Positions 1 to 64,000 of a stretch of DNA of 64,000 nucleotides are shown piece by piece. The stretch is from Micromonospora chersina (GTDB taxonomy: Bacteria; Actinomycetota; Actinomycetes; Mycobacteriales; Micromonosporaceae). Positions within the stretch are counted from its first letter, which is position 1. Each line of letters opens with the position of its first letter. Where the stretch lies: assembly GCF_900091475.1 (NCBI RefSeq), contig NZ_FMIB01000002.1, positions 4,526,001 to 4,590,000 on the forward strand, in the 5' to 3' direction. The position numbers and the translations under genes are program-made. The notes below the pieces were generated by a model. The model searched no databases, was not told the DNA's origin, and saw only the letters and a program-made list of their open reading frames with translations.

Positions 1-3000
1 CCCAGCGACCCGGCCAGGTCACCTTCGACACCAAGCTCGACCTGGCGGCGAACCCCGTGCACTTCCTGGCCCGGGCGCTGCACCTGTGGAACCCGGAGGC
101 CACCTCCGGCGAGCTGCAGAACCAGGCGTACGGCTATCTCTTCCCGATGGGGCCGTTCTTCGCGGTGGGGCAGCTGCTCGGCGTACCGCCGTGGATCACC
201 CAGCGGCTCTGGTGCGCGTTGCTCTTCTGCGCCGCCTTCTACGGCCTGCTGCTGCTGGCCCGGACGATGCGGATCGGCACCGAACCGACCCGGTACGCGG
301 CCGCCCTCGGCTACGCGCTCGCGCCCCGGATGCTCACCGAGATCGGCGCGCTCTCCTCGGAGGTCCTCTCCGCCGCCCTGCTGCCGTGGGTGCTGCTGCC
401 GCTGGTCCGGGTGCGCCGGATCGGCTCGCCGCGCCGGGCCGCCGCGCTGTCCGCGCTGGCCGTGCTCGGCATGGGCGGGATCAACGCGGCCGTGGTGCTG
501 CTCGCCCTGGTGCTGCCCGGGGTCTGGCTGCTCACCCGGCGGTGGGACGCCGCCCACCTGCGGCTGGTCGGCTGGTGGTGCCTCTGCGTCGTCGGGGTCT
601 GCCTCTGGTGGATCGTGCCGCTGCTCCTGCTCGGCGAATACAGCCTGCCGTTCCTCGACTACATCGAGTCGTCCACCACGACCACCGCCGTCGCCTCGCT
701 CTTCCAGGCGGTACGCGGCACCAACCAGTGGGTGGCGTACATCGTGCAGGGCGACCCCTGGTGGCCGGCGGGCTGGCTGCTGATCGACCACCCGGTGCTG
801 ATGGCGCTGACCGCGGTGGTGGCGCTTGTCGGCCTGGCCGGGCTCGCCGGCAACCTGCTGCCCGAGCGCCGCTTCCTGGTGCTCGGCTTCCTGGCGGGGC
901 TCACCCTGCTCACCATGGGCTACGTCGGCAGCCTGGACAGCCCGCTCTCCGAGCAGGTCCGGGACCTGCTCGACGGCCCGCTGGCGCCGTTCCGCAACGT
1001 GCACAAGCTGGAGCCGGTGCTGCGGCTGCCGCTGATGCTCGGTTTCGCGCACGGCGTGGACGCCTGGGCCACCCGGCTGCACACCGCGGCCCGTCGGCGT
1101 CGCCCCGGGCTGCGGCTGCGCCCACTGGTGTTCGTACCGGTGTTCCTGCTGGTGGTCGGGGCGGCCGCGCCGGCCTGGACGGGGCTGCTGCGCCCCGGCC
1201 CCGGCTGGTCGGACCTGCCGCCGCACTGGCGGGCCGCCGCCACCTGGCTCGCCGACCGGGACGCCCTGGCCCGCACCCTTGTGGTGCCCGGCTCCGGCTT
1301 CGGCCAGTACGACTGGGGACGGACCGTCGACGAACCGTTGCAGTCGTTGGCGGGAGCGCCCTGGGCGGTGCGGCACCAGATCCCGCTCGGTTCGGCCGGC
1401 AACACCCGGATGATGGACACCGTCGAGACGGTGCTGTCCGGCGGGCGGGGGTCGGCCGGCCTGGCCGACTTCCTGGCCCGCTCGGGCTTCCGCCACCTGC
1501 TGCTGCGTAACGACATCGACCGGACCCAGGTGGACGCCCCGCCGGTGGCGGTGCTGCGCCGGGCGCTGGACGGATCGCCAGGCATCGCACGGGTGGCCAC
1601 CTTCGGCACGACCGGCGCGGTCGGCCGGACGCCCGGCAGCCCGGTGGACGACGGCGCGGGCCCGTTGCCGGCGATCGAGGTGTACGAGGTCCAGCGATCC
1701 GTGCCGGCGGCCTCCGCGGTGCTCACCGCCGACGTGCCGACGGTCAGCGGCGGGCCGGAGTCGCTGCTGCCCCTGCTCGAACAGGGCCTGGTCCGGCAGG
1801 ACCAGCCGGTGGTGCTCGCCGGCGACCGGGTCGACAGCGGGTCGGACGCGGCCGGCGGGCCGTGGATCGTCACCGACGGGCTGCGCCGGCGGGAACGGGA
1901 CATCGGCCGGGTCCGGGACAACCTCAGCCAGACGCTGACCGCGACGGAGGCGGGACGGCAGGGGCGGGTCGCCCTCGACCTGTTGCCGTTCGCCGGGCAG
2001 GAACACCAGACGGTCGCGACGTACCAGGGGATCCGCGACGTGACCGCGTCCACGGCGGCCAGCTTCGTGGACAACCTGGCCGCCGCCGACCCGTCGCACC
2101 TGCCGTTCGCCGCCGTGGACGGTGACGCCGGCACCTCCTGGCACTCCGCGCCGCTCAGTGGCCCGGTGGGGCAGTGGCTCCAGCTGGACCTGGACACCCC
2201 GCGCCAGGTGGGACAGGTCTCGCTGTCCTTTGTCGACGACCTCGGGGTCGGTTGGCCGGTCACCCGGTTCCGGATCAGCACCGACCGGGGTTCGGTCGAC
2301 CACGACGTCGCCGCCGGGCTGGGCGCCCAGACGTACTACACCCTGCCGGGGGTCACCAGCACGATCCGGGTCACCGTGCTCGCGGTGGCCGGCGGCCGGC
2401 TCGACGGCGGGGTGGGCATCCGGGAGCTCTCGGTTCCGGGCACCACGCCCCACCGGGCTCTGCGCGTCCCCACCGACCTGCCCGCCGGCACCGGCCCGGT
2501 CTCCTGGTCGTTCAGCCGGGGTTCGGCGAGCCGGCCCGCGTGCTTCCCGGCGGCCGCTCCCGGCTCCGACGCGGCCCCGTCCGCCGAACCGACCACGGGC
2601 TCCGGTGCCATGACGGCCGGGCCGGGGATCCGGGCGGCGGGCACCGTCATCAGGTGCGACCGCTTCCTGGCCCGGGTCGGCGAGGAGCCGCTCGGCGTGG
2701 ACCGGCTGTTCCGCAGCGCCGCGCCGGGCCCGTACCTGTTGACCGTCACCGCCGTGGCGCGCCCGGGGGGCGCGCTGGCCCTCGCGGGGGCGCCGGTCAC
2801 CGCGGAAGCCTCGTCGTACCTGGCCGGGGACGCGGCGGTGGCGCCGTGGGCGGCCGTCGACGGCGATCCCGGCACCGCCTGGCTCGCCGACACCGGTGAC
2901 CTGCGTCCGACGATCACCCTGAGCTGGCACGGAAAGCGCCGGATCGACCAGTTGCGGCTGCGCCCGGCGGACCTGCCCGTGGGCTCCCTGCCCAAGCGTG

Positions 3001-4166
3001 TCGAGGTGCGCGCCGGCGGCGCGGTCCAGCTGGTGCCGGTCGGCGCCGACGGTCTGGTCCGCCTGGCCGCGGTGCACACCGACCGACTCGAGATCAGCGT
3101 GCGGGAGGCCGTCGACCGGGTGGCGGACCGGCGCGGCAACGGCTGGACCGCGACCGTCGGCATCGCCGAGGTCGAGGTCCCGGGCCTGGACGGCCTGCTA
3201 CGGCCGCTGCCCGCCGACACCCGGATCGCCGCGCCGTGCGGTGCCGGTCCCGCCGTCGAACTCGACGGCTTCCGGTACGACACGTCGGTCGCCGGCACGC
3301 TGCGCGACGCCGTCGCCGGCACGCCGATGGCGGTGACCCTGTGCGGGGAGACGGGCGCGGTGGTGGACCTGCCGGCCGGCGCGCACCGCCTGGCCACCTC
3401 CCCGTCGCGCGGCTTCGTGGCGCAGGACGTCACGCTGCGCCCGACCGGGGCCGCGGCCGCGGCACCCCGGCACCGGGACGTGTCGGTGCTGGACTGGGCG
3501 CCGGCCGACCGCCGGGTGAGGGTGGGGGCCGGGGAGGGCGCGCTGCTCGTCGTACCGGAGAACGCGAACGCCGGTTGGACGGCCACGATGGACGGACGGA
3601 CGCTGCCGAAGACACGGGTCGACGGGTGGCAGCAGGCGTGGGTGCTTCCGGCGGGCGCCGGCGGCGAGGTGCGCCTGACCTTCGCCCCGGACCGGGCCTA
3701 CCGTGGCGGGCTGGCCGCGGGTGCGCTGAGCGTGCTCGTCGTGGTGCTGCTGGCCGCCTGGCCGGTGCGCCGAAGGACCGCGGACGGCGAGCGGGTGCCG
3801 GCCGAGGGCGCGCCCTGGCTGATCGGCACGTTGCTGGTGGTGCTGCTCGCCGCGCTGGGCGGGGTGCTGCCGGTGGCGATCGTGCTCGCCGCGATGCTGC
3901 TGCGCCAGCTCGCCCGTCGCGCGTTGCCGGTGGTGGTCTTCGGTGGCCTGACCCTGGCCACGGTCACCGCGGTGACGGGCCGGCTCCGGGGCCACGGGCA
4001 GGAATGGGCGTACGGCACGTGGGTGCAGGCGGCGATGCTCGTGGCGATCGGCGCGGTGGTGGCGGCGGTGGTGCCGGTCCCCGGCGCGCCGGCGCGGGTG
4101 ACAGCACAGGGGACAGGCGACCCGCCGGTCGCCGGTGAGGACGAGGACGGGACGGAAGTGCGATGA
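1..4166 (+). CDS. AftD-like arabinofuranosyltransferase (DUF3367), 5' partial
   Basis: Large GT-C-fold membrane glycosyltransferase family that adds alpha-(1->3)-linked arabinofuranose to envelope polysaccharide outside the membrane. The frame is open from base 3, so the true start lies left of the window; about 1,387 codons remain. Around bases 18-41 the TFDTKLDL stretch lies where GT-C enzymes carry their catalytic acidic residue (inference). About ten hydrophobic helices follow to roughly base 1200. Two F5/8C (discoidin-like) carbohydrate-binding modules come next: near 2050-2420 (AVDGDAGTSWHS) and 2810-3170 (AVDGDPGTAW). C-terminal helices span about 3700-4070. Its last bases overlap the methyltransferase start (ATGA), so the two are translationally coupled. 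Family call is sure; sugar donor, acceptor and linkage are inferred from the family. Confidence 0.9.
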   Translation, partial: QRPGQVTFDTKLDLAANPVHFLARALHLWNPEATSGELQNQAYGYLFPMGPFFAVGQLLGVPPWITQRLWCALLFCAAFYGLLLLARTMRIGTEPTRYAAALGYALAPRMLTEIGALSSEVLSAALLPWVLLPLVRVRRIGSPRRAAALSALAVLGMGGINAAVVLLALVLPGVWLLTRRWDAAHLRLVGWWCLCVVGVCLWWIVPLLLLGEYSLPFLDYIESSTTTTAVASLFQAVRGTNQWVAYIVQGDPWWPAGWLLIDHPVLMALTAVVALVGLAGLAGNLLPERRFLVLGFLAGLTLLTMGYVGSLDSPLSEQVRDLLDGPLAPFRNVHKLEPVLRLPLMLGFAHGVDAWATRLHTAARRRRPGLRLRPLVFVPVFLLVVGAAAPAWTGLLRPGPGWSDLPPHWRAAATWLADRDALARTLVVPGSGFGQYDWGRTVDEPLQSLAGAPWAVRHQIPLGSAGNTRMMDTVETVLSGGRGSAGLADFLARSGFRHLLLRNDIDRTQVDAPPVAVLRRALDGSPGIARVATFGTTGAVGRTPGSPVDDGAGPLPAIEVYEVQRSVPAASAVLTADVPTVSGGPESLLPLLEQGLVRQDQPVVLAGDRVDSGSDAAGGPWIVTDGLRRRERDIGRVRDNLSQTLTATEAGRQGRVALDLLPFAGQEHQTVATYQGIRDVTASTAASFVDNLAAADPSHLPFAAVDGDAGTSWHSAPLSGPVGQWLQLDLDTPRQVGQVSLSFVDDLGVGWPVTRFRISTDRGSVDHDVAAGLGAQTYYTLPGVTSTIRVTVLAVAGGRLDGGVGIRELSVPGTTPHRALRVPTDLPAGTGPVSWSFSRGSASRPACFPAAAPGSDAAPSAEPTTGSGAMTAGPGIRAAGTVIRCDRFLARVGEEPLGVDRLFRSAAPGPYLLTVTAVARPGGALALAGAPVTAEASSYLAGDAAVAPWAAVDGDPGTAWLADTGDLRPTITLSWHGKRRIDQLRLRPADLPVGSLPKRVEVRAGGAVQLVPVGADGLVRLAAVHTDRLEISVREAVDRVADRRGNGWTATVGIAEVEVPGLDGLLRPLPADTRIAAPCGAGPAVELDGFRYDTSVAGTLRDAVAGTPMAVTLCGETGAVVDLPAGAHRLATSPSRGFVAQDVTLRPTGAAAAAPRHRDVSVLDWAPADRRVRVGAGEGALLVVPENANAGWTATMDGRTLPKTRVDGWQQAWVLPAGAGGEVRLTFAPDRAYRGGLAAGALSVLVVVLLAAWPVRRRTADGERVPAEGAPWLIGTLLVVLLAALGGVLPVAIVLAAMLLRQLARRALPVVVFGGLTLATVTAVTGRLRGHGQEWAYGTWVQAAMLVAIGAVVAAVVPVPGAPARVTAQGTGDPPVAGEDEDGTEVR

Positions 4167-5011
4167 CGGCTGAGCAGGAACGGGCGGCGCGCCGCCGGTT
4201 CGCCACCCTGGGCCGTTCGGTGGCCCTGTTCCGGGCGTTCCTGGTCGAGCAGACCGACCCCGACCACTTCTACGGCCTGCTGGCCGACGACTCGGTGCGG
4301 CAGGTCGCCGGCTACACCCCGCTGACCGGGCGGACGGTGCTCGACGTGGGCGGTGGCCCCGGCTACTTCGCGCAGGCCTTCCGCGCGGCCGGCGCGCACT
4401 ACGTCGGTCTCGACCCGGACGTCGGCGACTTCTCCGCGGCCGGTTCCGCAGCCGGCATGCTGCGCGGCAGTGGCACCGCGCTGCCGGTGCGCACCGGCAG
4501 CGTCGATGTCTGCTTCTCGTCGAACGTGCTGGAACACGTCTCCGAGCCGCACCGGATGCTGGACGAGATGGCCCGGGTGACGCGGCCGGGCGGGATCCTC
4601 TTCGTCTCGTTCACCCCGTGGCTGTCCCCCTGGGGTGGGCATGAGACCGCACCCTGGCACTACCTGGGCGGGGACCGGGCCCGACGGCGCTATGAGCGGC
4701 GGATGGGTCGTCCGCCGAAGAACCGCTTCCGGGAAACCCTCTTCCCGGTCTCCATCTCCGACGCGCTGCGCTGGACCCGGGGGAACGGCGAGGTCGAGGT
4801 CCTCGACGCTCTGCCCCGCTATCACCCCTGGTGGGGGCGCTGGATCGTGCGGGTCCCCGGGGCCCGCGAGATCGGCTCGTGGAACTTCCTGCTCGTGCTC
4901 CGGCGTGCCGGTGCGCGGCCGGACGGGCTCGGGCAGGCGTCCGTAGGTACCGGCGATTCACCGGCTGCGGCGGGAAAAGTGGGGCTGACCGGGGGTCGCG
5001 TCGCGATGTGA
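4163..5011 (+). CDS. class I SAM-dependent methyltransferase
   Basis: 282-residue soluble methyltransferase. Motif I is VLDVGGGPGYF near residue 58; the acidic ribose-binding residue follows in GLDPD near 90; the motif-IV/V stretch SSNVLEHVSEPHRML and the post-motif RPGGILFVSF follow at 115-150. The ATG overlaps the upstream AftD-like stop by four bases, so this is the second gene of an envelope operon. In Mycobacterium a similar methyltransferase (Rv0224c) lies in the same region as aftD, from memory. The likely substrate is therefore a cell-wall or lipid-linked glycan, which is inference. The final 30 residues are low-complexity and may be a poorly conserved tail. Confidence 0.88.
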   Translation: MTAEQERAARRRFATLGRSVALFRAFLVEQTDPDHFYGLLADDSVRQVAGYTPLTGRTVLDVGGGPGYFAQAFRAAGAHYVGLDPDVGDFSAAGSAAGMLRGSGTALPVRTGSVDVCFSSNVLEHVSEPHRMLDEMARVTRPGGILFVSFTPWLSPWGGHETAPWHYLGGDRARRRYERRMGRPPKNRFRETLFPVSISDALRWTRGNGEVEVLDALPRYHPWWGRWIVRVPGAREIGSWNFLLVLRRAGARPDGLGQASVGTGDSPAAAGKVGLTGGRVAM

Positions 5012-5019
5012 CCTGGTAG

Positions 5020-5025
5020 TAACCT
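5020..5025 (+). promoter_or_regulatory. candidate -10 box for the DUF3068 gene
   Basis: TAACCT matches the actinobacterial TANNNT -10 consensus and would give a leader of about 45 nt to the ATG at 5080. That start has a strong ribosome site, GGGAGG, seven bases upstream. No -35 consensus is visible. Confidence 0.35.
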
Positions 5026-5079
5026 CGCGGCCATCTCGCTGATCGATATCGACGAAACTGAGCTCCTCAGGGAGGAAAA

Positions 5080-6249
5080 ATGAAGCACCGCGCCATCGGT
5101 GCCGTGCTGTTCGGGGTTGGCGTACTGCTCCTGGCGCTGGCCGCCGGGTTGGTGTTCGTCGTGACCCCCGCGCTGGCCAAGCTCCCCTACGATCTGGATT
5201 CCTCGACCTCCGTGGCGGAGGCCAGCAACGCGAAGTTCCTCCAGATCAACGACGGGTCCATCAAGATCAATGATGGCAACCTCCGGTCCACCGTCCTGGT
5301 CACCCAGCTCCCCAAGGAGACGGCGAACCTGACCGGAGACCTCGACGGCAAGGCCGTGGTGTGGCGGGTCGGCCAGACCGTGGAACGGGTCGACAACAAG
5401 CAGCTGGTCAGCGCGTACGGCGCCGAGCTGGCCCTGGACCGGGTGTCCGGCGAGGCGCTGAAGTGGGACGGCCAGTGGCTCGACGACGCCGGCGAGCAGG
5501 ACAAGGGGATCCGGTTCGCCGGCCAGATCTACAAGTTCCCGTTCAACACGGAGAAGAAGGACTACCAGATCTTCGACCGTGACCTGCGGGCCGTCCGGGA
5601 CGCCAAGTTCGCCGGTACGGAGAACATCAAGGGCATCGAGACCTACCGGTTCGAGCAGGTGATCACGGACGAGCCGCTGAACCTCGGGGACCGGCTCACC
5701 CCTCTGCTGGCCACGTTCGCGCCCGGCGCGACCGACGGCAAGGTCGTCTACAGCAACAAGCGGACGGTCTGGGTGGACCCGGTGACCGGGTCGTTCATCA
5801 AGGTCCGCGAGGTGCAGAAGAAGGTGCTGACCCCGAACGTGGGCACGCCGACCACGCTGCTGGACGCGGACTTCGCGTACAACGACGCGACCATCACCGC
5901 GTCGGCGGACCGGGCCAAGGACAGCCGGGACAGCCTCCGACTGCTGAGCGTCTACGCCCCGATCGGGCTGGTCGTGCTGGGCCTGGCGCTGCTGGCCGGT
6001 GGCGTGCTGATGGGTCGTCGCGCATCGGCGGTCGCTGCGGGTGAGGCGCGGCACCGGGCGGACGCCCCGACCCGCGTCGAGGAGCCGGTCCGGGACGCGG
6101 ACGCGACTGACGAGCGGGTCGAGGTCGATCGGCAGGGTGGTCCGTTGAGCGACGAGATTCCGCCGGCGTCGACGAACTGGCGCACCGACGAGGAGTCGAC
6201 GGTGCCGGCCCAGCGGCCGGCCGTGGACGACGAGGCCGAGAAGCGCTGA
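5080..6249 (+). CDS. DUF3068 (PorA-family) membrane-anchored envelope protein
   Basis: 389 residues. An N-terminal hydrophobic segment (about residues 5-32) is followed by the diagnostic LPYDLDSST and a large extracellular beta-rich region (35-285). A second transmembrane helix (about 288-310, LGLALLAGGVLMG) leads into a charged cytoplasmic tail. This matches DUF3068, labelled 'PorA family' in databases. The porin name comes from a short corynebacterial peptide and says little about this protein. Position after an AftD-like enzyme and a methyltransferase points to envelope polysaccharide metabolism; Rv0227c of Mycobacterium is a comparable neighbour (recalled). Molecular role unknown. A strong hairpin terminator follows the stop. 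Confidence 0.85.
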   Translation: MKHRAIGAVLFGVGVLLLALAAGLVFVVTPALAKLPYDLDSSTSVAEASNAKFLQINDGSIKINDGNLRSTVLVTQLPKETANLTGDLDGKAVVWRVGQTVERVDNKQLVSAYGAELALDRVSGEALKWDGQWLDDAGEQDKGIRFAGQIYKFPFNTEKKDYQIFDRDLRAVRDAKFAGTENIKGIETYRFEQVITDEPLNLGDRLTPLLATFAPGATDGKVVYSNKRTVWVDPVTGSFIKVREVQKKVLTPNVGTPTTLLDADFAYNDATITASADRAKDSRDSLRLLSVYAPIGLVVLGLALLAGGVLMGRRASAVAAGEARHRADAPTRVEEPVRDADATDERVEVDRQGGPLSDEIPPASTNWRTDEESTVPAQRPAVDDEAEKR

Positions 6250-6260
6250 CGTAGGGCACA

Positions 6261-6298
6261 ACGGGGGCGGGTCGACCGGACGGTCGGCCCGCCCCCGT
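6261..6298 (+). terminator. hairpin terminator after the DUF3068 gene
   Basis: ACGGGGGCGGG at 6261-6271 pairs with CCCGCCCCCGT at 6288-6298. Inside it CGACCG (6273-6278) pairs with CGGTCG (6281-6286), leaving a two-base tip. There is no U-tract, which is usual in high-G+C actinobacteria. Confidence 0.8.
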
Positions 6299-6535
6299 AG
6301 TCGTGCCGTCACGCTCAGCGCCCGTTATTGAATCGTAATGGGTCGATGGTTTGAACGCGTACGGTGACGAACGCCGGCTCTCCCGCCCGATTCGCGGGCT
6401 TCTCCCCGCTGCCGGCCGGCCCGGTCGCGCACCGACGGTGAGCGCGAGGGCGGCTCGCCGGCGTCGGAGTTACCTGTGAGTAGGATCGCCCCTTGTGACG
6501 CAGACCTCTGCCGGTGCACCATCAGACGCGCGTTC

Positions 6536-6551
6536 GTTACCCGCTGGTAAC
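6536..6551. promoter_or_regulatory. perfect inverted repeat, candidate operator of DUF6230
   Basis: GTTACC-CGCT-GGTAAC, six-base arms around four bases, about 80 bp upstream of the chosen DUF6230 start and downstream of the candidate -10 TAGGAT. The size and symmetry suit a dimeric repressor acting as a roadblock. The regulator is not identified. Confidence 0.5.
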
Positions 6552-6629
6552 AGTCGCCTCAGCCCACCCCGGGGCGCGACCGGTCGACCAGCCACCCCGA
6601 TGAGCGCCCGCCCCACCGAGGAGGAATCT

Positions 6630-7232
6630 GTGCAGATCGACAACCCGGGACGTACCAGGTGGCGGCGCTTCGCCGCGATGATGGTGCCCGCGACCGCAGC
6701 CGTCGGGGCCATCCTGTTCGGCATGTCGACCGGTGCGATCGCGTCCGACATCACCGTCTCCGGCCAGACCTTCAAGATCAGTGCCGACCGCCTGGAGGGT
6801 GACGGCTTCAAGCAGTACGGCGGCATCGTCCGGGAGAAGGACGGCACCGTCCACCCGGTCGCCCTCGCCGAGATCACCAGCGCCGACCTCTACAAGCTCT
6901 GCCAGTCGGTCCGTGCCGACCTGCCGGGCCTGCCGGTGGTGCTCACCATCAACGCCGGTGACGGCAAGGACCCGGCCAAGGCCAAGGACCTGATGATCGC
7001 GATGGACAGCCTGGACGGCAACGCCACCTTCGGCGACATCAAGATCGGCCGGGACGCGTCCGACCTGAACCCGACGGCGCGCGCCGGCTCGTTCGGGCAG
7101 AACGCCGAGAAGGTCACCATCACCAACCTCGAGCAGGTGTCCCGCTACACCACGGCCTCCACCTTCAACCTGGTGGGCCTGCGACTCAAGGTCAACGTCG
7201 GGGACGCGGCCGCGGGCAAGGAATGCTTCTGA
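6630..7232 (+). CDS. DUF6230 family exported protein
   Basis: 200-residue protein starting at GTG 6630, chosen because GAGGAGG lies six bases upstream and the protein then begins with a short basic stretch (TRWRRFA) and one hydrophobic export/anchor helix (about residues 14-34, ending GAIASD). The remainder is a beta-rich domain opening VSGQTFKISADRLEGDGFKQ, typical of DUF6230. The in-frame extension to 6495 is rejected. DUF6230 genes often stand next to DUF6114 genes in spore-forming actinobacteria, as here. Biochemical role unknown; an extracytoplasmic lipid- or wall-related role is only a guess from location. Confidence 0.85.
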   Translation: MQIDNPGRTRWRRFAAMMVPATAAVGAILFGMSTGAIASDITVSGQTFKISADRLEGDGFKQYGGIVREKDGTVHPVALAEITSADLYKLCQSVRADLPGLPVVLTINAGDGKDPAKAKDLMIAMDSLDGNATFGDIKIGRDASDLNPTARAGSFGQNAEKVTITNLEQVSRYTTASTFNLVGLRLKVNVGDAAAGKECF

Positions 7233-7243
7233 GCGGAACCGCA

Positions 7244-7271
7244 GGCCTGCGGCGGGCGACCGCCGCAGGCC
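7244..7271 (+). terminator. 12-bp hairpin between DUF6230 and DUF6114
   Basis: GGCCTGCGGCGG (7244-7255) pairs perfectly with CCGCCGCAGGCC (7260-7271) around the tetraloop GCGA. It begins 12 bases after the DUF6230 stop. It could terminate or attenuate before DUF6114, or protect the upstream mRNA 3' end. Confidence 0.75.
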
Positions 7272-7311
7272 CGTTCCCGTCCCTCGTTTTCCGCTCCGCC
7301 AGGAGGAGTAC

Positions 7312-8772
7312 GTGACGAACGCTGATCCGCAACACGTCCGCGCCGGTGGTGCCGGCCGGGTGTGGCGGGGCTTCCAGAGCTGGCGACGGACCCGGCCGTT
7401 CTGGGGCGGCCTGCTGACCGCGCTGGCCGGGGTGGAGATGTTCGCCTCCACCAAGATGACCCTCAACGGTCTGAGCTTTCACAGCGGGTCCACCGGGCTC
7501 TACTCGCTGCTGATCCCGGTGATCCTGCTGAGCTGCGGACTGCTGCTCTGGTTCAGCCCGGGGCAGCGGCTGTTCTACTCGATCGTCGCGATGGTCACCA
7601 CGATCTACTCGCTGATGGGGCTCAACCTCGGCGGCTTCTTCCTCGGCCTGCTGCTCGGCATCATCGGCAGCGCCCTCGCCTTCGCCTGGACCCCGACCGC
7701 CCGGCCCGCCGGCGGCCCCACCGCCGGTCCCGCTGACGGCGAGGCGACCGCCGAGGTGCCGCCGGCCGGGGGAAGCGCCCTCGGATCCGACGACGACCCG
7801 CAGGCGGCCGAGCCGGTGCCGACCGACGCGGGTCTGCCACGGCAGCGTGACGAGGCGTCGCCGGCGGGAGCACCCGGCGCCTCCGGCGATGCCCGGTACT
7901 TCGCGGTGGCGCTGCTGGTGCTCGGCCTCACCGCCACGGCGCTGGTGGCCACCCACCCCCAGCCGGTACGGGCGGCCGCGCCCGCCACCTGCGCGAAACC
8001 GCCGGTGCGGGCCGCCACCCCGTCCCCCTCGCCCAGCCGCGCCACCCCCACCCCGACGGCCAGCCCGACTCCGTCGGCCGAGCCCAGCCCGGACGGCAAC
8101 ATCCTCACGGACATCCTGGACGGCATCGGGGACCTCTTCACCGGCGGTGAGCGGGCCGCGTCGACCGCGCCGTCGGCGAGTCCCAGCCCGAGCGCCGGAG
8201 CGGTCGGGACGCCGGGCGCCCCGGCCGCGGCGACCCCCACCCCGACCGCATCGGGTGGCGCCACTCCCACCTGCCCTCCGGCGAAGCCGAGCCCGCCCCG
8301 CAAGGTGGCGGAGGGCGAGATGATGCCGAAGATCGCCCCCGAGCCGGGGCAGCCGAAGGTGGCCGAGCAGCCGTCCAAGCTGACCGGCTCGAAGGTCACC
8401 ATGACCGGGCTGCGGTTCGAGGGGATCGTCGAGCTGCCCACCGGGAACGGCACGCTCAAGTGCCTGAAGTTCACCATGGACAAGGCGGTGACGGAGGACT
8501 TCGCGCTCCTCGCCGGCGGCCCGGCGGGCAAGGCCCAGCGGTACGTCACCGACCGGCTCACCGTCGAGGGTGATGTCTCCTTCTACGCCACCCGGTTCGT
8601 CGGACGCCTGCTCGGCATCAAGATCACGCTCACCCCGGACCTGCCGTTCCCCGACGGCCTGCCGATCACCTCGCCGATCCCGATCAGCTTCACCGACCCG
8701 GCGATGGACCTGGCGTTCGTGGACAGCCGCACGCTCACCGCGAGGCCGTCGCTCCGGCTCGACCTCGCCTGA
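7312..8772 (+). CDS. DUF6114 membrane protein with long linker and C-terminal domain
   Basis: GTG start with AGGAGG seven bases upstream; 486 residues. Residues about 20-125 contain four hydrophobic helices and the DUF6114 hallmark RPFWGGLLTALAGVEM. A linker rich in Ala, Pro, Ser and Gly follows (125-200), then a fifth helix (about 197-215, ALLVLGLTATALVA). A second Ser/Pro/Thr linker (225-325) carries a small hydrophobic island (ILTDILDGIGDLF). The folded end domain (about 355-486) resembles the beta-rich part of DUF6230. The usual DUF6114 protein is far shorter, so this looks like a fusion that carries its own copy of a DUF6230-like domain (inference). Function unknown. Confidence 0.8.
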   Translation: MTNADPQHVRAGGAGRVWRGFQSWRRTRPFWGGLLTALAGVEMFASTKMTLNGLSFHSGSTGLYSLLIPVILLSCGLLLWFSPGQRLFYSIVAMVTTIYSLMGLNLGGFFLGLLLGIIGSALAFAWTPTARPAGGPTAGPADGEATAEVPPAGGSALGSDDDPQAAEPVPTDAGLPRQRDEASPAGAPGASGDARYFAVALLVLGLTATALVATHPQPVRAAAPATCAKPPVRAATPSPSPSRATPTPTASPTPSAEPSPDGNILTDILDGIGDLFTGGERAASTAPSASPSPSAGAVGTPGAPAAATPTPTASGGATPTCPPAKPSPPRKVAEGEMMPKIAPEPGQPKVAEQPSKLTGSKVTMTGLRFEGIVELPTGNGTLKCLKFTMDKAVTEDFALLAGGPAGKAQRYVTDRLTVEGDVSFYATRFVGRLLGIKITLTPDLPFPDGLPITSPIPISFTDPAMDLAFVDSRTLTARPSLRLDLA

Positions 8773-8786
8773 CACCTACCGCCGAA

Positions 8787-8830
8787 ACGGCCGGAAGCCG
8801 GAGGATTGATTCCCTCCGACTCCCGGCCGT
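8787..8830. terminator. bidirectional terminator between convergent genes
   Basis: ACGGCCGG (8787-8794) pairs with CCGGCCGT (8823-8830) and, inside a symmetric 4x4 internal loop, CGGAGG (8799-8804) pairs with CCTCCG (8813-8818). It can serve both DUF6114 and the DUF885 gene. Confidence 0.8.
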
Positions 8831-8839
8831 CGTCGTCGC

Positions 8840-10510
8840 TCAGAGCCGGGCCAGCGCCCGGCGCAGCGGGTCGAGCCCCAGCGACCCCAGGTCGAGGGCC
8901 TGCCGGTGGAACTCCTTGAGGTCGAACTCGGCGCCCTTGCGGGCCTTCGCCTCCTCGCGGGCCTGGAGCCAGATCCGCTCGCCCACCTTGTACGAGGGCG
9001 CCTGCCCCGGCCAGCCCAGGTAGCGGTTCAGCTCGAAGCGCAGGTTCTCGTCCGGCACCCGGCAGTGCGCCCGCATGAACTCCCAGCCCAGCTCCGGCGT
9101 CCAGCGCTCGCCCGGGTGGAAGCCGAACGGGTTGTCGGCCGGGATCTCCAGCTCCAGGTGCATGCCGATGTCGACGATCACCCGGGCGGCCCGGAACGCC
9201 TGCCCGTCGAGCATGCCGAGCTTGTCGCCCGGATCCTCCAGGTAGCCCAGCTCGTCCATGAGCCGCTCGGAGTAGAGCGCCCAGCCCTCACCGTGGCCGG
9301 AGACCCAGCAGAGCAGCCGCTGCCAGCGGTTGAGCAGGTCGGCCCGGACGGCGGTCTGCGCGACCTGGAGGTGGTGACCCGGCACGCCCTCGTGGTAGAC
9401 CGTGGTCACCTCGCGCCAGGTGGAGAAGTCGGTGATGCCCTGCGGCACGGCCCACCACATCCGGCCCGGCCGGGAGAAGTCCTCGCTCGGCCCGGTGTAG
9501 TAGATGGCGCCGTCGCTGGTGGGCGCGAGGCAGCACTCGATCCGGCGGACCTGCTCCGGGATGTCGAAGTGGGTGCCGTGCAGCTCGCCTATCGCCTTGT
9601 CGGCGAGAGCCTGCATCCAGTCCCGGAACGCCTCCTTGCCCTGGATGGTCCGGGCCGGGTCCGCGTCCAGGGCGGCCACCGCCTCGTCGATGCTCGCGCC
9701 GGGGCCGACGATCCGGGCCGCCACCGCCCGCATCTCACTCTCCAGGCGGGCCAGCTCCGCGAAACCCCAGGCGTACGTCTCGTCGAGGTCGACCCGGGCA
9801 CCGAGGAAGTACTGCGAGGCCAGCTCGTAACGCTCCCGCCCGGCGGCCTGCTTGAGCCGGCCCTGCGGGGCCAGTTCGGTGCGGAGGAACTGCCCGAACT
9901 CCGCGGTGGCGGCCGTCGCGGCGGCCGCGCCCTTGCGCAGCTCCGCGCCGAGCGCGCCCTCACCGCCGAGCCGCTCGGCCAGACCGTGGAAGAAGTTGTC
10001 GCCGTTCGGGTCGACCCAGATGTCGCACTGCTTGGCGACCTCGACGAGCTGCACCTGCGAGCTGACCTGGCCGGCCGCCGCCGCCTCGCGCAGCGTGCGC
10101 TTGTAGCCCTCCAGCGCGCCCGCGAAGCCGTTGAGCCTGGCGGCCACGTTCGCCTTGGCGTCGTCGCCCTCGGTCGGCATGAGGTCGAAGACCATCCGCA
10201 GGTCGTGCAACCCGCTGGCGATCACGTTGACCTCGCTGCTGGCCTCGCCGGCCTCGTAGCGGGCCAGCTCCAGGCCGAGACGCTCCTGCATCGCCTCCTT
10301 GGCGGTCCGCTCCGACTCCGTGTCCGGCTCGGTCACGTCGAGGTCGGCGAGGGTGCGCCGGGTCAGGTCGGCGCGGGCCGCGTAGCCGTCCGGGGAGAGG
10401 TCGTCGAGCTTGTCGTCGTAGCCGGCGATACCGACGTAGGTGGCGCCGGTCGGGCTCAGCGGAGCCCAGTCGGCCACGTAGCGGTTGGCGAGGTCATCGA
10501 TTCGTCCCAC
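8840..10510 (-). CDS. DUF885 family metallopeptidase-like protein
   Basis: 556-residue cytosolic protein, all-alpha in character. It carries the DUF885 zinc signature HEGVPGHH near residue 372 and the downstream glutamate region GHGEGWALYSERLMDELG near 405, which together form a gluzincin-like site. Family members are poorly characterised putative peptidases, so the substrate is unknown. The start is GTG at 10510: a -10 box TAGGGT (10522-10517) ends six bases before it, so the mRNA probably begins at the start codon without a leader. A shared terminator separates it from convergent DUF6114. Confidence 0.85.
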   Translation of the reverse strand: MGRIDDLANRYVADWAPLSPTGATYVGIAGYDDKLDDLSPDGYAARADLTRRTLADLDVTEPDTESERTAKEAMQERLGLELARYEAGEASSEVNVIASGLHDLRMVFDLMPTEGDDAKANVAARLNGFAGALEGYKRTLREAAAAGQVSSQVQLVEVAKQCDIWVDPNGDNFFHGLAERLGGEGALGAELRKGAAAATAATAEFGQFLRTELAPQGRLKQAAGRERYELASQYFLGARVDLDETYAWGFAELARLESEMRAVAARIVGPGASIDEAVAALDADPARTIQGKEAFRDWMQALADKAIGELHGTHFDIPEQVRRIECCLAPTSDGAIYYTGPSEDFSRPGRMWWAVPQGITDFSTWREVTTVYHEGVPGHHLQVAQTAVRADLLNRWQRLLCWVSGHGEGWALYSERLMDELGYLEDPGDKLGMLDGQAFRAARVIVDIGMHLELEIPADNPFGFHPGERWTPELGWEFMRAHCRVPDENLRFELNRYLGWPGQAPSYKVGERIWLQAREEAKARKGAEFDLKEFHRQALDLGSLGLDPLRRALARL

Positions 10511-10662
10511 GCTGCGACCCTACGTGACCGCGCCACCCCGTTGTCGACCAAGTTCGTCGTGTTCGAAGGAGCAGGGGCCGGCGTGGTGGAGCCGCTGTGG
10601 CGGTCGACACGGCGTCCGATTTTCGCGGGACTTCGTCGTACCCCTACGGCAGAGTGTCAGGG

Positions 10663-11634
10663 GTGACAGCGGATACCACTCCTGACCGGGCCGCACTGCG
10701 GAGCTGGCTGCCCGGATTCGTCGCGCTCGGCATGATCTGGGGTTCCAGCTTCCTCTTCATCAAGGTGGGGGTGGCCGAGCTGCACCCGCTGCACCTCACT
10801 CTCTACCGGGTGGCCACCGGCGCCGTGACGCTGCTGGTGGTGCTGGCCGTGCTGCGCGACCGGCTGCCCCGCGAGCCCCGGGTCTGGGCACACCTCGTGG
10901 TGGTGGCCGCCTTCGGCGTGGCCCTGCCGTTCACCCTGTTCGGCTTCGGCGAGCAGCGGGTGGAGTCGATGCTCGCCGGCATCTGGAACGCCACCACGCC
11001 GCTGATCGTGCTGCCGCTGGCGGTGCTGGTGTTCCGCACCGAGCGGCTGACCGTGCGGCGCGCGATCGGGCTCGGGCTGGGTTTCGCCGGCGTGCTCGTG
11101 GTGCTCGGCGTCTGGGAGGGCGTGGGCGGGTCGCACTTCACCGGCCAGCTCATGTGCCTCGGCGCGGCGGCCTGCTACGGGGTGGCCATCCCGTACCAGA
11201 AGAAGTTCATCGCCGGCAGTTCGTACTCCGGCCTGTCGCTGTCGGCGGCCCAGCTGCTGGTGGCGACCGCGCAGCTCGCGCTGGTCGCGCCGCTGGTGGC
11301 GGGCGCGCCGCCAGTGCCGACCGGCCTCTCCGCGAAGGTGGTGGCCTCCGTGCTGGCGCTCGGCGCGCTCGGCACCGGGCTGGCCTTCGTGATCAACCTG
11401 CGCAACATCCGCGTGGCCGGTGCGAGCACCGCCTCCACGGTCACCTACCTGATCCCGGTGTTCGCGGTGCTGGTCGGCGCGGTGGTGCTCGGCGAGCGGA
11501 TGAACTGGCACCAGCCGGTGGGCGCCCTGGTCGTGCTGCTCGGCGTGGCCGTCGCGCAGGGGATGCTCGGCCGGCGCCGGCCGGCGTCCGTCCCCGCCGC
11601 CGCCACCCGCCCGGCGGTGCCGGCCGGCCGCTGA
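10663..11634 (+). CDS. EamA (DMT) family transporter
   Basis: 323 residues from GTG 10663, with ten hydrophobic helices arranged as two EamA repeats. Repeat one opens PGFVALGMIWGSSFLFIKVG and repeat two GQLMCLGAAACYGVAIPYQK; a typical GAVVLGERMNW motif lies near residue 285. Proteins of this kind are proton-coupled exporters of amino acids or small metabolites; the substrate cannot be told from sequence. The frame extends upstream to 10597, but the residues gained are not membrane-like, so the GTG just before TADTTPDRAALR is preferred. Start confidence is moderate because no clear ribosome site is seen. Confidence 0.85.
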   Translation: MTADTTPDRAALRSWLPGFVALGMIWGSSFLFIKVGVAELHPLHLTLYRVATGAVTLLVVLAVLRDRLPREPRVWAHLVVVAAFGVALPFTLFGFGEQRVESMLAGIWNATTPLIVLPLAVLVFRTERLTVRRAIGLGLGFAGVLVVLGVWEGVGGSHFTGQLMCLGAAACYGVAIPYQKKFIAGSSYSGLSLSAAQLLVATAQLALVAPLVAGAPPVPTGLSAKVVASVLALGALGTGLAFVINLRNIRVAGASTASTVTYLIPVFAVLVGAVVLGERMNWHQPVGALVVLLGVAVAQGMLGRRRPASVPAAATRPAVPAGR

Positions 11635-11649
11635 CCGTCGCACCGGCGA

Positions 11650-11682
11650 GGTGGCGGGGTCCGGATCCCGGATGCCGCCACC
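11650..11682. terminator. terminator between convergent EamA and PHP genes
   Basis: GGTGGCGG (11650-11657) pairs with CCGCCACC (11675-11682). The 17-base loop itself contains short complementary stretches. It lies 16 bases after the EamA stop. Confidence 0.6.
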
Positions 11683-11690
11683 ACGGCGGC

Positions 11691-12761
11691 TCATCCTCGG
11701 CCGGCCGTCCACTTCACCAGGCGGTCGGCCTTCCAGGTGTTGACCACCCGGCTCGCCGGCACGCCGCACAGCGCGGCCCGCTCGCAGCCGAAGCGCTGCC
11801 AGTCGAGCTGGCCGGGGGCGTGCGCGTCGGTGTTGATGGCGAACTTGCAACCGGCCTCCAGGGCGCGGCGGATCAGCCGCTTGGGCGGGTCCTGCCGCTC
11901 CGGCCGCGAGTTGATCTCGACGGCCACGTCGTGCTCGGCGCAGGCCGCGAAGACCGCGTCCGCGTCGAAGTCGCTCTCCTTGCGGGTACGCGCCCGGTGC
12001 CCCCGGTCACCCGGGCCGGTCACCCCGGCAGGCCGGGACGAGACCATCCGCCCGGTGCAGTGGCCCAGGACGTCCAGGTGCGGGTTGGCGATCGCGGCCA
12101 GCATCCGGCGGGTCATCTTCGCCCGGTCGTCGTTGAGGCCGCTGTGCACCGAGCCGACCACCACGTCGAGCCGGGCCAGCAACTCCTCGTCCTGGTCGAG
12201 TGACCCGTCAGCGAGGATGTCCACCTCGATGCCGGTGAGGATCCGGAAGCCCTTCGGCAGCGCCTCGTTCACCGCGGCCACGTGGTCGAGCTGCTTGCGC
12301 AGCCGGTCCGCGGTGAGCCCCCGGGCCACCGTGAGCCGGGGCGAGTGGTCGGTGAGCACCACGTACTCGTGCCCCAGCTCGACCGCCGCCAGGGCCATCT
12401 CCTCGATGGGTGAGCCGCCGTCGGACCAGTCCGAGTGGGTGTGGCAGTCGCCGCGCAGCGCGTCCCGCAGCTTCGCCGCGGCCTCGTCGAGGTCGGTGCC
12501 CTCGGTGGCGACCAGCCGGCGCAGGTAGACCGGCTCCTCGCCGGCCAGCGACTCGGCCACGCAGCGGGCCGTGACGTCGCCGACCCCGGACAGCTCGGTG
12601 AGCTTGCCGGTGCGGGCCCGCTCGGCCACCTCGCCGGCCGGCAGGGCGGCGAGCGCCTTGGCCGCCGACCGGAACGCCCGGACCCGGTAGGTGGCCTCGT
12701 TCGCCCGCTCCAGCAGGAACGCGATCCGCCGCAGGTCGGCGATGGGGTCCCGGGCACTCAT
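11691..12761 (-). CDS. helix-hairpin-helix + PHP domain phosphoesterase
   Basis: 356 residues. The N-terminal 90 residues look like the DNA-polymerase-X 8-kDa/HhH region (RIAFLLERANEATYRVRAF, then LSGVGDVTARCVAESL). A full PHP metal-binding domain follows: GDCHTHSDWSDG near 106, VVLTDHSP, GIEVDILADG, GSVHSGL, LGHCTGR, VEINSRPER and NTDAHAPGQL. The polymerase palm found between these parts in bacterial PolX is missing, so this is probably a stand-alone DNA-related 3' phosphoesterase/nuclease (inference). ATG 12761 is chosen over TTG 12770. A -10 box TAGGTT (12774-12769) ends seven bases before it, suggesting a leaderless mRNA. Confidence 0.88.
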   Translation of the reverse strand: MSARDPIADLRRIAFLLERANEATYRVRAFRSAAKALAALPAGEVAERARTGKLTELSGVGDVTARCVAESLAGEEPVYLRRLVATEGTDLDEAAAKLRDALRGDCHTHSDWSDGGSPIEEMALAAVELGHEYVVLTDHSPRLTVARGLTADRLRKQLDHVAAVNEALPKGFRILTGIEVDILADGSLDQDEELLARLDVVVGSVHSGLNDDRAKMTRRMLAAIANPHLDVLGHCTGRMVSSRPAGVTGPGDRGHRARTRKESDFDADAVFAACAEHDVAVEINSRPERQDPPKRLIRRALEAGCKFAINTDAHAPGQLDWQRFGCERAALCGVPASRVVNTWKADRLVKWTAGRG

Positions 12762-12830
12762 GCCCTGCAACCTACGCGCCCGCGCGGCCCGCCGCGCGGT
12801 GTCGCCCGGGGTGTCGGGAGTGGACGGCGG

Positions 12831-13592
12831 TCAGCCGGCCGCGGCGGAGTCGGTCGGCACCTTCGGGCAGCCGTGCCGGCGCTGCCAGGCGGTCACCTCG
12901 GCGGCCGGCGAGCGGTTGCCCCGCTTGCGCCACGAGTCGAGGTACTTCGCCGGCCAGACCACGCCGCGCCGGATCCACCAGTCGTCGTGGCCCGTGCACT
13001 TCGGGGAGAGCCCGAAGTGCAGGTGGCAGACGTTGTTGGCGTTGCCGGTGCGGCCCACCTTGCCGAGCTGCTGCCCGGCCCGCACCCGGACCCCGGCGTC
13101 GACGCCGGTGGCGATCGCGCTCAGGTGCGACCCGTAGTAGCGGACCCCGTCGTCGCCGAGCAGCGAGACCGACAACCCGCCGTTGTACGGGCCGAGCGGC
13201 CCCCGCCTGCTGAACCTGTCGACCCGGCTCACCTCCAGGATCACCCCGTCGGTGACCGCCACCACCGGCTCGCCGCAGTCGGCGAAGATGTCCGTCCCCG
13301 GGTACGCGGAGTGGGTCGGGTGGTAGGCGACGTTGCCGGCGCGGACCGGGAAGACGTGCGGCACGTCGGTGCGGGTCGGCGACGGGGCCGGCGTGGGCGG
13401 GGCGGCCGACGCCGTGGGGACGGCCGGTTCGGTCGGCCGCGCCCCGGTGGCCCGCGTGCTCGGGCCCTGCCAGGAGTTGCCCGGCGCCGAGGTGGGGCGG
13501 TCGCCAGGGGCGCACCCGGCGGCCAGCGCCGCCACGAGCAGCAGGACCGGGTACGCCGGACGCGCGCGACGTCCGATCGATGGCGAGCGCAT
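12831..13592 (-). CDS. M23 (LytM-type) peptidase-domain lipoprotein
   Basis: 253 residues from ATG 13592. A signal peptide ends in the lipobox ALAAGC with Cys27. A Pro/Ala/Thr linker follows, then a LytM/M23 domain: PTHSAYPGTD (zinc His and Asp near 93 and 99), VVAVTDGVILEV, YGSHLSA and HLHFGLSP (HxH near 190). All four zinc/catalytic positions are present, so it should be an active peptidoglycan endopeptidase at the outer membrane face, or a regulator of one. The frame is open 28 codons further upstream, but the lipoprotein start is clearly right. CAGGAT six bases upstream could act either as an AGGA ribosome site or as a -10 box. Confidence 0.88.
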   Translation of the reverse strand: MRSPSIGRRARPAYPVLLLVAALAAGCAPGDRPTSAPGNSWQGPSTRATGARPTEPAVPTASAAPPTPAPSPTRTDVPHVFPVRAGNVAYHPTHSAYPGTDIFADCGEPVVAVTDGVILEVSRVDRFSRRGPLGPYNGGLSVSLLGDDGVRYYGSHLSAIATGVDAGVRVRAGQQLGKVGRTGNANNVCHLHFGLSPKCTGHDDWWIRRGVVWPAKYLDSWRKRGNRSPAAEVTAWQRRHGCPKVPTDSAAAG

Positions 13593-13702
13593 CCGGCCAT
13601 CCTGACAGACCACTACCGTGGGGACGAACGCTGAGACAGGTCCGTTCCGCGCGGTCGCTCTGCGTGACCTTGGCACATCTACGTTCCGTGAGGGGGGCAG
13701 CG

Positions 13703-14098
13703 GTGACGAACGGCTGGCAGGGCGTGGCCGGCGAGCCCGGCGCGGGGCCGGTGCGGCCGCTGCCGCGTACCCCGTCGGGGCTCTTCCCGTCCGGGGCGCC
13801 GATGCGGCCCAGCTACCGCGAGCCGCACCCGGTCACCGGCGCCGGCGTCGCGGTCGGCGCGGTGACCGCCTTCGCCTGGCTGCTGCTGTTCGGCCTGCTC
13901 GGCCGGGACGTCCCCGGCTACGCGTGGTGGACGCTGTTCGCCGGCGGGCTGGCCTGGCTGGCCGCCGCGGTGCTGGTCCGGCACGGTGACCGTGGGGTGG
14001 CCACCGGGGTCGCGATCGTCACGGCGGGTGGCTGGAGCGTCGCCGCGGCGATCGTCGCGGTGCGTTGGGCGCAGAGCGGCGACTGGCCGCTCTGGTGA
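13703..14098 (+). CDS. small three-helix membrane protein
   Basis: 131 residues from GTG 13703, with GAGGGGGG nine bases upstream. The first 45 residues are Pro/Gly-rich and cytoplasmic in character; then three hydrophobic helices follow (about 51-72, 78-97 and 104-126). No enzymatic motif. It is transcribed divergently from the M23 lipoprotein gene. Function unknown. Confidence 0.65.
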   Translation: MTNGWQGVAGEPGAGPVRPLPRTPSGLFPSGAPMRPSYREPHPVTGAGVAVGAVTAFAWLLLFGLLGRDVPGYAWWTLFAGGLAWLAAAVLVRHGDRGVATGVAIVTAGGWSVAAAIVAVRWAQSGDWPLW

Positions 14099-14170
14099 CC
14101 CAGCGTGCCGGTTTCACTGCGTAGTGAAGGCCGTCTTGACGTACGCGCGGTGACGGTTCACGCTCGCGGT

Positions 14171-14341
14171 ATGGCCTGGACCACCCCGCCGCGGCTCGAC
14201 CCCGAGCGGAGCCGCCGTCGCCTGCAACTCCTCGCCGAGTTGGCCGGTGCCCGCACCGTGCGGCAGCGTGAACGGCCGCAGCGGGCCCGCAGCGAGCGTC
14301 TGCGGGAGCTCATCGCCACCCGCCGACGCATCGCCGGCTGA
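14171..14341 (+). CDS. small arginine-rich protein
   Basis: 56 residues starting MAWTTPPRLDPERS. The rest is a single strongly basic helix, rich in Arg and Leu with a heptad-like spacing (LQLLAELAGARTVRQRERP). The frame is open back to 14105, but the preceding residues look random. There is no clear ribosome site. Possibly a small nucleic-acid-binding or ribosome-associated protein; equally it could be non-coding. Confidence 0.4.
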   Translation: MAWTTPPRLDPERSRRRLQLLAELAGARTVRQRERPQRARSERLRELIATRRRIAG

Positions 14342-14460
14342 CCGACTTTCTCCGGTAACGGCCGGCCCTTCGGGGCGTTGACCGGTCGGCTGCCGACCCG
14401 ACCGGTTAACGTGCATCGCGTGACGAGTCGGCGTGCTGCCGAGGCCAATTTGGGGGGACC

Positions 14461-14988
14461 GTGTCGTACTTCGCTGCTGCCGTGGCGCGCGTCGAGGGCG
14501 CCTGGACCGCCGACGAGGTGAGCCTGCGGGGCGTCACCGACATCGAGGAGGTGGCCGACCGGCTGCGCGACGTCGAGCCGGACGCCGACCTCTCGCTGCT
14601 CTTCGTCGAGGCCGACGACACGTACCTGGTGATCCTGCGCCTGGACGAGGGGGAGGACCTGCGGGTCTTCGGCTCCGACTCCGCGTACGCCGAGGAGTCC
14701 CGGCTGGGTGCGCTGCTGGTCGGGGACCTGAAGACCTCGGTCACCGGGCTGGAGGACGGCGACGAGCCGCGCCCGGCCACCGGTGGCGACGAGGAGTCCG
14801 AGCAGCCGGCCGTGGATCCGGAGGCCGACCCGGTGGGCGACGCCGACATCCTCGCCGACCTGGGCATCCCGGCGCCGAAGCTGCTCGCCCTCAGCGGCTC
14901 CGAGGGGATGATGCCGGCCGACGTCACCGCCGAGATCTGCCAGGTGCTCGGCTGCGCCGACGAGGTCGAGGAGCTGCGTGAGGTCTGA
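14461..14988 (+). CDS. tRNA adenosine deaminase-associated protein
   Basis: 175-residue acidic protein from GTG 14461, with GGGGGG six bases upstream. It opens MSYFAAAVARVEGAW and continues with the alternating acidic segments (DVEPDADLSLLFVEADDTY) typical of the actinobacterial family always found before tadA. Its end overlaps the tadA start at 14978 by 11 bases, so the two are coupled. No catalytic motif is visible. The family name reflects gene neighbourhood; a direct role with TadA is inferred. Confidence 0.85.
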   Translation: MSYFAAAVARVEGAWTADEVSLRGVTDIEEVADRLRDVEPDADLSLLFVEADDTYLVILRLDEGEDLRVFGSDSAYAEESRLGALLVGDLKTSVTGLEDGDEPRPATGGDEESEQPAVDPEADPVGDADILADLGIPAPKLLALSGSEGMMPADVTAEICQVLGCADEVEELREV

Positions 14989-15616
14989 GCCGCCCGGGCC
15001 GGCGTGGACCGGCGGGGCGGAGCCCGCCGACGCCACCGATCCGGCCCTGGAGACCGTACGCCCGGGGCAGCCCACCCCCGGCCGGCCGGCGCGGGTCGGT
15101 CCCGGTGCGGACGAGGGGTTCGCCGACCTGGACGGCGTGGGCCGCCGGCAGCGGCACGAGCTGTGGATGAGCCGGGCCCTGGAGGTCGCGGTGACCGGCC
15201 CGGACAGCGTGCCCGCCGACGGCGCCGACGCGATCGAGGACGTCCCGGTCGGCGCGGTCGTCTACGGCCCGGACGGCGCCGAGCTGGCCATCGGCCGCAA
15301 CGAGCGGGAGCTGACCGGCGACCCGACGGCGCACGCCGAGGTGCTGGCGCTGCGCCGGGCCGCCGAGCGGCTGGGCCGCTGGCGGCTGGAGGGTTGCACC
15401 CTGGTGGTGACCCTGGAGCCGTGCACGATGTGCGCGGGGGCGATCGCGCTGGCCCGGGTCTCGACGGTGGTCTTCGGCGCGTGGGAGCCGAAGACCGGCG
15501 CCGTCGGCTCGCTGTGGGACGTGCTGCGCGACCGCCGTCTCACCCACCGCCCCGAGGTGTACGGCGGGGTGCGGGAGGCGGAGAGCGTCGCGTTGCTGCG
15601 CGCCTTCTTCCGCTGA
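14978..15616 (+). CDS. tadA: tRNA adenosine(34) deaminase TadA
   Basis: Converts adenosine to inosine at the wobble position of tRNA-Arg(ACG). The zinc deaminase motifs are complete: HAE near residue 119 of the long form and PCTMC near 149. The catalytic core resembles TadA from MSRALEVAV (ATG 15167). The chosen GTG at 14978 adds a 63-residue, Pro/Gly/Ala-rich extension and overlaps the upstream partner gene. Either start is possible; translational coupling favours 14978, family length favours 15167. A short insert (GPDSVPADGADA) lies after the first helix. It ends nine bases from a convergent thioesterase gene. Confidence 0.9.
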   Translation: MRSEPPGPAWTGGAEPADATDPALETVRPGQPTPGRPARVGPGADEGFADLDGVGRRQRHELWMSRALEVAVTGPDSVPADGADAIEDVPVGAVVYGPDGAELAIGRNERELTGDPTAHAEVLALRRAAERLGRWRLEGCTLVVTLEPCTMCAGAIALARVSTVVFGAWEPKTGAVGSLWDVLRDRRLTHRPEVYGGVREAESVALLRAFFR

Positions 15617-15625
15617 CCCGCCCGG

Positions 15626-16069
15626 TCAGGCGGGTTGCGGGGCGGAACGCAGCAGCGTCTCGGCGACGGCGCGACCGGCCTCGGTCCAGGCGGTGGGGCG
15701 CATGGTGGCCGGGTCCAGCCGGACGATCGACCGGGTGCCGTCGGCGTGCAGGACGGCGCCGTCCACCGAGCGGAACTCGAAGGCGTAGCGGGCGCTGCTG
15801 GTGCCGAAGTGCTCCAACCAGAAGTGCACCGCCACGGGCCCGACCCCGGTGACCGGGGCCCGGTAGGTGATGGTGAACTCGCGGACCGCGTGGAACACGT
15901 CCGGGGCGCTCCGCAGGTCACCGTTGAAGGCGACTCCGCGCTCGGCCCAGTAGGGCGTCAGGGCGCGCTCCAGCAGCACCGCGTAGCGGGCGTTGTGCAG
16001 GATGCCCATGGCGTCGAGGTCGTCGAAGTGCACGGGGACGTGCTCGACGTGCCCGAACTGCTGGCTCAT
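15626..16069 (-). CDS. hot-dog fold acyl-CoA thioesterase
   Basis: 147 residues in the 4-hydroxybenzoyl-CoA thioesterase/YbgC group. The signature VHFDDLDAMGILHNARYAVLLERA at 14-36 holds the catalytic Asp near 19. Further strands (REFTITYRAPVTGVGP, RYAFEFRSVDG) complete a single hot-dog domain. It overlaps the TetR gene upstream by four bases (ATGA), so the repressor and thioesterase form one transcript. The TetR protein probably senses an acyl-CoA or related substrate (inference). Substrate unknown. Confidence 0.88.
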   Translation of the reverse strand: MSQQFGHVEHVPVHFDDLDAMGILHNARYAVLLERALTPYWAERGVAFNGDLRSAPDVFHAVREFTITYRAPVTGVGPVAVHFWLEHFGTSSARYAFEFRSVDGAVLHADGTRSIVRLDPATMRPTAWTEAGRAVAETLLRSAPQPA

Positions 16070-16704
16070 GGCTGGCCTTCCGGTAGCAGGGCCGGATCCG
16101 GGCAGAGCGCCCGCAACCGGTTCAGCAGGCCCTGGCGGGCGTGCCGGTAGGTGGCGTCGGGGTCGAGCATCCGGGACCGCATCGCCGCGCTGATCCCGAG
16201 CGCGTCGATCTCGTACGCCAGCAGCGGCACGTCCACGTCGGCGGGGAGTTCACCGAGGTCGACGGCCTCCTGGACGAGGCGTTCGAGGAACGCGGTCCAC
16301 CGGCCGAACGCCTCGGCGAGCCGGTCCCGGACCGGGCCTGGGCGGGCGTTGTACTCGAACTCGGTGTTGGCGAAGAAGCAGCCGCCGGGCAGCACCCGGG
16401 CGGCGTAGAACCCGATCCGGGCCTCGTGCAGCGCGCGCAGCCGGCGGACGCCCCGGGGTGCGCGCAGGGCCGGGGCGGCGATCCGCTCCTCCCACTGGGC
16501 GACGGCCCGGTCGACGGTGGCGAGTTGCAGCGCCTCCTTCGAGCGCCAGTGCGCGAAGAGGCCGGACTTGCTGACCCCGAGACGGTCGGCGAGCTGGGCG
16601 AGGGAGAGCCCGTCCAGGCCGACCTCGGTGGCCAGCGCCACGGCGGTGTCGAGCACCGCGGTGCGGGTGCGGTCGCCGCGGGCGACGCGGCCGTCGGAGG
16701 TCAT
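16066..16704 (-). CDS. TetR family transcriptional regulator
   Basis: 212 residues. An N-terminal TetR helix-turn-helix (LAQLADRLGVSKSGLFAHWRSKEALQLA, about 35-62) is followed by an all-helical ligand domain with a C-terminal region like the AcrR-type group (PGGCFFANTEFEYNARPG). A perfect 12-bp palindrome, 16729-16740, covers its promoter, so autoregulation together with the downstream thioesterase is likely. A -10 box TAGGCT (16716-16711) ends six bases before the ATG: leaderless transcript. Confidence 0.9.
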   Translation of the reverse strand: MTSDGRVARGDRTRTAVLDTAVALATEVGLDGLSLAQLADRLGVSKSGLFAHWRSKEALQLATVDRAVAQWEERIAAPALRAPRGVRRLRALHEARIGFYAARVLPGGCFFANTEFEYNARPGPVRDRLAEAFGRWTAFLERLVQEAVDLGELPADVDVPLLAYEIDALGISAAMRSRMLDPDATYRHARQGLLNRLRALCPDPALLPEGQP

Positions 16705-16728
16705 GCGGGCAGCCTAACGGAAATAAGA

Positions 16729-16740
16729 ACGACCGGTCGT
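16729..16740. promoter_or_regulatory. TetR operator
   Basis: ACGACC-GGTCGT is a perfect 12-bp palindrome 25 bp upstream of the TetR start codon. It sits where the -35 hexamer would be (the -10 TAGGCT is at 16711-16716), flanked by A/T-rich runs unlike the surrounding DNA. The AACGACCGGTCGTT-like symmetry is standard for TetR autoregulation. Confidence 0.75.
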
Positions 16741-16814
16741 ATTCTTTTGTGTGACCCCGGTAACGCGACCGCCCCGCCACCTGGCGGTGACGGGGCGGTC
16801 GAGGATCGGGTCGG

Positions 16815-17522
16815 TCAGGCGATGATGGTGTCCAGGGCGATCTCGACCATCTGGCCGAAGGTCTGCTCGCGCTCCTGCGACGTGGTCTTCTCGCCGGTCT
16901 TGATGTGGTCGCTGACAGTCAGCACGGTCAGCGCGCGGGCCTTGAAACGGGCCGCGATCGTGTAGAGCGCCGCCGACTCCATCTCCACCGCGAGCACGCC
17001 GTAGTCGGCGAGGGTGTCGTAGAGGTCCGGCCGGTCGGTGTAGAACGCGTCCGCCGCCAGGATCGGGCCGACCCGCATGCTGATGCCGCGCCGCTCGGCC
17101 ACCTCGACAGCGGTACGCAGCAGCCCGAAATCGGCCACCGGGGCGTAGTCGATCAGCCCGTCGAACCGCATCCGGTTCATGTTCGAGTCGGTGGACGAGC
17201 CGATCGCCGCCACCACGTCCCGCAGCTGGAGGTCCTCGGTCAGGGCACCGCAGGAACCGACCCGGATCAGCGTCTTCACGCCGTACTCGTTGACCAGCTC
17301 GTGGGCGTAGATGGAGGCGGACGGCATGCCCATGCCGGAACCCTGGACGGAGACCTCGACGCCGTTCCAGCGGCCGGTGAAGCCCAGCATGCCGCGAACC
17401 GTCGTGTAGCAGCGGGCGTCCTCGAGGTAGGTCTCCGCGATCCACTTGGCCCGCAGCGGGTCGCCCGGCATCAGGACCCGCTCGGCGATCTCTCCCGGCT
17501 CAGCGCCGATGTGCGTACTCAT
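16815..17522 (-). CDS. deoD: purine-nucleoside phosphorylase DeoD
   Basis: Phosphorolysis of purine (deoxy)nucleosides to base and ribose-1-phosphate. 235 residues, the normal DeoD length, with [13 protein letters not shown] at 18-30, [22 protein letters not shown] near 88 (phosphate site), [11 protein letters not shown] near 180 and the catalytic SDH near 204. It belongs to the hexameric bacterial class. CAGGATCTTTGCC precedes the ATG and gives an AGGA ribosome site. It stands alone, next to tRNA-Ser. Confidence 0.95.
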
Positions 17523-17597
17523 GGCAAAGATCCTGCCAGGCCGGGCCGGGGGATACCGGTTCGGCGTCCAGACCCGGGGTCCTGTACCCTACTCGGC

Positions 17598-17684
17598 GGT
17601 GGCGTGTCCGAGTGGCCTAAGGAGCACGCCTCGAAAGCGTGTGAGGGTTTACGCCCTCCGCGGGTTCAAATCCCGCCGCCACCG
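17598..17684 (+). tRNA. tRNA-Ser (CGA)
   Basis: Complete class II tRNA: acceptor GGTGGCG (17598-17604) with CGCCACC (17677-17683) and discriminator G. Anticodon stem CACGC/GCGTG encloses CTCGAAA with anticodon CGA at 17632-17634. The long variable arm is TGAGGGTTTACGCCCTC and the T arm GCGGG-TTCAAAT-CCCGC. CCA is not encoded. A -10 box TACCCT lies at 17585-17590. Confidence 0.97.
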
Positions 17685-17695
17685 CTCGTGCGCGC

Positions 17696-17733
17696 GAACG
17701 CCCGGTCGATCCGTGAGGATCGGCCGGGCGTTC
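17696..17733 (+). terminator. terminator of tRNA-Ser (CGA)
   Basis: GAACGCCCGG (17696-17705) pairs with CCGGGCGTTC (17724-17733); CGATCC (17707-17712) pairs with GGATCG (17717-17722) around loop GTGA. The result is a 17-bp stem with one wobble pair, 11 bases after the tRNA. Confidence 0.85.
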
Positions 17734-17759
17734 CGCTTTCGTCGTCGGAGCCGGGGCGG

Positions 17760-18362
17760 TCAGACGTCCAGCGGGTGCGCGGAGATCCGGAGGCGCCCGC
17801 CGGATTCGACCGACCGTGCCGCCGCGCTGGACGGCTTGCGTTCGGCCTGGTCCTCGAACCAGGCCAGGAACTCGGTGGCGAAGTCCAGTCGGGGATACCG
17901 GTCGAGCACCTTTCCAGTGAGAGCCTCGGAGAACTCCTCGGGGCGCCGTCCGGCCACGTCCCAGGACGTCGCGACCTGGAGCAGGTGGGACTCGGCGTCC
18001 TCGGCGGCGGACACGTCGGCGCGCATGTGGGTCACGATGACGTGTTCCGCGCGGGCCGCGCGGGCCTCGGGCCAGCCGGCGGCCACTCCGAACACCCACG
18101 CCAGGTGCCCGCCGGCCTCCTCGAACGGGAGCGAGTGGCTGTCGAACGGCTCGGTGAGCCCGGTGTCGTGCAGGAGCGCCGAGACGTAGTACAGCTCGTC
18201 GTCGAACGCGATGCCGTGTGCGCCCGCGTACGTCACCCCCCACACGTACGAGCGGATGGAGTGGTTGAGCAGCGCGGGCGAGCAGTAGCGGGTGGCCACG
18301 GACAGCGCCGCCGTCGCCGCCGGCGTACGGGGAAGGTCCGGCAATCCGGAGGATTCGGGCAT
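17760..18362 (-). CDS. HD-domain phosphohydrolase-like protein
   Basis: 200 residues forming one HD domain: NHSIRSYVWG near 33 (first His), SALLHDTGL near 61 (the HD pair), EHVIVTHM near 106 and a distal Asp in the helical C-terminus. It is close to the small HD group that includes cyanamide-hydratase-like proteins, but no substrate can be assigned. A -10 box TACGAT (18374-18369) ends six bases before the ATG, so it may have its own leaderless transcript. It also lies 33 bp after the NACHT gene in the same direction and may be co-transcribed with it. Confidence 0.82.
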   Translation of the reverse strand: MPESSGLPDLPRTPAATAALSVATRYCSPALLNHSIRSYVWGVTYAGAHGIAFDDELYYVSALLHDTGLTEPFDSHSLPFEEAGGHLAWVFGVAAGWPEARAARAEHVIVTHMRADVSAAEDAESHLLQVATSWDVAGRRPEEFSEALTGKVLDRYPRLDFATEFLAWFEDQAERKPSSAAARSVESGGRLRISAHPLDV

Positions 18363-18395
18363 GAGTGGATCGTAGTTCCGCCGTGCCGGTCCTGG

Positions 18396-20543
18396 TCACC
18401 GCGTCGAGGTGGGCTCCGCTGGATCCTGCCGTGCCGGCGCCGCGCCCGGTCGCGTCCCCTCCCGCCGGGCCTGCGCGGCGGCGCGGAACCGCAGCAGCGG
18501 CATGTCGGCCTCGGCCCGCTCGGCGAAGTGGTCGAGCAGTTCCCGGTGCACGAAGATGTAGCCGTCGCCGACCTGACGCAGGAAGAGGCACTGCACCGCG
18601 TGGTCGAGGAACGGCAGCAGCGGGTACGGCACCAGGTCCGCCCGGGCGAGCCGCCGCCGGACCAGGGCCTGCTCGATCATCGGGGAGACCGCTACCACGC
18701 TGAACAGCAGGAGGCTCGTGCCGCCACCCAGCAGCACCGCGAAGCGGAGCGCCTCCATCGCGCCCCGCGCCAGCGCGACCGGCACGAAGCCGAGCACGGC
18801 GACGCCCACACCGAGCGTGAGGAAAGTGCCGGCCATGACTGTCAGCCGCTGCCGCAGCAACGGGCTGGGCAGCTCGCGGCGGCCGGTACGGGGCGGCGGC
18901 GGCCGGAAGTAGAGCAGCACCTGGGCGCTGTCGAGGCCGACCAGGGCGACCACCGTGGCGAGGAAGGTCCCGGCGCCGTAGCCGAGGCCGGTGGTCCAGC
19001 TCGGCCCGCCGGGGGCGAGCCAGCCGGTGAGCCCGCCGACGGCCGCGCCGGCGACGAGCGCCGAGAGCTGGACGGACCGTTCCAGCCCCGCGAGCTCCGT
19101 GGTCCAGGCCACCACCCAGCTCTCCGGGCGGCGGTCCTCGCGGTCGCGGATGGCCCAGGTCAGGTCGAACAGGTCGTCGTAGTTGGCCGCGTACATGAGC
19201 ACGGCCAGCCCCAGCAGGCCACCGGCGACCACCAGGCCGGTCACCGAGCCGAGCGCCCAGCCGGCGGCGCTGAGCAGCGCGGCGAGCGCGGTGCAGCTGA
19301 GCAGCCGGGTGATCGCCGTCGAGGTCCACAGCGCGGCCGAGTGCCGGGCCGACCACGACTCGTCGATCATGTCGAGCACGAAGACCGTCTGCTCGCGCAG
19401 GCTCAGCACCCGGGCGAGGGTGGCGAGGTGGCCGGCGGTCCGCTCGGGTGGATACCCGGGGTGCGGCCGGCGGCGCAGCATGGTGTCGACGTAACGGGTG
19501 AAGAGGCGTTCGCGGCCGGAGCCGGCCGGGGCCCGGTCGGTGTCCGCGCCGGTCGGGTCGGCGTACGCCAGCGCCATGATGCTGAGCATCAGCGGCGAGT
19601 CGGCGAGCTTCCACAGCTCGGGGTCGGCGTCGAGCGCGTCCCGCAGGCCGCCCAGCCCTGGCCGGTCGAGGTACCGGGCGATCTGCGACCGGTCCAGCGG
19701 CTGGATGGCGACGGCGCCGTAGAGGGGCAGCTCCGACCGGAGCCGGGCGTACTCCGCCTGCCGGCAGCAGACGGCGATCGGGGTGAGCGGCTGCCGGCCG
19801 TGGAACGCGGCGATCGCCTCGGCGCAGGCGTCGCGGTGCTGCTCGGCCACCTCGTCGAGGCCGTCCAGCAGCGGCAGGATCTCTCCGGCGGCCACCCAGG
19901 CGGTCGCCTGTTCGGCCGGTATGCCGTACCGCTCGGTGAGCTGCTCGACGAGCCACTGCTCGAGGGGTCGGCGGAGGGTGGCCCAGGAGGACAGGTTGAA
20001 CACGGCCGGGATCGGGGCGTCCGGGTCGTGGTCGGCGCGGTCGAGCAGGTCCCGGGCGAGTTCCAGCAGGGTGGTCGTCTTGCCGGCGCCGGGGGCGCCG
20101 ACGATGACCACCGCCTGGTCGAGCTGGTCGAACACTGCCGACATCGAGGTCCGGTCGTCCAGCGAGCCGGTGAGGCCGTCCCGGTGGCTGGCCCGCAGGC
20201 TCCACGGGTGCCGGCGGTCGTCGGCGGTCGCGGCGATGCCCAGCTCGATCCGCGCCTCCTCGTACAGGGAGCGGTCCAGGACGCTTGTCACCCAGTAGCG
20301 GCGGACCCGCTCCAGCAGCACCTTCCGGGCCCGCGCCGCGCCGGCGGTGCCCATCCGCCGCGGCTCCCGGCCGCGCTGCACCTCGATGACCACGAGGACC
20401 GTCACGAGCAGCAGGACCAACGGCCAGGCCAACCAGAGGTACGGGGACCAGCGCACGGGCAGCGCCCCGGTGGCGACGTTCGTGGCCACGCCCAGCAGGG
20501 CCACGACGATCACCGACAGGCCGACCATGACCACCCGACGCAT
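18396..20543 (-). CDS. membrane-anchored NACHT ATPase
   Basis: 715 residues. Two N-terminal transmembrane helices (about 5-24 and 33-53) lead to a STAND/NACHT ATPase: Walker A GAPGAGKTTTLLEL near 148, Walker B LPLLDGLDE near 223 and ICCRQAEY-type sensor 1 near 255. A helical region (LADSPLMLSIMALAYAD, typical NACHT winged-helix region) follows to about 370. Roughly five to six more hydrophobic helices lie between 400 and 640, and a soluble tail (YIFVHRELLDHFAE) ends the protein. There are no repeats of the sensor type usual in NLR-like proteins. It may sense membrane or envelope stress or phage entry (inference). No ribosome site is seen before the ATG; TAGAGA six bases upstream hints at leaderless transcription. 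Confidence 0.85.
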   Translation of the reverse strand: MRRVVMVGLSVIVVALLGVATNVATGALPVRWSPYLWLAWPLVLLLVTVLVVIEVQRGREPRRMGTAGAARARKVLLERVRRYWVTSVLDRSLYEEARIELGIAATADDRRHPWSLRASHRDGLTGSLDDRTSMSAVFDQLDQAVVIVGAPGAGKTTTLLELARDLLDRADHDPDAPIPAVFNLSSWATLRRPLEQWLVEQLTERYGIPAEQATAWVAAGEILPLLDGLDEVAEQHRDACAEAIAAFHGRQPLTPIAVCCRQAEYARLRSELPLYGAVAIQPLDRSQIARYLDRPGLGGLRDALDADPELWKLADSPLMLSIMALAYADPTGADTDRAPAGSGRERLFTRYVDTMLRRRPHPGYPPERTAGHLATLARVLSLREQTVFVLDMIDESWSARHSAALWTSTAITRLLSCTALAALLSAAGWALGSVTGLVVAGGLLGLAVLMYAANYDDLFDLTWAIRDREDRRPESWVVAWTTELAGLERSVQLSALVAGAAVGGLTGWLAPGGPSWTTGLGYGAGTFLATVVALVGLDSAQVLLYFRPPPPRTGRRELPSPLLRQRLTVMAGTFLTLGVGVAVLGFVPVALARGAMEALRFAVLLGGGTSLLLFSVVAVSPMIEQALVRRRLARADLVPYPLLPFLDHAVQCLFLRQVGDGYIFVHRELLDHFAERAEADMPLLRFRAAAQARREGTRPGAAPARQDPAEPTSTR

Positions 20544-20590
20544 GCGTCGTCTCTACCGTCCGCAGGGGCGCACGCACAACCCGCGTCCGG

Positions 20591-21121
20591 TCAGCAGGGG
20601 CCGTAGCCCTCGTCGAAGAGGCGGCGGGCCCAGTCCGCGTACCCGGCGATGATCTTCCGGACCGTGCTGCCGTCGTGCAGGAAGAGGTACGCGCGGTCGC
20701 CGCTGCGGGCGAGCAGCCCGTCGAACCGGTGCATCTCCTGTGGAGCGTCGAGGTCGACCACCGACGGGTACGCGGCGTGCACGGCGTCGACAGGCGTGCC
20801 GACGGTGATCCCTTCGGGTGTGCTCATCGGGTCGTCGAGCCACAGCAGGACGAGCCGGTCGTCGACGAAGATCGGGCTCACCGAGCCGTGCCCGGCCAGC
20901 GTGGGCCCGCACGCGTCCTCGTCGGTGCGCAGCACGCCGCGCCGGGCCAGGTCCTCCTCGGTGGCCCCGAACTCGGCGTTGCCGAGCCCGTCGAGGCTTA
21001 CCACCTCGGCGGCCCCGACGGGCCGGGCCGGCACGTCCGGTCCCTGTGGACGGACGCCGCTGCCGGCGATCGAGGCGGCCGCCATCAGTGCGGCGATGAA
21101 TCCGAATTGTCGCAATCTCAT
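20591..21121 (-). CDS. exported protein of unknown function
   Basis: 176 residues from ATG 21121, with GGGGGAT six bases upstream. A signal peptide (MRLRQFGFIAALMAAASIAGSG) leads into a domain with LGNAEFGATEEDL, then an acidic DEDACGPTL, PIFVDDRLVLLWL, ITVGTPVDAVHAAYP and GSTVRKIIAGYA. The GATEEDL...GITVGTPVDAV pattern resembles short secreted proteins with an ACT/beta-sandwich repeat, but I cannot assign a family. Two cysteines, one in DACG and one at the C-terminal GYGPC, could form a disulfide. Overlaps the gene before it by four bases. Confidence 0.7.
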   Translation of the reverse strand: MRLRQFGFIAALMAAASIAGSGVRPQGPDVPARPVGAAEVVSLDGLGNAEFGATEEDLARRGVLRTDEDACGPTLAGHGSVSPIFVDDRLVLLWLDDPMSTPEGITVGTPVDAVHAAYPSVVDLDAPQEMHRFDGLLARSGDRAYLFLHDGSTVRKIIAGYADWARRLFDEGYGPC

Positions 21122-21732
21122 GCAATCCCCCAGTCCCCAACGGGACCGGGGCGTGGAGGTTGCTGGTGCTGGTCGGATTGCCGCAGTTCCCACTCCTCGG
21201 CCAGCTCGTCCCAGTAGTCCGCGGAGAGTCCGCGCCGGCCGTGCGCCAGCCAACCGGCCGTGTCGCGCTCCAGGTGCAGGCCCAGTTCGGCGAACGGGTC
21301 GATCCACGGCCCCGGCTCGGCGCCGAGCCGGGCGAGCGCCGCGTTGATCGGCCACTCGGCGCGCGGCCGGTCCAGCCGGTCGTCGAAGCAGGGCCCCCAG
21401 CTCGGCTCGCCGCCCAGCCAGACCGCCGCGGCCTGGTGGCCGAGCCCGCCGGCGAACTCCGCCTCCAGGTACGCCACCGGACCCTCCCGGGACCAGCGGG
21501 CCAGCAGTTCGTCAAGGGCGGGCGAGAGGACGAGCTGGAACGGCTGCTCCGCCGAGGGCTCCCCGGTGGCGAAGTCGGGCAGCCGGCCGGTCAGCTCCTC
21601 GACGAGCTGCGGGGTGACCGGCAGCAGCGCGAAGTCCTGGCGGAGCGCGGCGAGCACCGCGTGGTCCAGGCCGGCGGTCTGCTCGCGGAGCAGCTCGACG
21701 TCGGCGACCACCGCGCTGAGCTGGTAACTCAT
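21118..21732 (-). CDS. cytosolic protein of unknown function, first gene of NACHT cluster
   Basis: 204 residues from ATG 21732; GAGGGGAG lies five bases upstream. An N-terminal helical part (YQLSAVVADVELLREQTAGLDHAVLAALRQ) is followed by an acidic region with conserved-looking tryptophans (AVWLGGEPSWGPCFDDRLDRP, EPGPWIDPFAELGLHL, GLSADYWDELAEEWELRQ). No signal peptide or known motif. It overlaps the secreted gene by four bases (ATGA) and lies directly behind the compound element at 21746-21782. Confidence 0.72.
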   Translation of the reverse strand: MSYQLSAVVADVELLREQTAGLDHAVLAALRQDFALLPVTPQLVEELTGRLPDFATGEPSAEQPFQLVLSPALDELLARWSREGPVAYLEAEFAGGLGHQAAAVWLGGEPSWGPCFDDRLDRPRAEWPINAALARLGAEPGPWIDPFAELGLHLERDTAGWLAHGRRGLSADYWDELAEEWELRQSDQHQQPPRPGPVGDWGIA

Positions 21733-21745
21733 CCGCTCCCCTCGG

Positions 21746-21782
21746 CGTCCACAGGCTGTGGATGGAACATGTGTACGACGGT
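21746..21782 (-). promoter_or_regulatory. compound repeated element, copy B
   Basis: Read on the minus strand: TCGTACACATGTTCCA (21778-21763), a 10-of-12 match in fixed bases to the actinobacterial SOS box TCGAAC-N4-GTTCGA. It directly abuts the palindrome TCCACAG-C-CTGTGGA (21762-21748). The element shares 33 of 37 bases with 48054-48090. It ends 13 bases before the ATG of the NACHT-cluster lead gene, next to its ribosome site. Confidence 0.65.
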
Positions 21783-21785
21783 CGG

Positions 21786-22316
21786 TCAGTCCTCGGCGGC
21801 CGGCGGCGGGTCGGTCATCTCGAAGGCCATGAGGGTGGCGCCCACCCGGACCGTACCGGGCGCGTGCGGCGGCTGGGCGGCGTCGTGCAGCTCGGTCATG
21901 ATCGCTTGCAGCCGCCGGCGGGCCGCCGCCCAGGCGTCGGGGGAGACCCACAGCTCCGCGTCGGTGGTGACGCCGGCCGTCCCCGGGGCGCGGTGGGCCA
22001 CCCGGTCGAGCAGGTTGCGGGCGAGCGACTCGGCGAGCAGCGGCTGCCCCTCCTGCTGCTCGGTGAGCCACGGTCCGCGTACCGCCCGGTAGCGGCGTTC
22101 CCGGCCGCCGCGCCGGGCGCGCACGTCGGCCAGTTCGACAAGGCCGGCGGCGTCCAGCCGGCGCAGGTGCTGGCTGGCGAGAGCGTGGGAGATGGCCAGC
22201 TCCCGGGCGAGCGCGGCGGCGGAGAGCGGCGCGCTCCACAGCAACGAGAGCATGCGCAGACGTACCGGATGGGCCAGCGCGCGCAGGCGCGGGTCGGTGG
22301 TGCTCACGGCCGCCAT
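21786..22316 (-). CDS. ArsR-type winged-helix regulator
   Basis: 176 residues. It opens DPRLRALAHPVRLRMLSLLWSAPLSAAALARELAISHALASQHLRRLDAAGLVEL, a complete ArsR/GntR-like winged helix-turn-helix (residues about 10-65), followed by the wing (RRGGRERRYRAV). The C-terminal half has no metal-binding cysteines and may bind an organic ligand. It is transcribed away from an MFS gene, and a perfect 24-bp inverted repeat lies between them. ATG 22316 is preferred to upstream in-frame codons, which would run through the operator; GTG 22307 is an alternative. Confidence 0.85.
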   Translation of the reverse strand: MAAVSTTDPRLRALAHPVRLRMLSLLWSAPLSAAALARELAISHALASQHLRRLDAAGLVELADVRARRGGRERRYRAVRGPWLTEQQEGQPLLAESLARNLLDRVAHRAPGTAGVTTDAELWVSPDAWAAARRRLQAIMTELHDAAQPPHAPGTVRVGATLMAFEMTDPPPAAED

Positions 22317-22340
22317 TGAACCGCACCCGCCGGCACCCTC

Positions 22341-22364
22341 ACCCCCAAGCATTGACTTGGGGGT
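22341..22364. promoter_or_regulatory. operator between ArsR-type regulator and MFS genes
   Basis: ACCCCCAAG (22341-22349) and CTTGGGGGT (22356-22364) form a perfect nine-base inverted repeat around CATTGA. It overlaps the -35 hexamer of the MFS promoter and lies 25 bp upstream of the regulator start, so one bound dimer would control both directions. Confidence 0.8.
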
Positions 22365-22380
22365 CGCGTGTGGACAGAAT
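22352..22380 (+). promoter_or_regulatory. MFS promoter
   Basis: TTGACT (22352-22357), a 17-base spacer and CAGAAT (22375-22380): one of the best housekeeping-sigma promoters in the window. Transcription would start near 22387, 16 bases before the ATG at 22403. Confidence 0.7.
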
Positions 22381-22402
22381 CGCACCGCACGGGGGAGGTG
22401 CC

Positions 22403-23707
22403 ATGAGCTGGGGTACGACCAGGGTGCTGGGCAGCCGCGACGCCGCGCGCTACCTGGCCGCGGTGCTGGTGTCCGGCTTCGGCACGGCGGCCATGCTCCT
22501 GGTGGCCGGCATCTGGGTGAAGGACCTCACCGGGTCGAGCGGCCTGGCCGGGCTGGTCACCCTCGGCATCTGGGGGCCCGCCCTGATCGCCCCGCTGATC
22601 GGGGTGCTGGCCGACCGGTTCCGCCGCCGGCCGCTGCTGATCTGGCTGCACCTCGCTATGGCCGCCCTGCTGCCGGTGCTGCTGGTCGACACCGCCGTCC
22701 TGGTCTGGCTGATCTTCGCGGTGATGGTCGCGTACGGGGTCAGCTTCGTGCTGATCGACTCGGCCGAGGCGGCGCTGGTGCCGGCCGTGGTCCCCGGCGA
22801 GCTGCTCGGCGACTTCAACGGGCTGCGGATGACTGTCAACGAGGGCATGAAGCTGGTCGCCCCGCTGGCGGGCGCGGGCCTCTTCGCCGCGTACGGCGGG
22901 CGCCCCGTGGTGCTCCTCGACGCCGTCACCTTCGCCCTCGCCGCGCTGCTGCTCTCCCTCATCCGGGTCCGCGAGGCGCCCCCGCCCCCGGCCGAGCCCT
23001 GGACCCGCCAGCTCGCCGAGGGACTCGGGCACCTGCGCCGCCACGCCGTGCTGCGGCACCTCGTCGCCTGCACGGGAGTCGCCATGCTGCTGATCGGGAT
23101 CAACGGCGCCCTCGCGTACGCGGTGGTGGACGACGGCCTGCACCGGCCGCCCGAGTTCAACGGGGTGCTCGGCACGGTGCAGGGCGTGGGGTCGCTGGTC
23201 GGCGGACTGGCCACGGGCGCCCTGTTGCGCCGGCTCGGCGACCGGCGGGTGACCGCGCTCGCGGCCGCGCTCCTGGCCGCGGGCCTGGCGCTGCGGGGGG
23301 CGCCCGGCCTCGTCCCGGTGGCCGCCGGCACCCTGGCGGTCGGGGTGGGGGCGCCGCTGGTGCTGATCACGGTCTGGACCGCGGTGCAGCGGCAGACACC
23401 GAATGCGCTGATCGGGCGGGTGTCCGCGACCGTGAACACCCTCACCTTCGGCCCCGGCACGCTCGCCGTCGTGGCCGGCGCCGGCCTGTTGGAACTTGTC
23501 GACTACCGGGTGATCCAACTGGCCGGGGCGGCCGGCGCCGTCCTGCTCGCCGGCTGGGCGCTACGGGGCGGCCCGCGCCCCGCCGCACCTGACGCCGCGC
23601 GTGGCGCAGCACCGGACGGCCCGCGTGCCGCCGGCGGGGAGGAAGCCGCGCCGGGACCGGCCACCCCGCAGACCGCCCCGGCCGCCGGGACGGCGGAGCG
23701 GGGCTGA
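22403..23707 (+). CDS. MFS exporter controlled by the divergent ArsR-type regulator
   Basis: 434 residues from ATG 22403 with GGGAGG five bases upstream. Twelve hydrophobic helices end near residue 395; the loop motif GVLADRFRRRPLL (motif A) lies near 66. The organisation FGTAAMLLVAGIWVKDLTGSSG is typical of the enterobactin-exporter/macrolide-efflux MFS group. A 40-residue Ala/Pro-rich cytoplasmic tail follows. Likely a drug or metabolite efflux pump induced when the ArsR-type repressor leaves the operator (inference). Confidence 0.88.
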   Translation: MSWGTTRVLGSRDAARYLAAVLVSGFGTAAMLLVAGIWVKDLTGSSGLAGLVTLGIWGPALIAPLIGVLADRFRRRPLLIWLHLAMAALLPVLLVDTAVLVWLIFAVMVAYGVSFVLIDSAEAALVPAVVPGELLGDFNGLRMTVNEGMKLVAPLAGAGLFAAYGGRPVVLLDAVTFALAALLLSLIRVREAPPPPAEPWTRQLAEGLGHLRRHAVLRHLVACTGVAMLLIGINGALAYAVVDDGLHRPPEFNGVLGTVQGVGSLVGGLATGALLRRLGDRRVTALAAALLAAGLALRGAPGLVPVAAGTLAVGVGAPLVLITVWTAVQRQTPNALIGRVSATVNTLTFGPGTLAVVAGAGLLELVDYRVIQLAGAAGAVLLAGWALRGGPRPAAPDAARGAAPDGPRAAGGEEAAPGPATPQTAPAAGTAERG

Positions 23708-23717
23708 CGGCGTACCC

Positions 23718-23754
23718 CGGCAGGGGCCGACCCCGGAGGAGCCGGCCCCTGCCG
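23718..23754. terminator. terminator between convergent MFS and SDR genes
   Basis: CGGCAGGGGCC (23718-23728) pairs perfectly with GGCCCCTGCCG (23744-23754) across a 15-base loop. It lies ten bases after each stop codon. Confidence 0.8.
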
Positions 23755-23763
23755 CGGCGTCGG

Positions 23764-24507
23764 TCAGCCGGTGAAGCCGCCGTCGGCGTTGATCGTCGCG
23801 CCGGTGACGTAGCCGCCGTCCGGCCCGGCCAGGAAGGCCACCACGGCGGCGATCTCGGCGGGCGCGGCGTAGCGACCCAGGGCGGTGAACCCGCGGATGG
23901 CGTCCGCGTTCGGCCCGTCCGCCGGGTTCGCCTCGGTGTCGGTCGGCCCGGGGTTCACCAGGTTCACGGTGATCCCCCGACCGCCCAGCTCCCGGGCGAG
24001 GCCCCGGGTCAGGCCGAGCAGGGCCGTCTTGCTCATCGAGTAGAGGGCGAGACCGGGGAAAACGGCCCGCTCGGCCACGTTGCTCCCGATGTTCACGATC
24101 CGGCCACCGTCGCCCAGGTGCCCGACCGCCGCCTGCGCGAACACGAACGGCGCCCGCACGTTCACCGCTATGGTCCGCTCGACCTCGTCCGGGCCCAGCT
24201 CCGTCACCGGGCCGGTCAGGAACACCCCGGCGTTGTTGACCAGCACGTCGAGCCGGCCGAACTCACCGGCGACCCGGCCGACCGCCGCGCGCGCCGCGGC
24301 CGGGTCGGCGCTGTCCGCCGGCACCGCCAGGGCGCGCCGCCCCACCGCCTTGATCTGCTCCACCAGTTCGGCCGCCCGGTCGGCGCGCCGCTCGTAGGTC
24401 AGCGCCACGTCGGCGCCCTCCTGCGCCAGCCGCAGTGCCACGGCGGCCCCGATACCCCGGCTGCCGCCGGTCACCAATGCCACTTTTCCGTCCAGAACTC
24501 CGGTCAT
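23764..24507 (-). CDS. SDR family oxidoreductase (FabG-like)
   Basis: 247-residue classical short-chain dehydrogenase. The nucleotide site TGGSRGIGAAVA is near residue 14, NNAGV near 92, catalytic Ser near 141 (NIGSNV) and YSMSK near 154. The residue after the second strand region (TYERR) favours NADPH. The closing YVTGATINADGGFTG is usual for FabG-like enzymes. Substrate unknown. CAGGCT (24519-24514) ends six bases before the ATG and could be a -10 box of a leaderless mRNA. Confidence 0.88.
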   Translation of the reverse strand: MTGVLDGKVALVTGGSRGIGAAVALRLAQEGADVALTYERRADRAAELVEQIKAVGRRALAVPADSADPAAARAAVGRVAGEFGRLDVLVNNAGVFLTGPVTELGPDEVERTIAVNVRAPFVFAQAAVGHLGDGGRIVNIGSNVAERAVFPGLALYSMSKTALLGLTRGLARELGGRGITVNLVNPGPTDTEANPADGPNADAIRGFTALGRYAAPAEIAAVVAFLAGPDGGYVTGATINADGGFTG

Positions 24508-24585
24508 GCCACAAGCCTGGTCGGTGGCGGGCGGGGAGTCTGGCGGCGATCAGACGCCGCGTTGCGGGCGGCCGGGGAACGACGA

Positions 24586-24615
24586 AGGGCCGGCCCCACG
24601 GCGGGAGCCGGCCCT
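24586..24615 (-). terminator. terminator of tRNA-Ser (GGA)
   Basis: AGGGCCGGC (24586-24594) pairs with GCCGGCCCT (24607-24615), with CCC/GGG continuing the stem inside. It begins 11 bases beyond the tRNA 3' end on the minus strand. Confidence 0.75.
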
Positions 24616-24626
24616 CGCGTCGACGG

Positions 24627-24711
24627 CGGAGGATACGAGATTCGAACTCGTGAGGGTGTTAACCCAACACGCTTTCCAAGCGTGCGCCCTAGGCCTCTAG
24701 GCGAATCCTCC
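24627..24711 (-). tRNA. tRNA-Ser (GGA)
   Basis: Complete class II tRNA on the minus strand: acceptor GGAGGAT (24711-24705) with ATCCTCC (24634-24628) and discriminator G at 24627. Anticodon stem CACGC/GCGTG encloses TTGGAAA with anticodon GGA (24677-24675). It has a long variable arm and the T arm ACGAG-TTCGAAT-CTCGT. CCA is not encoded. Confidence 0.97.
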
Positions 24712-24790
24712 GCGAGCCAGGATACAGGTCCCCGACGGGCGGGACACCCCACCACCCCCTGAAGATCCACCCCGGGTCGGGTAGGCTTGG

Positions 24791-24882
24791 CGGCACCCCC
24801 CGTGCGGCGTGCATCTCGTGAACCTCCCCAGGGCCGGAAGGCAGCAAGGATAAGCGGGCTCTGACGGGTGCACGGGGGGCCT
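24791..24882 (+). ncRNA. ffs: small bacterial SRP RNA (4.5S type)
   Basis: Scaffold RNA of the signal recognition particle. The tetraloop-domain hallmark GAACCTCCCCAGGGCCGGAAGGC (split here by the GGAA tetraloop) and AGCAAGGATAAGCGGGCTC are intact at about 24819-24862. The ends pair through CACCCCCCGTGC (24794-24805) and GCACGGGGGG (24870-24879). A -10 box TAGGCT is at 24782-24787. Position before dnaX is the usual actinobacterial arrangement. Ends are good to a few bases. Confidence 0.93.
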
Positions 24883-24991
24883 TTCTGTCTCCGGGTGCCG
24901 GTAACGTCCCTGCGGGTCAGGTCACGGGGTGGTGGGTGGTCACCCGGGGCCGACCGGCGCAGAATGGCTCGGTCGAGAGGAGGCGGGACGG

Positions 24992-27715
24992 GTGGCACTG
25001 GCCCTTTACCGCAAGTACCGGCCCCGTACGTTCGCCGAGGTCATCGGCCAGGAGCACGTCACCGAGCCGCTGTCGCAGGCGCTGCGCAGCGGGCGGCTCA
25101 ACCACGCCTACCTCTTCTCCGGCCCCCGGGGCTGCGGCAAGACCTCCAGCGCCCGGATCCTGGCCCGCTCGCTCAACTGCGAGCAGGGGCCCACGCCCGA
25201 ACCGTGCGGGCAGTGTGAGTCGTGTCGCTCGTTGGCCACCGACGGCGCCGGGTCGATCGACGTCATCGAGATCGACGCGGCCAGCCACGGCGGTGTCGAC
25301 GACGCCCGTGAGCTTCGCGAGAAGGCGTTCTTCGCGCCGGCCCGCAGCCGGTTCAAGATCTACGTCATCGACGAGGCGCACATGGTCTCGTCGGCCGGCT
25401 TCAACGCCCTGCTCAAGCTTGTCGAGGAGCCCCCGGAGTACGTCAAGTTCATCTTCGCCACCACCGAACCGGAGAAGGTCCTCGGCACGATCAAGTCGCG
25501 GACCCACCACTATCCGTTCCGGCTGATCCCGCCGAAGGTGCTCCGACCCTACCTGGAGCAGCTGACCGAGGCCGAGGGCGTGAAGGTCGAGCCGGCAGTG
25601 TTCCCGCTGGTGGTGCGCGCCGGTGGCGGCAGCGCCCGGGACAGCCTCTCCGTGCTCGACCAGCTCATCGCCGGCGCCGGCCCGGAGGGCGTCAGCTACG
25701 CCCGGGCCGCCGCGCTGCTGGGCGTCACCGACTCCGCCCTCATCGACGAGATGTGCGACGCGCTCGCCGCCGGGGACGGCGCGGCCGCGTACGCCACCGT
25801 CGACCGGGTCGCGGAGGCCGGGCACGACCCGCGCCGGTTCGCCTCCGACCTGCTGGAGCGGCTGCGCGACCTGATCGTCCTGCAGCAGGTGCCCGACGCC
25901 GCCGCCAAGGGCCTGATCGACGGCCCCGACGACCAGATCGAGCGGATGGCCGCCCAGGCCCAGCGGCTCGGCCCGGCCACCCTGTCCCGCTGCGCCGACA
26001 TCGTGCACAACGGCCTCGTCGAGATGCGCGGCACCACCGCGCCCCGGCTGCTGCTGGAGCTGATCTGCGCCCGGATGCTGCTGCCCGGCGTTGACGACTC
26101 GACCGGCGGCCTGCTCCAGCGCCTGGAGCGGATGGAACGCCGGCTCACCCTGGGTGGCGCCGAGCCGCCGCCGGCCGCCGCCGGCCCCGCGCCGGTCGCT
26201 CCCGCCCCGGAGGTACGCCCGGCCAGTCCCGCCCCGACCGCGGCTGCCGCCGCGTCCGACGTCGAGACCGCCGGCACGCCGGCGGCTGCCGGTGCCCCGA
26301 CCGGGGCGGCCGCCGCCCGCGCCGCCGCCGCGGCGGCCGGTACCCGCTCGGCGCCGGCCCGCCCCGCCGACCCGGCCACGAACGGTCCCGCCCAGCCCGG
26401 CCCGGGCACCCGCCCCGCCGACCGGGCCGGCTCGGCCCAGCCTGGCCCGACCGACCGGACGCCCGGTGCTGGGGCGGCCGTCGGTCCGGCGTCCGGTGCT
26501 CCCGCCCGGCGGCCGGTGCCCGCCTCGGCGGTGCTGCCCGATCCGGCGACCCCCGAGCCGCCGCGCCCCGGCGCGGCCCCGGCCGGCGCACTGGACGCCG
26601 TGGCGGTGCGCCGGGTCTGGCCGGAGGTGGTCGGCAAGGTCAACCGGAGCAACAAGCGGATCGCGGCGCTGATGCGCGACGCGGTGGTCCGCGACCTGGA
26701 CGGCGACACGCTGGTGCTGACCGTGAAGTCGACGGTGCTGGCGAAGATGATGGCCGACCACGCCGCCGTGCTCACCGACGCGCTCTACGAGGAGCTGGGC
26801 GGCCGCTGGCAGATCCGGTGCGAGGTGGCCGGCGAGCGGGGCGCGGCCTCGCTCGGCGGCCCGTCCCGCCCCTCCGGTTCGTCCCGTCCGGCGCCCGAGG
26901 CCGACCCGACCCGCTCGGCGGCCGGTCCGGATGCCGCACCGGCCCGTCCGGCGGCGGATCCGGTCCGCCCGGCCGGGCCGTCCGACACCGCGGGAACCCA
27001 GGCCGGGGGCCGGGGCGGGAACGCCGGCCCGTCCGGTGGCGCCGCCCGCACGTCCGAGCCCTCCGGTGGCCCTGCCGCTCGCGGGGCGGCTGCCGGCGGG
27101 GACGACGACGAGGAGGACTGGCCGGAACCGGCCCGGCCGGGGGCCACCGGACTGCCGGCGGGCGACAGCGCCGCTCCGGCGGCTGCCGACAGCGAAGACT
27201 GGCCCCTACCCGCCCGTCCGGGCGGCGCGGCACCCGTCACCGTGGCTGCTGCCTCGGCCGCCACCTCGATGACCGCGCCCACGACGACCGCCACCGGGTC
27301 GGGCGGTTCCGCGCCCGCCGTACCCAGGCCGGCCGGACCACCGGCCACGGCGCCGGCGGGCGGTGGCACGGCGAAGAACAGCGCGATCGCGGCGGCCCGG
27401 GCGGCCGCGGCGGCGGCCGCCGCCGGTGGCGGGCCGAGCAAGGGCCCGCGGGCGGCGCAGGCGACCCGGAAGACCGCGGACGCCGACTGGGCCGGCGAGC
27501 CGCCCTACGACCCGGACTACGACGGGCCGGTCGGTAACCGGTCGGCGGGCGCGGCCCCGGCGGCGCCCGCCTACGAGGGCTTCGATCCGGGCGACGAGCC
27601 GCTGGACGACGTGATCGACGAGCGGACCGCGCGGCAGTCCAGCGAGGAGCAGGCAGTGCAGTTGCTGCGCGAGGCGTTCGGGGCCGAGAAGATCGACGAG
27701 GTGGACGCGCGCTAG
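24992..27715 (+). CDS. dnaX: DNA polymerase III subunit gamma/tau
   Basis: Clamp-loader ATPase of the replisome, 907 residues from GTG 24992 (AGGAGG nine bases upstream; protein then starts ALYRKYRP as the family does). Walker A GPRGCGKTSSARIL is near 44, the zinc knot uses C63, C72, C75 and C78, and the Walker B VIDEAH lies near 126. AAA+ lid and domain III run to about 390. A very long Ala/Pro/Gly-rich linker (about 400-545) precedes a second folded domain (LDAVAVRRVWPEVVGKVNRSNK, about 548-620), and another low-complexity stretch ends in the acidic FDPGDEPLDDVIDE and the C-terminal helix QLLREAFGAEKI. There is no obvious A-stretch frameshift site for a short gamma form. Confidence 0.95.
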   Translation: MALALYRKYRPRTFAEVIGQEHVTEPLSQALRSGRLNHAYLFSGPRGCGKTSSARILARSLNCEQGPTPEPCGQCESCRSLATDGAGSIDVIEIDAASHGGVDDARELREKAFFAPARSRFKIYVIDEAHMVSSAGFNALLKLVEEPPEYVKFIFATTEPEKVLGTIKSRTHHYPFRLIPPKVLRPYLEQLTEAEGVKVEPAVFPLVVRAGGGSARDSLSVLDQLIAGAGPEGVSYARAAALLGVTDSALIDEMCDALAAGDGAAAYATVDRVAEAGHDPRRFASDLLERLRDLIVLQQVPDAAAKGLIDGPDDQIERMAAQAQRLGPATLSRCADIVHNGLVEMRGTTAPRLLLELICARMLLPGVDDSTGGLLQRLERMERRLTLGGAEPPPAAAGPAPVAPAPEVRPASPAPTAAAAASDVETAGTPAAAGAPTGAAAARAAAAAAGTRSAPARPADPATNGPAQPGPGTRPADRAGSAQPGPTDRTPGAGAAVGPASGAPARRPVPASAVLPDPATPEPPRPGAAPAGALDAVAVRRVWPEVVGKVNRSNKRIAALMRDAVVRDLDGDTLVLTVKSTVLAKMMADHAAVLTDALYEELGGRWQIRCEVAGERGAASLGGPSRPSGSSRPAPEADPTRSAAGPDAAPARPAADPVRPAGPSDTAGTQAGGRGGNAGPSGGAARTSEPSGGPAARGAAAGGDDDEEDWPEPARPGATGLPAGDSAAPAAADSEDWPLPARPGGAAPVTVAAASAATSMTAPTTTATGSGGSAPAVPRPAGPPATAPAGGGTAKNSAIAAARAAAAAAAAGGGPSKGPRAAQATRKTADADWAGEPPYDPDYDGPVGNRSAGAAPAAPAYEGFDPGDEPLDDVIDERTARQSSEEQAVQLLREAFGAEKIDEVDAR

Positions 27716-27753
27716 AGCGCGTCGACCGCCGAGGAGCAGTGCCGCCGCCAGAC

Positions 27754-27759
27754 TAGGCT
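27754..27759 (+). promoter_or_regulatory. candidate -10 box for ybaB-recR
   Basis: TAGGCT, identical to the -10 boxes of the SRP RNA and TetR genes, 40 bp before the YbaB start. It would give ybaB-recR a promoter separate from dnaX. Confidence 0.45.
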
Positions 27760-27798
27760 GGGCGCGGCCGATCAGACGAGTGCGAGAAGGAGCCATCC

Positions 27799-28131
27799 GT
27801 GCGCCCAGGTGGACAGCCGAACATGCAGCAGATGCTGAAGCAGGCGCAGAAGATGCAGCAGCAGATCGCCAAGGCCCAGGCCGAGCTGGCCGAGACCGAG
27901 CTGACCGGCACCGCCGGTGGGGGTCTGGTCACCGCCACCGTCGCCGGCACCGGTGAGCTGAAGGCGATCAAGATCGACCCGAAGGCGGTCGACCCGGAGG
28001 ACGTGGAGACGCTGGAGGACCTGGTCGTCGCCGCCGTGCACAACGCCGCCGAGGCCGCCCGGGAGCTGACCGAGAAGAAGATGGGCCCGGTCGCGGGCGG
28101 GATGGGCGGCCTCGGCCTGCCCGGGTTCTGA
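27799..28131 (+). CDS. YbaB/EbfC family nucleoid-associated protein
   Basis: 110-residue DNA-binding dimer-forming protein. An N-terminal coiled coil ([22 protein letters not shown]) is followed by the family core [26 protein letters not shown] and [16 protein letters not shown] start with AAGGAG eight bases upstream. Genes of this family stand between dnaX and recR in most bacteria; a role in chromosome organisation and repair is likely. Confidence 0.93.
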
Positions 28132-28139
28132 GCCGGCAG

Positions 28140-28733
28140 ATGTACGAGGGTGCCATCCAGGACCTGATCGACGAGCTGGGCCGGCTGCCGGGCGTGGGCC
28201 CGAAGAGTGCCCAGCGGATCGCGTTCCACGTCCTCTCGGCGGATCCGGCCGACGTGAACCGGCTGGCCGGTGCGCTGCGCAAGGTCAAGGAGCTGGTGCG
28301 GTTCTGCACCACCTGCTACAACGTGGCCGAGTCGGAGCAGTGCCGGATCTGCCGCGACCCGCGGCGCACGGACGAGGTGCTCTGCGTGGTCGAGGAGCCG
28401 AAGGACGTCGTGGCGATCGAGCGGACCGGTGAGTTCCGCGGTCGCTACCACGTGCTCGGCGGCGCGATCAACCCGCTGGAGGGCATCGGCCCGGACAACC
28501 TGCGGATCCGGGAGCTGATGACCCGGCTGGGCGGCGGCGCGGTGCGCGAGCTGATCCTGGCCACCGATCCGAACACCGAGGGTGAGGCGACCGCGACCTA
28601 TCTGGCGCTGATGGTGAAGCCGATGGGCATCGCGGTGACCCGGCTGGCCAGCGGGCTGCCGGTCGGCGGCGACCTGGAGTACGCCGACGAGATCACGCTG
28701 GGCCGCGCGTTCGAGGGCCGCCGGGCGATCTGA
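28140..28733 (+). CDS. recR: recombination mediator RecR
   Basis: 197 residues, the usual RecR length. An N-terminal helix-hairpin-helix ([18 protein letters not shown]) is followed by the four-cysteine zinc finger ([16 protein letters not shown], about 57-72) and a Toprim domain ([15 protein letters not shown], then [16 protein letters not shown]). It works with RecF/RecO to load RecA on gapped DNA. It starts nine bases after the YbaB gene. Confidence 0.96.
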
Positions 28734-29066
28734 CCCGCCCACGACCATGCCGGCCGGTCCCGTTCGGGGGGCCGGCCGGCGTCGTCCGTCCATCCGGAAT
28801 GTGGGACGAGTGCGATTCGCCACCCGCTCGCCATTCGGCCGTCGACTGACCTGTTATGCCCCGATTCATCCGATCCCACTATCTGCTCGCGGCTGTGACA
28901 GTCCTGTTTGTCGGGAGATCCGCCGCTGTCAGACCCGGCCACTTGGTGTCGGCTTGGTAGCGATTGCCTAACGGGCGTTCCGCATTCTGTGTGTCGTGTC
29001 ATAGCCTCCCGCACACGGACTGAGTCACAGCTCGGCGTGGACACATGCGCATGACAGAGGTGAGAG
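28734..29066. other. 333-bp control region of the ABC importer operon
   Basis: After the recR terminator the base composition becomes visibly A/T-richer (about 28840-29030), as expected for a regulated promoter. TGACAG (28896-28901) and CTGTCA (28926-28931) form an inverted repeat with a 24-base spacer. I could not choose a single -10/-35 pair. No credible gene lies here. Confidence 0.4.
28741..28785 (+). terminator. terminator after recR
   Basis: ACGAC (28741-28745) pairs with GTCGT (28781-28785) and GCCGGCCGG (28749-28757) with CCGGCCGGC (28772-28780), split by a small bulge. Very stable and eight bases after the recR stop. Confidence 0.8.
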
Positions 29067-30737
29067 ATGCAGGCGAGCAGGCTTAAAGCGGCCGTGGCCC
29101 TCGCGGCCGCCGCCGCTCTGGCGGTCGGGGCGTCCGGCTGCGCGAAGAGCGAGCGCGACGAGGACAGCGGTGGGGCCAAGACCGGCGGCACCTTCGTCTT
29201 CGCGGGCGCCGGTAACCCGAAGAACTTCGACCCGATCTTCAACGACGACGGGGAGTCCTTCCGGCCGATCCGGCAGATGTACGACACCCTCGTGCAGAAC
29301 AAGCCGGGCACGGCCGATCTGCAGGGCGCCCTGGCGGAGAGCTGGGAGCACGACCCCGAGGGCAAGGTCTGGACCTTCCACCTGCGCAAGAACGTGAAGT
29401 TCCACGACGGCACCCCGTTCAACGCCGCCGCGGTCTGCTTCAACTTCGACCGCTGGTTCAACATGAAGGGCGCCGCCGCCCAGTCGCAGATGATCTACTA
29501 CTCGGACGTCTTCGGCGGGTTCGCCAAGAACGAGGCCGAGGGCGTCGGCGAGCCGGTCTACAACAAGTGCGAGGCGAAGGACGACGGCACCGCCGTCGTC
29601 ACGATGAACCGCTACAAGGGCGCCTTCCCCGGCGCCTTCGCGCTGACCGCGCTGTCGATCGCCAGCCCCGAGGCGCTGAAGAAGTACGACGCCGACACGG
29701 TGAAGCAGAACGGCGACTCGTTCGAGTACAGCGCGTTCGCCAACGAGCACCCGGTGGGCACCGGCCCGTTCACCTTCGGCGGCTGGGACAAGGCCAAGGG
29801 TGAGATCACCCTGAACCGGAACCCCGACTACTGGGGCGAGAAGGCCAAGGTCGACAAGCTCGTCATCAAGATCATCGAGGATGAGAACACCCGCAAGCAG
29901 GAGCTGCGGGCGGGCACCGTCCAGGGCATCGACTTCCCGGCTCCGGCCGACCGGAAGGCGCTCGCGGGCGAGGGCTTCCAGGTTCTCGACCGCCCGGCGT
30001 TCAACATCCTCTACCTCGGCTTCAACCAGAAGAACCCGAAGCTGAAGGACCTGCGGGTGCGCCAGGCGATCGCCTACGCCCTCAACCGCCAGGCGCTCGT
30101 CCAGACCAAGGGCCCGGGTGGCACCAAGGTCGCCGACGAGTTCATGCCGGACACCGTGCTCGGCTACGCCCAGGACGTGCAGAAGTACGACTACAACGTC
30201 GACAAGGCCAAGCAGCTGCTCAAGGAGGCGGGCGCCGAGAACCTGACGCTCAACTTCTACTACCCGACCGACGTCTCCCGGCCGTACATGCCGAACCCGC
30301 AGGAGATCTTCACCGTCCTGGCCAACGACCTGCAGGCCGTCGGCATCAAGGTCAACGGTGTGGCCCGCCCGTGGAACGGTGGCTACAAGGACGACGTGCA
30401 GCAGTTCGGCAAGCAGGACCTGCACATCCTCGGCTGGACTGGTGACTACAACGACCCGGGCAACTTCGTCGGCACCTTCTTCGGCCGCGCCAAGGTCGAG
30501 TTCGGCGACCAGGCGATGACCGAGATGTTCGACGCGATCACCAAGGCCGACGCCACTGTCGACGAGGCCGGCAAGAAGACCGCGTGGGAGCAGGTCAACC
30601 GCGACATCGCCGCCAAGTGGCTGCCGGCCGTGCCGATCTGGCACGCCCCGCCGGCCATCGTGGTCACCAAGGACGTCAAGGGTCTGGTCGCCAGCCCCCT
30701 GACCGACGAGCGGTTCAACACCGTCAGCGTCGGCTGA
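29067..30737 (+). CDS. peptide/nickel-type ABC transporter substrate-binding lipoprotein
   Basis: 556 residues of the family 5 solute-binding proteins. The lipobox is VGASGC with Cys25. The family signature region FDPIFNDDGESFRPIRQMYDTLVQ follows, then LAESWEHDPEGKVWTFHLRKNVKFHDGTPF near 88-115. The C-terminal lobe has LGFNQKNPKLKDLRVRQAIAYALNR near 320. Captures an oligopeptide or similar solute outside the membrane. First gene of a five-gene operon. A 15-bp stem-loop after its stop probably raises its mRNA relative to the permease genes. Confidence 0.93.
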   Translation: MQASRLKAAVALAAAAALAVGASGCAKSERDEDSGGAKTGGTFVFAGAGNPKNFDPIFNDDGESFRPIRQMYDTLVQNKPGTADLQGALAESWEHDPEGKVWTFHLRKNVKFHDGTPFNAAAVCFNFDRWFNMKGAAAQSQMIYYSDVFGGFAKNEAEGVGEPVYNKCEAKDDGTAVVTMNRYKGAFPGAFALTALSIASPEALKKYDADTVKQNGDSFEYSAFANEHPVGTGPFTFGGWDKAKGEITLNRNPDYWGEKAKVDKLVIKIIEDENTRKQELRAGTVQGIDFPAPADRKALAGEGFQVLDRPAFNILYLGFNQKNPKLKDLRVRQAIAYALNRQALVQTKGPGGTKVADEFMPDTVLGYAQDVQKYDYNVDKAKQLLKEAGAENLTLNFYYPTDVSRPYMPNPQEIFTVLANDLQAVGIKVNGVARPWNGGYKDDVQQFGKQDLHILGWTGDYNDPGNFVGTFFGRAKVEFGDQAMTEMFDAITKADATVDEAGKKTAWEQVNRDIAAKWLPAVPIWHAPPAIVVTKDVKGLVASPLTDERFNTVSVG

Positions 30738-30769
30738 AGCGCTACTGACCGCTGACGCCGTACGTGGAA

Positions 30770-30807
30770 TCGGCCCGGGCCGGGCTCTCTCTCCCGGCCC
30801 GGGCCGA
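30770..30807 (+). terminator. intercistronic stem-loop between binding-protein and permease genes
   Basis: TCGGCCCGGGCCGGG (30770-30784) pairs perfectly with CCCGGCCCGGGCCGA (30793-30807) around CTCTCTCT. It may act as a partial terminator or as an mRNA 3'-end stabiliser, the common way to over-express binding proteins. Confidence 0.8.
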
Positions 30808-30840
30808 CCCGCTGTTTACCGAGAATCTGGTGTGTGAGAG

Positions 30841-31848
30841 ATGTTGCGAGTCATAGTCCGCCGCCTGCTGCAGCTGGTGGTGACCCTGATAGGGCTGTCC
30901 TTGCTGGTCTTCGTCTGGCTGCGGAACCTCCCCGGCGGCCCGATCGAGGCGCTGCTCGGTGAGCGGGCCACGCCGGAGCGGCGTGCCCTGCTGGTCAAGG
31001 CCCTCGGCTACGACCAGCCGATCCTGGTGCAGTACGCCAAGTTCATGCAGCGGCTGCTGACCGGCGACTTCGGCAACTCGATCCGGAGCGGCGACCCGGT
31101 CACCGAGGTGATCGGCCGCGCCTTCCCGGCCACCATCGAGCTGGCCGCGGCCGCCATGATCATCGCCATCGGGTTCGGCGTGCCGCTCGGCTACCTCGCC
31201 GCCCGGCACCGCGGCCGGCTGCTCGACAACCTGAGCATCGCCGGCACCCTGCTCGGTATCTCGATCCCGATCTTCTTCCTGGGCTACCTGCTCAAGGACG
31301 TCTTCACCCAGAACATGCACTGGTTCCCGCCCTCGGGCCGGATCAGCACCGGGGTGGACAACACCGACGTGACCGGTTTCTTCGTCCTCGACGGGCTGCT
31401 CACCCGGGAGTTCGACGCCACCGGCGACGCGCTGTGGCACCTCATCCTGCCGGCGTTCACCCTGGCCACCATCCCGCTCGCGGTGATCGTGCGGATCACC
31501 CGCGCCAGCGTGCTCGACGTGCTCAACGAGGACTACGTCCGCACCGCCGAGGCGAAGGGCCTGCGCCACAAGACCATCCGGGGCCGGCACATCCTGCGGA
31601 ACGCCCTGCTGCCGGTGGTCACCACCATCGGCCTCCAGACCGGCGCGCTGCTCTCCGGCGCGGTGCTCACCGAGCGGGTCTACAACTGGGGCGGCCTCGG
31701 CACGCTGATCTACAACTCGATCAGCGGCGGCCGCGACTATCCGGTGCTCCAGGCGCTGATCCTCCTGGCCGCGCTGGTCTTCGTGGTGGTCAACCTCCTG
31801 GTCGACCTCTCCTACGCCTTCATCGATCCGAGGGTGCGTGTGCGATGA
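30841..31848 (+). CDS. ABC transporter permease (DppB-like)
   Basis: 335 residues, six transmembrane helices. The N-terminal VIVRRLLQLVVTLIGLSLLVFVWL is typical of the OppB/DppB group. The EAA loop (EDYVRTAEAKGLRHKTIRGRHILRNALLPV) near 222-252 contacts the ATPases. Stop overlaps the next start (ATGA). Forms the channel with the next gene product. Confidence 0.93.
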   Translation: MLRVIVRRLLQLVVTLIGLSLLVFVWLRNLPGGPIEALLGERATPERRALLVKALGYDQPILVQYAKFMQRLLTGDFGNSIRSGDPVTEVIGRAFPATIELAAAAMIIAIGFGVPLGYLAARHRGRLLDNLSIAGTLLGISIPIFFLGYLLKDVFTQNMHWFPPSGRISTGVDNTDVTGFFVLDGLLTREFDATGDALWHLILPAFTLATIPLAVIVRITRASVLDVLNEDYVRTAEAKGLRHKTIRGRHILRNALLPVVTTIGLQTGALLSGAVLTERVYNWGGLGTLIYNSISGGRDYPVLQALILLAALVFVVVNLLVDLSYAFIDPRVRVR

Positions 31849-32885
31849 GTGACCCGATCACCCGGCCCGTCGTGGGCACACCGCGCGAGAGCGTGGACCC
31901 CGCCGCCGTCGAGGAGAAGCGCGAGGGCACCCTCCCGCGCGGCATCGACCGGCTCGGCGAGCGCAAGCGCGCCCGGCTGGAGCAGCTCGCCCAGGCCACC
32001 GCCGACAAGGGCGGCGTGAGCCTGGTCCGGGACGCGTTCCGCCGGCTGCGCCGCAACCCGACGGCGATCGTCGGCGCGTCCATCGTGGCGCTGTTCATCC
32101 TGATCGCGATCTTCGCGCCGCTGCTCGCGCCGCACGACCCCGCGCAGCGCTTCGACGAGCTGACGAAGAACCTGACCGTGGACAGCATCCCCGGCGCCAG
32201 CAGCGAGTTCCCGCTCGGCTCCGACCCGCTCGGCCGGGACTTCCTGTCCCGCATGATCCACGGCAGCCGGCAGACGCTCTTCGTCGGCGTGCTCGCCACG
32301 CTGATCGGGTTGGCCCTGGGCGTGCTGATCGGCGCGATCGCCGGCGCCTTCGGCGGCTGGGTCGACAACATCCTGATGCGCTTCACCGACGTGATGCTGG
32401 CCCTGCCGGCCCTGCTGCTCGCCATCAGCCTGGTGGCCATGGCGAGCCGGTCCAGCCAGTGGACTGTCATCCTGGCGGTGGCCATCGTCAACGTGCCGAT
32501 CTTCGCCCGGCTGCTGCGCGGTTCGATGCTCGCCCAACGGGAGAGCGACCACGTGCTGGCCGCCCGGGCGCTCGGTGTCAAGCAGGGCTCGATCGTGCTC
32601 CGGCACATGCTGCCCAACGCCATGACCGCCGTGATCGTGCAGGCCACGCTGACCCTCTCCACCGCGATCCTGGAGGCGGCGTCGCTGTCCTTCCTCGGTC
32701 TCGGCGACCCCGACATCAACCGCGCCGAGTGGGGCCTGATGCTCGGTGTGGACGGTCAGCGCTACTTCGAGGTCCGGCCGGAGCTGGCCTACTACCCGGC
32801 GGTCGCGATCATCGTGGTCGCGCTGGGCTTCACCCTGCTGGGTGAGGGCATGCGCGAGGCGATCGACCCGAAGAGCCGGCGGTGA
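31845..32885 (+). CDS. ABC transporter permease (DppC-like)
   Basis: 346 residues starting at ATG 31845, which overlaps the upstream stop. A 65-residue cytoplasmic N-terminus rich in charged residues precedes the usual DppC start (VRDAFRRLRRNPTAIVGASIVALFILIAIFAPLLAP). The EAA loop ESDHVLAARALGVKQGSIVLRHMLPNAM is near 230-257. The frame is open far upstream inside the DppB gene, but nothing there is conserved. Confidence 0.92.
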   Translation: MSDPITRPVVGTPRESVDPAAVEEKREGTLPRGIDRLGERKRARLEQLAQATADKGGVSLVRDAFRRLRRNPTAIVGASIVALFILIAIFAPLLAPHDPAQRFDELTKNLTVDSIPGASSEFPLGSDPLGRDFLSRMIHGSRQTLFVGVLATLIGLALGVLIGAIAGAFGGWVDNILMRFTDVMLALPALLLAISLVAMASRSSQWTVILAVAIVNVPIFARLLRGSMLAQRESDHVLAARALGVKQGSIVLRHMLPNAMTAVIVQATLTLSTAILEAASLSFLGLGDPDINRAEWGLMLGVDGQRYFEVRPELAYYPAVAIIVVALGFTLLGEGMREAIDPKSRR

Positions 32886-32928
32886 CGGCGATGCGGACCA
32901 AGGACCTGCACGGTGAGGAAGTGACCCG

Positions 32929-33915
32929 ATGAGCCTGCTCGACGTACGCGATCTGAGCGTGGTGTTCCAGCGTCGCGGTGAGCGGCCGTTCACCGCGGTC
33001 GACAACGTCAGCTTCAGCGTGGAGCCGGGGCAGACCGTGGGCCTGGTCGGCGAGTCCGGCTGCGGCAAGAGCGTGACCAGCCTGGCGATCATGGGCCTGC
33101 TGCCCCGGCGGGGCAACAAGGTCACCGGTGAGGTCAACTTCGACGGCGCCGACCTGCTGAAGCTGCGCCCGGACGACATGCGGGACCGGCGCGGCCGGGA
33201 CATCGGCATGATCTTCCAGGACCCGCTGTCCTCGCTGAACCCGGTCGTGCCGATCGGCACGCAGGTGGCCGAGGTGCTGGAGCGGCACCGCGGGATGGAC
33301 CGCAAGGCGGCCATGAAGGAGGCCCGGGAGCTGCTCGACGCCGTTGGCATCCCGGACCCCACGCGGCGGCTCAAGGAGTATCCGCACCAGATCTCCGGCG
33401 GCATGCGGCAGCGCGCGCTGATCGCCATCGCGCTGGCCTGCAAGCCGCGGCTGCTGATCGCGGACGAGCCGACCACCGCCCTGGACGTGACCATCCAGGC
33501 GCAGATCCTCACCCTGCTCAAGCAGCTCGTCGACGAGACCGGCACCGCGCTCATCATGATCACGCACGACCTGGGCGTGGTGGCCGGCCTCTGCGACACG
33601 GTAAACGTGCTCTACGGCGGCAAGGTGGTCGAGCGGGCCGCCCGGCACGATCTCTTCGCCCGGCCGCGGCACCCGTACACGCACGGGCTGCTCAGCTCGG
33701 TGCCGCGGCTGGACTCGCCCCGGGGCGAGCGGCTGCACGCCATCCGTGGCTCGGTGGCCGACAACATCCCGTGGGTCGAGGGGTGCGCGTTCGCCCCCCG
33801 CTGCGACAACGTGGTGGACGCCTGCCTGGAGGGCACGCCCCCGCTCGAACCCACCGCGACCGGCGGCGACCTGCGCTGCAACAACCCTGTCTCCGAGGAG
33901 GTGGCGGTGCCGTGA
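32929..33915 (+). CDS. ABC transporter ATP-binding protein (DppD-like)
   Basis: 328 residues. Walker [15 protein letters not shown] is near 43, Q-loop [11 protein letters not shown] near 97, ABC signature ISGGMRQRA near 157, Walker [13 protein letters not shown] near 178 and the H-loop THD near 211. The C-terminal oligopeptide-transporter extension ([15 protein letters not shown]) carries three cysteines. GAGGAAG lies upstream of the ATG. Pairs with the next ATPase. Confidence 0.94.
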
Positions 33916-35018
33916 CCGAGTCGACCGAGCGGACCGGACCACTTGTCGAACTGCGCGACGTCAAGGTCCATTTCCCGATCAAGAGCGGTGTGCTCTTCGA
34001 CCGCACCGTCGGCTACGTCTACGCCGTCGACGGCGTCTCGCTCTCCATCAACAAGGGCGAGACGTACGGGCTGGTGGGCGAGTCGGGGTGCGGCAAGTCC
34101 ACCCTGGGCCGGGGCCTGCTGCGGCTGGTCGAGCCGACCGACGGTGAGATCGTCTTCGACGGCACCGACATCCGCGCGCTCAAGGGCGAGTCGATGCGCC
34201 GGATGCGCCGCCGCATCCAGATGATCTTCCAGGACCCGCTGTCCAGCCTCGACCCCCGCCAGTCGGTGGAGTCGCTGCTGGTCGAGGGGCTCAACGCGCA
34301 CGGCCTGGCCAAGGACAAGGCGGCCACCGCCAAGCGGCTCCGGGAGGCGCTCGCCGCGGTCGGTCTGCCCGCGTCGGCGCTGAGCAAGTACCCGCACGAG
34401 TTCTCCGGCGGGCAGCGGCAGCGCATCGGCATCGCCCGGGCGCTGGTGCTCGACCCGGACCTGATCGTCGCCGACGAGCCGGTCTCCGCGCTCGACGTCT
34501 CGATCCAGGCCCAGGTGATCAACCTGCTGGAGGAACTCCAGAACGAGCACGGCCTGACGTACCTGATCATCGCCCACGACCTGGCGGTGGTCCGGCACAT
34601 CGCCGACACGGTCGGGGTGATGTACCTCGGCGGACTGGTCGAGGAGGCGTCCAGCGACGACCTCTACCGGGAGCCGATGCACCCGTACACGAAGGCGCTC
34701 ATGTCGGCCGTGCCGGTGCCGGACCCGCAGGTGGAGGACCGCCGGGAGCGGATCCTGCTCGCCGGCGACCTGCCCTCGCCGACGAACCCGCCGGCCGGCT
34801 GCCGGTTCCACACCCGCTGCCCGTGGGCCCAGCCGACCCGCTGCGCCGACGAGCGGCCGGCGCTGCGCGAGGTGCTCGGCGGGCACCGGGTGGCCTGCCA
34901 CTACGCGGAGGACATCGCCGCCGGCCGGATCCGGCCGCACGAGGTGGAGCCGGAACTGGTCCGGCCGGACGACGGCGCGGCGCCGGGCGACACGGGCGAG
35001 CTGATCCCGACCCCGTGA
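33912..35018 (+). CDS. ABC transporter ATP-binding protein (DppF-like)
   Basis: 368 residues from GTG 33912, which overlaps the upstream stop (GTGA). Walker [14 protein letters not shown] is near 55, Q-loop [12 protein letters not shown] near 110, signature [15 protein letters not shown] near 162, Walker [13 protein letters not shown] near 186. The C-terminal Cys motif [16 protein letters not shown] is typical of DppF/OppF. The last 30 residues are acidic and variable. Last gene of the importer operon. Confidence 0.94.
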
Positions 35019-35028
35019 CGTGACGACG

Positions 35029-35063
35029 CGAGGCCCCTTCCCCAGCTCGGGGAAGGGGCCTCG
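35029..35063. terminator. terminator of the ABC importer operon
   Basis: CGAGGCCCCTTCCCC (35029-35043) pairs perfectly with GGGGAAGGGGCCTCG (35049-35063) around AGCTC. It serves the operon and probably also the convergent genes to the right. Confidence 0.9.
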
Positions 35064-35079
35064 TCGCATCCGGAGCGGG

Positions 35080-35577
35080 TCAGCCCTCGGGGCGGTTGAG
35101 CAGGGCCACCGCGACGGTGTGGACGGCGTCGAGCGCCGCCGGGTCGGCCAGCGGCACCCGGCCGCCGGTCACCGCGTACCACTCGTCGGCGTCCTTGTAC
35201 TGCACCCGCAGGGTGACCTGGCCGTCGGCGTACTCGGTGCGCAGCGTCAGGTCGCCGGTCACCACGCCTTCCTCGTCGGTCATCACCCCGCCCGGGCCGG
35301 CGGTGATGTCGCTGGTCCGCTCCTGCGGCCCGGGTGCCGCCGGGGCGCCGGCGGGTGCGGGCGGGGTGGCGTCGGCGGACATCCCGGCCCCGGAGACGTC
35401 GGCGGGGGCGGCCGGCGTTCCGTCGGCAGTCATCCCGGCCGAGGTCGGGCCGGGCGCGGTCGTGCCGCCGGCCGCCGCGGCACCGCCGGCCGCCGCCGCG
35501 GCGTCCTCGCCGGTGGCGTCCGGCGTCCTCTCAGGTGCCGGTGTGCCACCGGCCCCGGTCACCGCTTGGTCGCCCAT
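35080..35577 (-). CDS. protein of unknown function with Ala/Pro-rich N-terminus
   Basis: 165 residues from ATG 35577; GGAGG lies six bases upstream. The first 95 residues are almost entirely Ala, Gly, Pro and Thr with repeated GMTADGTP/GMSADATP units. The folded end (TDEEGVVTGDLTLRTEYADGQVTLRVQYKDADEWYAVTGGRVPL) is a beta-rich domain. No signal peptide. Its start lies inside the end of the HNH gene (19-base overlap), so it is a coupled partner of that secreted nuclease. An immunity-like role is conceivable but unsupported. Confidence 0.7.
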   Translation of the reverse strand: MGDQAVTGAGGTPAPERTPDATGEDAAAAAGGAAAAGGTTAPGPTSAGMTADGTPAAPADVSGAGMSADATPPAPAGAPAAPGPQERTSDITAGPGGVMTDEEGVVTGDLTLRTEYADGQVTLRVQYKDADEWYAVTGGRVPLADPAALDAVHTVAVALLNRPEG

Positions 35578-36215
35578 GTGCAGTCCTCCAACATGTCGGT
35601 GAGAGCGGCCTTCTCGGCACTGGTCACCGTGAGACGCCAGTAGTGCTTGACCGTCACCCAGTCCGCCGCGTACCGGCACCACACGGCCTTGTTCGGCGGC
35701 TTCCACTGGGACGGGTCCTGGTCACCCTTTGCCCGGTTCGAGCGCAGGGAAACCGCCACCAGCTGCGGCCGGGTCAGGTCGTTGGCGAAGTCGCCGCGCT
35801 TCGCGTCGTCCCACTCGTCGGCGCCGGAGCGCCAGGCGTTGGCCAGCGGCACGACGTGGTCGATGTCCACGTCGGCCGGATCGGTGAGGTCCAGCCCGTC
35901 GTACGGGCTCTCCCAGCGGCCGCCGACCACGTTGCAGCCGGAGAGCTTGATGCTCTCGCCGTCCCGTTGCAGCACGCTGTCCCGCACGTCGCAGTTCTTG
36001 CCGGTGTCCCGCCAGTGCGGGAAGCGGGTCCGGCTGTAGCCCTTCATCGACCCGGCGGCGGCGACCGTCAGCTCACCGAGCTGCTGGTCGACGTTGCCGG
36101 TGCTGCTGGGCGGTGTGTCCGGCTCGTCGACCGGAACGCAACCGGCCACGCCGAGGGCGAGCACCGCGGTGAGCGCGGCGGCCATCCCGGCACGGGCTCC
36201 TGATCTGGTACGCAC
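35559..36215 (-). CDS. secreted HNH nuclease-like lipoprotein (DUF1524)
   Basis: 218 residues from GTG 36215, chosen because GGAGAGG lies eight bases upstream. A signal peptide ends in ALGVAGC (lipobox). The HNH/DUF1524 core is present: VDIDHVVPLANAWRSGADEWDDAKRGDFANDL, then LVAVSLRSNRAKGDQDPSQWKPP, and CRYAADWVTVKHYWRLTVT. The catalytic His pair in DIDHVVPL and the Asn in RSNRAKGD are intact. Such proteins are common secreted nucleases in actinobacteria and may serve nutrient uptake or defence. It is divergent from an MFS exporter. Confidence 0.87.
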   Translation of the reverse strand: MRTRSGARAGMAAALTAVLALGVAGCVPVDEPDTPPSSTGNVDQQLGELTVAAAGSMKGYSRTRFPHWRDTGKNCDVRDSVLQRDGESIKLSGCNVVGGRWESPYDGLDLTDPADVDIDHVVPLANAWRSGADEWDDAKRGDFANDLTRPQLVAVSLRSNRAKGDQDPSQWKPPNKAVWCRYAADWVTVKHYWRLTVTSAEKAALTDMLEDCTWATKR

Positions 36216-36325
36216 AGACGACACCTCTCCAGCTTGCGTGCTCCGGGCGATCCCGCACAGTACCGGGGCGACGGTTTCTGTGATTCGTGGCGTCGGCAGT
36301 GGAGCGCCCGGCAGAGTGGTTACCC

Positions 36326-37807
36326 ATGACCGCACCCGCCCCCGCGCTGCGCATCGGCTCCGCCGCCGGCCGCGGCACGCTGCTCGCCGCGATCCTCGCC
36401 TCGGGCATGGTCTTCCTGGACAGCACCGTGGTCAACGTGGCCCTGCCCCGGCTCGGCGCCGAGCTGGGCGCCACCGTCGCGGGTCTCCAGTGGACCGTCA
36501 ACGGCTACCTGCTGATGCTGGCCGCCTTCGTGCTGCTGGGTGGCGCGCTCGGCGACCGGTTCGGGCGGCGGCGGGTCTTCCTGGTCGGGGTCGTGTGGTT
36601 CGCCGTGGCCTCGGTGCTCTGCGGGCTGGCCCAGGGGACCGGCTGGCTGGTCGCGGCCCGGTTCCTCCAGGGCGCCGGCGGTGCGCTGCTCACCCCCGGC
36701 TCGCTCTCCGTGCTCCAGGCCAGCTTCGACCCGGACGACCGGGCCCGGGCGATCGGCACCTGGTCCGGGCTCTCCGGGGTGTCCACTGCGCTCGGCCCGC
36801 TCCTCGGCGGCTGGCTGATCGACGCGCTCTCCTGGCGGTGGATCTTCTTCGTGAACCTGCCGCTGGCCGTGGGGGTGGTGCTCGCCGCGCTGCGCTGGGT
36901 GCCGGAGAGCCGGGACGAGGCGGCCTCGCGTACCGGGGCCGGCCGGCGGTTCGACGTGGCCGGGGCGCTGCTCGGCGCGCTCGGGCTCGGTGGCGTCACG
37001 TACGCCCTCATCGACGCCCCGGCGCGCGGCGCCGGCTCCCCGACGGTCCTGGTGGCGGCGGTGCTCGGCGTGCTCGGCGCGGTGGTCTTCGTGCTGGTCG
37101 AGCGGCGCCGCGGCGACGCCGCCATGCTGCCCACCGGGCTGTTCGGCAGCCGCCTCTTCTCGGTGCTCAACGTCTTCACCGTGGTGGTGTACGCGGCCCT
37201 CGGCGGGTTCACCTTCTTCCTCGCCGTCTACCTCCAGAACGTGGTCGGGTGGTCGGCGCTGCTCACCGGCCTGGCCACCGTGCCCATGACGCTGCTGCTG
37301 CTTGTCGGTTCCGCCCGTGCCGGGGCGCTCGCCGCCCGGATCGGCCCCCGGCTGCCGCTCACCGTCGGCCCGGTGGTCGCCGCGGCCGGCCTGCTGCTGC
37401 TGCGCCGGGTCGGCCCCGGGGCGTCGTACTGGACGGACGTGCTGCCCGGGGTGGTCCTGTTCGGCGCGGGGCTCACCCTGGTGGTCGCCCCGCTGACCGC
37501 GTCCGTGCTGGCCGCCGTCGCGGACCGGTTCGCCGGGGTGGCGAGCGGCTTCAACAACGCCGCCTCCCGGGCCGGCGGCCTGCTCGCGGTGGCGGCGCTG
37601 CCGCTGCTGGTCGGCCTCTCCGGCAGCGGGTACGAGCAGAAGACCGCGCTGGCCGACGCGTTCCGCGGGGCGATGCTCTGGTGCGCCGGCCTGCTGCTGG
37701 CCGGGGCGGTGCTGGCCGGGCTGCTGATCCACCGCCCGACGCGGACCGCACCCGGCGGCCAGCCCTGCCCCTCCCTGCCCGCCTCCACGCCACCGGACCG
37801 GCGGTGA
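36326..37807 (+). CDS. DHA2-family MFS multidrug-type exporter
   Basis: 493 residues from ATG 36326, fourteen hydrophobic helices. Typical DHA2 features are MVFLDSTVVNVALP near 32, LLGGALGDRFGRRRVF (motif A) near 70 and GAGGALLTPGSLSVLQASF (motif C region) near 118. EmrB/QacA-like proton antiporter for toxic organics. The ribosome site is weak. Sequence upstream of 36326 in frame is not conserved-looking. Confidence 0.9.
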   Translation: MTAPAPALRIGSAAGRGTLLAAILASGMVFLDSTVVNVALPRLGAELGATVAGLQWTVNGYLLMLAAFVLLGGALGDRFGRRRVFLVGVVWFAVASVLCGLAQGTGWLVAARFLQGAGGALLTPGSLSVLQASFDPDDRARAIGTWSGLSGVSTALGPLLGGWLIDALSWRWIFFVNLPLAVGVVLAALRWVPESRDEAASRTGAGRRFDVAGALLGALGLGGVTYALIDAPARGAGSPTVLVAAVLGVLGAVVFVLVERRRGDAAMLPTGLFGSRLFSVLNVFTVVVYAALGGFTFFLAVYLQNVVGWSALLTGLATVPMTLLLLVGSARAGALAARIGPRLPLTVGPVVAAAGLLLLRRVGPGASYWTDVLPGVVLFGAGLTLVVAPLTASVLAAVADRFAGVASGFNNAASRAGGLLAVAALPLLVGLSGSGYEQKTALADAFRGAMLWCAGLLLAGAVLAGLLIHRPTRTAPGGQPCPSLPASTPPDRR

Positions 37808-37832
37808 CCGCTGGCGCTGTTAGCGTCGGACC

Positions 37833-38045
37833 ATGGGTGATCAGGAGAGTGGGACGCCGGCCCGGCTGCGGTACCGGCTGCTGACCGGGCCGGACGACGC
37901 CGACTTCTGCCGGCGGGTCAGCGACCTGCTGGCCGACGGCTACCGGCTGCACGGATCGCCGGCGGCGACCTTCGACGGGCAGCGGGTGATCGTGGCGCAG
38001 GCCGTCGTGCTCGACGACGGCAACCCGGTCGTCGTGCCGGTCTGA
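37833..38045 (+). CDS. DUF1737 family small protein
   Basis: 70 residues. The core YRLLTGPDDADFCRRVSDLLADGYRLHGSPAATFDGQRVIVAQAVV is the DUF1737 pattern. Small single-domain protein with no known activity. A -10 box TAGCGT (37821-37826) ends six bases before the ATG: probably leaderless. Confidence 0.85.
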   Translation: MGDQESGTPARLRYRLLTGPDDADFCRRVSDLLADGYRLHGSPAATFDGQRVIVAQAVVLDDGNPVVVPV

Positions 38046-38089
38046 CCGGGTGGTCGGGCCCCGGCGTGCAGGGCCCGACCACCCGTCGC

Positions 38090-40078
<1,989 letters not shown>

Positions 40079-41356
40079 CTATGGGACCGGAGTCACGCGC
40101 TCGGGTGTCGGCGGAACGGCGTCGCCCAGCCGGGGCGTCCGCTCGGCCCGGGCCACCGCGGGCACGAGCGCCAGGCCGACCAGCGTGAAGATCGCCGCTG
40201 CCGGGTACCAGCCCCAGCCGCCCGTGGTCACCCCGAGCGCGGTCAGCCCGGCCGGGGCGATCAGGAACTGCACCTGCGTGCCGAGGCCGAGCGCTCCCAC
40301 GTACGCGCCGCGCTGGGCGGCGGGCGGCAGGGTGGCGCTGAGCCCCCAGGTGCCCGCCGACTCGACCAGCTCCGCCACGATGAGCAGCGTCGCGGCGGCC
40401 ACCAGCACCACCACGGTGAGCGTCCCCCGGGTCGCCCCGGAGACCGGCACGACGACGCAGAAGAGGGCGATCAGCAGGGCGCCGCGGCGGGACGCCCGGG
40501 CGGCTCCCGGCGCGGTGTCGGCGCCCCGGCTGGCGCGGACCTGGAGCAGCACGATCAGGATGGTGTTGAACAGCACCAGCCCGGCGATGAGGATCTTCGG
40601 GGCGTCGGTGTGCGTGATGATCCACAGCGGCAGCACCGTCAGGTAGAGCGTCTGGTGCGCGGTCAGCAGCCCGGAGAGCAGGGAGACCGTCATGAACGGG
40701 CGGTCCCGCAGCACGGCGAACCGACTCATCGGTTCCACCGGCCGGGTCACCTCGGGCAGCCGCGGCAGCCGCCGGACGAAGACCGCGGTCACCAGGAACA
40801 CCGCCGCGATGAACCAGACCATTCCCCGGTACGCCGCCATCGTGTCCACCGCCAGCACCAGACCGCTGATCACCGAACCGAACCCGAACCCGACGTTCAG
40901 CAGGGAACGCTGGTAGGCCATCGCGGTGACGCGCTCGGCCGCGGGGAGCGCGTTGATCGAGTACACCTGCCGGGCGGTGCCGGTGGCCGTGCCGACCAGG
41001 GCCAGCGCCACCACCACGGCGAGGAAGCCGACGAAGCCGCCCACGAACGGGTAGGTGGCGAATAGCGCCGCGTCCAGCAGCAGCCCGGCCACCCAGACCC
41101 GCTGCGGCCCGTACCGGTCGGTGAGCCCGCCCAGGGGGACCGTGCCGAGCAGCGACACCCCCGCCGCCACGGACAGGCCCAGCCCCACCTGGGCGGCGCT
41201 GAGCCCGAGCGCCCGGGTGAAGAAGACCGCGCTGCCGGCCTGGAACAGGCCGTTGCCGACGGCGAAGACCATGGCCTGCACGGCCAGGGCGCGGGTCAAC
41301 CCGGCGGGCGGTACGACGTGACGGACGGCGGTGCGGATGGTGTCTCTGGCCCCCAT
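40079..41356 (-). CDS. MFS transporter
   Basis: 425 residues from ATG 41356, twelve hydrophobic helices. Motif A-like GGLTDRYGPQRVWVAG is near 70. The second half has LLSGLLTAHQTLYLTVLPLWIITHT, seen in uncharacterised actinobacterial MFS proteins. It is divergent from a DUF5937-type regulator that probably controls it (inference). A long in-frame extension to 42361 covers the opposite gene and is rejected. No ribosome site is apparent. Confidence 0.87.
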   Translation of the reverse strand: MGARDTIRTAVRHVVPPAGLTRALAVQAMVFAVGNGLFQAGSAVFFTRALGLSAAQVGLGLSVAAGVSLLGTVPLGGLTDRYGPQRVWVAGLLLDAALFATYPFVGGFVGFLAVVVALALVGTATGTARQVYSINALPAAERVTAMAYQRSLLNVGFGFGSVISGLVLAVDTMAAYRGMVWFIAAVFLVTAVFVRRLPRLPEVTRPVEPMSRFAVLRDRPFMTVSLLSGLLTAHQTLYLTVLPLWIITHTDAPKILIAGLVLFNTILIVLLQVRASRGADTAPGAARASRRGALLIALFCVVVPVSGATRGTLTVVVLVAAATLLIVAELVESAGTWGLSATLPPAAQRGAYVGALGLGTQVQFLIAPAGLTALGVTTGGWGWYPAAAIFTLVGLALVPAVARAERTPRLGDAVPPTPERVTPVP

Positions 41357-41370
41357 GGCCGGTGAGTGAA

Positions 41371-41384
41371 CCGTGCCCCCACGG
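41371..41384. promoter_or_regulatory. candidate operator between MFS and DUF5937 regulator
   Basis: CCGTG (41371-41375) and CACGG (41380-41384) around CCCC form a short inverted repeat. It overlaps the -35 position of the + strand promoter whose -10 TAGGCT is at 41401-41406 and lies 15 bp upstream of the MFS start. Confidence 0.4.
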
Positions 41385-41434
41385 CACCGGTCGAGCCTTT
41401 TAGGCTGAGGCGAATCCTGCGTCCGGGGGTGCGC

Positions 41435-42421
41435 GTGTCCGAGTTGCGGTTCAGCCTTGCCGACGTCGCGGGAGTGCGGTTCGCCGTCTCGCCGGCCAAC
41501 GAGACGGTCATGAGCATGTGGGCGCTGGGCGATCCGGTCCGCTACGCCGTGCACCTGCCCTGGATCGACCGGGCCCGGCTGACGCTGCGCCGTCCGGAGG
41601 TGGCCGACCGGGTCCGCCCGCTGGTGGAGCTGACCCGGCCGCGCCGCTGGCTGCCGGACTTCCTCACGCCGGCGGCCCGGCCGGGCATGGAGATGACCGA
41701 CCAGCTCGACCAGATCGCGGCGACGCCGCCGGACGTGGTGGTCCAGGACCTGCTGGCGACCATCCCACGCGGGCCGCTGAGCCCGTTCGGGCAGGCACTG
41801 CTCGCCGATCCCCGCGGGCTGCTGCCCCCGCTCGTCGACGCGCTGCGGGTCTGGTACGACGAGGCGATCGCCCCGGACTGGACGCGGATGCGGGCGCTGC
41901 TCGACGCCGACGTGGCCCATCGTGCCGCCCAGCTCGCCGAGGGCGGTGCCGGCCGGTTGTTCGCGCAACTCCACCCGAGCCTGCGGTGGCTGGGCGACCG
42001 GGTGGTCAGCGACGACCCGTTCGAGCGGGACTTCGACCTCCGTGGGCGCGGGCTGGCGCTGAACCCGAGCGTGTTCGCGGACCGGCGGGTGCTGTGGAAC
42101 CTGCTGGAGGACTCGCTGCCCGCCGGCGCGTACCCGGTCCGGGCGGTCGGGACGCTCTGGGAGCGGGTCCCGGCCACCCCCGGGGACCCGCTGGCCCGGG
42201 TGGTCGGCGTCGGCCGGGCCGCCCTGCTGCACCTGCTCGCGGCACCGGCCACCACCACCGACCTGGCCCGGCGCACCGGCATGTCGGGCGGGAACGTGTC
42301 GCAGCACCTGGCCGCGCTGCACGCCGCCGGCCTGGTCTCCCGGTCCCGGCGGGGCCGGCACGTCCTCTACCGCAACACCGAGGCGGCGACGGTGCTGGTC
42401 CGGGCCAGCGGCGGCGGGTGA
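41435..42421 (+). CDS. DUF5937/ArsR-type transcriptional regulator
   Basis: 328 residues from GTG 41435, which gives the family-like start SELRFSLADVAGVRFAVSPANETV. The first 250 residues are a DUF5937 ligand-type domain. The C-terminus (about 255-318) is an ArsR winged helix: ARVVGVGRAALLHLLAAPATTTDLARRTGMSGGNVSQHLAALHAAGLVSRSRRGRHVLY (split by a helix turn). GGGGG precedes the start and a -10 TAGGCT lies at 41401. GTG 41429 is an alternative. Probably controls the divergent MFS gene. Confidence 0.85.
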   Translation: MSELRFSLADVAGVRFAVSPANETVMSMWALGDPVRYAVHLPWIDRARLTLRRPEVADRVRPLVELTRPRRWLPDFLTPAARPGMEMTDQLDQIAATPPDVVVQDLLATIPRGPLSPFGQALLADPRGLLPPLVDALRVWYDEAIAPDWTRMRALLDADVAHRAAQLAEGGAGRLFAQLHPSLRWLGDRVVSDDPFERDFDLRGRGLALNPSVFADRRVLWNLLEDSLPAGAYPVRAVGTLWERVPATPGDPLARVVGVGRAALLHLLAAPATTTDLARRTGMSGGNVSQHLAALHAAGLVSRSRRGRHVLYRNTEAATVLVRASGGG

Positions 42422-42436
42422 CGCCGGCCGGAGCGG

Positions 42437-42967
42437 TCAGGCCAGCAGCAGGTCGGCGAGCGGGCGGCGGCGGCGCAGGTCGGTCTCCCGGTCCCGCAGG
42501 TCCTCGGGGAGCGCGAACGGGTCGCCGAGCCGGCCGATCGCGACCACCACGGCGGGCCGGACGCCGACCGGCAGGTCCAGTTCGGTGGCGAGGCGGGCCC
42601 GGTCGAATCGGGTGAGCTGGTGCGCGTGCAGGCCGAGCGCGGTGGCCTGCACGGTCAGGTGGGCGACGGCCTGACCCAGGTCGTACGCGGCCCGCTCGGG
42701 GTCGCCGCCGGTGTGCGCGCCGAGCAGCAGCGCCGCGGCGTGCCGGGCCCAGCGCTGGTCACCGTCGGGGAGGCTGACCAGCAGCCGCTTCCAGGTGTCG
42801 TCCTCCCGGTGCCCGAACGCGAACCGCCACGGCTGGGTGTTGCCGGCCGAGGGCGCCCAGCGGGCGGCCTCCAGCAGCGAGGCGGCCTCGTCGCCGGTGA
42901 GCCCGGCGGTCGGGTCGAAGGCGCGCGGGCTCCAGCGGAAGGCGAGCAGCGGGGTGAGGTCGAGCAT
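42437..42967 (-). CDS. nitroreductase family protein
   Basis: 176 residues. FMN-binding nitroreductase features: FRWSPRAFDPTAGLTGDEAASLLEAARWAPSAGNTQPWRFAFG at 9-51 (the Arg/Ser-Pro-Arg and SAGNTQPW phosphate/flavin sites) and GQAVAHLTVQATALGLHAH near 110. The C-terminal FMN-site Arg is less clear. A flavin-dependent NAD(P)H oxidoreductase of unknown substrate. ATG 42967 is chosen; 42979 would leave no room for the GAGGG ribosome site. Confidence 0.85.
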   Translation of the reverse strand: MLDLTPLLAFRWSPRAFDPTAGLTGDEAASLLEAARWAPSAGNTQPWRFAFGHREDDTWKRLLVSLPDGDQRWARHAAALLLGAHTGGDPERAAYDLGQAVAHLTVQATALGLHAHQLTRFDRARLATELDLPVGVRPAVVVAIGRLGDPFALPEDLRDRETDLRRRRPLADLLLA

Positions 42968-43053
42968 GCGGAGAAGCATCCCTCATGGGTGTTTTGCACC
43001 CTCAACCGCCCCCGGTCAGATGTGGCCAAGAGCACCCGTAACGGACATCCGGG

Positions 43054-43836
43054 TCACGGCGTTCCCGCGCTCGGGCTGTCGGTCGGCGACGGCGCCTCCC
43101 GGCTCACCGGCTCACCCTCGGTGACCGGCCCGGCCAGCTGCACGGTGGCCGGCGCCGCGCCCGGCTCGCCGGCCAGCTTCAGCGTGCCGAAGGCGGCCCG
43201 GACCGCCGCCGGGGTGCCGTCCGGCCGGTAGCAGTAGATGCCCACGTCCAGCGGGGCGTTCAGCGAGGCCGAGGTCGACTCGACCGAGTAGCACCCGGCG
43301 CTCACCCCGGGCAGCGGGGCGGCCGGCGAGACCGCGAGCGGGGCCCGCCGGTCGGTGAGCACCTCCAGCCAGTCGGTGAACGGGTGCTGCACCCGCGGGT
43401 CCAGCTTCCGGGGCACCGCGTCGTCGGCGTCGCCGAGGCGTACGCAGCCCGCCTGCTGCGCCCAGCCGGCCGAGGGCAGGGCGCACTGGAAGAGCCCGTC
43501 CGCGTTCGCGGCGACCGAGACGTCGACGGTCCCGCCCTGCCCCCAACCGGGCACGTCGACCCGCCAGGTGCCGTCGTTCGCGCTGGTCACCGCCACCGTC
43601 CGGGCCGCGCCGTCGGCCGGCTCGAAGGTGTACGTGGCGGTGAGGTGCCGGTCCTGCGCGGCCGCCGCCAGCGCGGCCAGCTCGTCGCGGGCCGCGTCCA
43701 CCTCGGCGGGGACCGGATCGGCGGTGCTGGTCGGGGCCGGGCTCGGCGGGTCGGCGGTGCAGGCGGCCAGGAGCGCCGGCAGGGTGAGCGCCAGGGCGCC
43801 GGTCAGCCGCCGGGCCGCGCGTCGGTGTGCGTGCAC
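43054..43836 (-). CDS. lipoprotein of unknown function
   Basis: 260 residues from GTG 43836. A twin-basic N-terminus and hydrophobic stretch end in LPALLAAC (lipobox). Low-complexity Pro/Thr linker, then a helix (VPAEVDAARDELAALAAAAQ) and a beta-rich domain with four cysteines placed as two likely disulfides (FQCALPSAGWAQQAGCVRL; SAGCYSVESTSASLNAPLDVGIYCYRPDG). No recognised family; the layout resembles outer-face actinobacterial lipoproteins that bind wall or lipid ligands. CAGAAT (43848-43843) ends six bases before the GTG: leaderless promoter. Confidence 0.78.
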   Translation of the reverse strand: MHAHRRAARRLTGALALTLPALLAACTADPPSPAPTSTADPVPAEVDAARDELAALAAAAQDRHLTATYTFEPADGAARTVAVTSANDGTWRVDVPGWGQGGTVDVSVAANADGLFQCALPSAGWAQQAGCVRLGDADDAVPRKLDPRVQHPFTDWLEVLTDRRAPLAVSPAAPLPGVSAGCYSVESTSASLNAPLDVGIYCYRPDGTPAAVRAAFGTLKLAGEPGAAPATVQLAGPVTEGEPVSREAPSPTDSPSAGTP

Positions 43837-43985
43837 CGGGTCATTCTGCGGTGCCGCCCCCGGTGCGGGGAGCCAGCCGTACGGGTGTACCGCTCGGCGT
43901 GTCGCGCGGCCGGGCCGCGCCGGTGAGCCGCCCCACGCCGGGCCGGATGGTGGGATCACCCGACCCGGCGCCGTGCGCCGCCCGA

Positions 43986-43991
43986 TACCCT
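43986..43991 (+). promoter_or_regulatory. candidate -10 box of the ask-asd operon
   Basis: TACCCT. Transcription would start near 43998, giving a leader of about 79 nt with the hairpin at 44007-44036 close to its 5' end. Confidence 0.45.
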
Positions 43992-44006
43992 GGGGAGGTC
44001 TGACAC

Positions 44007-44036
44007 GCGCCGCCGGACCGAAGAAACCGGCGGCGC
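44007..44036 (+). promoter_or_regulatory. stem-loop in the ask 5' leader
   Basis: GCGCCGCCGG (44007-44016) pairs perfectly with CCGGCGGCGC (44027-44036) around ACCGAAGAAA, a purine-rich loop. It lies about 35 bases before the ribosome site GGGAGGGAG. Role unknown: stabilising or regulatory. Confidence 0.55.
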
Positions 44037-44076
44037 CGGCACGCTCAGGGTCGTCGCTGGGAGGGAGTGCACCGTC

Positions 44077-45342
44077 GTGGCACTCGTGGTGCAGAAGTAC
44101 GGCGGGTCCTCCGTCGCCAACGCCGAGCGGATCAAGCGGGTGGCCGAGCGCATCGTGGCCGCCCGCAAGGCCGGCGACGACGTGGTCGTGGTGGTCTCCG
44201 CCATGGGGGACACCACCGACGAGCTGCTCGACCTGGCCAACCAGGTCAGCCCGCTGCCGCCCGGCCGCGAGCTGGACATGCTGCTCACCGCCGGGGAGCG
44301 GATCTCCATGGCGCTGCTCGCCATGGCCATCCACAACCTGGGCTACGAGGCCCGCTCGTTCACCGGCTCGCAGGCCGGCGTGCTCACCACCTCGGTGCAC
44401 GGCCGGGCCCGGATCATCGACGTCACCCCGGGGCGCCTCAAGGGCGCGCTCGACGAGGGCGCGGTGGTCATCGTGGCCGGCTTCCAGGGCGTCTCGCAGG
44501 ACACCAAGGACGTCACCACGCTGGGCCGGGGCGGGTCGGACACCACGGCGGTGGCCCTCGCGGCCGCGCTCGACGCGGACGTCTGCGAGATCTACACCGA
44601 CGTGGACGGCGTCTTCACCGCCGACCCGCGGATCGTGCCGAACGCCCGGCACATCAAGCACATCACCTACGAGGAGATGCTGGAACTGGCCGCCTGCGGC
44701 GCCAAGGTGCTGCACCTGCGCAGCGTCGAGTACGCCCGGCGCGCGGGGTTGCCGATCCACGTCCGTTCGTCATACTCGACCAACACCGGCACGATGGTCA
44801 CCGGATCGATGGAGGACCTTCCTGTGGAACAGGCACTGATCACCGGGGTCGCCCACGACCGCAGCGAGGCGAAGATCACCATCGTCGGGGTGCCCGACGA
44901 GCCGGGCGCCGCCGCGCGGATCTTCGACACGGTGGCCGGCGCCGAGATCAACATCGACATGATCGTGCAGAACGTGTCCACCGAGGGCACCGGCCGCACC
45001 GACATCTCGTTCACGCTGCCCAAGACCGACGGCCCGACCGCCATGGCCGCGCTCAGCAAGATCCAGGAGCCGGTCAAGTTCAAGGGCCTGCTCTACGACG
45101 ACCACATCGGCAAGGTCTCCCTCATCGGCGCCGGCATGCGCTCGCACCCGGGCGTCGCGGCCGGTTTCTTCGCCGCCCTCGGCGCGGCCGGCGTGAACAT
45201 CGAGATGATCTCCACCTCGGAGATCCGGGTCTCGGTGGTCTGCCGGGACACCGACCTCGACAAGGCGGTCCGGGCCATCCACGACGCCTTCGACCTGGGC
45301 GGTGACACCGAAGCCGTCGTCTACGCCGGCACGGGGCGGTAG
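44077..45342 (+). CDS. lysC: aspartate kinase
   Basis: ATP-dependent phosphorylation of aspartate, entry to lysine, threonine and methionine synthesis. 421 residues from GTG 44077. The kinase core begins [38 protein letters not shown] is near 149 and the two ACT domains follow ([36 protein letters not shown]). The ACT region identifies the Lys/Thr-regulated alpha2beta2 type. GTG 44824, with GGAGG eight bases upstream, would start the separate beta subunit. Forms an operon with asd, five bases away. Confidence 0.95.
44824..45342 (+). CDS. aspartate kinase beta subunit (internal in-frame start)
   Basis: In-frame GTG at codon 250 of lysC, preceded by GGAGG at 44811-44815 with an eight-base spacer. 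The product (172 residues, [23 protein letters not shown]) is exactly the ACT-domain half that Corynebacterium and Bacillus make as a separate beta subunit from an internal start. Seen in sequence; translation itself is inferred. Confidence 0.7.
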
Positions 45343-45347
45343 CGCGG

Positions 45348-46406
45348 ATGTCGTCGCTGCCCACCCTCGCCGTGGTCGGGGCGACCGGCGCCGTCGGCAC
45401 GGTGATGTGCCAGATCCTCTCCTCCCGCCGCAACGTGTGGGGCGAGATCCGGTTGCTCGCCTCCGAGCGCTCGGCCGGCCGCCAGATCCAGTGCCGGGGC
45501 GAGATGCTGACCGTCCAGGCCCTCACCCCCGAGGCGTTCGACGGCGTGGACGTGGCCATGTTCGACGTCCCGGACGCGGTCTCGGCCGAGTGGGCGCCGG
45601 TGGCGGTCGCCCGTGGCGCGGTCGCCGTGGACAACTCCGGCGCGTTCCGGATGGACCGCGACGTCCCGCTTGTCGTTCCCGAGATCAACCCCGAGCAGGT
45701 GCGCAACCGGCCGAAGGGGATCATCGCCAACGCCAACTGCACCACCCTCGCGATGATCGTGGCGATCGCACCGCTGCACCGCGAGTACGGGCTGCGCGAG
45801 CTGGTGCTCGCCTCGTACCAGGCGGTCTCCGGGGCGGGGCAGGCCGGCGTGGACGCGCTGCACGCCCAGCTCGGCAAGATCGCCGGGGACCGGGTGCTCG
45901 GCTCCCGGCCGGGCGACGTCCGGCAGGCGGTCGGTGACGAGCTGGGCCCGTTCCCGGCGCCGCTGGCGCTCAACGTGGTGCCCTGGGCCGGCTCGCTGGC
46001 GGACGGCGGCTGGTCGTCCGAGGAGCTGAAGATGCGCAACGAGTCGCGCAAGATCCTCGGGCTGCCCGACCTCAAGGTCTCCGCGACCTGCGTCCGGGTG
46101 CCGGTGGTGACCGGTCACTCGGTCGCCGTGCACGCGGTCTTCGCCACCGAGGTGGACGCCGAGGGCGCCCGCGAGGTGCTGCGCAACGCGCCCGGCGTGA
46201 TCCTGGTCGACGACCCGGCCGCCGGCGAGTTCCCGATGCCGATCGACGCGGTGGGCACCGACCCGTCCTGGGTGGGCCGGATCCGCCGCGCGGTGGACGA
46301 CCCCCGCGCGCTGGACCTCTTCGTGACAGGCGACAACCTCCGCAAGGGCGCCGCCCTGAACACGGCCCAGATCGCCGAACTCCTGGCCAAGGAACTAACC
46401 CACTAA
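45348..46406 (+). CDS. asd: aspartate-semialdehyde dehydrogenase
   Basis: NADPH-dependent reduction of aspartyl phosphate to the semialdehyde. 352 residues. Nucleotide site [15 protein letters not shown] near 10, [18 protein letters not shown] near 97, catalytic Cys131 in NANCTT, then [11 protein letters not shown] and the active-site His/Arg region [12 protein letters not shown] near 247. It follows lysC by five bases in the classical ask-asd operon. Confidence 0.96.
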
Positions 46407-46438
46407 CCCCAACCCCGCGCCCCCACCCCGCCCCCTCC

Positions 46439-46521
46439 CCCGCGCCGATCTTGCACTTGGTGCCCCGGCATAACGGGTAAAAGCGGCGCGGGAGGGGCCG
46501 CAAGTGCAAGATCGGCGCGGG
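46439..46521. repeat. long palindromic intergenic repeat (REP/MITE-like)
   Basis: A 20-base arm at 46439-46458 (CCCGCGCCGATCTTGCACTT) is repeated exactly as its reverse complement at 46502-46521, around 43 bases. The arms read GATCTTGCACTT, much less G+C-rich than their surroundings, and are flanked by C- and G-rich runs. It lies between convergent asd and the GGDEF gene, where it may also terminate transcription. Confidence 0.85.
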
Positions 46522-46542
46522 TGGGTGGGGCCGGGTGGGGGG

Positions 46543-47994
46543 TTACGCGGCGGAGAGGTGTACTCCGTCTCGGCCGTGTTTCTTCACCGCGTAGAGGGCC
46601 TGGTCGGCGCGGCTCAGGGTGCGCTCCGGGGCTTCGCCGGGGCGGGGGAGCGCGACGCCGACGCTGATCGTCCGGCCGACGCGGCGGGCGGCCTCGGTGA
46701 GCCGCTCGGCGATCCGCACGGCCTCCTCGGGGCGGCTCACCTCGATCACCGCGACGAACTCGTCGCCGCCGGTCCGGTACAGCTCGTCGCCCTGGCGCAG
46801 CGCCCCCTCCAGCGCCCGGGCCAGCCCCACCAGCAGCCGGTCGCCGGCCTGGTGGCCGTACGTGTCGTTGACGTCCTTGAAGCCGTCCACGTCGATCGCC
46901 AACAGGGCGGTACGCCCCGGCGTGGCGCGCGCGATCCGCTGCCCGAACGGCCCCGTGTGGCGCAGCCCGGTGAGCGGGTCCGAGCTGGCCTGCTCGCGCA
47001 GCCGGGCGAGCGTACGCAGCCGGTCGAGGCAGGTCCACGCCTGCCCGGCCAGCAGCTCGATGAGGTTGACAGTGGTCGGGTCGGGGCGCAGCAGCCGCTC
47101 GTCGGCGACCAGCAGCACCCCGCCGCCGTCCGGCGGGCCGACCGGCACGGCCACCAGGGTGCGCGCACCGGCGCGCGTCAGCGGCAGGTAGTCCTCGGTG
47201 GGCGGGTGCCCCGCCTCGCCCAGCGTGTACGCCGAGCCGTGCCGGTGCGCCCGGGCGATCATCCGGCCGAGCGCAACCGGCCCAGCCTCGGCCAACTCGG
47301 CCCGGATGCGGGCCTCCAGCGGGCCGGGGGTGCCCGTCGGGGCGCCCAGCCGCGGCTCGCGCCGGCCGTCGAGGATCAGCACGGCGGCGGACAGTGCCGA
47401 GACGTCCCGGGCCGCGGCGATCGCGGCGGTCATCAGGTCCCAGTCGGTGGGGGCCGTCGTCATGGCGGTGGCGTGCCGGAGCAGCTTCTCGCTGCGGCTC
47501 TCGGCCGGCGGGCCACCGAGCGCCCCGAGCCGGGCGCCGAGCCGGTCGGCCAGCCGCTGCGCGGTAGCCCGCCACCGGTCCGTCTCGACCGGGCCGCTCC
47601 ACTGGAGGTCCAGCACGCCGAGCGGCCGGCCCGACCGGTCCCGCACCGGCACGCAGATCTCGGCCGTCACGTCGGGGCGTACGGGGAGGTAGTCGGGGTC
47701 GGCGGTCACGTCGGGGACGGTGGCGGGCTCGCCGGAGTCGTACACCCGGGCGACGATCGACGGTTCCGGGTCGCGGCGCGTGTCGCTCCCGGCCTTCAAC
47801 GGCACGGTGGAGAAGACCTGCCAGGCGCCGGTGGCCGCGACGCAGCGGAGCCGGTCGTGGACCTGGAGCAGGATCGAGATCGTCGCCGGGGTGTGCCGGG
47901 ACAGCGCCGCGACGGTCCACTGGCACGCCTCCAGCGCGGTCGACGCCATGGGAAGGCGGACCGTGACGTCCCGGACGACTCGCTCGTGATCCAC
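46543..47994 (-). CDS. GAF-domain diguanylate cyclase
   Basis: 483 residues from GTG 47994 (AGGA ribosome site five bases upstream). Two GAF-like sensory domains: about 15-150 (PDYLPVRPDVTAEICVPVRDRSGRPLGVLDLQ) and 175-320 (TRAGARTLVAVPVGPPDGGGVLLVADERL). The GGDEF domain runs from 335 (ASSDPLTGLRHTGPFGQRIA). The catalytic motif is an intact GGDEF near 409. RQGD sits exactly five residues before it, a product-inhibition I-site. Expected to make c-di-GMP in response to a small ligand, in the cytosol. No transmembrane helix. Confidence 0.9.
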   Translation of the reverse strand: MDHERVVRDVTVRLPMASTALEACQWTVAALSRHTPATISILLQVHDRLRCVAATGAWQVFSTVPLKAGSDTRRDPEPSIVARVYDSGEPATVPDVTADPDYLPVRPDVTAEICVPVRDRSGRPLGVLDLQWSGPVETDRWRATAQRLADRLGARLGALGGPPAESRSEKLLRHATAMTTAPTDWDLMTAAIAAARDVSALSAAVLILDGRREPRLGAPTGTPGPLEARIRAELAEAGPVALGRMIARAHRHGSAYTLGEAGHPPTEDYLPLTRAGARTLVAVPVGPPDGGGVLLVADERLLRPDPTTVNLIELLAGQAWTCLDRLRTLARLREQASSDPLTGLRHTGPFGQRIARATPGRTALLAIDVDGFKDVNDTYGHQAGDRLLVGLARALEGALRQGDELYRTGGDEFVAVIEVSRPEEAVRIAERLTEAARRVGRTISVGVALPRPGEAPERTLSRADQALYAVKKHGRDGVHLSAA

Positions 47995-48053
47995 GTCGTT
48001 CCTGCTCGGAGGGGGCGGGGCGCGATCAAGGGTACTCAGCGGACGAGGCGACG

Positions 48054-48090
48054 ACCTTCGTACACATGTGCTATCCACAGGCTGTGGACG
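48054..48090 (+). promoter_or_regulatory. compound repeated element, copy A
   Basis: TCGTACACATGTGCTA (48058-48073), a 9-of-12 match in the fixed bases of the SOS box TCGAAC-N4-GTTCGA, directly abuts the palindrome TCCACAG-G-CTGTGGA (48074-48088). It differs from 21746-21782 (minus) at only four of 37 positions. It lies between the divergent GGDEF and phosphodiesterase genes, 60 and 80 bp from their starts. Confidence 0.65.
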
Positions 48091-48169
48091 GGGCCTGTGG
48101 GTGCGGCCGGGACCCGCGGCCGGGCCGGCGACGCTAGCGTGGAGGTCCCGGGCTCGTCAGGAGGCGCCG

Positions 48170-48949
48170 ATGCTCATCGCCCAGCTCAGCGACCCGCACG
48201 TGACCACCGGCCCGCTCGCCGCCGAACCGGCGTCCGGGCTGCACCGGGCGCTCGGCCGGGTGCTCGCCCTGCGTCCCCGGCCCGACTGCGTGGTGATCAC
48301 CGGCGACCTGGTGGGCAACGGTCGCCCCGACGAGTACCTCGCGCTGCGCGAGATCCTCGCGCGCTTCCCGCTGCCCGTCCACCTCGCCGCCGGCAACCAC
48401 GACGACCGGGAGTCCCTGCTCGACACCTTCGGCGGCACCCCGTACCTGGGTGGCGGTTTCTCGGCCCACTACCACGTGGACCAGCCGGACGGGACGCTCG
48501 TGGTGCTCGACTCGCACGCGCCCGGGGACGATGCCGGGCGGCTCGGCGATGACCAGCTCGGCTGGCTGGACGGCGTGCTCGCCGGCCGCACCGAGGTGCC
48601 CGCCGTGGTGTGCCTGCACCATCCGCCGGTCGTCGTCGGCGTACCGGCCATGGACGCCATGGGGCTCACCGACGCGGACGCACTCGCCGAGGTGATCGGG
48701 CGCCACCCCCACGTCGCGCGCGTCGCCGCCGGCCACCTGCACCGGCCGGTGACCAGCGCCTTCGCCGGCACGGTGCTGACCACCGCGCCGAGCACCTGGA
48801 TGCAGGTCAGCCTCGCCATGACGGGCGAGGAGGAGATCGGGTGGGTCGCCGAGCCCACCGCGTTCCTGCTGCACCTGGTGTCGGGCGGCGGCTGCGTGAC
48901 CCACACCGTCCAGGTCAGCCACTCCGCCGGGCGGACCTGCTGGTTCTGA
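48170..48949 (+). CDS. CpdA-like metallophosphoesterase
   Basis: 259 residues from ATG 48170; AGGAGG lies seven bases upstream. All class III cyclase-type phosphodiesterase motifs are present: AQLSDPHV (5-12), GDLVGNG near 46, GNHDDRE near 78, LHHPPVVVG near 150 and GHLHRP near 192. Two-metal hydrolysis of a phosphodiester, possibly cyclic nucleotides. The gene is divergent from the diguanylate cyclase gene. Its stop codon shares two bases with the likely CTG start of the next gene. Confidence 0.9.
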   Translation: MLIAQLSDPHVTTGPLAAEPASGLHRALGRVLALRPRPDCVVITGDLVGNGRPDEYLALREILARFPLPVHLAAGNHDDRESLLDTFGGTPYLGGGFSAHYHVDQPDGTLVVLDSHAPGDDAGRLGDDQLGWLDGVLAGRTEVPAVVCLHHPPVVVGVPAMDAMGLTDADALAEVIGRHPHVARVAAGHLHRPVTSAFAGTVLTTAPSTWMQVSLAMTGEEEIGWVAEPTAFLLHLVSGGGCVTHTVQVSHSAGRTCWF

Positions 48950-49581
48950 CCGAGCAACTCCTCTGGTACGTCGCGTACGGCTCCAACCTGCACGCGGCGC
49001 GTCTCGACAGGTACCTGCGCGGCGGGCGGCCGCCCGGCGGGCTGCGCACGTACCCCGGCTGCCGGGACTGCCGACCACCGCGCCGGACGGAACCGGGGCT
49101 GATCCCCGGCGGCGTCTACTTCGCCGGGGAGTCGCGGGCCTGGACCGGCGGGATGGCGTTCTACGACCCGGAGCTGCCCGGACGGGCGGCCGTGCGGAGT
49201 TACCTCGTGACGGTCGAGCAGTTCGCCGACGTGGCGGCGCAGGAGATGTACCGGCCGCCCGGCACGGACCTGGACCTGATCCGGGCGGCGGCGGAGACCG
49301 GCCGGGCCACCCTCGGCCCCGGCCGCTACGAGACCCTGCTCCGGGTCGGTACGCGCGACGGCCTGCCGATGCTCACCTTCACCGCCCCGCACCGGGCGTC
49401 CGAGGTGGACTGGGCGTCGCCCGCGCCGGTCTACCTCGGCATGCTCGCCCGCGGGCTGCGCGAGGCGCACGGCTGGGACGTCGCGAGGATCACCGGCTAC
49501 CTGGCGGCCCGGCCCGGTGTCGCTGGGCGCTGGTCCCGCTCGCAGGTCCGCCGACTGGTCGCGGAGGCGTCGCACCGCTGA
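48946..49581 (+). CDS. gamma-glutamylcyclotransferase-fold protein
   Basis: About 211 residues, beginning TEQLLWYVAYGSNLHAARLDRYL. The YGSNL loop near residue 10 is the hallmark of the GGCT/AIG2-like fold, which often releases 5-oxoproline from gamma-glutamyl amines. The closing region WSRSQVRRLVAEASHR is basic. No ATG, GTG or TTG is well placed: the frame upstream runs inside the phosphodiesterase gene. CTG 48946 overlaps the upstream stop (CTGA), like the usual ATGA coupling. Start uncertain. The catalytic Glu of classical GGCTs is not obvious, so activity is unproven. Confidence 0.72.
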   Translation: MTEQLLWYVAYGSNLHAARLDRYLRGGRPPGGLRTYPGCRDCRPPRRTEPGLIPGGVYFAGESRAWTGGMAFYDPELPGRAAVRSYLVTVEQFADVAAQEMYRPPGTDLDLIRAAAETGRATLGPGRYETLLRVGTRDGLPMLTFTAPHRASEVDWASPAPVYLGMLARGLREAHGWDVARITGYLAARPGVAGRWSRSQVRRLVAEASHR

Positions 49582-49978
49582 CGCCACGTCGGCGCGGGGC
49601 TCCGGTGCGATGCTCGCTCCCTGCCGGTTCGGCCACGCCTCCGGGCGCCTGGTCGGGAGCACGCGCTGGCGTGCGGCCAGCGGCCGCCCTGCCCGGGGAA
49701 GCGCTACCGGGCGGACCGGCAGAACGGGACGCCGTTCGGTCGGGATCCGCCACCCGGTGGGCTGTATTTGCCTGCGCAGAGGTTGTCGACGCAAACGTCT
49801 CCCGGTGACATTGGCAGCGTCGACGGCGTGCCGCTCGGCACCCGTTCGTGGACCGGCAGGCGCCGCACCCTCCTGCCGGTCCACCCGGCGCACGGCGCCG
49901 GCTCCCTGGTCCCTGGGGGCCGGTGCCGTCGGGCCGCGCCGTGCGGTTGCGCGCCGACGGCCGGCGTGCCGGACCGGA
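49582..49978. other. 397-bp region without a gene, two inverted repeats
   Basis: It contains GTCGACGC (49785-49792) with GCGTCGAC (49817-49824), and the 13-bp hairpin listed separately. The stretch GGCTGTATTTGCCTGCG (about 49760-49776) is markedly A/T-richer than its surroundings. Open frames here have no ribosome site or protein-like composition. It may hold a small RNA or the remains of a gene; I cannot tell which. Confidence 0.4.
49848..49884 (-). terminator. 13-bp hairpin, candidate terminator of the hydrolase gene
   Basis: GTGGACCGGCAGG (49848-49860) pairs perfectly with CCTGCCGGTCCAC (49872-49884) around 11 bases. It lies 95 bases beyond the hydrolase stop on the minus strand. Confidence 0.55.
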
Positions 49979-50782
49979 TCAGCCGAGCAGGGTGTCGCGC
50001 AGCGCGGGGGCCAGCACCTCCGGCGGCACCTCGTGGAAGCCGCCCGCCAGGCTCAGGTGGGTGGCCCCGGGGATCGCCCCCGCGGTCGCCACGGCCGCGT
50101 CCCGCAGCCACGGCGGGCTGCCGGTGCTGTCCAGCACCACGGTGGGGGCGGCGATCGCCTTGAGCCGGTCGGCGGGCAGGCCGGCGTAGCCGGTGACCGT
50201 CGTGTCGTAGGCCAGGGTGTGGGCCAGCCCCACCATCCAGGCCCATTCCGGGGCCTCGCGCATCCCGCCGACCGCCTCGGCGGGCACGCCGACCGCGTCG
50301 GTCAGGAAGAGGGCGACCGCGTCGTCGCGCCGGCCGGCCGCGACCAACTCGCTCAACCGCTCGGCCAGCCCGGGCTTGGCGCCGCCGTGCGGGCCGGCCT
50401 GGAACGGCGGCTCGAAGAGCGCCAGCCCGCTGACCGGCACCCCCTCGGCCACGGCGTACGCGGCGAGGATCGCACCCGACGAGAGGCCGTAGAGGTGGGC
50501 GCCCGGGCCCGCCCTCTCGATCAGGGCGGCCACGTCCTCGATCTCGCGCTGCACCGCGTACGGGCCGGTGTCGCCGCTCTCGCCGCGGCCCCGACGGTCG
50601 TAGCCGTAGACGGTGAAGTCGGCCGTGAGCGCGGCGGCCAGCGGGCGCGTGGTGCTCCGGTCGTTGAAGGCCCCGCCGACCAGCAGGATCGGCGGCCCGT
50701 CGCCGGCCGTCTCGTAGGCGATGGTGGTGCCGTCGGCCGACCGCACCGAGTCCACCGTCCAGTTGGTCCCGCTCGACTCCAT
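49979..50782 (-). CDS. alpha/beta fold hydrolase
   Basis: 267 residues. Family features: oxyanion-hole region PPILLVGGAFNDRSTTRPL near 31-48, nucleophile elbow YGLSSGAI with Ser near 100, a candidate acid in VVLDSTGSP near 220 and the catalytic His in GGFHEVPPEV near 252. Substrate unknown: an esterase, lactonase or similar. TAGGAA (50795-50790) seven bases before the ATG may be a -10 box; the same bases give a weak AGGA ribosome site. Confidence 0.85.
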   Translation of the reverse strand: MESSGTNWTVDSVRSADGTTIAYETAGDGPPILLVGGAFNDRSTTRPLAAALTADFTVYGYDRRGRGESGDTGPYAVQREIEDVAALIERAGPGAHLYGLSSGAILAAYAVAEGVPVSGLALFEPPFQAGPHGGAKPGLAERLSELVAAGRRDDAVALFLTDAVGVPAEAVGGMREAPEWAWMVGLAHTLAYDTTVTGYAGLPADRLKAIAAPTVVLDSTGSPPWLRDAAVATAGAIPGATHLSLAGGFHEVPPEVLAPALRDTLLG

Positions 50783-50829
50783 GGCTACATTCCTAGCCCA
50801 TACCTCCGACAGCGGCGCGCCGTGAAGGA

Positions 50830-50851
50830 ATTCACCCCCCGGTCATGTCCG
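50830..50851 (+). promoter_or_regulatory. candidate PHO box before the 5'-nucleotidase gene
   Basis: Two directly repeated 11-base units, ATTCACCCCCC and GGTCATGTCCG, resemble the GTTCACC-type PhoP repeats of actinobacteria. About 215 bp upstream of a secreted nucleotidase. A perfect palindrome CCGACTAGTCGG (50849-50860) overlaps its end. Confidence 0.35.
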
Positions 50852-51067
50852 ACTAGTCGGGCGTACCGGCCCAGGTTGCTGTCGATATCCACAGTTGAGA
50901 TGCACTGCCCCGGTCGACCGATCGCTTGACGGGTGGCAAGCTTGCTTCGGCAGGCGGCGTCCCCCCGACCGCCGTCATCCGCGATCGACCCCTGTCACGG
51001 CACGTCCAGGGTCACCGGTGCGAACCATCGCCCGGACAGCCACGCGCCGAGTCTCACGAGGAGTTCC

Positions 51068-52807
51068 ATGTCCGTCCCCGGGATGCGCCGGGCCGCCGTC
51101 GGCCTGGCCGCACTCGCCGCGACCGCGTTCACCGCGGTCGCCGTCAACCCCAACCAGGCCGAGGCCGGCCCGAAGCCGGTCGACGTCAAGCTGCTCGCCA
51201 TCAACGACTTCCACGGCAACCTCGAGCCGCCGACCGGCTCCAGCGGCTCCATCGCCGGGCAGCCCGCCGGTGGCGCCGCATACCTGGCCGCCCACCTCGA
51301 CGCGCTGCGTGGCACCACCGAGGAGGAGCGGGAGCGCACCATCACGGTCGCCGCCGGTGACCTGATCGGCGCCTCGCCGCTGCTCTCCGCCGCGTTCCAC
51401 GACGAGCCCACCATCGAGGAGATGAACCTCGCCGGGCTCGAGTTCACCAGCGTCGGCAACCACGAGTTCGACGAGGGCGCCACCGAGCTGCTCCGGATGC
51501 AGAACGGCGGCTGCCACCCGGTCGACGGCTGCGCCGACGGCACGCCGTTCGCGGGCGCCAACTTCCAGTACCTCTCGGCGAACGCCTTCAAGACCGCCAC
51601 CGGCAAGCCGCTGCTGCCGCCGTACGGCATCAAGAAGGTCGACGGCGTCAAGATCGGCTTCATCGGGATGACCCTGGAGGGCACCCCGCAGATCGTCAGC
51701 CAGCAGGGCGTCGCCGGCCTCTCCTTCGCCGACGAGGCGGACACCGCCAACAGGTACGCCCGCATCCTCCAGGCCCAGGGCGTGCAGTCGATCGTCGTGC
51801 TGCTCCACGAGGGCGGCGTGCAGAACGGCGGCGGCATCAACGACTGCGTCGGCTTCAGCGGCCCGATCGTCGACATCGCCAACCGGATGGACCCGTCCAT
51901 CGACGTGATCGTCAGCGGGCACACCCACGCCGCGTACAACTGCAACATCAACGGCAAGCTGGTCACCAGCGCCAGCTCGTTCGGCCGCCTGGTCACCGAC
52001 ATCGACCTGAAGGTCGACCGGCGCAGCGGCGACATCGTCAGCGCGTCGGCGAACAACGTCGTGGTGACCCGGACCGTCGACCCGCACCAGGCCACGAACG
52101 ACCTGATCACCCACTACAAGACCGCCCTCGGCCCGGTGGCCGACAAGGTGGTCGGCGAGACCACCAGCGCGATCACCAAGACCCAGGAGAACCTGTACCA
52201 GACCGGGATCGACGTCAACGGCAAGCCGACGTACCAGACCGGTGAGTCGCCGCTCGGCAACCTGATCGCCGACGCCCAGCTCGCGGCCACCGACAACGAG
52301 CAGAACGCCGTCGCCGCGTTCATGAACCCCGGTGGTGTCCGCGCCGACCTCGACGCCGGCCCGGTCACCTACGCCGAGGCGTTCACCGTCCAACCGTTCG
52401 CCAACAACCTGGTGACGCTGGACCTGACCGGCGCGCAGCTCTACTGCCTGCTGGAGCAGCAGTTCACCACCACCAAGGTGCTGTACGCGTCCTCGACCGT
52501 GCACTACGTCGTCGACGTGAACGGCACCACGGCGCCGGCCGCCACGCCGTGCAGCGGCACCCGCGTGGTCCGGGGCAGCCTCACCATCAACGGCGCCCCG
52601 GTTACCGACAGCGCGACCTACCGGGTCACGGTGAACAACTTCCTGTCCGGCGGTGGTGACGGCTTCAGCGTCCTCACCGGCGGCACGAACGCCGTCACCG
52701 GCATGATCGACCTGGACGCCTTCACCGCGTACCTGACCGAGAAGTCGCCGGTCTCCGCGCCGGCCCTGGACCGGATCCAGACCACCGCGGAGGTCCCCGC
52801 CGCCTGA
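51068..52807 (+). CDS. secreted 5'-nucleotidase (bifunctional metallophosphatase)
   Basis: 579 residues from ATG 51068; AGGAG lies six bases upstream. A signal peptide ends near NQAEAGP. The calcineurin-like domain (about 38-330) has LAINDFHGN, AGDLIGASPLLS, VGNHEFDEG and VSGHTHAAYN. The 5'-nucleotidase C-terminal domain (about 365-560) has GNLIADAQLAAT and NPGGVRADLD near 420 and the substrate-binding NNFLSGGGDGFSVL near 520. Releases phosphate from extracellular nucleotides. No wall-sorting or lipid anchor, so it is free outside. A PhoP link is suggested by the upstream repeats. Confidence 0.93.
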   Translation: MSVPGMRRAAVGLAALAATAFTAVAVNPNQAEAGPKPVDVKLLAINDFHGNLEPPTGSSGSIAGQPAGGAAYLAAHLDALRGTTEEERERTITVAAGDLIGASPLLSAAFHDEPTIEEMNLAGLEFTSVGNHEFDEGATELLRMQNGGCHPVDGCADGTPFAGANFQYLSANAFKTATGKPLLPPYGIKKVDGVKIGFIGMTLEGTPQIVSQQGVAGLSFADEADTANRYARILQAQGVQSIVVLLHEGGVQNGGGINDCVGFSGPIVDIANRMDPSIDVIVSGHTHAAYNCNINGKLVTSASSFGRLVTDIDLKVDRRSGDIVSASANNVVVTRTVDPHQATNDLITHYKTALGPVADKVVGETTSAITKTQENLYQTGIDVNGKPTYQTGESPLGNLIADAQLAATDNEQNAVAAFMNPGGVRADLDAGPVTYAEAFTVQPFANNLVTLDLTGAQLYCLLEQQFTTTKVLYASSTVHYVVDVNGTTAPAATPCSGTRVVRGSLTINGAPVTDSATYRVTVNNFLSGGGDGFSVLTGGTNAVTGMIDLDAFTAYLTEKSPVSAPALDRIQTTAEVPAA

Positions 52808-52825
52808 CGGCCGACCGTAACGACG

Positions 52826-52859
52826 ACGGGCCCCCGGAGCTGATGCTCCGGGGGCCCGT
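52826..52859. terminator. terminator between 5'-nucleotidase and MFS genes
   Basis: ACGGGCCCCCGGAGC (52826-52840) pairs perfectly with GCTCCGGGGGCCCGT (52845-52859) around TGAT. It sits between two convergent stops and can act in both directions. Confidence 0.9.
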
Positions 52860-52870
52860 TCCGTGTGCCG

Positions 52871-54151
52871 TCAGGCGTGCGCGGGCTCCGGCTCCCGCAC
52901 GGGGGTGGCGGCGCGGCCGTCCTGGGCCGCGGTGAGCAGCGGGCGCAGCGACAGGGCCAGCACCGAGGCGGTCAGGCAGCCGCCCACCACGACCGCGACC
53001 CAGAGGCGGCCGTGTGCCGCGCCGATCAGCGGGCCCGCGGTGACCGGGCCGATGACCCCGCTGATCCCGAAGATCATCGAGCTCATGGCGTTGTACCGGC
53101 CGCGCAGCTCGTCGGTGGCGAGCGCGTTGGTCAGCGCAGGCATCACCGGTGACAGCATCGTCTCGCCGAACCCGAAGATCGCCGAACAGGCCACCACGCC
53201 GAGCGCCGCGAGCAGCGCGTTGCCCGTGCCGACCACGCCGGCCGCGCCGAGGACCAGCCAGGCGGTCGCGAAGACCGCGCCCACCGCGGCGAGCGCGCCC
53301 GTCCGGCTCCGCCCCTCCATGCGACGGATCACCAGCAGCTGGGACAGCACGATCATCACGGTGTTGCCGGCGAGCGCCCAGGCCACCACCCGGGGTGACA
53401 CCTCCACCACCCGCACCGAGTACGCGGCGAAGCCCACCTCGATCTGCGCGTAGCCGCAGGTGGTGAGGACCAGGCCGAAGAGGACCAGCCGGCGGAACGG
53501 CCGGTCCCGCAGCACGGTGAGGTAGCCCCCGGGCGCCGTTCCGGTGTCCGCCGCCCGGTCGCCGGCCAGCCGGTGCCCGACGTGCGGCAGGCTGAGCAGG
53601 ATCAGCCCCGGCATCAGGTAGCTCACCGCGTCCAGCACGTAGATGGCCTGGAAGGTGACCGGCCGGGCCACGTCGACCACCGCGCCGGAGATCAGGCCGC
53701 CCACGCCGATGCCCAGGTTGAGCAGGGCGAAGTTCAACCCGAACACCCGCTGCCGCTCACCGTCGCCGGTGAGCGAGGCGAGGATGGTGTTCTGGCCGGC
53801 CCAGATCGCGGAGCTGCCGATCGCGATAAGCGTCATGACGCCGAACGCCGTCGCGGTCGAGTCGACAAGCGCCAGCGAGCCGGTGCCGATCGCCTCGACG
53901 ACCAGGCAGGGCAGCACCACCCGCCGCGCGCCGAACCGGTCGATCAGCGTGCCGCCCAGCGGCGACAGCGCCAGCGTCACGGCGCCGAACCAGCCGATCA
54001 CCAGGCCGGCCCGGGCGTCGCTCAGGCCGCGCACGTCGGTGAGGTAGATGAAGAGGAAGGGCAGGGTGAGGCCGCGCCCGACGGCCGACAGCAGGGTGCC
54101 GATCAGGATCCGACGGGCTTCGGGACGGGCGGGAAGGGCGCGGCGCAGCAT
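52871..54151 (-). CDS. MFS transporter
   Basis: 426 residues, twelve hydrophobic helices. It opens ILIGTLLSAVGRGLTLPFLFIYLTDVRGLSDARAGLVIGWFGAVTLALSPLGGTLIDRFGARRVVLP (motif A near 62) and has GFGETMLSPVMPALTNALATDELRGRYNAM near 350, typical of the DHA1/MdtH-like group. Likely exporter; substrate unknown. AAGAAT (54163-54158) ends six bases before the ATG and may be a leaderless -10. Confidence 0.88.
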   Translation of the reverse strand: MLRRALPARPEARRILIGTLLSAVGRGLTLPFLFIYLTDVRGLSDARAGLVIGWFGAVTLALSPLGGTLIDRFGARRVVLPCLVVEAIGTGSLALVDSTATAFGVMTLIAIGSSAIWAGQNTILASLTGDGERQRVFGLNFALLNLGIGVGGLISGAVVDVARPVTFQAIYVLDAVSYLMPGLILLSLPHVGHRLAGDRAADTGTAPGGYLTVLRDRPFRRLVLFGLVLTTCGYAQIEVGFAAYSVRVVEVSPRVVAWALAGNTVMIVLSQLLVIRRMEGRSRTGALAAVGAVFATAWLVLGAAGVVGTGNALLAALGVVACSAIFGFGETMLSPVMPALTNALATDELRGRYNAMSSMIFGISGVIGPVTAGPLIGAAHGRLWVAVVVGGCLTASVLALSLRPLLTAAQDGRAATPVREPEPAHA

Positions 54152-54261
54152 GGCTGCATTCTTGGCGGCGGGTACGACGACCCGCGACCCGATTTGCGCC
54201 GGCCACGCGCTCAGGAGAGCCGGCGGGTGAGCAAGCTAACGCCGTCTGCCATGCTGGCGCG

Positions 54262-54735
54262 GTGACCACCACCTGGCGCCACCTGCCCGCCCCGGCCCGC
54301 GAGATCGCGCAGGCGGCCACCGAGGCGGTCGACGCCGCGCAGGACCGGGACGTCGAGGCGTACGAGCCGGCGGTCGAGCGGCTCGCCGCCGCGGACCGGG
54401 CCGGCCTGGTGCTCGGCGGCGTGGTCCGGTTGCTGCTGGAGGAGGGCCACCCCGACGGGCTGGACGGCGACGACGTCCGCCAGGTGCTGGAGCGCTGCGT
54501 CCGGTCGAACGCGGCCTGGCGGCCCGACGTCGACCCGCACGTGCTGCTGGTGCTGCTGGCGGGCGCACTCGGCGTCCATGACCCGGGCGACGACGACGCG
54601 CCGCCCGCTCCGGCCGCGATCGCCCGGCACGCCCCGCTGCTCGTCGCCGACCTGCTGGCAGCCACCGGACGGCCCCTGTCCGGCTACCTGTCGGCGGCGT
54701 TCGCCGAGGTCGCCCGCACCGAACTGCACGACTGA
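54262..54735 (+). CDS. small acidic helical protein of unknown function
   Basis: 157 residues from GTG 54262. All-helical and acidic: LPAPAREIAQAATEAVDAAQDRDVEAYEPAVERLAAADRAGLVLGGVVRLLLEE, a middle [17 protein letters not shown] and an end LLVADLLAATGRPLSGYLSAAFAEVARTEL. No signal peptide, membrane helix or metal motif. CATGCT (54250-54255) lies six bases before the GTG and no ribosome site is seen, so it may be leaderless. Convergent with chaA. Confidence 0.72.
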   Translation: MTTTWRHLPAPAREIAQAATEAVDAAQDRDVEAYEPAVERLAAADRAGLVLGGVVRLLLEEGHPDGLDGDDVRQVLERCVRSNAAWRPDVDPHVLLVLLAGALGVHDPGDDDAPPAPAAIARHAPLLVADLLAATGRPLSGYLSAAFAEVARTELHD

Positions 54736-54751
54736 CCGCCGCCCGGGACGG

Positions 54752-55861
54752 TCACGGGCTGGCGGCCAGGAAGACGAACGCGGCGAGCAGCACCAGGTGC
54801 ACCCCGCCCTGGAGCACTGTGGCGCGACCCGGCACCACGGTCAGCACGCCGGTCACCGCGGTCAGCGCGAGCAGCGTCATCTGGGTGCCGCCGAGGCCCA
54901 GCAGCAACGGGCCCTCCAGCCAGATCGAGGCCAGCGCTATGGCCGGGATGGTCAGGCCGATGCTGGCCATGGCCGAACCGAGCGCCAGGTTGAGGCTGAT
55001 CTGCACCCGGTCCCGGCGGGCCGCCCGCGCGGCGGCGAGGGTCTCGGGCAGCAGCACCAGCAGGGCGATGACCACGCCGACGAACGCCTGCGGCAGGTTC
55101 GCCGCCTCGACGCCCGCCTCGATCGCCGGGGAGATGGTCTTCGCGTCGCCCACCACGGCCACCAGCGCCACGACCAGCAGCGCCAGGCTGGCCAGGGCGG
55201 TACGCGTGGACGGCGGATCGGCGTGCCCGTCGCCGTCGGCGTCCTCGGGAATGATGCTGCCCTCCTGCGTCACCGGCAGGAAGTAGTCGCGGTGCCGGCC
55301 GGTCTGCACCATCACGAACAGGCCGTACAGGGCGAGCGAGGCGACCGCCGCGAAGGTGAGCTGTGCGGGGGAGAACTGCGGGCCGGGCCGGCTGGTGAAG
55401 GTCGGGACCACCATGCTGAGGGTGGCGAGCGTGGCCACGGTCGCGAGCGCCCCACCCGTACCCTCCGGGTTGAACACCGCCACCCGGCGGCGCAGCGCGC
55501 CGAGCAGCAGGGACAGGCCGAGTATCCCGTTGCAGGTGATCATCACGGCGGCGAAGACCGTGTCCCGGGCCAGCGCCTGCGTCTTGTCGCCGCCGCTGAT
55601 CATCAGCGTGACGATCAGGCCGACCTCGATCACGGTGACCGCCACCGCGAGGACCAGCGAGCCGAGCGGCTCGCCCACCTTGTGCGCCACCACCTCGGCA
55701 TGGTGCACCGCCGCCAGCACGGCCCCCGCGAGCAGCGCGGCCACCACCACGATCAGCGGACCCGGCAGGTGCCGGCCCCAGGTGGCCGCGAGCACGACGA
55801 CCGCGATCACGGGTAGGACGGTGGTCCAGTCGGTCAGGCGGGATCGGATCTTGGCGGTCAT
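54752..55861 (-). CDS. chaA: Ca2+/H+ antiporter, ChaA-type
   Basis: 369 residues, about eleven hydrophobic helices. The two CaCA alpha repeats are AHKVGEPLGSLVLAVAVTVIEVGLIVTLMISGG near 57-90 and FVGVVIALLVLLPETLAAARAARRDRVQISLNLALGSAMASIGLTIPAIA near 243-292, each with the conserved acidic residue. An acidic DADGDGHAD loop near 190 resembles a cation-binding loop. Expected to expel Ca2+ or Na+ in exchange for protons at the cytoplasmic membrane. Confidence 0.9.
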   Translation of the reverse strand: MTAKIRSRLTDWTTVLPVIAVVVLAATWGRHLPGPLIVVVAALLAGAVLAAVHHAEVVAHKVGEPLGSLVLAVAVTVIEVGLIVTLMISGGDKTQALARDTVFAAVMITCNGILGLSLLLGALRRRVAVFNPEGTGGALATVATLATLSMVVPTFTSRPGPQFSPAQLTFAAVASLALYGLFVMVQTGRHRDYFLPVTQEGSIIPEDADGDGHADPPSTRTALASLALLVVALVAVVGDAKTISPAIEAGVEAANLPQAFVGVVIALLVLLPETLAAARAARRDRVQISLNLALGSAMASIGLTIPAIALASIWLEGPLLLGLGGTQMTLLALTAVTGVLTVVPGRATVLQGGVHLVLLAAFVFLAASP

Positions 55862-55952
55862 CCATCAACCTTGCCAGGTGAACAGACCGATCGCCCGTGG
55901 CTGGAGGCTCGTGATCGCGGCCTCGGGCGTCGCGTCGCCGGTGTGGAATGCC

Positions 55953-55989
55953 GAAAGGCCGCACCCGATGGAACCGGATGCGGCCTTTC
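55953..55989 (-). terminator. terminator of tRNA-Pro (CGG)
   Basis: GAAAGGCCGCA (55953-55963) pairs with TGCGGCCTTTC (55979-55989), with further partial pairing inside. It begins five bases after the encoded CCA on the minus strand. Confidence 0.8.
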
Positions 55990-55994
55990 ACCTC

Positions 55995-56071
<77 letters not shown>

Positions 56072-56144
56072 AGGCGTGCCGACAAATAGTAGCCCACCCG
56101 TCCCGATGGTCAAACTCGGTACCCCCCGCGCCGAGCCGGGGCGG

Positions 56145-57038
56145 TCAGCGGGGGATCAGGGTGAGGACGCTCGCCTCCGGGGGGCAGGCGAAGCGCACCG
56201 GCGCGGTGGGGTGGGTGCCCAGGCCGGCCGAGACGTGCAGCCAGGAGTCGGAGCCGGGCCAGCGGTGCAGTCCACGCGCCATCGACCGGGGCAGCCCGCA
56301 GTTGGTGACCAGCGCGCCGTACCCGGGCACGCAGACCTGCCCACCGTGGGTGTGGCCGGCGAGCAGCAGCCCGAAGCCGTCGGCGGCCATCCGGTCCAGC
56401 ACGGCGGGCTCCGGGGAGTGGGCCAGCGCGATGGAGAGCGCCGCGCCCGGGTTGACCGGCCCGGCCACCGCTGCGTAGTCGTCGCGCTCGATGTGCGGGT
56501 CGTCCACGCCGACCAGCTCGATCTCCCGGCCGCCGGCCTTGAGGGTGGTCCGCGCGTTGTTGAGGTCCACCCAGCCGGCGCCCGTGAAGACGTCGCGCAG
56601 CTCCTCGTACGGCAGCGGCACGCCCTCGGTGTACTCCCGGTCCGGCAGAAAGTAGGTGAACGGGTTCTTCAGGACCGGCCCGGTGTAGTCGTTGGAGCCG
56701 AAGACGAAGGCGCCGGGCAGGTCGAGCAGCGGTTGCAGGGCGCGCAGCACGCCCGGCACGGCGCCCGGGTGGGCCATGTTGTCCCCGGTGACCACCACCA
56801 GGTCGGGGTCGAGGGCGGCCAGCGAGGCCACCCAGTCCTGCTTGCGCCGCTGGCCGGGCATCATGTGCAGGTCCGACAGGTGCAGTACGCGCAGCGGCTC
56901 GGCGTCGGTCGGGAGCACCGGTACGTCGTACCGGCGCAGGGTGAACATGTTGCGCTCGATGAGCGACGCGTAGGCCAGGGTGGCCGCCCCGGCGGCGACG
57001 GTCCCGGCCGCGAGCCGGAATAGTGTGCGCTTTCGCAT
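56145..57038 (-). CDS. membrane-anchored metallophosphoesterase (YkuE/YaeI-like)
   Basis: 297 residues from ATG 57038. An N-terminal hydrophobic helix (about 8-26) is followed by phosphoesterase motifs: HLSDLHMMPGQRR near 55-67, VVTGDNMAHPG near 86, FVFGSNDYTGP near 117, and AGHTHGGQ near 226. The usual GNHD box reads GSND, so one metal/catalytic His is replaced by Asn, apparently usual in related actinobacterial proteins. Similar genes flank ponA2-type PBP genes in actinobacteria. TACCCT (57051-57046), seven bases upstream, indicates a leaderless mRNA. Confidence 0.88.
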   Translation of the reverse strand: MRKRTLFRLAAGTVAAGAATLAYASLIERNMFTLRRYDVPVLPTDAEPLRVLHLSDLHMMPGQRRKQDWVASLAALDPDLVVVTGDNMAHPGAVPGVLRALQPLLDLPGAFVFGSNDYTGPVLKNPFTYFLPDREYTEGVPLPYEELRDVFTGAGWVDLNNARTTLKAGGREIELVGVDDPHIERDDYAAVAGPVNPGAALSIALAHSPEPAVLDRMAADGFGLLLAGHTHGGQVCVPGYGALVTNCGLPRSMARGLHRWPGSDSWLHVSAGLGTHPTAPVRFACPPEASVLTLIPR

Positions 57039-57045
57039 GGCGTTC

Positions 57046-57055
57046 AGGGTAGTTT
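57046..57055. promoter_or_regulatory. overlapping divergent -10 boxes
   Basis: TACCCT on the minus strand (57051-57046) and TAGTTT on the plus strand (57050-57055) share two base pairs. They face the ATGs of the phosphoesterase and YqeY genes at seven and eight bases distance, so only one polymerase could open this site at a time. Confidence 0.6.
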
Positions 57056-57063
57056 GACCGTCC

Positions 57064-57519
57064 ATGAGCACGCTGAAGGACCGTCTCACCGCCGACATGC
57101 GCGCCGCTCTCAAGGCGCGCGACGAGCTGACCACCTCCACGCTGCGGATGGCCCTGGCGGCCGTCGGCACCGCCGAGGTCGCCGGGAAGGAAAAGCGCGA
57201 GCTCAGCGACGACGAGGTGCTCGCGGTGCTGACCAAGGAGGCGAAGAAGCGGCGCGAGGCGGCCACCGCCTTCGCCGACGCCGGACGCGCGGAGCAGGCC
57301 GGCAAGGAGACCGCCGAGGGCGAGGTGCTGGAGCGCTACCTGCCGAAGCAGCTCTCCGACGACGAGCTGGCCGAGCTGGTCTCGGGGGCGCTGGCCGCGG
57401 GAGGCTTCACCGGCAAGGCGCAGATGGGCCCGGCCATGAAGGCGGCCCAGGCCGCGGTGGCGGGCCGGGCCGAGGGCGGCCGGGTCGCCGCGGAGGTACG
57501 CCGGCAGCTCGGTCTCTGA
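57064..57519 (+). CDS. GatB/YqeY domain protein
   Basis: 151 residues. The YqeY domain has MSTLKDRLTADMRAALKARDELTTSTLRMALAAV at the start, LTKEAKKRREAATAFADAGRAEQAGKETAEGEVLERYLPKQLSDDEL in the centre and MGPAMKAAQAAVAGRAEGGRVAAEVRRQL at the end. The domain resembles the tRNA-binding tail of GatB; the free-standing protein has no settled role. Only 8 bases separate its -10 box from the ATG. Confidence 0.92.
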   Translation: MSTLKDRLTADMRAALKARDELTTSTLRMALAAVGTAEVAGKEKRELSDDEVLAVLTKEAKKRREAATAFADAGRAEQAGKETAEGEVLERYLPKQLSDDELAELVSGALAAGGFTGKAQMGPAMKAAQAAVAGRAEGGRVAAEVRRQLGL

Positions 57520-57537
57520 CCGCCCCGGTACGACGAA

Positions 57538-57570
57538 GCGGGCGGGCACCCACCTGGGGTGCCCGCCCGC
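57538..57570. terminator. terminator between YqeY and PBP genes
   Basis: GCGGGCGGGCACCC (57538-57551) pairs perfectly with GGGTGCCCGCCCGC (57557-57570) around ACCTG. Both convergent stops lie within 20 bases. Confidence 0.9.
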
Positions 57571-57585
57571 TGTCGTCAGCTCGGG

Positions 57586-60030
57586 TCAGCCGCGCGGCCG
57601 GCCCGGTTTGGTGGGACCGGCCGGTGGCGGAACCACGGGGCCGGTGCCGGTGCCGGTGCCGGGCTTCGGCTGGCCGCCGCCGGCGCTGACCTCGATGGTC
57701 ACCACGCCGCCCTTGATGGTGCGCCCGTCGGGGCTGGTGCCGGCCGCGGTGTCCACCGGGCACTCCGACGGGGTCTTCTGGGTGGCGACCACCGGCTCGA
57801 ATCCGGCGCCGCGCAGCCGCGACTTGGCGGTCTCGATGGACTCGCACTTCACCCCGGGAATCGAGCGCTGGTCACCCTCGATGATCTTCCCGCTCGGCGG
57901 GGTGAAGTTGATCCGCTCCTTGCCGATCATGGCGTCGCGCAGCGTCTGGTAGACCGCCGGGTTGATGCCCCACGGCACCTCGTTGTGCCGCATCCGCTGG
58001 TTGGTCTGCGGCCAGTCCGGGTCGGCCTGGATGCCGGCCACCGCGTACTGCTTGGTCATGGCGACCAGCGCGGAGGTCTTGTCCCCGTCGGTGGTGCCGG
58101 ACTTACCGGCCACCGGGGCGTTGACGACGTCCCGGACGTTGCGGGCGGTGCCGTTCTTGCACTTCGAGGTCGAGGAGTGGTCACCCACCGGGCAGCGGGC
58201 CGCGTCCACGGCGGCCCGGGCCACCTCGGTGCTGATCCGCTGCTCGCAGTGCGGGTTGGCGATGTCCAGCTTCTCGCCGTCCGGGCCGCGGATCTCCTGC
58301 ACCGGGATCGGCTCGCAGTACTTGCCGTCCGCGGCCAGCGTGGCGTACGCGTTGGCCAGTTCCAGCGGGGTGGTCTGCGAGACGCCCAGCGTGAACGCGC
58401 CCCACTGGTGCGCGGAGTCCTTGTCCGCGGCGAACTTGGCGTCGTTGGACGCCCGGAAGGTGATGCCGAGCTTCTGCGCGGCCTTCACCACGTTCTCCGC
58501 CCCGACCCGCTGCTGGAGGTCCACGAAGAAGGTGTTGACCGAAGCGCCGAAGGCGCTCCACATGTTGTGCACGCCTGCCATCGACTTCGAGGCGTTCTGC
58601 GGGCAGTAGAAGTGGGTGCCCGGGCAGGCGGCATCGTTGCCCGAGTCGATGATGTACTCCGACTTGAACTGCGGCTGCGCGTTGATGGTGTAGCTGAGCG
58701 GGTAGCCCTTCTCCAGAGCCGCCACCAGCGTGAAGATCTTGAAGGTCGAGCCGGCCTGGTAGCCGGTGATGCCGGCGCCGCCGCTGATCAGGGGGTTCAC
58801 CGTGTTCGGCCGGTTGCCCCGGATCTTCTTCGCGGCCTTCTTCGGGTCGCTGGAGATCTTGTTCTGCGGGTGATCCGGGTCGTCGAGCTTGAAGTTCCGG
58901 TTGACCGCGATGGCGCGGACCCGTCCGCTGCCCGGCTCGATTGCGGCCACCATCCGGGCGGCCGTGGCGTCCTCGCTCAGTTGGTTGCGGACCGCCTTGT
59001 CGGCGCCCCTCTGCGCCTGCACGTCGAGCGTGGTGGTGATGGTGTAGCCGCCGCTCTTCAGCCGCCGCTCCCGGTCGTAGGAGGTGGAGCCGAAGGTCTC
59101 CTGCTGGAGCCACCAGCGGTAGAAGTAGTCGCAGAAGAAGCCCCAGGAGCGGGTGTTGGTGGCGACGCAGCCGTTCGGGGTGCGCTTCTTCGCCACCTTG
59201 AGCTTGATCTGCTTGGCCTGGGCGGCCTGCTCCTGGGTGATGGCGCCGATCTGCACCATGTTGTCGATGACGTAGTCGCGCCGGCCGACCGCCTCGGGGT
59301 AGCCGGCCGCGGTGGTGGGGTCGAACGCGGTCGGCGCCTTCACCATGCCGGCCAGCATGGCCGACTCCTGGATGTCGAGCTTGCTCGGCGGCTTGTTGAA
59401 GTAGACCTGGCTGGCGGCGTAGATGCCGTACGCGCCGTTGCCGAAGGCGGCGATGTTCAGGTAGCGCCGCAGGATCTCGTCCTTGGAGAGTTCCTTGTCG
59501 ATCTGGAGCGCGTAGCGCATCTCGCGCAGCTTGCGGGCGCTGGTGTCCTCGGTAGCGGCGACCACGTCGGCCGGGTGGGTGGCCGAGTAGGAGATGGCCA
59601 GCCGGACGTACTGCATGGTGAGCGTCGACGCGCCCTGCCGCTGGGCGCCGGCCTGGTTGTTGACGAACGCCCGGGCCACGCCGTTGAGATCCACGCCGTT
59701 GTGCTTGTAGAAGTCGTGGTCCTCGGCGGCGATGATGGCCTTCTGCATGATCGGCGCGATGTCCTTGAGCTCGACGTCGCGCCGGTTCTCGTCGTACATC
59801 GTGGCCAGCGGGGTCTTGCCGTCGGAGGCCAGCAGGTAGGTGATCTGCGGGGCCCGGGCCACCGTCAGTTCCTTGGGCAGCGCGCCGAAGGTCTCGGCTC
59901 CCGCCTTGGCGGCAAGTCCGGACATCGCCACCGCGGGGAAGGCCGCCGCTGCGACCACCACGCCGGCCAACAGGCCACAGATGAGTAGCGATGCGGCGTT
60001 GGTCAGCACGTTGTGGTCACGTTTCCGCAT
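57586..60030 (-). CDS. bifunctional class A penicillin-binding protein with PASTA domain (PonA2-like)
   Basis: Peptidoglycan glycosyltransferase and transpeptidase, 814 residues from ATG 60030 (GAGG eight bases upstream). One transmembrane helix (about 12-36). GT51 domain: AIIAAEDHDFYKHNGVDLNGVARA near 100 (catalytic Glu) and QGASTLTMQYVR near 128. Transpeptidase: active Ser in GSTFK near 424, SVN near 495 and KSGTT near 643. One PASTA domain (about 700-765) then a Pro/Gly-rich tail. Divergent from wblA, as ponA2 is from whiB4 in Mycobacterium. -10 box TACCCT lies at 60051-60046. Confidence 0.94.
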   Translation of the reverse strand: MRKRDHNVLTNAASLLICGLLAGVVVAAAAFPAVAMSGLAAKAGAETFGALPKELTVARAPQITYLLASDGKTPLATMYDENRRDVELKDIAPIMQKAIIAAEDHDFYKHNGVDLNGVARAFVNNQAGAQRQGASTLTMQYVRLAISYSATHPADVVAATEDTSARKLREMRYALQIDKELSKDEILRRYLNIAAFGNGAYGIYAASQVYFNKPPSKLDIQESAMLAGMVKAPTAFDPTTAAGYPEAVGRRDYVIDNMVQIGAITQEQAAQAKQIKLKVAKKRTPNGCVATNTRSWGFFCDYFYRWWLQQETFGSTSYDRERRLKSGGYTITTTLDVQAQRGADKAVRNQLSEDATAARMVAAIEPGSGRVRAIAVNRNFKLDDPDHPQNKISSDPKKAAKKIRGNRPNTVNPLISGGAGITGYQAGSTFKIFTLVAALEKGYPLSYTINAQPQFKSEYIIDSGNDAACPGTHFYCPQNASKSMAGVHNMWSAFGASVNTFFVDLQQRVGAENVVKAAQKLGITFRASNDAKFAADKDSAHQWGAFTLGVSQTTPLELANAYATLAADGKYCEPIPVQEIRGPDGEKLDIANPHCEQRISTEVARAAVDAARCPVGDHSSTSKCKNGTARNVRDVVNAPVAGKSGTTDGDKTSALVAMTKQYAVAGIQADPDWPQTNQRMRHNEVPWGINPAVYQTLRDAMIGKERINFTPPSGKIIEGDQRSIPGVKCESIETAKSRLRGAGFEPVVATQKTPSECPVDTAAGTSPDGRTIKGGVVTIEVSAGGGQPKPGTGTGTGPVVPPPAGPTKPGRPRG

Positions 60031-60432
60031 CCAGGTCACCTCGACAGGGTACGCGAGTAGGGAACGAGGGGCGCGCGGGGAAGTTTCCCCATTTCCTGCG
60101 CGCGCCGACCTCGTTGTGCTAAACGCACGAACCCCGGTGCGTGGTTGCGTGAAACCTGGCAGAAGTCTCCTCCGAACGGGGGAGTGGCGCAGCGTTTTCC
60201 CGTACTCGGGCCGGGTAGACGGCGGGCGAAAGCCCGGGAAGCCGGGAGTGTCCGGAATGATGGATTTCGCCGACAACGTTGCGTAATCGGGCGACTACAC
60301 AGCATGATGGTGGCGGCGACAGCAGCCACACGTCGTCCGTGCCGCCCTGGGGAGGCCGGCCCGGACGACCGGGGGGAATTCGACGGCTGGTCGCGCGAAG
60401 TCGGTAGGTACTGCAAGGGGGGACGTGTACAG
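60031..60432. other. 402-bp divergent control region of PBP and wblA
   Basis: It holds the PBP -10 box, the palindrome at 60077-60090 and, for wblA, TTGCGT (60279-60284) with CATGAT (60303-60308) at an 18-base spacing. That promoter would give wblA a leader of about 118 nt, fitting the long untranslated leader known for wblA in Streptomyces. No gene is supported here. Confidence 0.45.
60077..60090. promoter_or_regulatory. palindrome upstream of the PBP gene, candidate operator
   Basis: GGGGAA-GT-TTCCCC, 26 bp upstream of the PBP -10 box, nested inside GCGCGC repeats at 60071-60076 and 60097-60102. It could bind a dimeric regulator of the PBP gene. Confidence 0.4.
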
Positions 60433-60753
60433 ATGGGCATGATCACTGACTGGCCGTCACTGGCGGCGTGTCAGAACGGGGACCCGGACGCGTTGTTCGT
60501 ACAGGGCGCCGAACAGAACGTGGCGAAAAGGATCTGCCGGAGCTGCCCAGTTCGGTACGAGTGCCTGGCCGACGCGCTCGACAACCGGATCGAGTTCGGT
60601 GTGTGGGGTGGCATGACCGAACGCGAGCGTCGAGCGCTGCTGCGCCGTCACCCGCAGGTGACCAGCTGGCGCAAGATGTTCGAGGCGGCCATGAAGAAGA
60701 ACGCCAAGGAGAAGGCCGGTCGGGACAAGGTCCTCGTGACCACGGCCAACTGA
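60433..60753 (+). CDS. wblA: WhiB-like iron-sulfur regulator (WblA/WhiB4 type)
   Basis: 106 residues with the four iron-sulfur cysteines C13, C35, C38 and C44, then the WhiB loop GVWGG at 56-60 and a basic DNA-contact tail (TERERRALLRRHP). It is very close to Streptomyces WblA, which controls the switch to sporulation and antibiotic production, and Mycobacterium WhiB4. Placement between a ponA2-like gene and two ArsA-type ATPase genes is the same as in those genera. ATG 60433 is chosen; ATG 60439 is possible. GGGGGG lies 11 bases upstream. Confidence 0.93.
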   Translation: MGMITDWPSLAACQNGDPDALFVQGAEQNVAKRICRSCPVRYECLADALDNRIEFGVWGGMTERERRALLRRHPQVTSWRKMFEAAMKKNAKEKAGRDKVLVTTAN

Positions 60754-60763
60754 CCGGCGGTGC

Positions 60764-61912
60764 TCACCGCCGGCTGATCGCCTCGCCGATCGTCCGCAGC
60801 CCGTCGACGTCGTGCACGTCGGCGGGCTGCGCCGTCACCGACACCGCCGGCACCTCCGGGAACTCCTCGGTGAACCGGGCCGCCACCCGCTGCTCGCGTG
60901 CCGCCTGCTCGGCCAGCGCGGCGTGCGCCCGCAGCACCTCGGCGGTGCTCTCGTGCCCGCCCGCGCCGGCCAGCCGCTCCGCGGCCGCCAGGCTGTCCGC
61001 CGCGGACAGCTCCGGCACCGCCGGTCGGTGCACCCGGTTGAGCACCAGGCCGGCCAGCGGCATCCGCTCGGAGCGCAGCCGGCCCGCGAAGTAGGCAGCC
61101 TCCCGGACCGCGTCCGGCTCCGGCGCCGCGACCAGCAGGAACGCCGTCTCCCGGGCCTGGAGGATGCGGTACGTCTGCTCGGCCCGCTGCCGGAAACCGC
61201 CGAACATCGAGTCCAGGGCGGCGACGAAGCCGGACAGGTCGGTGAGCAGCTGCGCGCCGAGAACCTTCTGCACCACCTTCGAGAACATCCCGAAGCTGGC
61301 CGTCACGAAGCTGAACATGCTCCGCCCGCCGCTGCGGGCCGGTGCGAGCAGCAGCCGCAGCATCCGGCCGTCGAGGAAGCGGGAGAGCCGGGCCGGCGCG
61401 TCCAGAAAGTCCAGCGCCGAACGGGACGGCGGGGTGTCCACCACGATGAGGTCCCACTCGCCCCGGGCGTGCAGCTGGCCCAGCTTCTCCATCGCCATGT
61501 ACTCCTGCGTGCCGGCGAAGGTGGAGCTCATGGCCTGGTAGAAGGGGTTCGAGAAGATCTCCGCGGCCTTCGCCGGATCGGTGTGCTGGAGCACCACGTC
61601 GTCGAAGGTGCGCTTCATGTCGAGCATCATGGCGTGCAACTGGCCGCCGCTGTCCTCGACGTCGATCCCCTTGACCTGGCGCGGGGTGTTGTCCAGCTCG
61701 GTCAGGCCGAGCGACTGGGCCAGCCGGCGGGCCGGGTCGATGGTGAGCACCACCGTCCGCCGGCCGTGCCGCTCGGCCGCCCGCAGCGCCAGCGCCGCCG
61801 CGGTGGTCGTCTTGCCCACTCCGCCCGCCCCGCAGCAGACCACGATCCGCACGCCGGGGTCGGCGAGGATCTGGTCGACGTCCAGCGGTGGCGCCGCGTC
61901 TTCGGAAGGCAC
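60764..61912 (-). CDS. ArsA/Get3-type ATPase (Rv3680-like)
   Basis: 382 residues from GTG 61912. Deviant Walker A CCGAGGVGKTTTAAALALRAA near 28, Switch-like TIDPARRLAQSLGL near 58, Walker B VVDTPPSRSALDFLDAP near 153 and the methionine-rich hydrophobic helices (SMFSFVTASFGMFSKVV near 200) that may bind a substrate groove. No arsenite-type cysteines. Pairs with the next gene product, as Rv3679/Rv3680 do, and has been related to tail-anchored-protein Get3 (recalled). A -10 box TACGCT (61924-61919) ends six bases before the GTG: leaderless. Confidence 0.88.
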   Translation of the reverse strand: MPSEDAAPPLDVDQILADPGVRIVVCCGAGGVGKTTTAAALALRAAERHGRRTVVLTIDPARRLAQSLGLTELDNTPRQVKGIDVEDSGGQLHAMMLDMKRTFDDVVLQHTDPAKAAEIFSNPFYQAMSSTFAGTQEYMAMEKLGQLHARGEWDLIVVDTPPSRSALDFLDAPARLSRFLDGRMLRLLLAPARSGGRSMFSFVTASFGMFSKVVQKVLGAQLLTDLSGFVAALDSMFGGFRQRAEQTYRILQARETAFLLVAAPEPDAVREAAYFAGRLRSERMPLAGLVLNRVHRPAVPELSAADSLAAAERLAGAGGHESTAEVLRAHAALAEQAAREQRVAARFTEEFPEVPAVSVTAQPADVHDVDGLRTIGEAISRR

Positions 61913-61969
61913 CAATCGAGCGTATCGGTCTCGAGGGTCTCTCTGCTCCGTGCCGGCCGCAGGTGTGAG

Positions 61970-62944
61970 TCAATCCGCCCGGACGAGCGTCTCCGCCAGC
62001 GTCTCGAGCCCCGCCCGGTCGACCCCGGCGGGCAGCAGCGGCACCTCGGTCAGGGGCAGGCCAAGCTCCACCAGGTCGGCGCGGAGCGAATCCTCCAGCT
62101 CCCGGCGTACGTGCTGGTCGCGGGCCTCGGCGGCGAGGCCGGACACGGTCCGGGCGTCGGTCGGCAGGCCGGCGGCGGCCAGCCCGCGCTTCAGCTCGGC
62201 GGCGGTCACCGGGCCGCCGGCCGGCACCGGGGGACGGGCCGCGTTGACGATCACCCGGCCGACCGGGAAGCCGAGCTTGGTCAGCTCGGCGATCGCGTCG
62301 ACGGTCTCCTGGACCGGCATCTCCTCCAGCAGCGTGACCACGTGCACGGCGGTCATCGGCGAACGGAGCAGCGCGGAGACCCCCTCGCTCTGGGTCTTGA
62401 TGGGGCCCACCTTGGCCAGCCGCGCGGTCTCCGCGGTGACGTTGAGGAAGCGGCCGATCCGCCCGGTCGGTGGCGCGTCCAGCACCACCGCGTCGTACAC
62501 CCGGCGTTGCCCGCTGGTCCGGGTGGTCGCCTCCTTGACCTTGCCGGTGAGCAGCACGTCCCGCAGGCCCGGTGCGATGGTGGTGGCGAAGTCGATGGCG
62601 CCGAGCTTGCGCAGCGCCCGCCCGGCGGCGCCGAGCTTGTAGAACATGTCCAGGTACTCGAGGAGCGCCTCCTCGGCGTCCACCGCCAGGGCGCGCACCT
62701 CGCCGCCGCCCGGCGCGTCGGCCAGGTGCCGCTCCTCGTAGGGCAGCGGGTCGGTGCCGAAGAGCTGGGCGATGCCCTGCCGCCCTTCCACCTCGACCAG
62801 CAGGGTGCGCCGGCCGCCGGCGGCCAGCCCGAGGGCCAGCGCCGCCGCCACGCTGGTCTTGCCCGTGCCGCCCTTGCCGGTCACCACGTGCAGGCGGGCC
62901 GGCCATCTGCCGGCGGACTCGGCCGGCTGCTCAGTCGCTGCCAC
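61970..62944 (-). CDS. ArsA/Get3-type ATPase (Rv3679-like)
   Basis: 324 residues from GTG 62944. Deviant Walker A VVTGKGGTGKTSVAAALALGLA near 20, the EVEGRQGIAQLFGT stretch near 52, Walker B VVLDAPPTGRIGRFLNVT near 154. Shorter than its partner and without the membrane-like helices, so the two probably form a heterodimer with different jobs (inference). A -10 box TAGGCT (62956-62951) ends six bases before the GTG, so it is leaderless and separately initiated from the next gene. Confidence 0.88.
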   Translation of the reverse strand: MAATEQPAESAGRWPARLHVVTGKGGTGKTSVAAALALGLAAGGRRTLLVEVEGRQGIAQLFGTDPLPYEERHLADAPGGGEVRALAVDAEEALLEYLDMFYKLGAAGRALRKLGAIDFATTIAPGLRDVLLTGKVKEATTRTSGQRRVYDAVVLDAPPTGRIGRFLNVTAETARLAKVGPIKTQSEGVSALLRSPMTAVHVVTLLEEMPVQETVDAIAELTKLGFPVGRVIVNAARPPVPAGGPVTAAELKRGLAAAGLPTDARTVSGLAAEARDQHVRRELEDSLRADLVELGLPLTEVPLLPAGVDRAGLETLAETLVRAD

Positions 62945-62970
62945 CCGTCGAGCCTATCCAGCCGCCGGGG

Positions 62971-63558
62971 TCAGGCGACCTCGCAGACCCACCAACCCGT
63001 CTTCCGCACCACGGTGAAGCGCAGCTCCTGGTCGGCCACCTTCTCGTCGGCGGTGGTCATGGTGACCTTCGTGCTGACCGTGGCCCGGTCCCCGGTCTGG
63101 TTGTCCACCTTCGGGCTGGTCCACCGGAACCGCGGGTTCTGGTACTGCCCGGCGTACTTCCGCACCTCGTCGACCTTGGCGGCGATCTTGTCGTCGTCGC
63201 GGGACGCGGAGCAGACGAACGTGGCCGCCTTGCGGGCGTCGCGGTCCTGGTAGACCGCGGTGAGGAAGCCGTCGACGGCGACCGTCGGCTCCTTGGCGCC
63301 CTGGCCGTCCTCGGCCTGGCGCAGGGTGAGGAACGCGGCCGTGCCGCCGCCACCGCAGAGGAGGATCGCCGCGCCCAGCACGATCGAGGCGATCAGCAGG
63401 CCGCGCCGCTTCTTCGGCGCGGCCGGCTGCGGGTACGGCGGGTAGCCGGGCGCCGGCGGAGGCACGGCACCGGGGGCCGGCGTGGCGCCGGCGGGCGGCT
63501 CCTGGTGGGCGGGGCCTCCGGGCGAGCCGGCGGCGCCACCGATGGGCGGTTGGGTCAT
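62971..63558 (-). CDS. single-pass membrane protein with extracellular DUF4878-like domain
   Basis: 195 residues from ATG 63558; GGGGGAG lies four bases upstream. A Pro/Ala-rich cytoplasmic part (1-48) leads to KKRRGLLIASIVLGAAILLCGGGGTAAFLTL (one helix, about 49-76). The extracellular domain has AVDGFLTAVYQDRDARKAATFVCSASRDDD and ends in LRFTVVRKTGWWVCEVA with two cysteines likely joined. Common in actinobacteria as a small stress- or wall-linked domain; role unknown. Confidence 0.8.
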   Translation of the reverse strand: MTQPPIGGAAGSPGGPAHQEPPAGATPAPGAVPPPAPGYPPYPQPAAPKKRRGLLIASIVLGAAILLCGGGGTAAFLTLRQAEDGQGAKEPTVAVDGFLTAVYQDRDARKAATFVCSASRDDDKIAAKVDEVRKYAGQYQNPRFRWTSPKVDNQTGDRATVSTKVTMTTADEKVADQELRFTVVRKTGWWVCEVA

Positions 63559-63861
63559 GTGCTCCCCCGAGTGCCTGGCGCGCCGTCGCCGCCCCAGGCG
63601 ACGGACACGTGATCGAGCGTGGCGGGCGAACGCGGGCGCTCGTCCAGACCGGAAGGGTAGCGGTCGGCCGGCGTCTTGCCAGCCCCGCGTCCGCCGCGCC
63701 GCGCCACACCGGACGTGAGGTCGCCGTCGCATTCCGGATCGACAATGTGTCGCATATGTGACTGAAGGTGACCAGCCGTGCGCGTCCCGTTGCCGGGACT
63801 CCGCGCAGGTCCTACGTTCGTCGCGACGCGGGGGCCGGACCGGGCAGGGGTTCCGAGCCGG
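63559..63861. other. 303-bp intergenic region at the right end
   Basis: A near-palindrome GTCGCAT-ATGTGAC (63749-63762, six of seven pairs match) is the only clear structure. Composition dips in G+C around 63735-63765, suggesting a promoter for the gene that starts near 63862. No other signal is seen. Confidence 0.35.
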
Positions 63862-64000
63862 ATGGTGGTGACTGTGAACAGGTACGAGGCCCGGAGGCAG
63901 CGGATGCGCGACGCGGAGAACATTCCCCGAGCCCAGTTCTCCCCCGGTGAGCGGGCGGGACGGCCCGGCGACGCCGAGGGGCCCGGCACGGGAGTGCCGT
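63862..64000 (+). CDS. start of an unidentified gene, 3' partial
   Basis: Open from ATG 63862 to the window end (46 codons): MVVTVNRYEARRQRMRDAEN and on to low-complexity Gly/Pro residues. GTG 63874 (VNRYEARRQRM) is an alternative start. Charged N-terminus with no signal peptide visible yet. Too short to identify. Confidence 0.4.
   Translation, partial: MVVTVNRYEARRQRMRDAENIPRAQFSPGERAGRPGDAEGPGTGVP

What the first reader, a model, noticed from the sequence alone, without database searches (positions are those of the whole stretch)
21746..21782. Compound element (SOS-like box fused to a palindrome) directly in front of the NACHT cluster
Read on the minus strand, TCGTACACATGTTCCA matches 10 of 12 fixed bases of the LexA box TCGAAC-N4-GTTCGA and is joined without a gap to TCCACAG-C-CTGTGGA. 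A second copy at 48054-48090 shares 33 of 37 bases. Chance conservation between two unrelated intergenic sites is very unlikely. It ends 13 bases before the ATG of the cluster's first gene. The SOS half is established biology for LexA; the abutting palindrome is not a motif I know. The joint element may be a damage- or replication-responsive operator.
Basis: partly seen in the sequence, partly recalled or inferred. Interest (0 to 1): 0.72.

Follow-up and report, generated by a model that had tools for sequence, protein, structure and literature searches.

The report
DnaA-box site near replication origin
The 37-base element is real and strongly conserved, but it looks like a docking site for the replication-starting protein DnaA placed near the chromosome's origin, rather than a DNA-damage switch for the neighbouring defence-like genes.

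Summary
In detail: 33/37 identity, 10/12 LexA match, 13 bases before the ATG. The interpretation needs changing. The LexA match is ordinary for this window. The "abutting palindrome" is a head-to-head DnaA-box pair: a CCACA-N3-TGTGG dyad occurs once in each of 29 regions downstream of dnaA and nowhere in 853 kb of masked background. The "SOS" half supplies a third, DnaA-like box (TCRTACACA) 13 bases behind. The element is in 159 of 160 own-genus genomes, 42 of 194 others of the family, 0 of 318 outside it. It lies 78-951 kb from dnaA in all 67 measurable genomes of 72, although in other genera its neighbours mostly differ and are often convergent. Gene A persists without it, and it persists without gene B. 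Box order equals that of E. coli DARS cores, spacing does not. Best reading: an origin-proximal, extra-oriC DnaA-regulatory site (titration or DARS-like reactivation). DnaA binding is inferred only. Against: weak outer box, unusual spacing, five far copies, absence from 28 of 44 genera.

The parts
21745..21778 (-). Site A: three DnaA-like boxes (34 bp); in relatives the 31-base core ends 3-16 bases before gene A
   Evidence: 68 of 116 exact-core copies were assigned to gene A
21770..21778 (-).
   Evidence: form YYRTNCACA; G or A at its third place in other genera
21757..21765 (-). Site A middle box CCATCCACA (counterpart of DARS box II)
   Evidence: pyrimidines at its first two places in 116 of 116 and 36 of 36 copies
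21745..21753 (+). Site A facing box GCGTCCACA (counterpart of DARS box I), 3 bases from the middle box
   Evidence: its first place is not a pyrimidine, so a weak box
48058..48104 (+). Site B: four DnaA-like boxes in near-symmetric order
48058..48066 (+). Site B outer box TCGTACACA
48071..48079 (+). Site B middle box CTATCCACA
48083..48091 (-). Site B facing box CCGTCCACA
48096..48104 (-). Site B fourth box (TGTGGGTGC as read on plus) at the 13-base step
   Evidence: TGTG at this step in 39 of 48 copies not in front of gene A
21118..21732 (-). Gene A, 204 aa, no Pfam, NCBIfam or PADLOC match at E 0.01; neighbour of site A
48170..48949 (+). Gene B, calcineurin-like phosphoesterase (PF00149; nearest NCBIfam models are cyclic-nucleotide phosphodiesterases SpdA and CpdA-type, below their cut-offs); neighbour of site B
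24929..27715 (+). dnaX (DNA polymerase III gamma/tau), between the two sites; landmark

Best explanation
The element is a compact extra-oriC DnaA-binding site near the replication origin. Shown by sequence: two boxes in one direction (TCRTACACA, then YYATCCACA at a 13-base step) face a third box (TGTGGAY) across 3 bases, and many copies add a fourth box at a 12-13-base step; the 3-base head-to-head dyad also occurs downstream of dnaA, in the oriC side; the site keeps near dnaA while its neighbouring genes change between genera. Inferred: DnaA assembles on it, head-to-head across the dyad. Because the site is duplicated early after initiation, it would then change the amount or nucleotide state of free DnaA, either by titration or inactivation (datA-like) or by ADP release (DARS-like, since the box order equals the E. 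coli DARS core), and so help to set the timing of the next initiation. An effect on gene A or gene B transcription would be secondary.
For: Head-to-head CCACA-N3-TGTGG: 29 in 29 of 29 dnaA-downstream regions, 0 in 852,923 background bases with elements masked. In the own genome 6 of the 7 places of the palindrome (up to 1 mismatch; reversed control 2) lie within 411 kb of dnaA, two of them beside dnaA or recF. A pattern made from DnaA-box rules alone hits exactly the two sites in the window and nothing in 300 Markov-simulated windows. Pyrimidines at the two variable places in 116 of 116 and 36 of 36 copies; purine at place 3 of the facing box in 116 of 116 and 34 of 36. A fourth box at a fixed step, made of different letters in different lineages. 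Nearest site 78-951 kb from dnaA in 67 of 67 measurable genomes of 13 genera, 62 within 500 kb. No homologue of a window gene near the site in 5 of 6 loci from other genera; convergent neighbours in 18 of 45 classified loci. oriC box TT(G/A)TCCACA reported for Actinoplanes sp. SE50/110 (PMC3364876, passages). DARS box order (PMC5742627 sections 20-21; own check on MG1655).
Against: No binding or replication data. The outer box TCGTACACA is no consensus box for this family (4 of 331 NNNTNCACA words in the 29 regions), and the TGT or CGT after it is conserved although DnaA rules do not demand it. Spacings (3 and 4) differ from E. coli DARS (5 and 3). In E. coli, DnaA prefers pairs 2-3 bp apart, but those pairs were modelled in tandem, and widening the purH pair by one base, to 4, cut DnaA association strongly (PMC11317965, abstract and passages); the same-direction pair here has a gap of 4. 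The stricter TCCACA-N3-TGTGGA dyad is in only 6 of 29 regions. 28 of 44 genera gave no match, including 64 of 67 genomes of g4. Five of 114 sites lie beyond 1 Mb (four in three Salinispora-type genomes, one in G335), and G204 has two copies on a second contig. Shared ancestry means genera are not independent points.
Confidence: 0.57

Rival explanations
1. LexA/SOS operator: LexA binds the outer half and represses gene A or gene B until DNA damage.
For: TCGTACACATGTTCCA matches 10 of 12 fixed letters. Sites with one mismatch in this genome include TCGTAC halves, among them TCGTACACATGTTCGA at 3966621 and one beside a dCTP deaminase gene; the box beside dinB reads GTGC like copy B (L178).
Against: Such matches are common in the window (nine with 2 mismatches). 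The G at place 15 is absent in 116 of 116 copies. The boxes beside lexA, dinB and dcd each have one perfect half and the two window copies have none; but one search was limited to 1 mismatch, which forces a perfect half, so this point is weak. Convergent positions in other genera.
Confidence: 0.1
2. Operator of an unknown regulator, or DnaA acting as a transcription factor, whose main purpose is gene A and gene B.
For: In the genus most exact-core copies are in front of these two genes: 68 of 116 at 3-16 bases from gene A, 29 of 116 at 62-117 bases from gene B, and 7 more of gene B type by reading.
Against: Gene A without the element just upstream in 10 of 14 low-copy genomes (the tool reports a stop inside gene A in G149 and a split gene in G300). 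Element present where gene B is decayed or broken (L072, L035) or not found within 400 bases (L007, L094, L113). Other neighbours and convergent positions in other genera.
Confidence: 0.17
3. Another chromosome-organising site (origin anchoring, segregation or fork barrier) bound by an unknown protein that recognises the whole 12-base arm.
For: Near-origin position, 47-bp palindromes in several genera, conservation of TGT beyond the DnaA-like box, and two outward-pointing copies some tens of kb apart in the own-genus same-contig pairs that I read in the capped list.
Against: The pyrimidine and purine rules and the fourth box follow DnaA boxes, and the centre has the geometry of the dyad downstream of dnaA.
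Confidence: 0.12
4. A dispersed or mobile repeat without function.
For: Extra copies in some genomes (12 of 160 own-genus genomes have three or more matches), among them Salinispora-type copies elsewhere.
Against: No flank beyond the boxes is shared, by eye, between site A, site B and other genera; presence in 159 of 160 own-genus genomes.
Confidence: 0.03

Closest known systems
E. coli DARS1/DARS2 (DnaA-reactivating sequences)
   Same: Three boxes, box I opposite to II and III; head-to-head I-II pair; box II is CTATCCACA in DARS2 and in 79 of 116 copies here; box III is of TACACA type in DARS1 and here
   Different: Gaps 3 and 4 instead of 5 and 3; IHF/Fis sites were not sought; ADP release not tested
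datA of E. coli and the datA-like DnaA-box clusters of Streptomyces coelicolor and Bacillus subtilis
   Same: DnaA boxes outside oriC; datA is always near oriC in E. coli (PMC4585315 passage); the clusters are reported to repress untimely initiation (PMC5742627 passage; primary papers not read)
   Different: Here one 34-47-bp unit of fixed order and letters, often palindromic; how the Streptomyces and Bacillus clusters are built was not examined
oriC region and dnaA upstream region of the same family
   Same: 3-base head-to-head dyad
   Different: Only three or four boxes; not beside dnaA or dnaN
LexA (SOS) box
   Same: 10 of 12 letters in copy A
   Different: 9 of 12 in copy B; G15 absent in all 116 copies

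Membership tests
Extra-oriC DnaA-box cluster (datA-like kind) | Several DnaA boxes outside oriC | tested here: met
   By sequence rules only; the outer box is non-consensus
Extra-oriC DnaA-box cluster (datA-like kind) | Close to oriC | tested here: met
   nearest site within 1 Mb of dnaA in 67 of 67 measurable genomes; five extra sites are far
Extra-oriC DnaA-box cluster (datA-like kind) | Bound by DnaA and lowers initiation | not testable with these tools
   Needs gel shift, ChIP-seq, deletion
DARS | Core of three boxes, I opposite to II and III | tested here: met
   definition from PMC5742627 section 20
DARS | Box spacing shared by DARS1 and DARS2 (5 and 3 bases between boxes in MG1655) | tested here: not met
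   here 3 and 4
DARS | Promotes ADP release from DnaA | not testable with these tools
   Biochemistry needed
LexA box | Match to TCGAAC-N4-GTTCGA | tested here: inconclusive
   10 of 12 (copy A) and 9 of 12 (copy B); common in the window
LexA box | Right half GTTCGA conserved among copies | tested here: not met
   G15 in 0 of 116 copies

The most novel reading that the evidence does not exclude
This is a DARS-type DnaA-reactivating (or dedicated DnaA-switch) sequence outside the proteobacteria: a self-contained 34-47-bp unit that sets replication timing in Micromonosporaceae from near oriC.
Probability: 0.2. Interest if true: 0.78.

Novelty: new variant of a known kind. Interest (0 to 1): 0.56.

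Why it matters
To my knowledge (recalled, not searched) how actinobacteria restrain and re-arm DnaA is poorly known. A short site, present once or twice in most genomes that have it, is easy to delete, move or bind in vitro, so it makes that question directly testable in antibiotic-producing actinomycetes. It also corrects a tempting SOS annotation in front of a defence-like NACHT cluster.

Tried and rejected
LexA operator: examined by letter constraints and by LexA-type sites of the own genome; not supported, not fully excluded. Operator of the NACHT cluster or gene A: rejected as main role. Bidirectional terminator or RNA hairpin between convergent genes: considered; set aside because separate GC-rich hairpins with T runs stand beside several copies (by eye) and Micromonospora copies are only partly palindromic; no fold was computed. 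Mobile cassette: the two copies 775 bases apart in L068 were read; by eye they share about 35 bases, so this was not pursued. A DnaA-rule pattern in 80 chosen genomes lacking the element hit 9, with other letters; dnaA distances were not measured for these. PMC13270200 (DnaA domain I dimer in Actinomycetes; passages) and PMC6052347 (passages) were looked at and not used as evidence. Gene A was not searched in the large protein collection and no structure was predicted, because the site proved separable from it. Literature: seven paper searches listed no paper whose title describes such a site in Micromonosporaceae; for most listings only title and start of abstract were seen, so this is no proof of absence.

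Full report
Observation. The two sites are as described. With up to 3 mismatches they are the only two in the genome, 26 kb apart, pointing outwards, with dnaX between them.

Distribution. An exact-core scan of genome contigs (one genome for each of 84,980 species) gave 111 stretches, all Micromonosporaceae by title: Micromonospora, Salinispora, Dactylosporangium, Paractinoplanes and an unnamed family member. With up to 3 mismatches, 201 of 354 genomes of the family have it: 159 of 160 in the own genus (130 with exactly two matches, 17 with one, 12 with three or more; only G149 has none) and 42 of 194 in 15 other genera; the reversed-pattern control is 0 throughout (sub-counts made by hand from its table, where a full palindrome counts once on each strand). 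A sample of the order gave 66 of 397, none among the 318 genomes outside the family.

Anatomy. In 116 exact-core copies from 113 loci (the own two included; four of the copies are the two strands of two full palindromes), the free places 14 and 15 are always pyrimidines, and the base after TGTGGA is always C or T. These are the rules of a DnaA box (YYRTCCACA read on either strand), not of LexA, whose G is expected at place 15 and found in none. These copies are related by descent and the core was fixed by the search. In a second set found allowing mismatches (34 of the 46 other-genus loci held, plus the own two; 16 genera) the pyrimidine pair holds in 36 of 36 and the purine rule in 34 of 36. 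A fourth TGTG lies 13 bases further in 39 of 48 exact-core copies that are not in front of gene A (one more at 12) and in 0 of the 68 that are; in the second set it is at 13 bases in 13 of 36 and, by eye, at 12 in five more. Dactylosporangium and others carry a full 47-bp palindrome.

Link to oriC. The 1.5 kb downstream of dnaA contains one CCACA-N3-TGTGG dyad in each of 29 regions examined, all that were held from search loci (6 of 29 in the stricter TCCACA-N3-TGTGGA form). Other head-to-head steps from 0 to 20 gave 5 loose hits in all, and the masked background of 852,923 bases gave none. In the own genome the palindrome with up to 1 mismatch occurs at 7 places: the two elements, one beside recF, one downstream of dnaA, two in front of a Clp ATPase gene, and one elsewhere. 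The reversed control has 2 matches, so single weaker hits may be chance. A rule-only pattern hits just the two elements in the window and none of 300 simulated windows.

Position. dnaA was placed in 72 genomes; in 67 it shares a contig with an element (not in G164, G165, G179, G195, G259). The nearest element is 78-951 kb away (median 249 kb), within 500 kb in 62, on the 5' side of dnaA in 55 and on the other side in 12 (contig lengths rounded to 0.1 Mb for some). Over 12 genus medians, with the farthest site taken per genome (31 genomes), distances depart from uniform (KS p about 4e-7), but genera share ancestry, so this is descriptive. Five of 114 sites lie beyond 1 Mb: one in G335 and four in three small Salinispora-type genomes; these four have an altered centre. 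The two copies on contig C2 of G204 are not among the 114.

Independence from genes. Of 116 copies, an automatic rule assigned 68 to gene A and 29 to gene B and left 19. By reading, the 19 are: six gene B with altered first residues (L020, L036, L040, L044, L084, L092), one cut by the end of the locus (L042), one decayed gene B (L072), one with gene B broken (L035), three with no gene B found within 400 bases (L007, L094, L113), one second copy in L068 between two genes, and six in other genera (L023 and L106 on both strands, L056, L057). Among 14 own-genus genomes with no or one element, gene A is present in all; four have the element just upstream (G213, G228, G259, G297) and ten do not (G149, G156, G175, G192, G211, G214, G231, G243, G251, G300). 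The tool reports a stop inside gene A in G149 and G259, and in G300 gene A is split; G243 has a degenerate look-alike palindrome there. In 46 loci from other genera, 45 had a called gene on both sides: convergent in 18, the rest tandem or divergent; in three of the 45 the simple GC-frame script placed the element inside a called frame (L197, L198, L201), so these are doubtful. Of six 20-kb loci from other genera, five share no gene within 5 kb of the site with the window; the g8 locus lies in the same dnaX region.

Comparison. In MG1655 I took as cores the box triples with equal spacing at the two loci: box I, 5 bases, box II reversed, 3 bases, box III reversed (other weaker box hits lie around them). 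Here the order is the same with 3 and 4 bases. The review PMC5742627 (sections 20 and 21 read, other passages seen) states that box I is opposite to II and III and that head-to-head contact is a feature of DARS, and cites datA-like clusters in S. coelicolor and B. subtilis. PMC4245941 (passages) says the DARS2 core is conserved among gamma-proteobacteria near E. coli. PMC11317965 (abstract and passages) shows that E. coli DnaA prefers box pairs 2-3 bp apart, modelled in tandem, and that a gap of 4 harmed binding at purH; the tandem pair here has a gap of 4, which speaks against the simple reading. I therefore do not file the element as a DARS; it is a DnaA-type site whose box order resembles one.

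Verdict. Weak as SOS biology, interesting as replication biology. DnaA binding is likely (my estimate 0.75) and the whole statement, with a replication-timing role, is put at 0.57; both are inferences from sequence.

Noticed in passing
G000:C2:4676576-4676612 (L171 1501-1537), outside the window: Two further DnaA-box dyads 22 bases apart, 410 kb from dnaA, between an Lsr2-like gene (recognised by eye) and a Clp ATPase gene; may be another extra-oriC DnaA cluster.
   Followed up: partly
L283, L284, L285, L286, L287, L288, L289, L290 (Salinispora-type genomes): Extra copies with centre TGN instead of GNC and second half TGTGGATAG; two that were read (L285, L287) lie near a gene for a similar, probably secreted protein, and two (L287, L290) are on a second contig.
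   Followed up: partly
window 46543-48078, minus strand: The divergent neighbour of gene B contains a GGDEF motif (RTGGDEF, by eye), although Pfam gave no match at E 0.01 for the start used.
   Followed up: no
window 17760-21732, minus strand: NACHT ATPase (PF05729), HD-domain protein and two small unknown proteins; only weak PADLOC hits for the NACHT protein, so a defence function is open.
   Followed up: partly
L173 1501-1516 and L182 1501-1516: LexA-type boxes at the start of two similar small proteins (MEQRRHWWNGKWGRL.. and ..VVRRWWNGVWGRL..); the first has no NCBIfam match.
   Followed up: no
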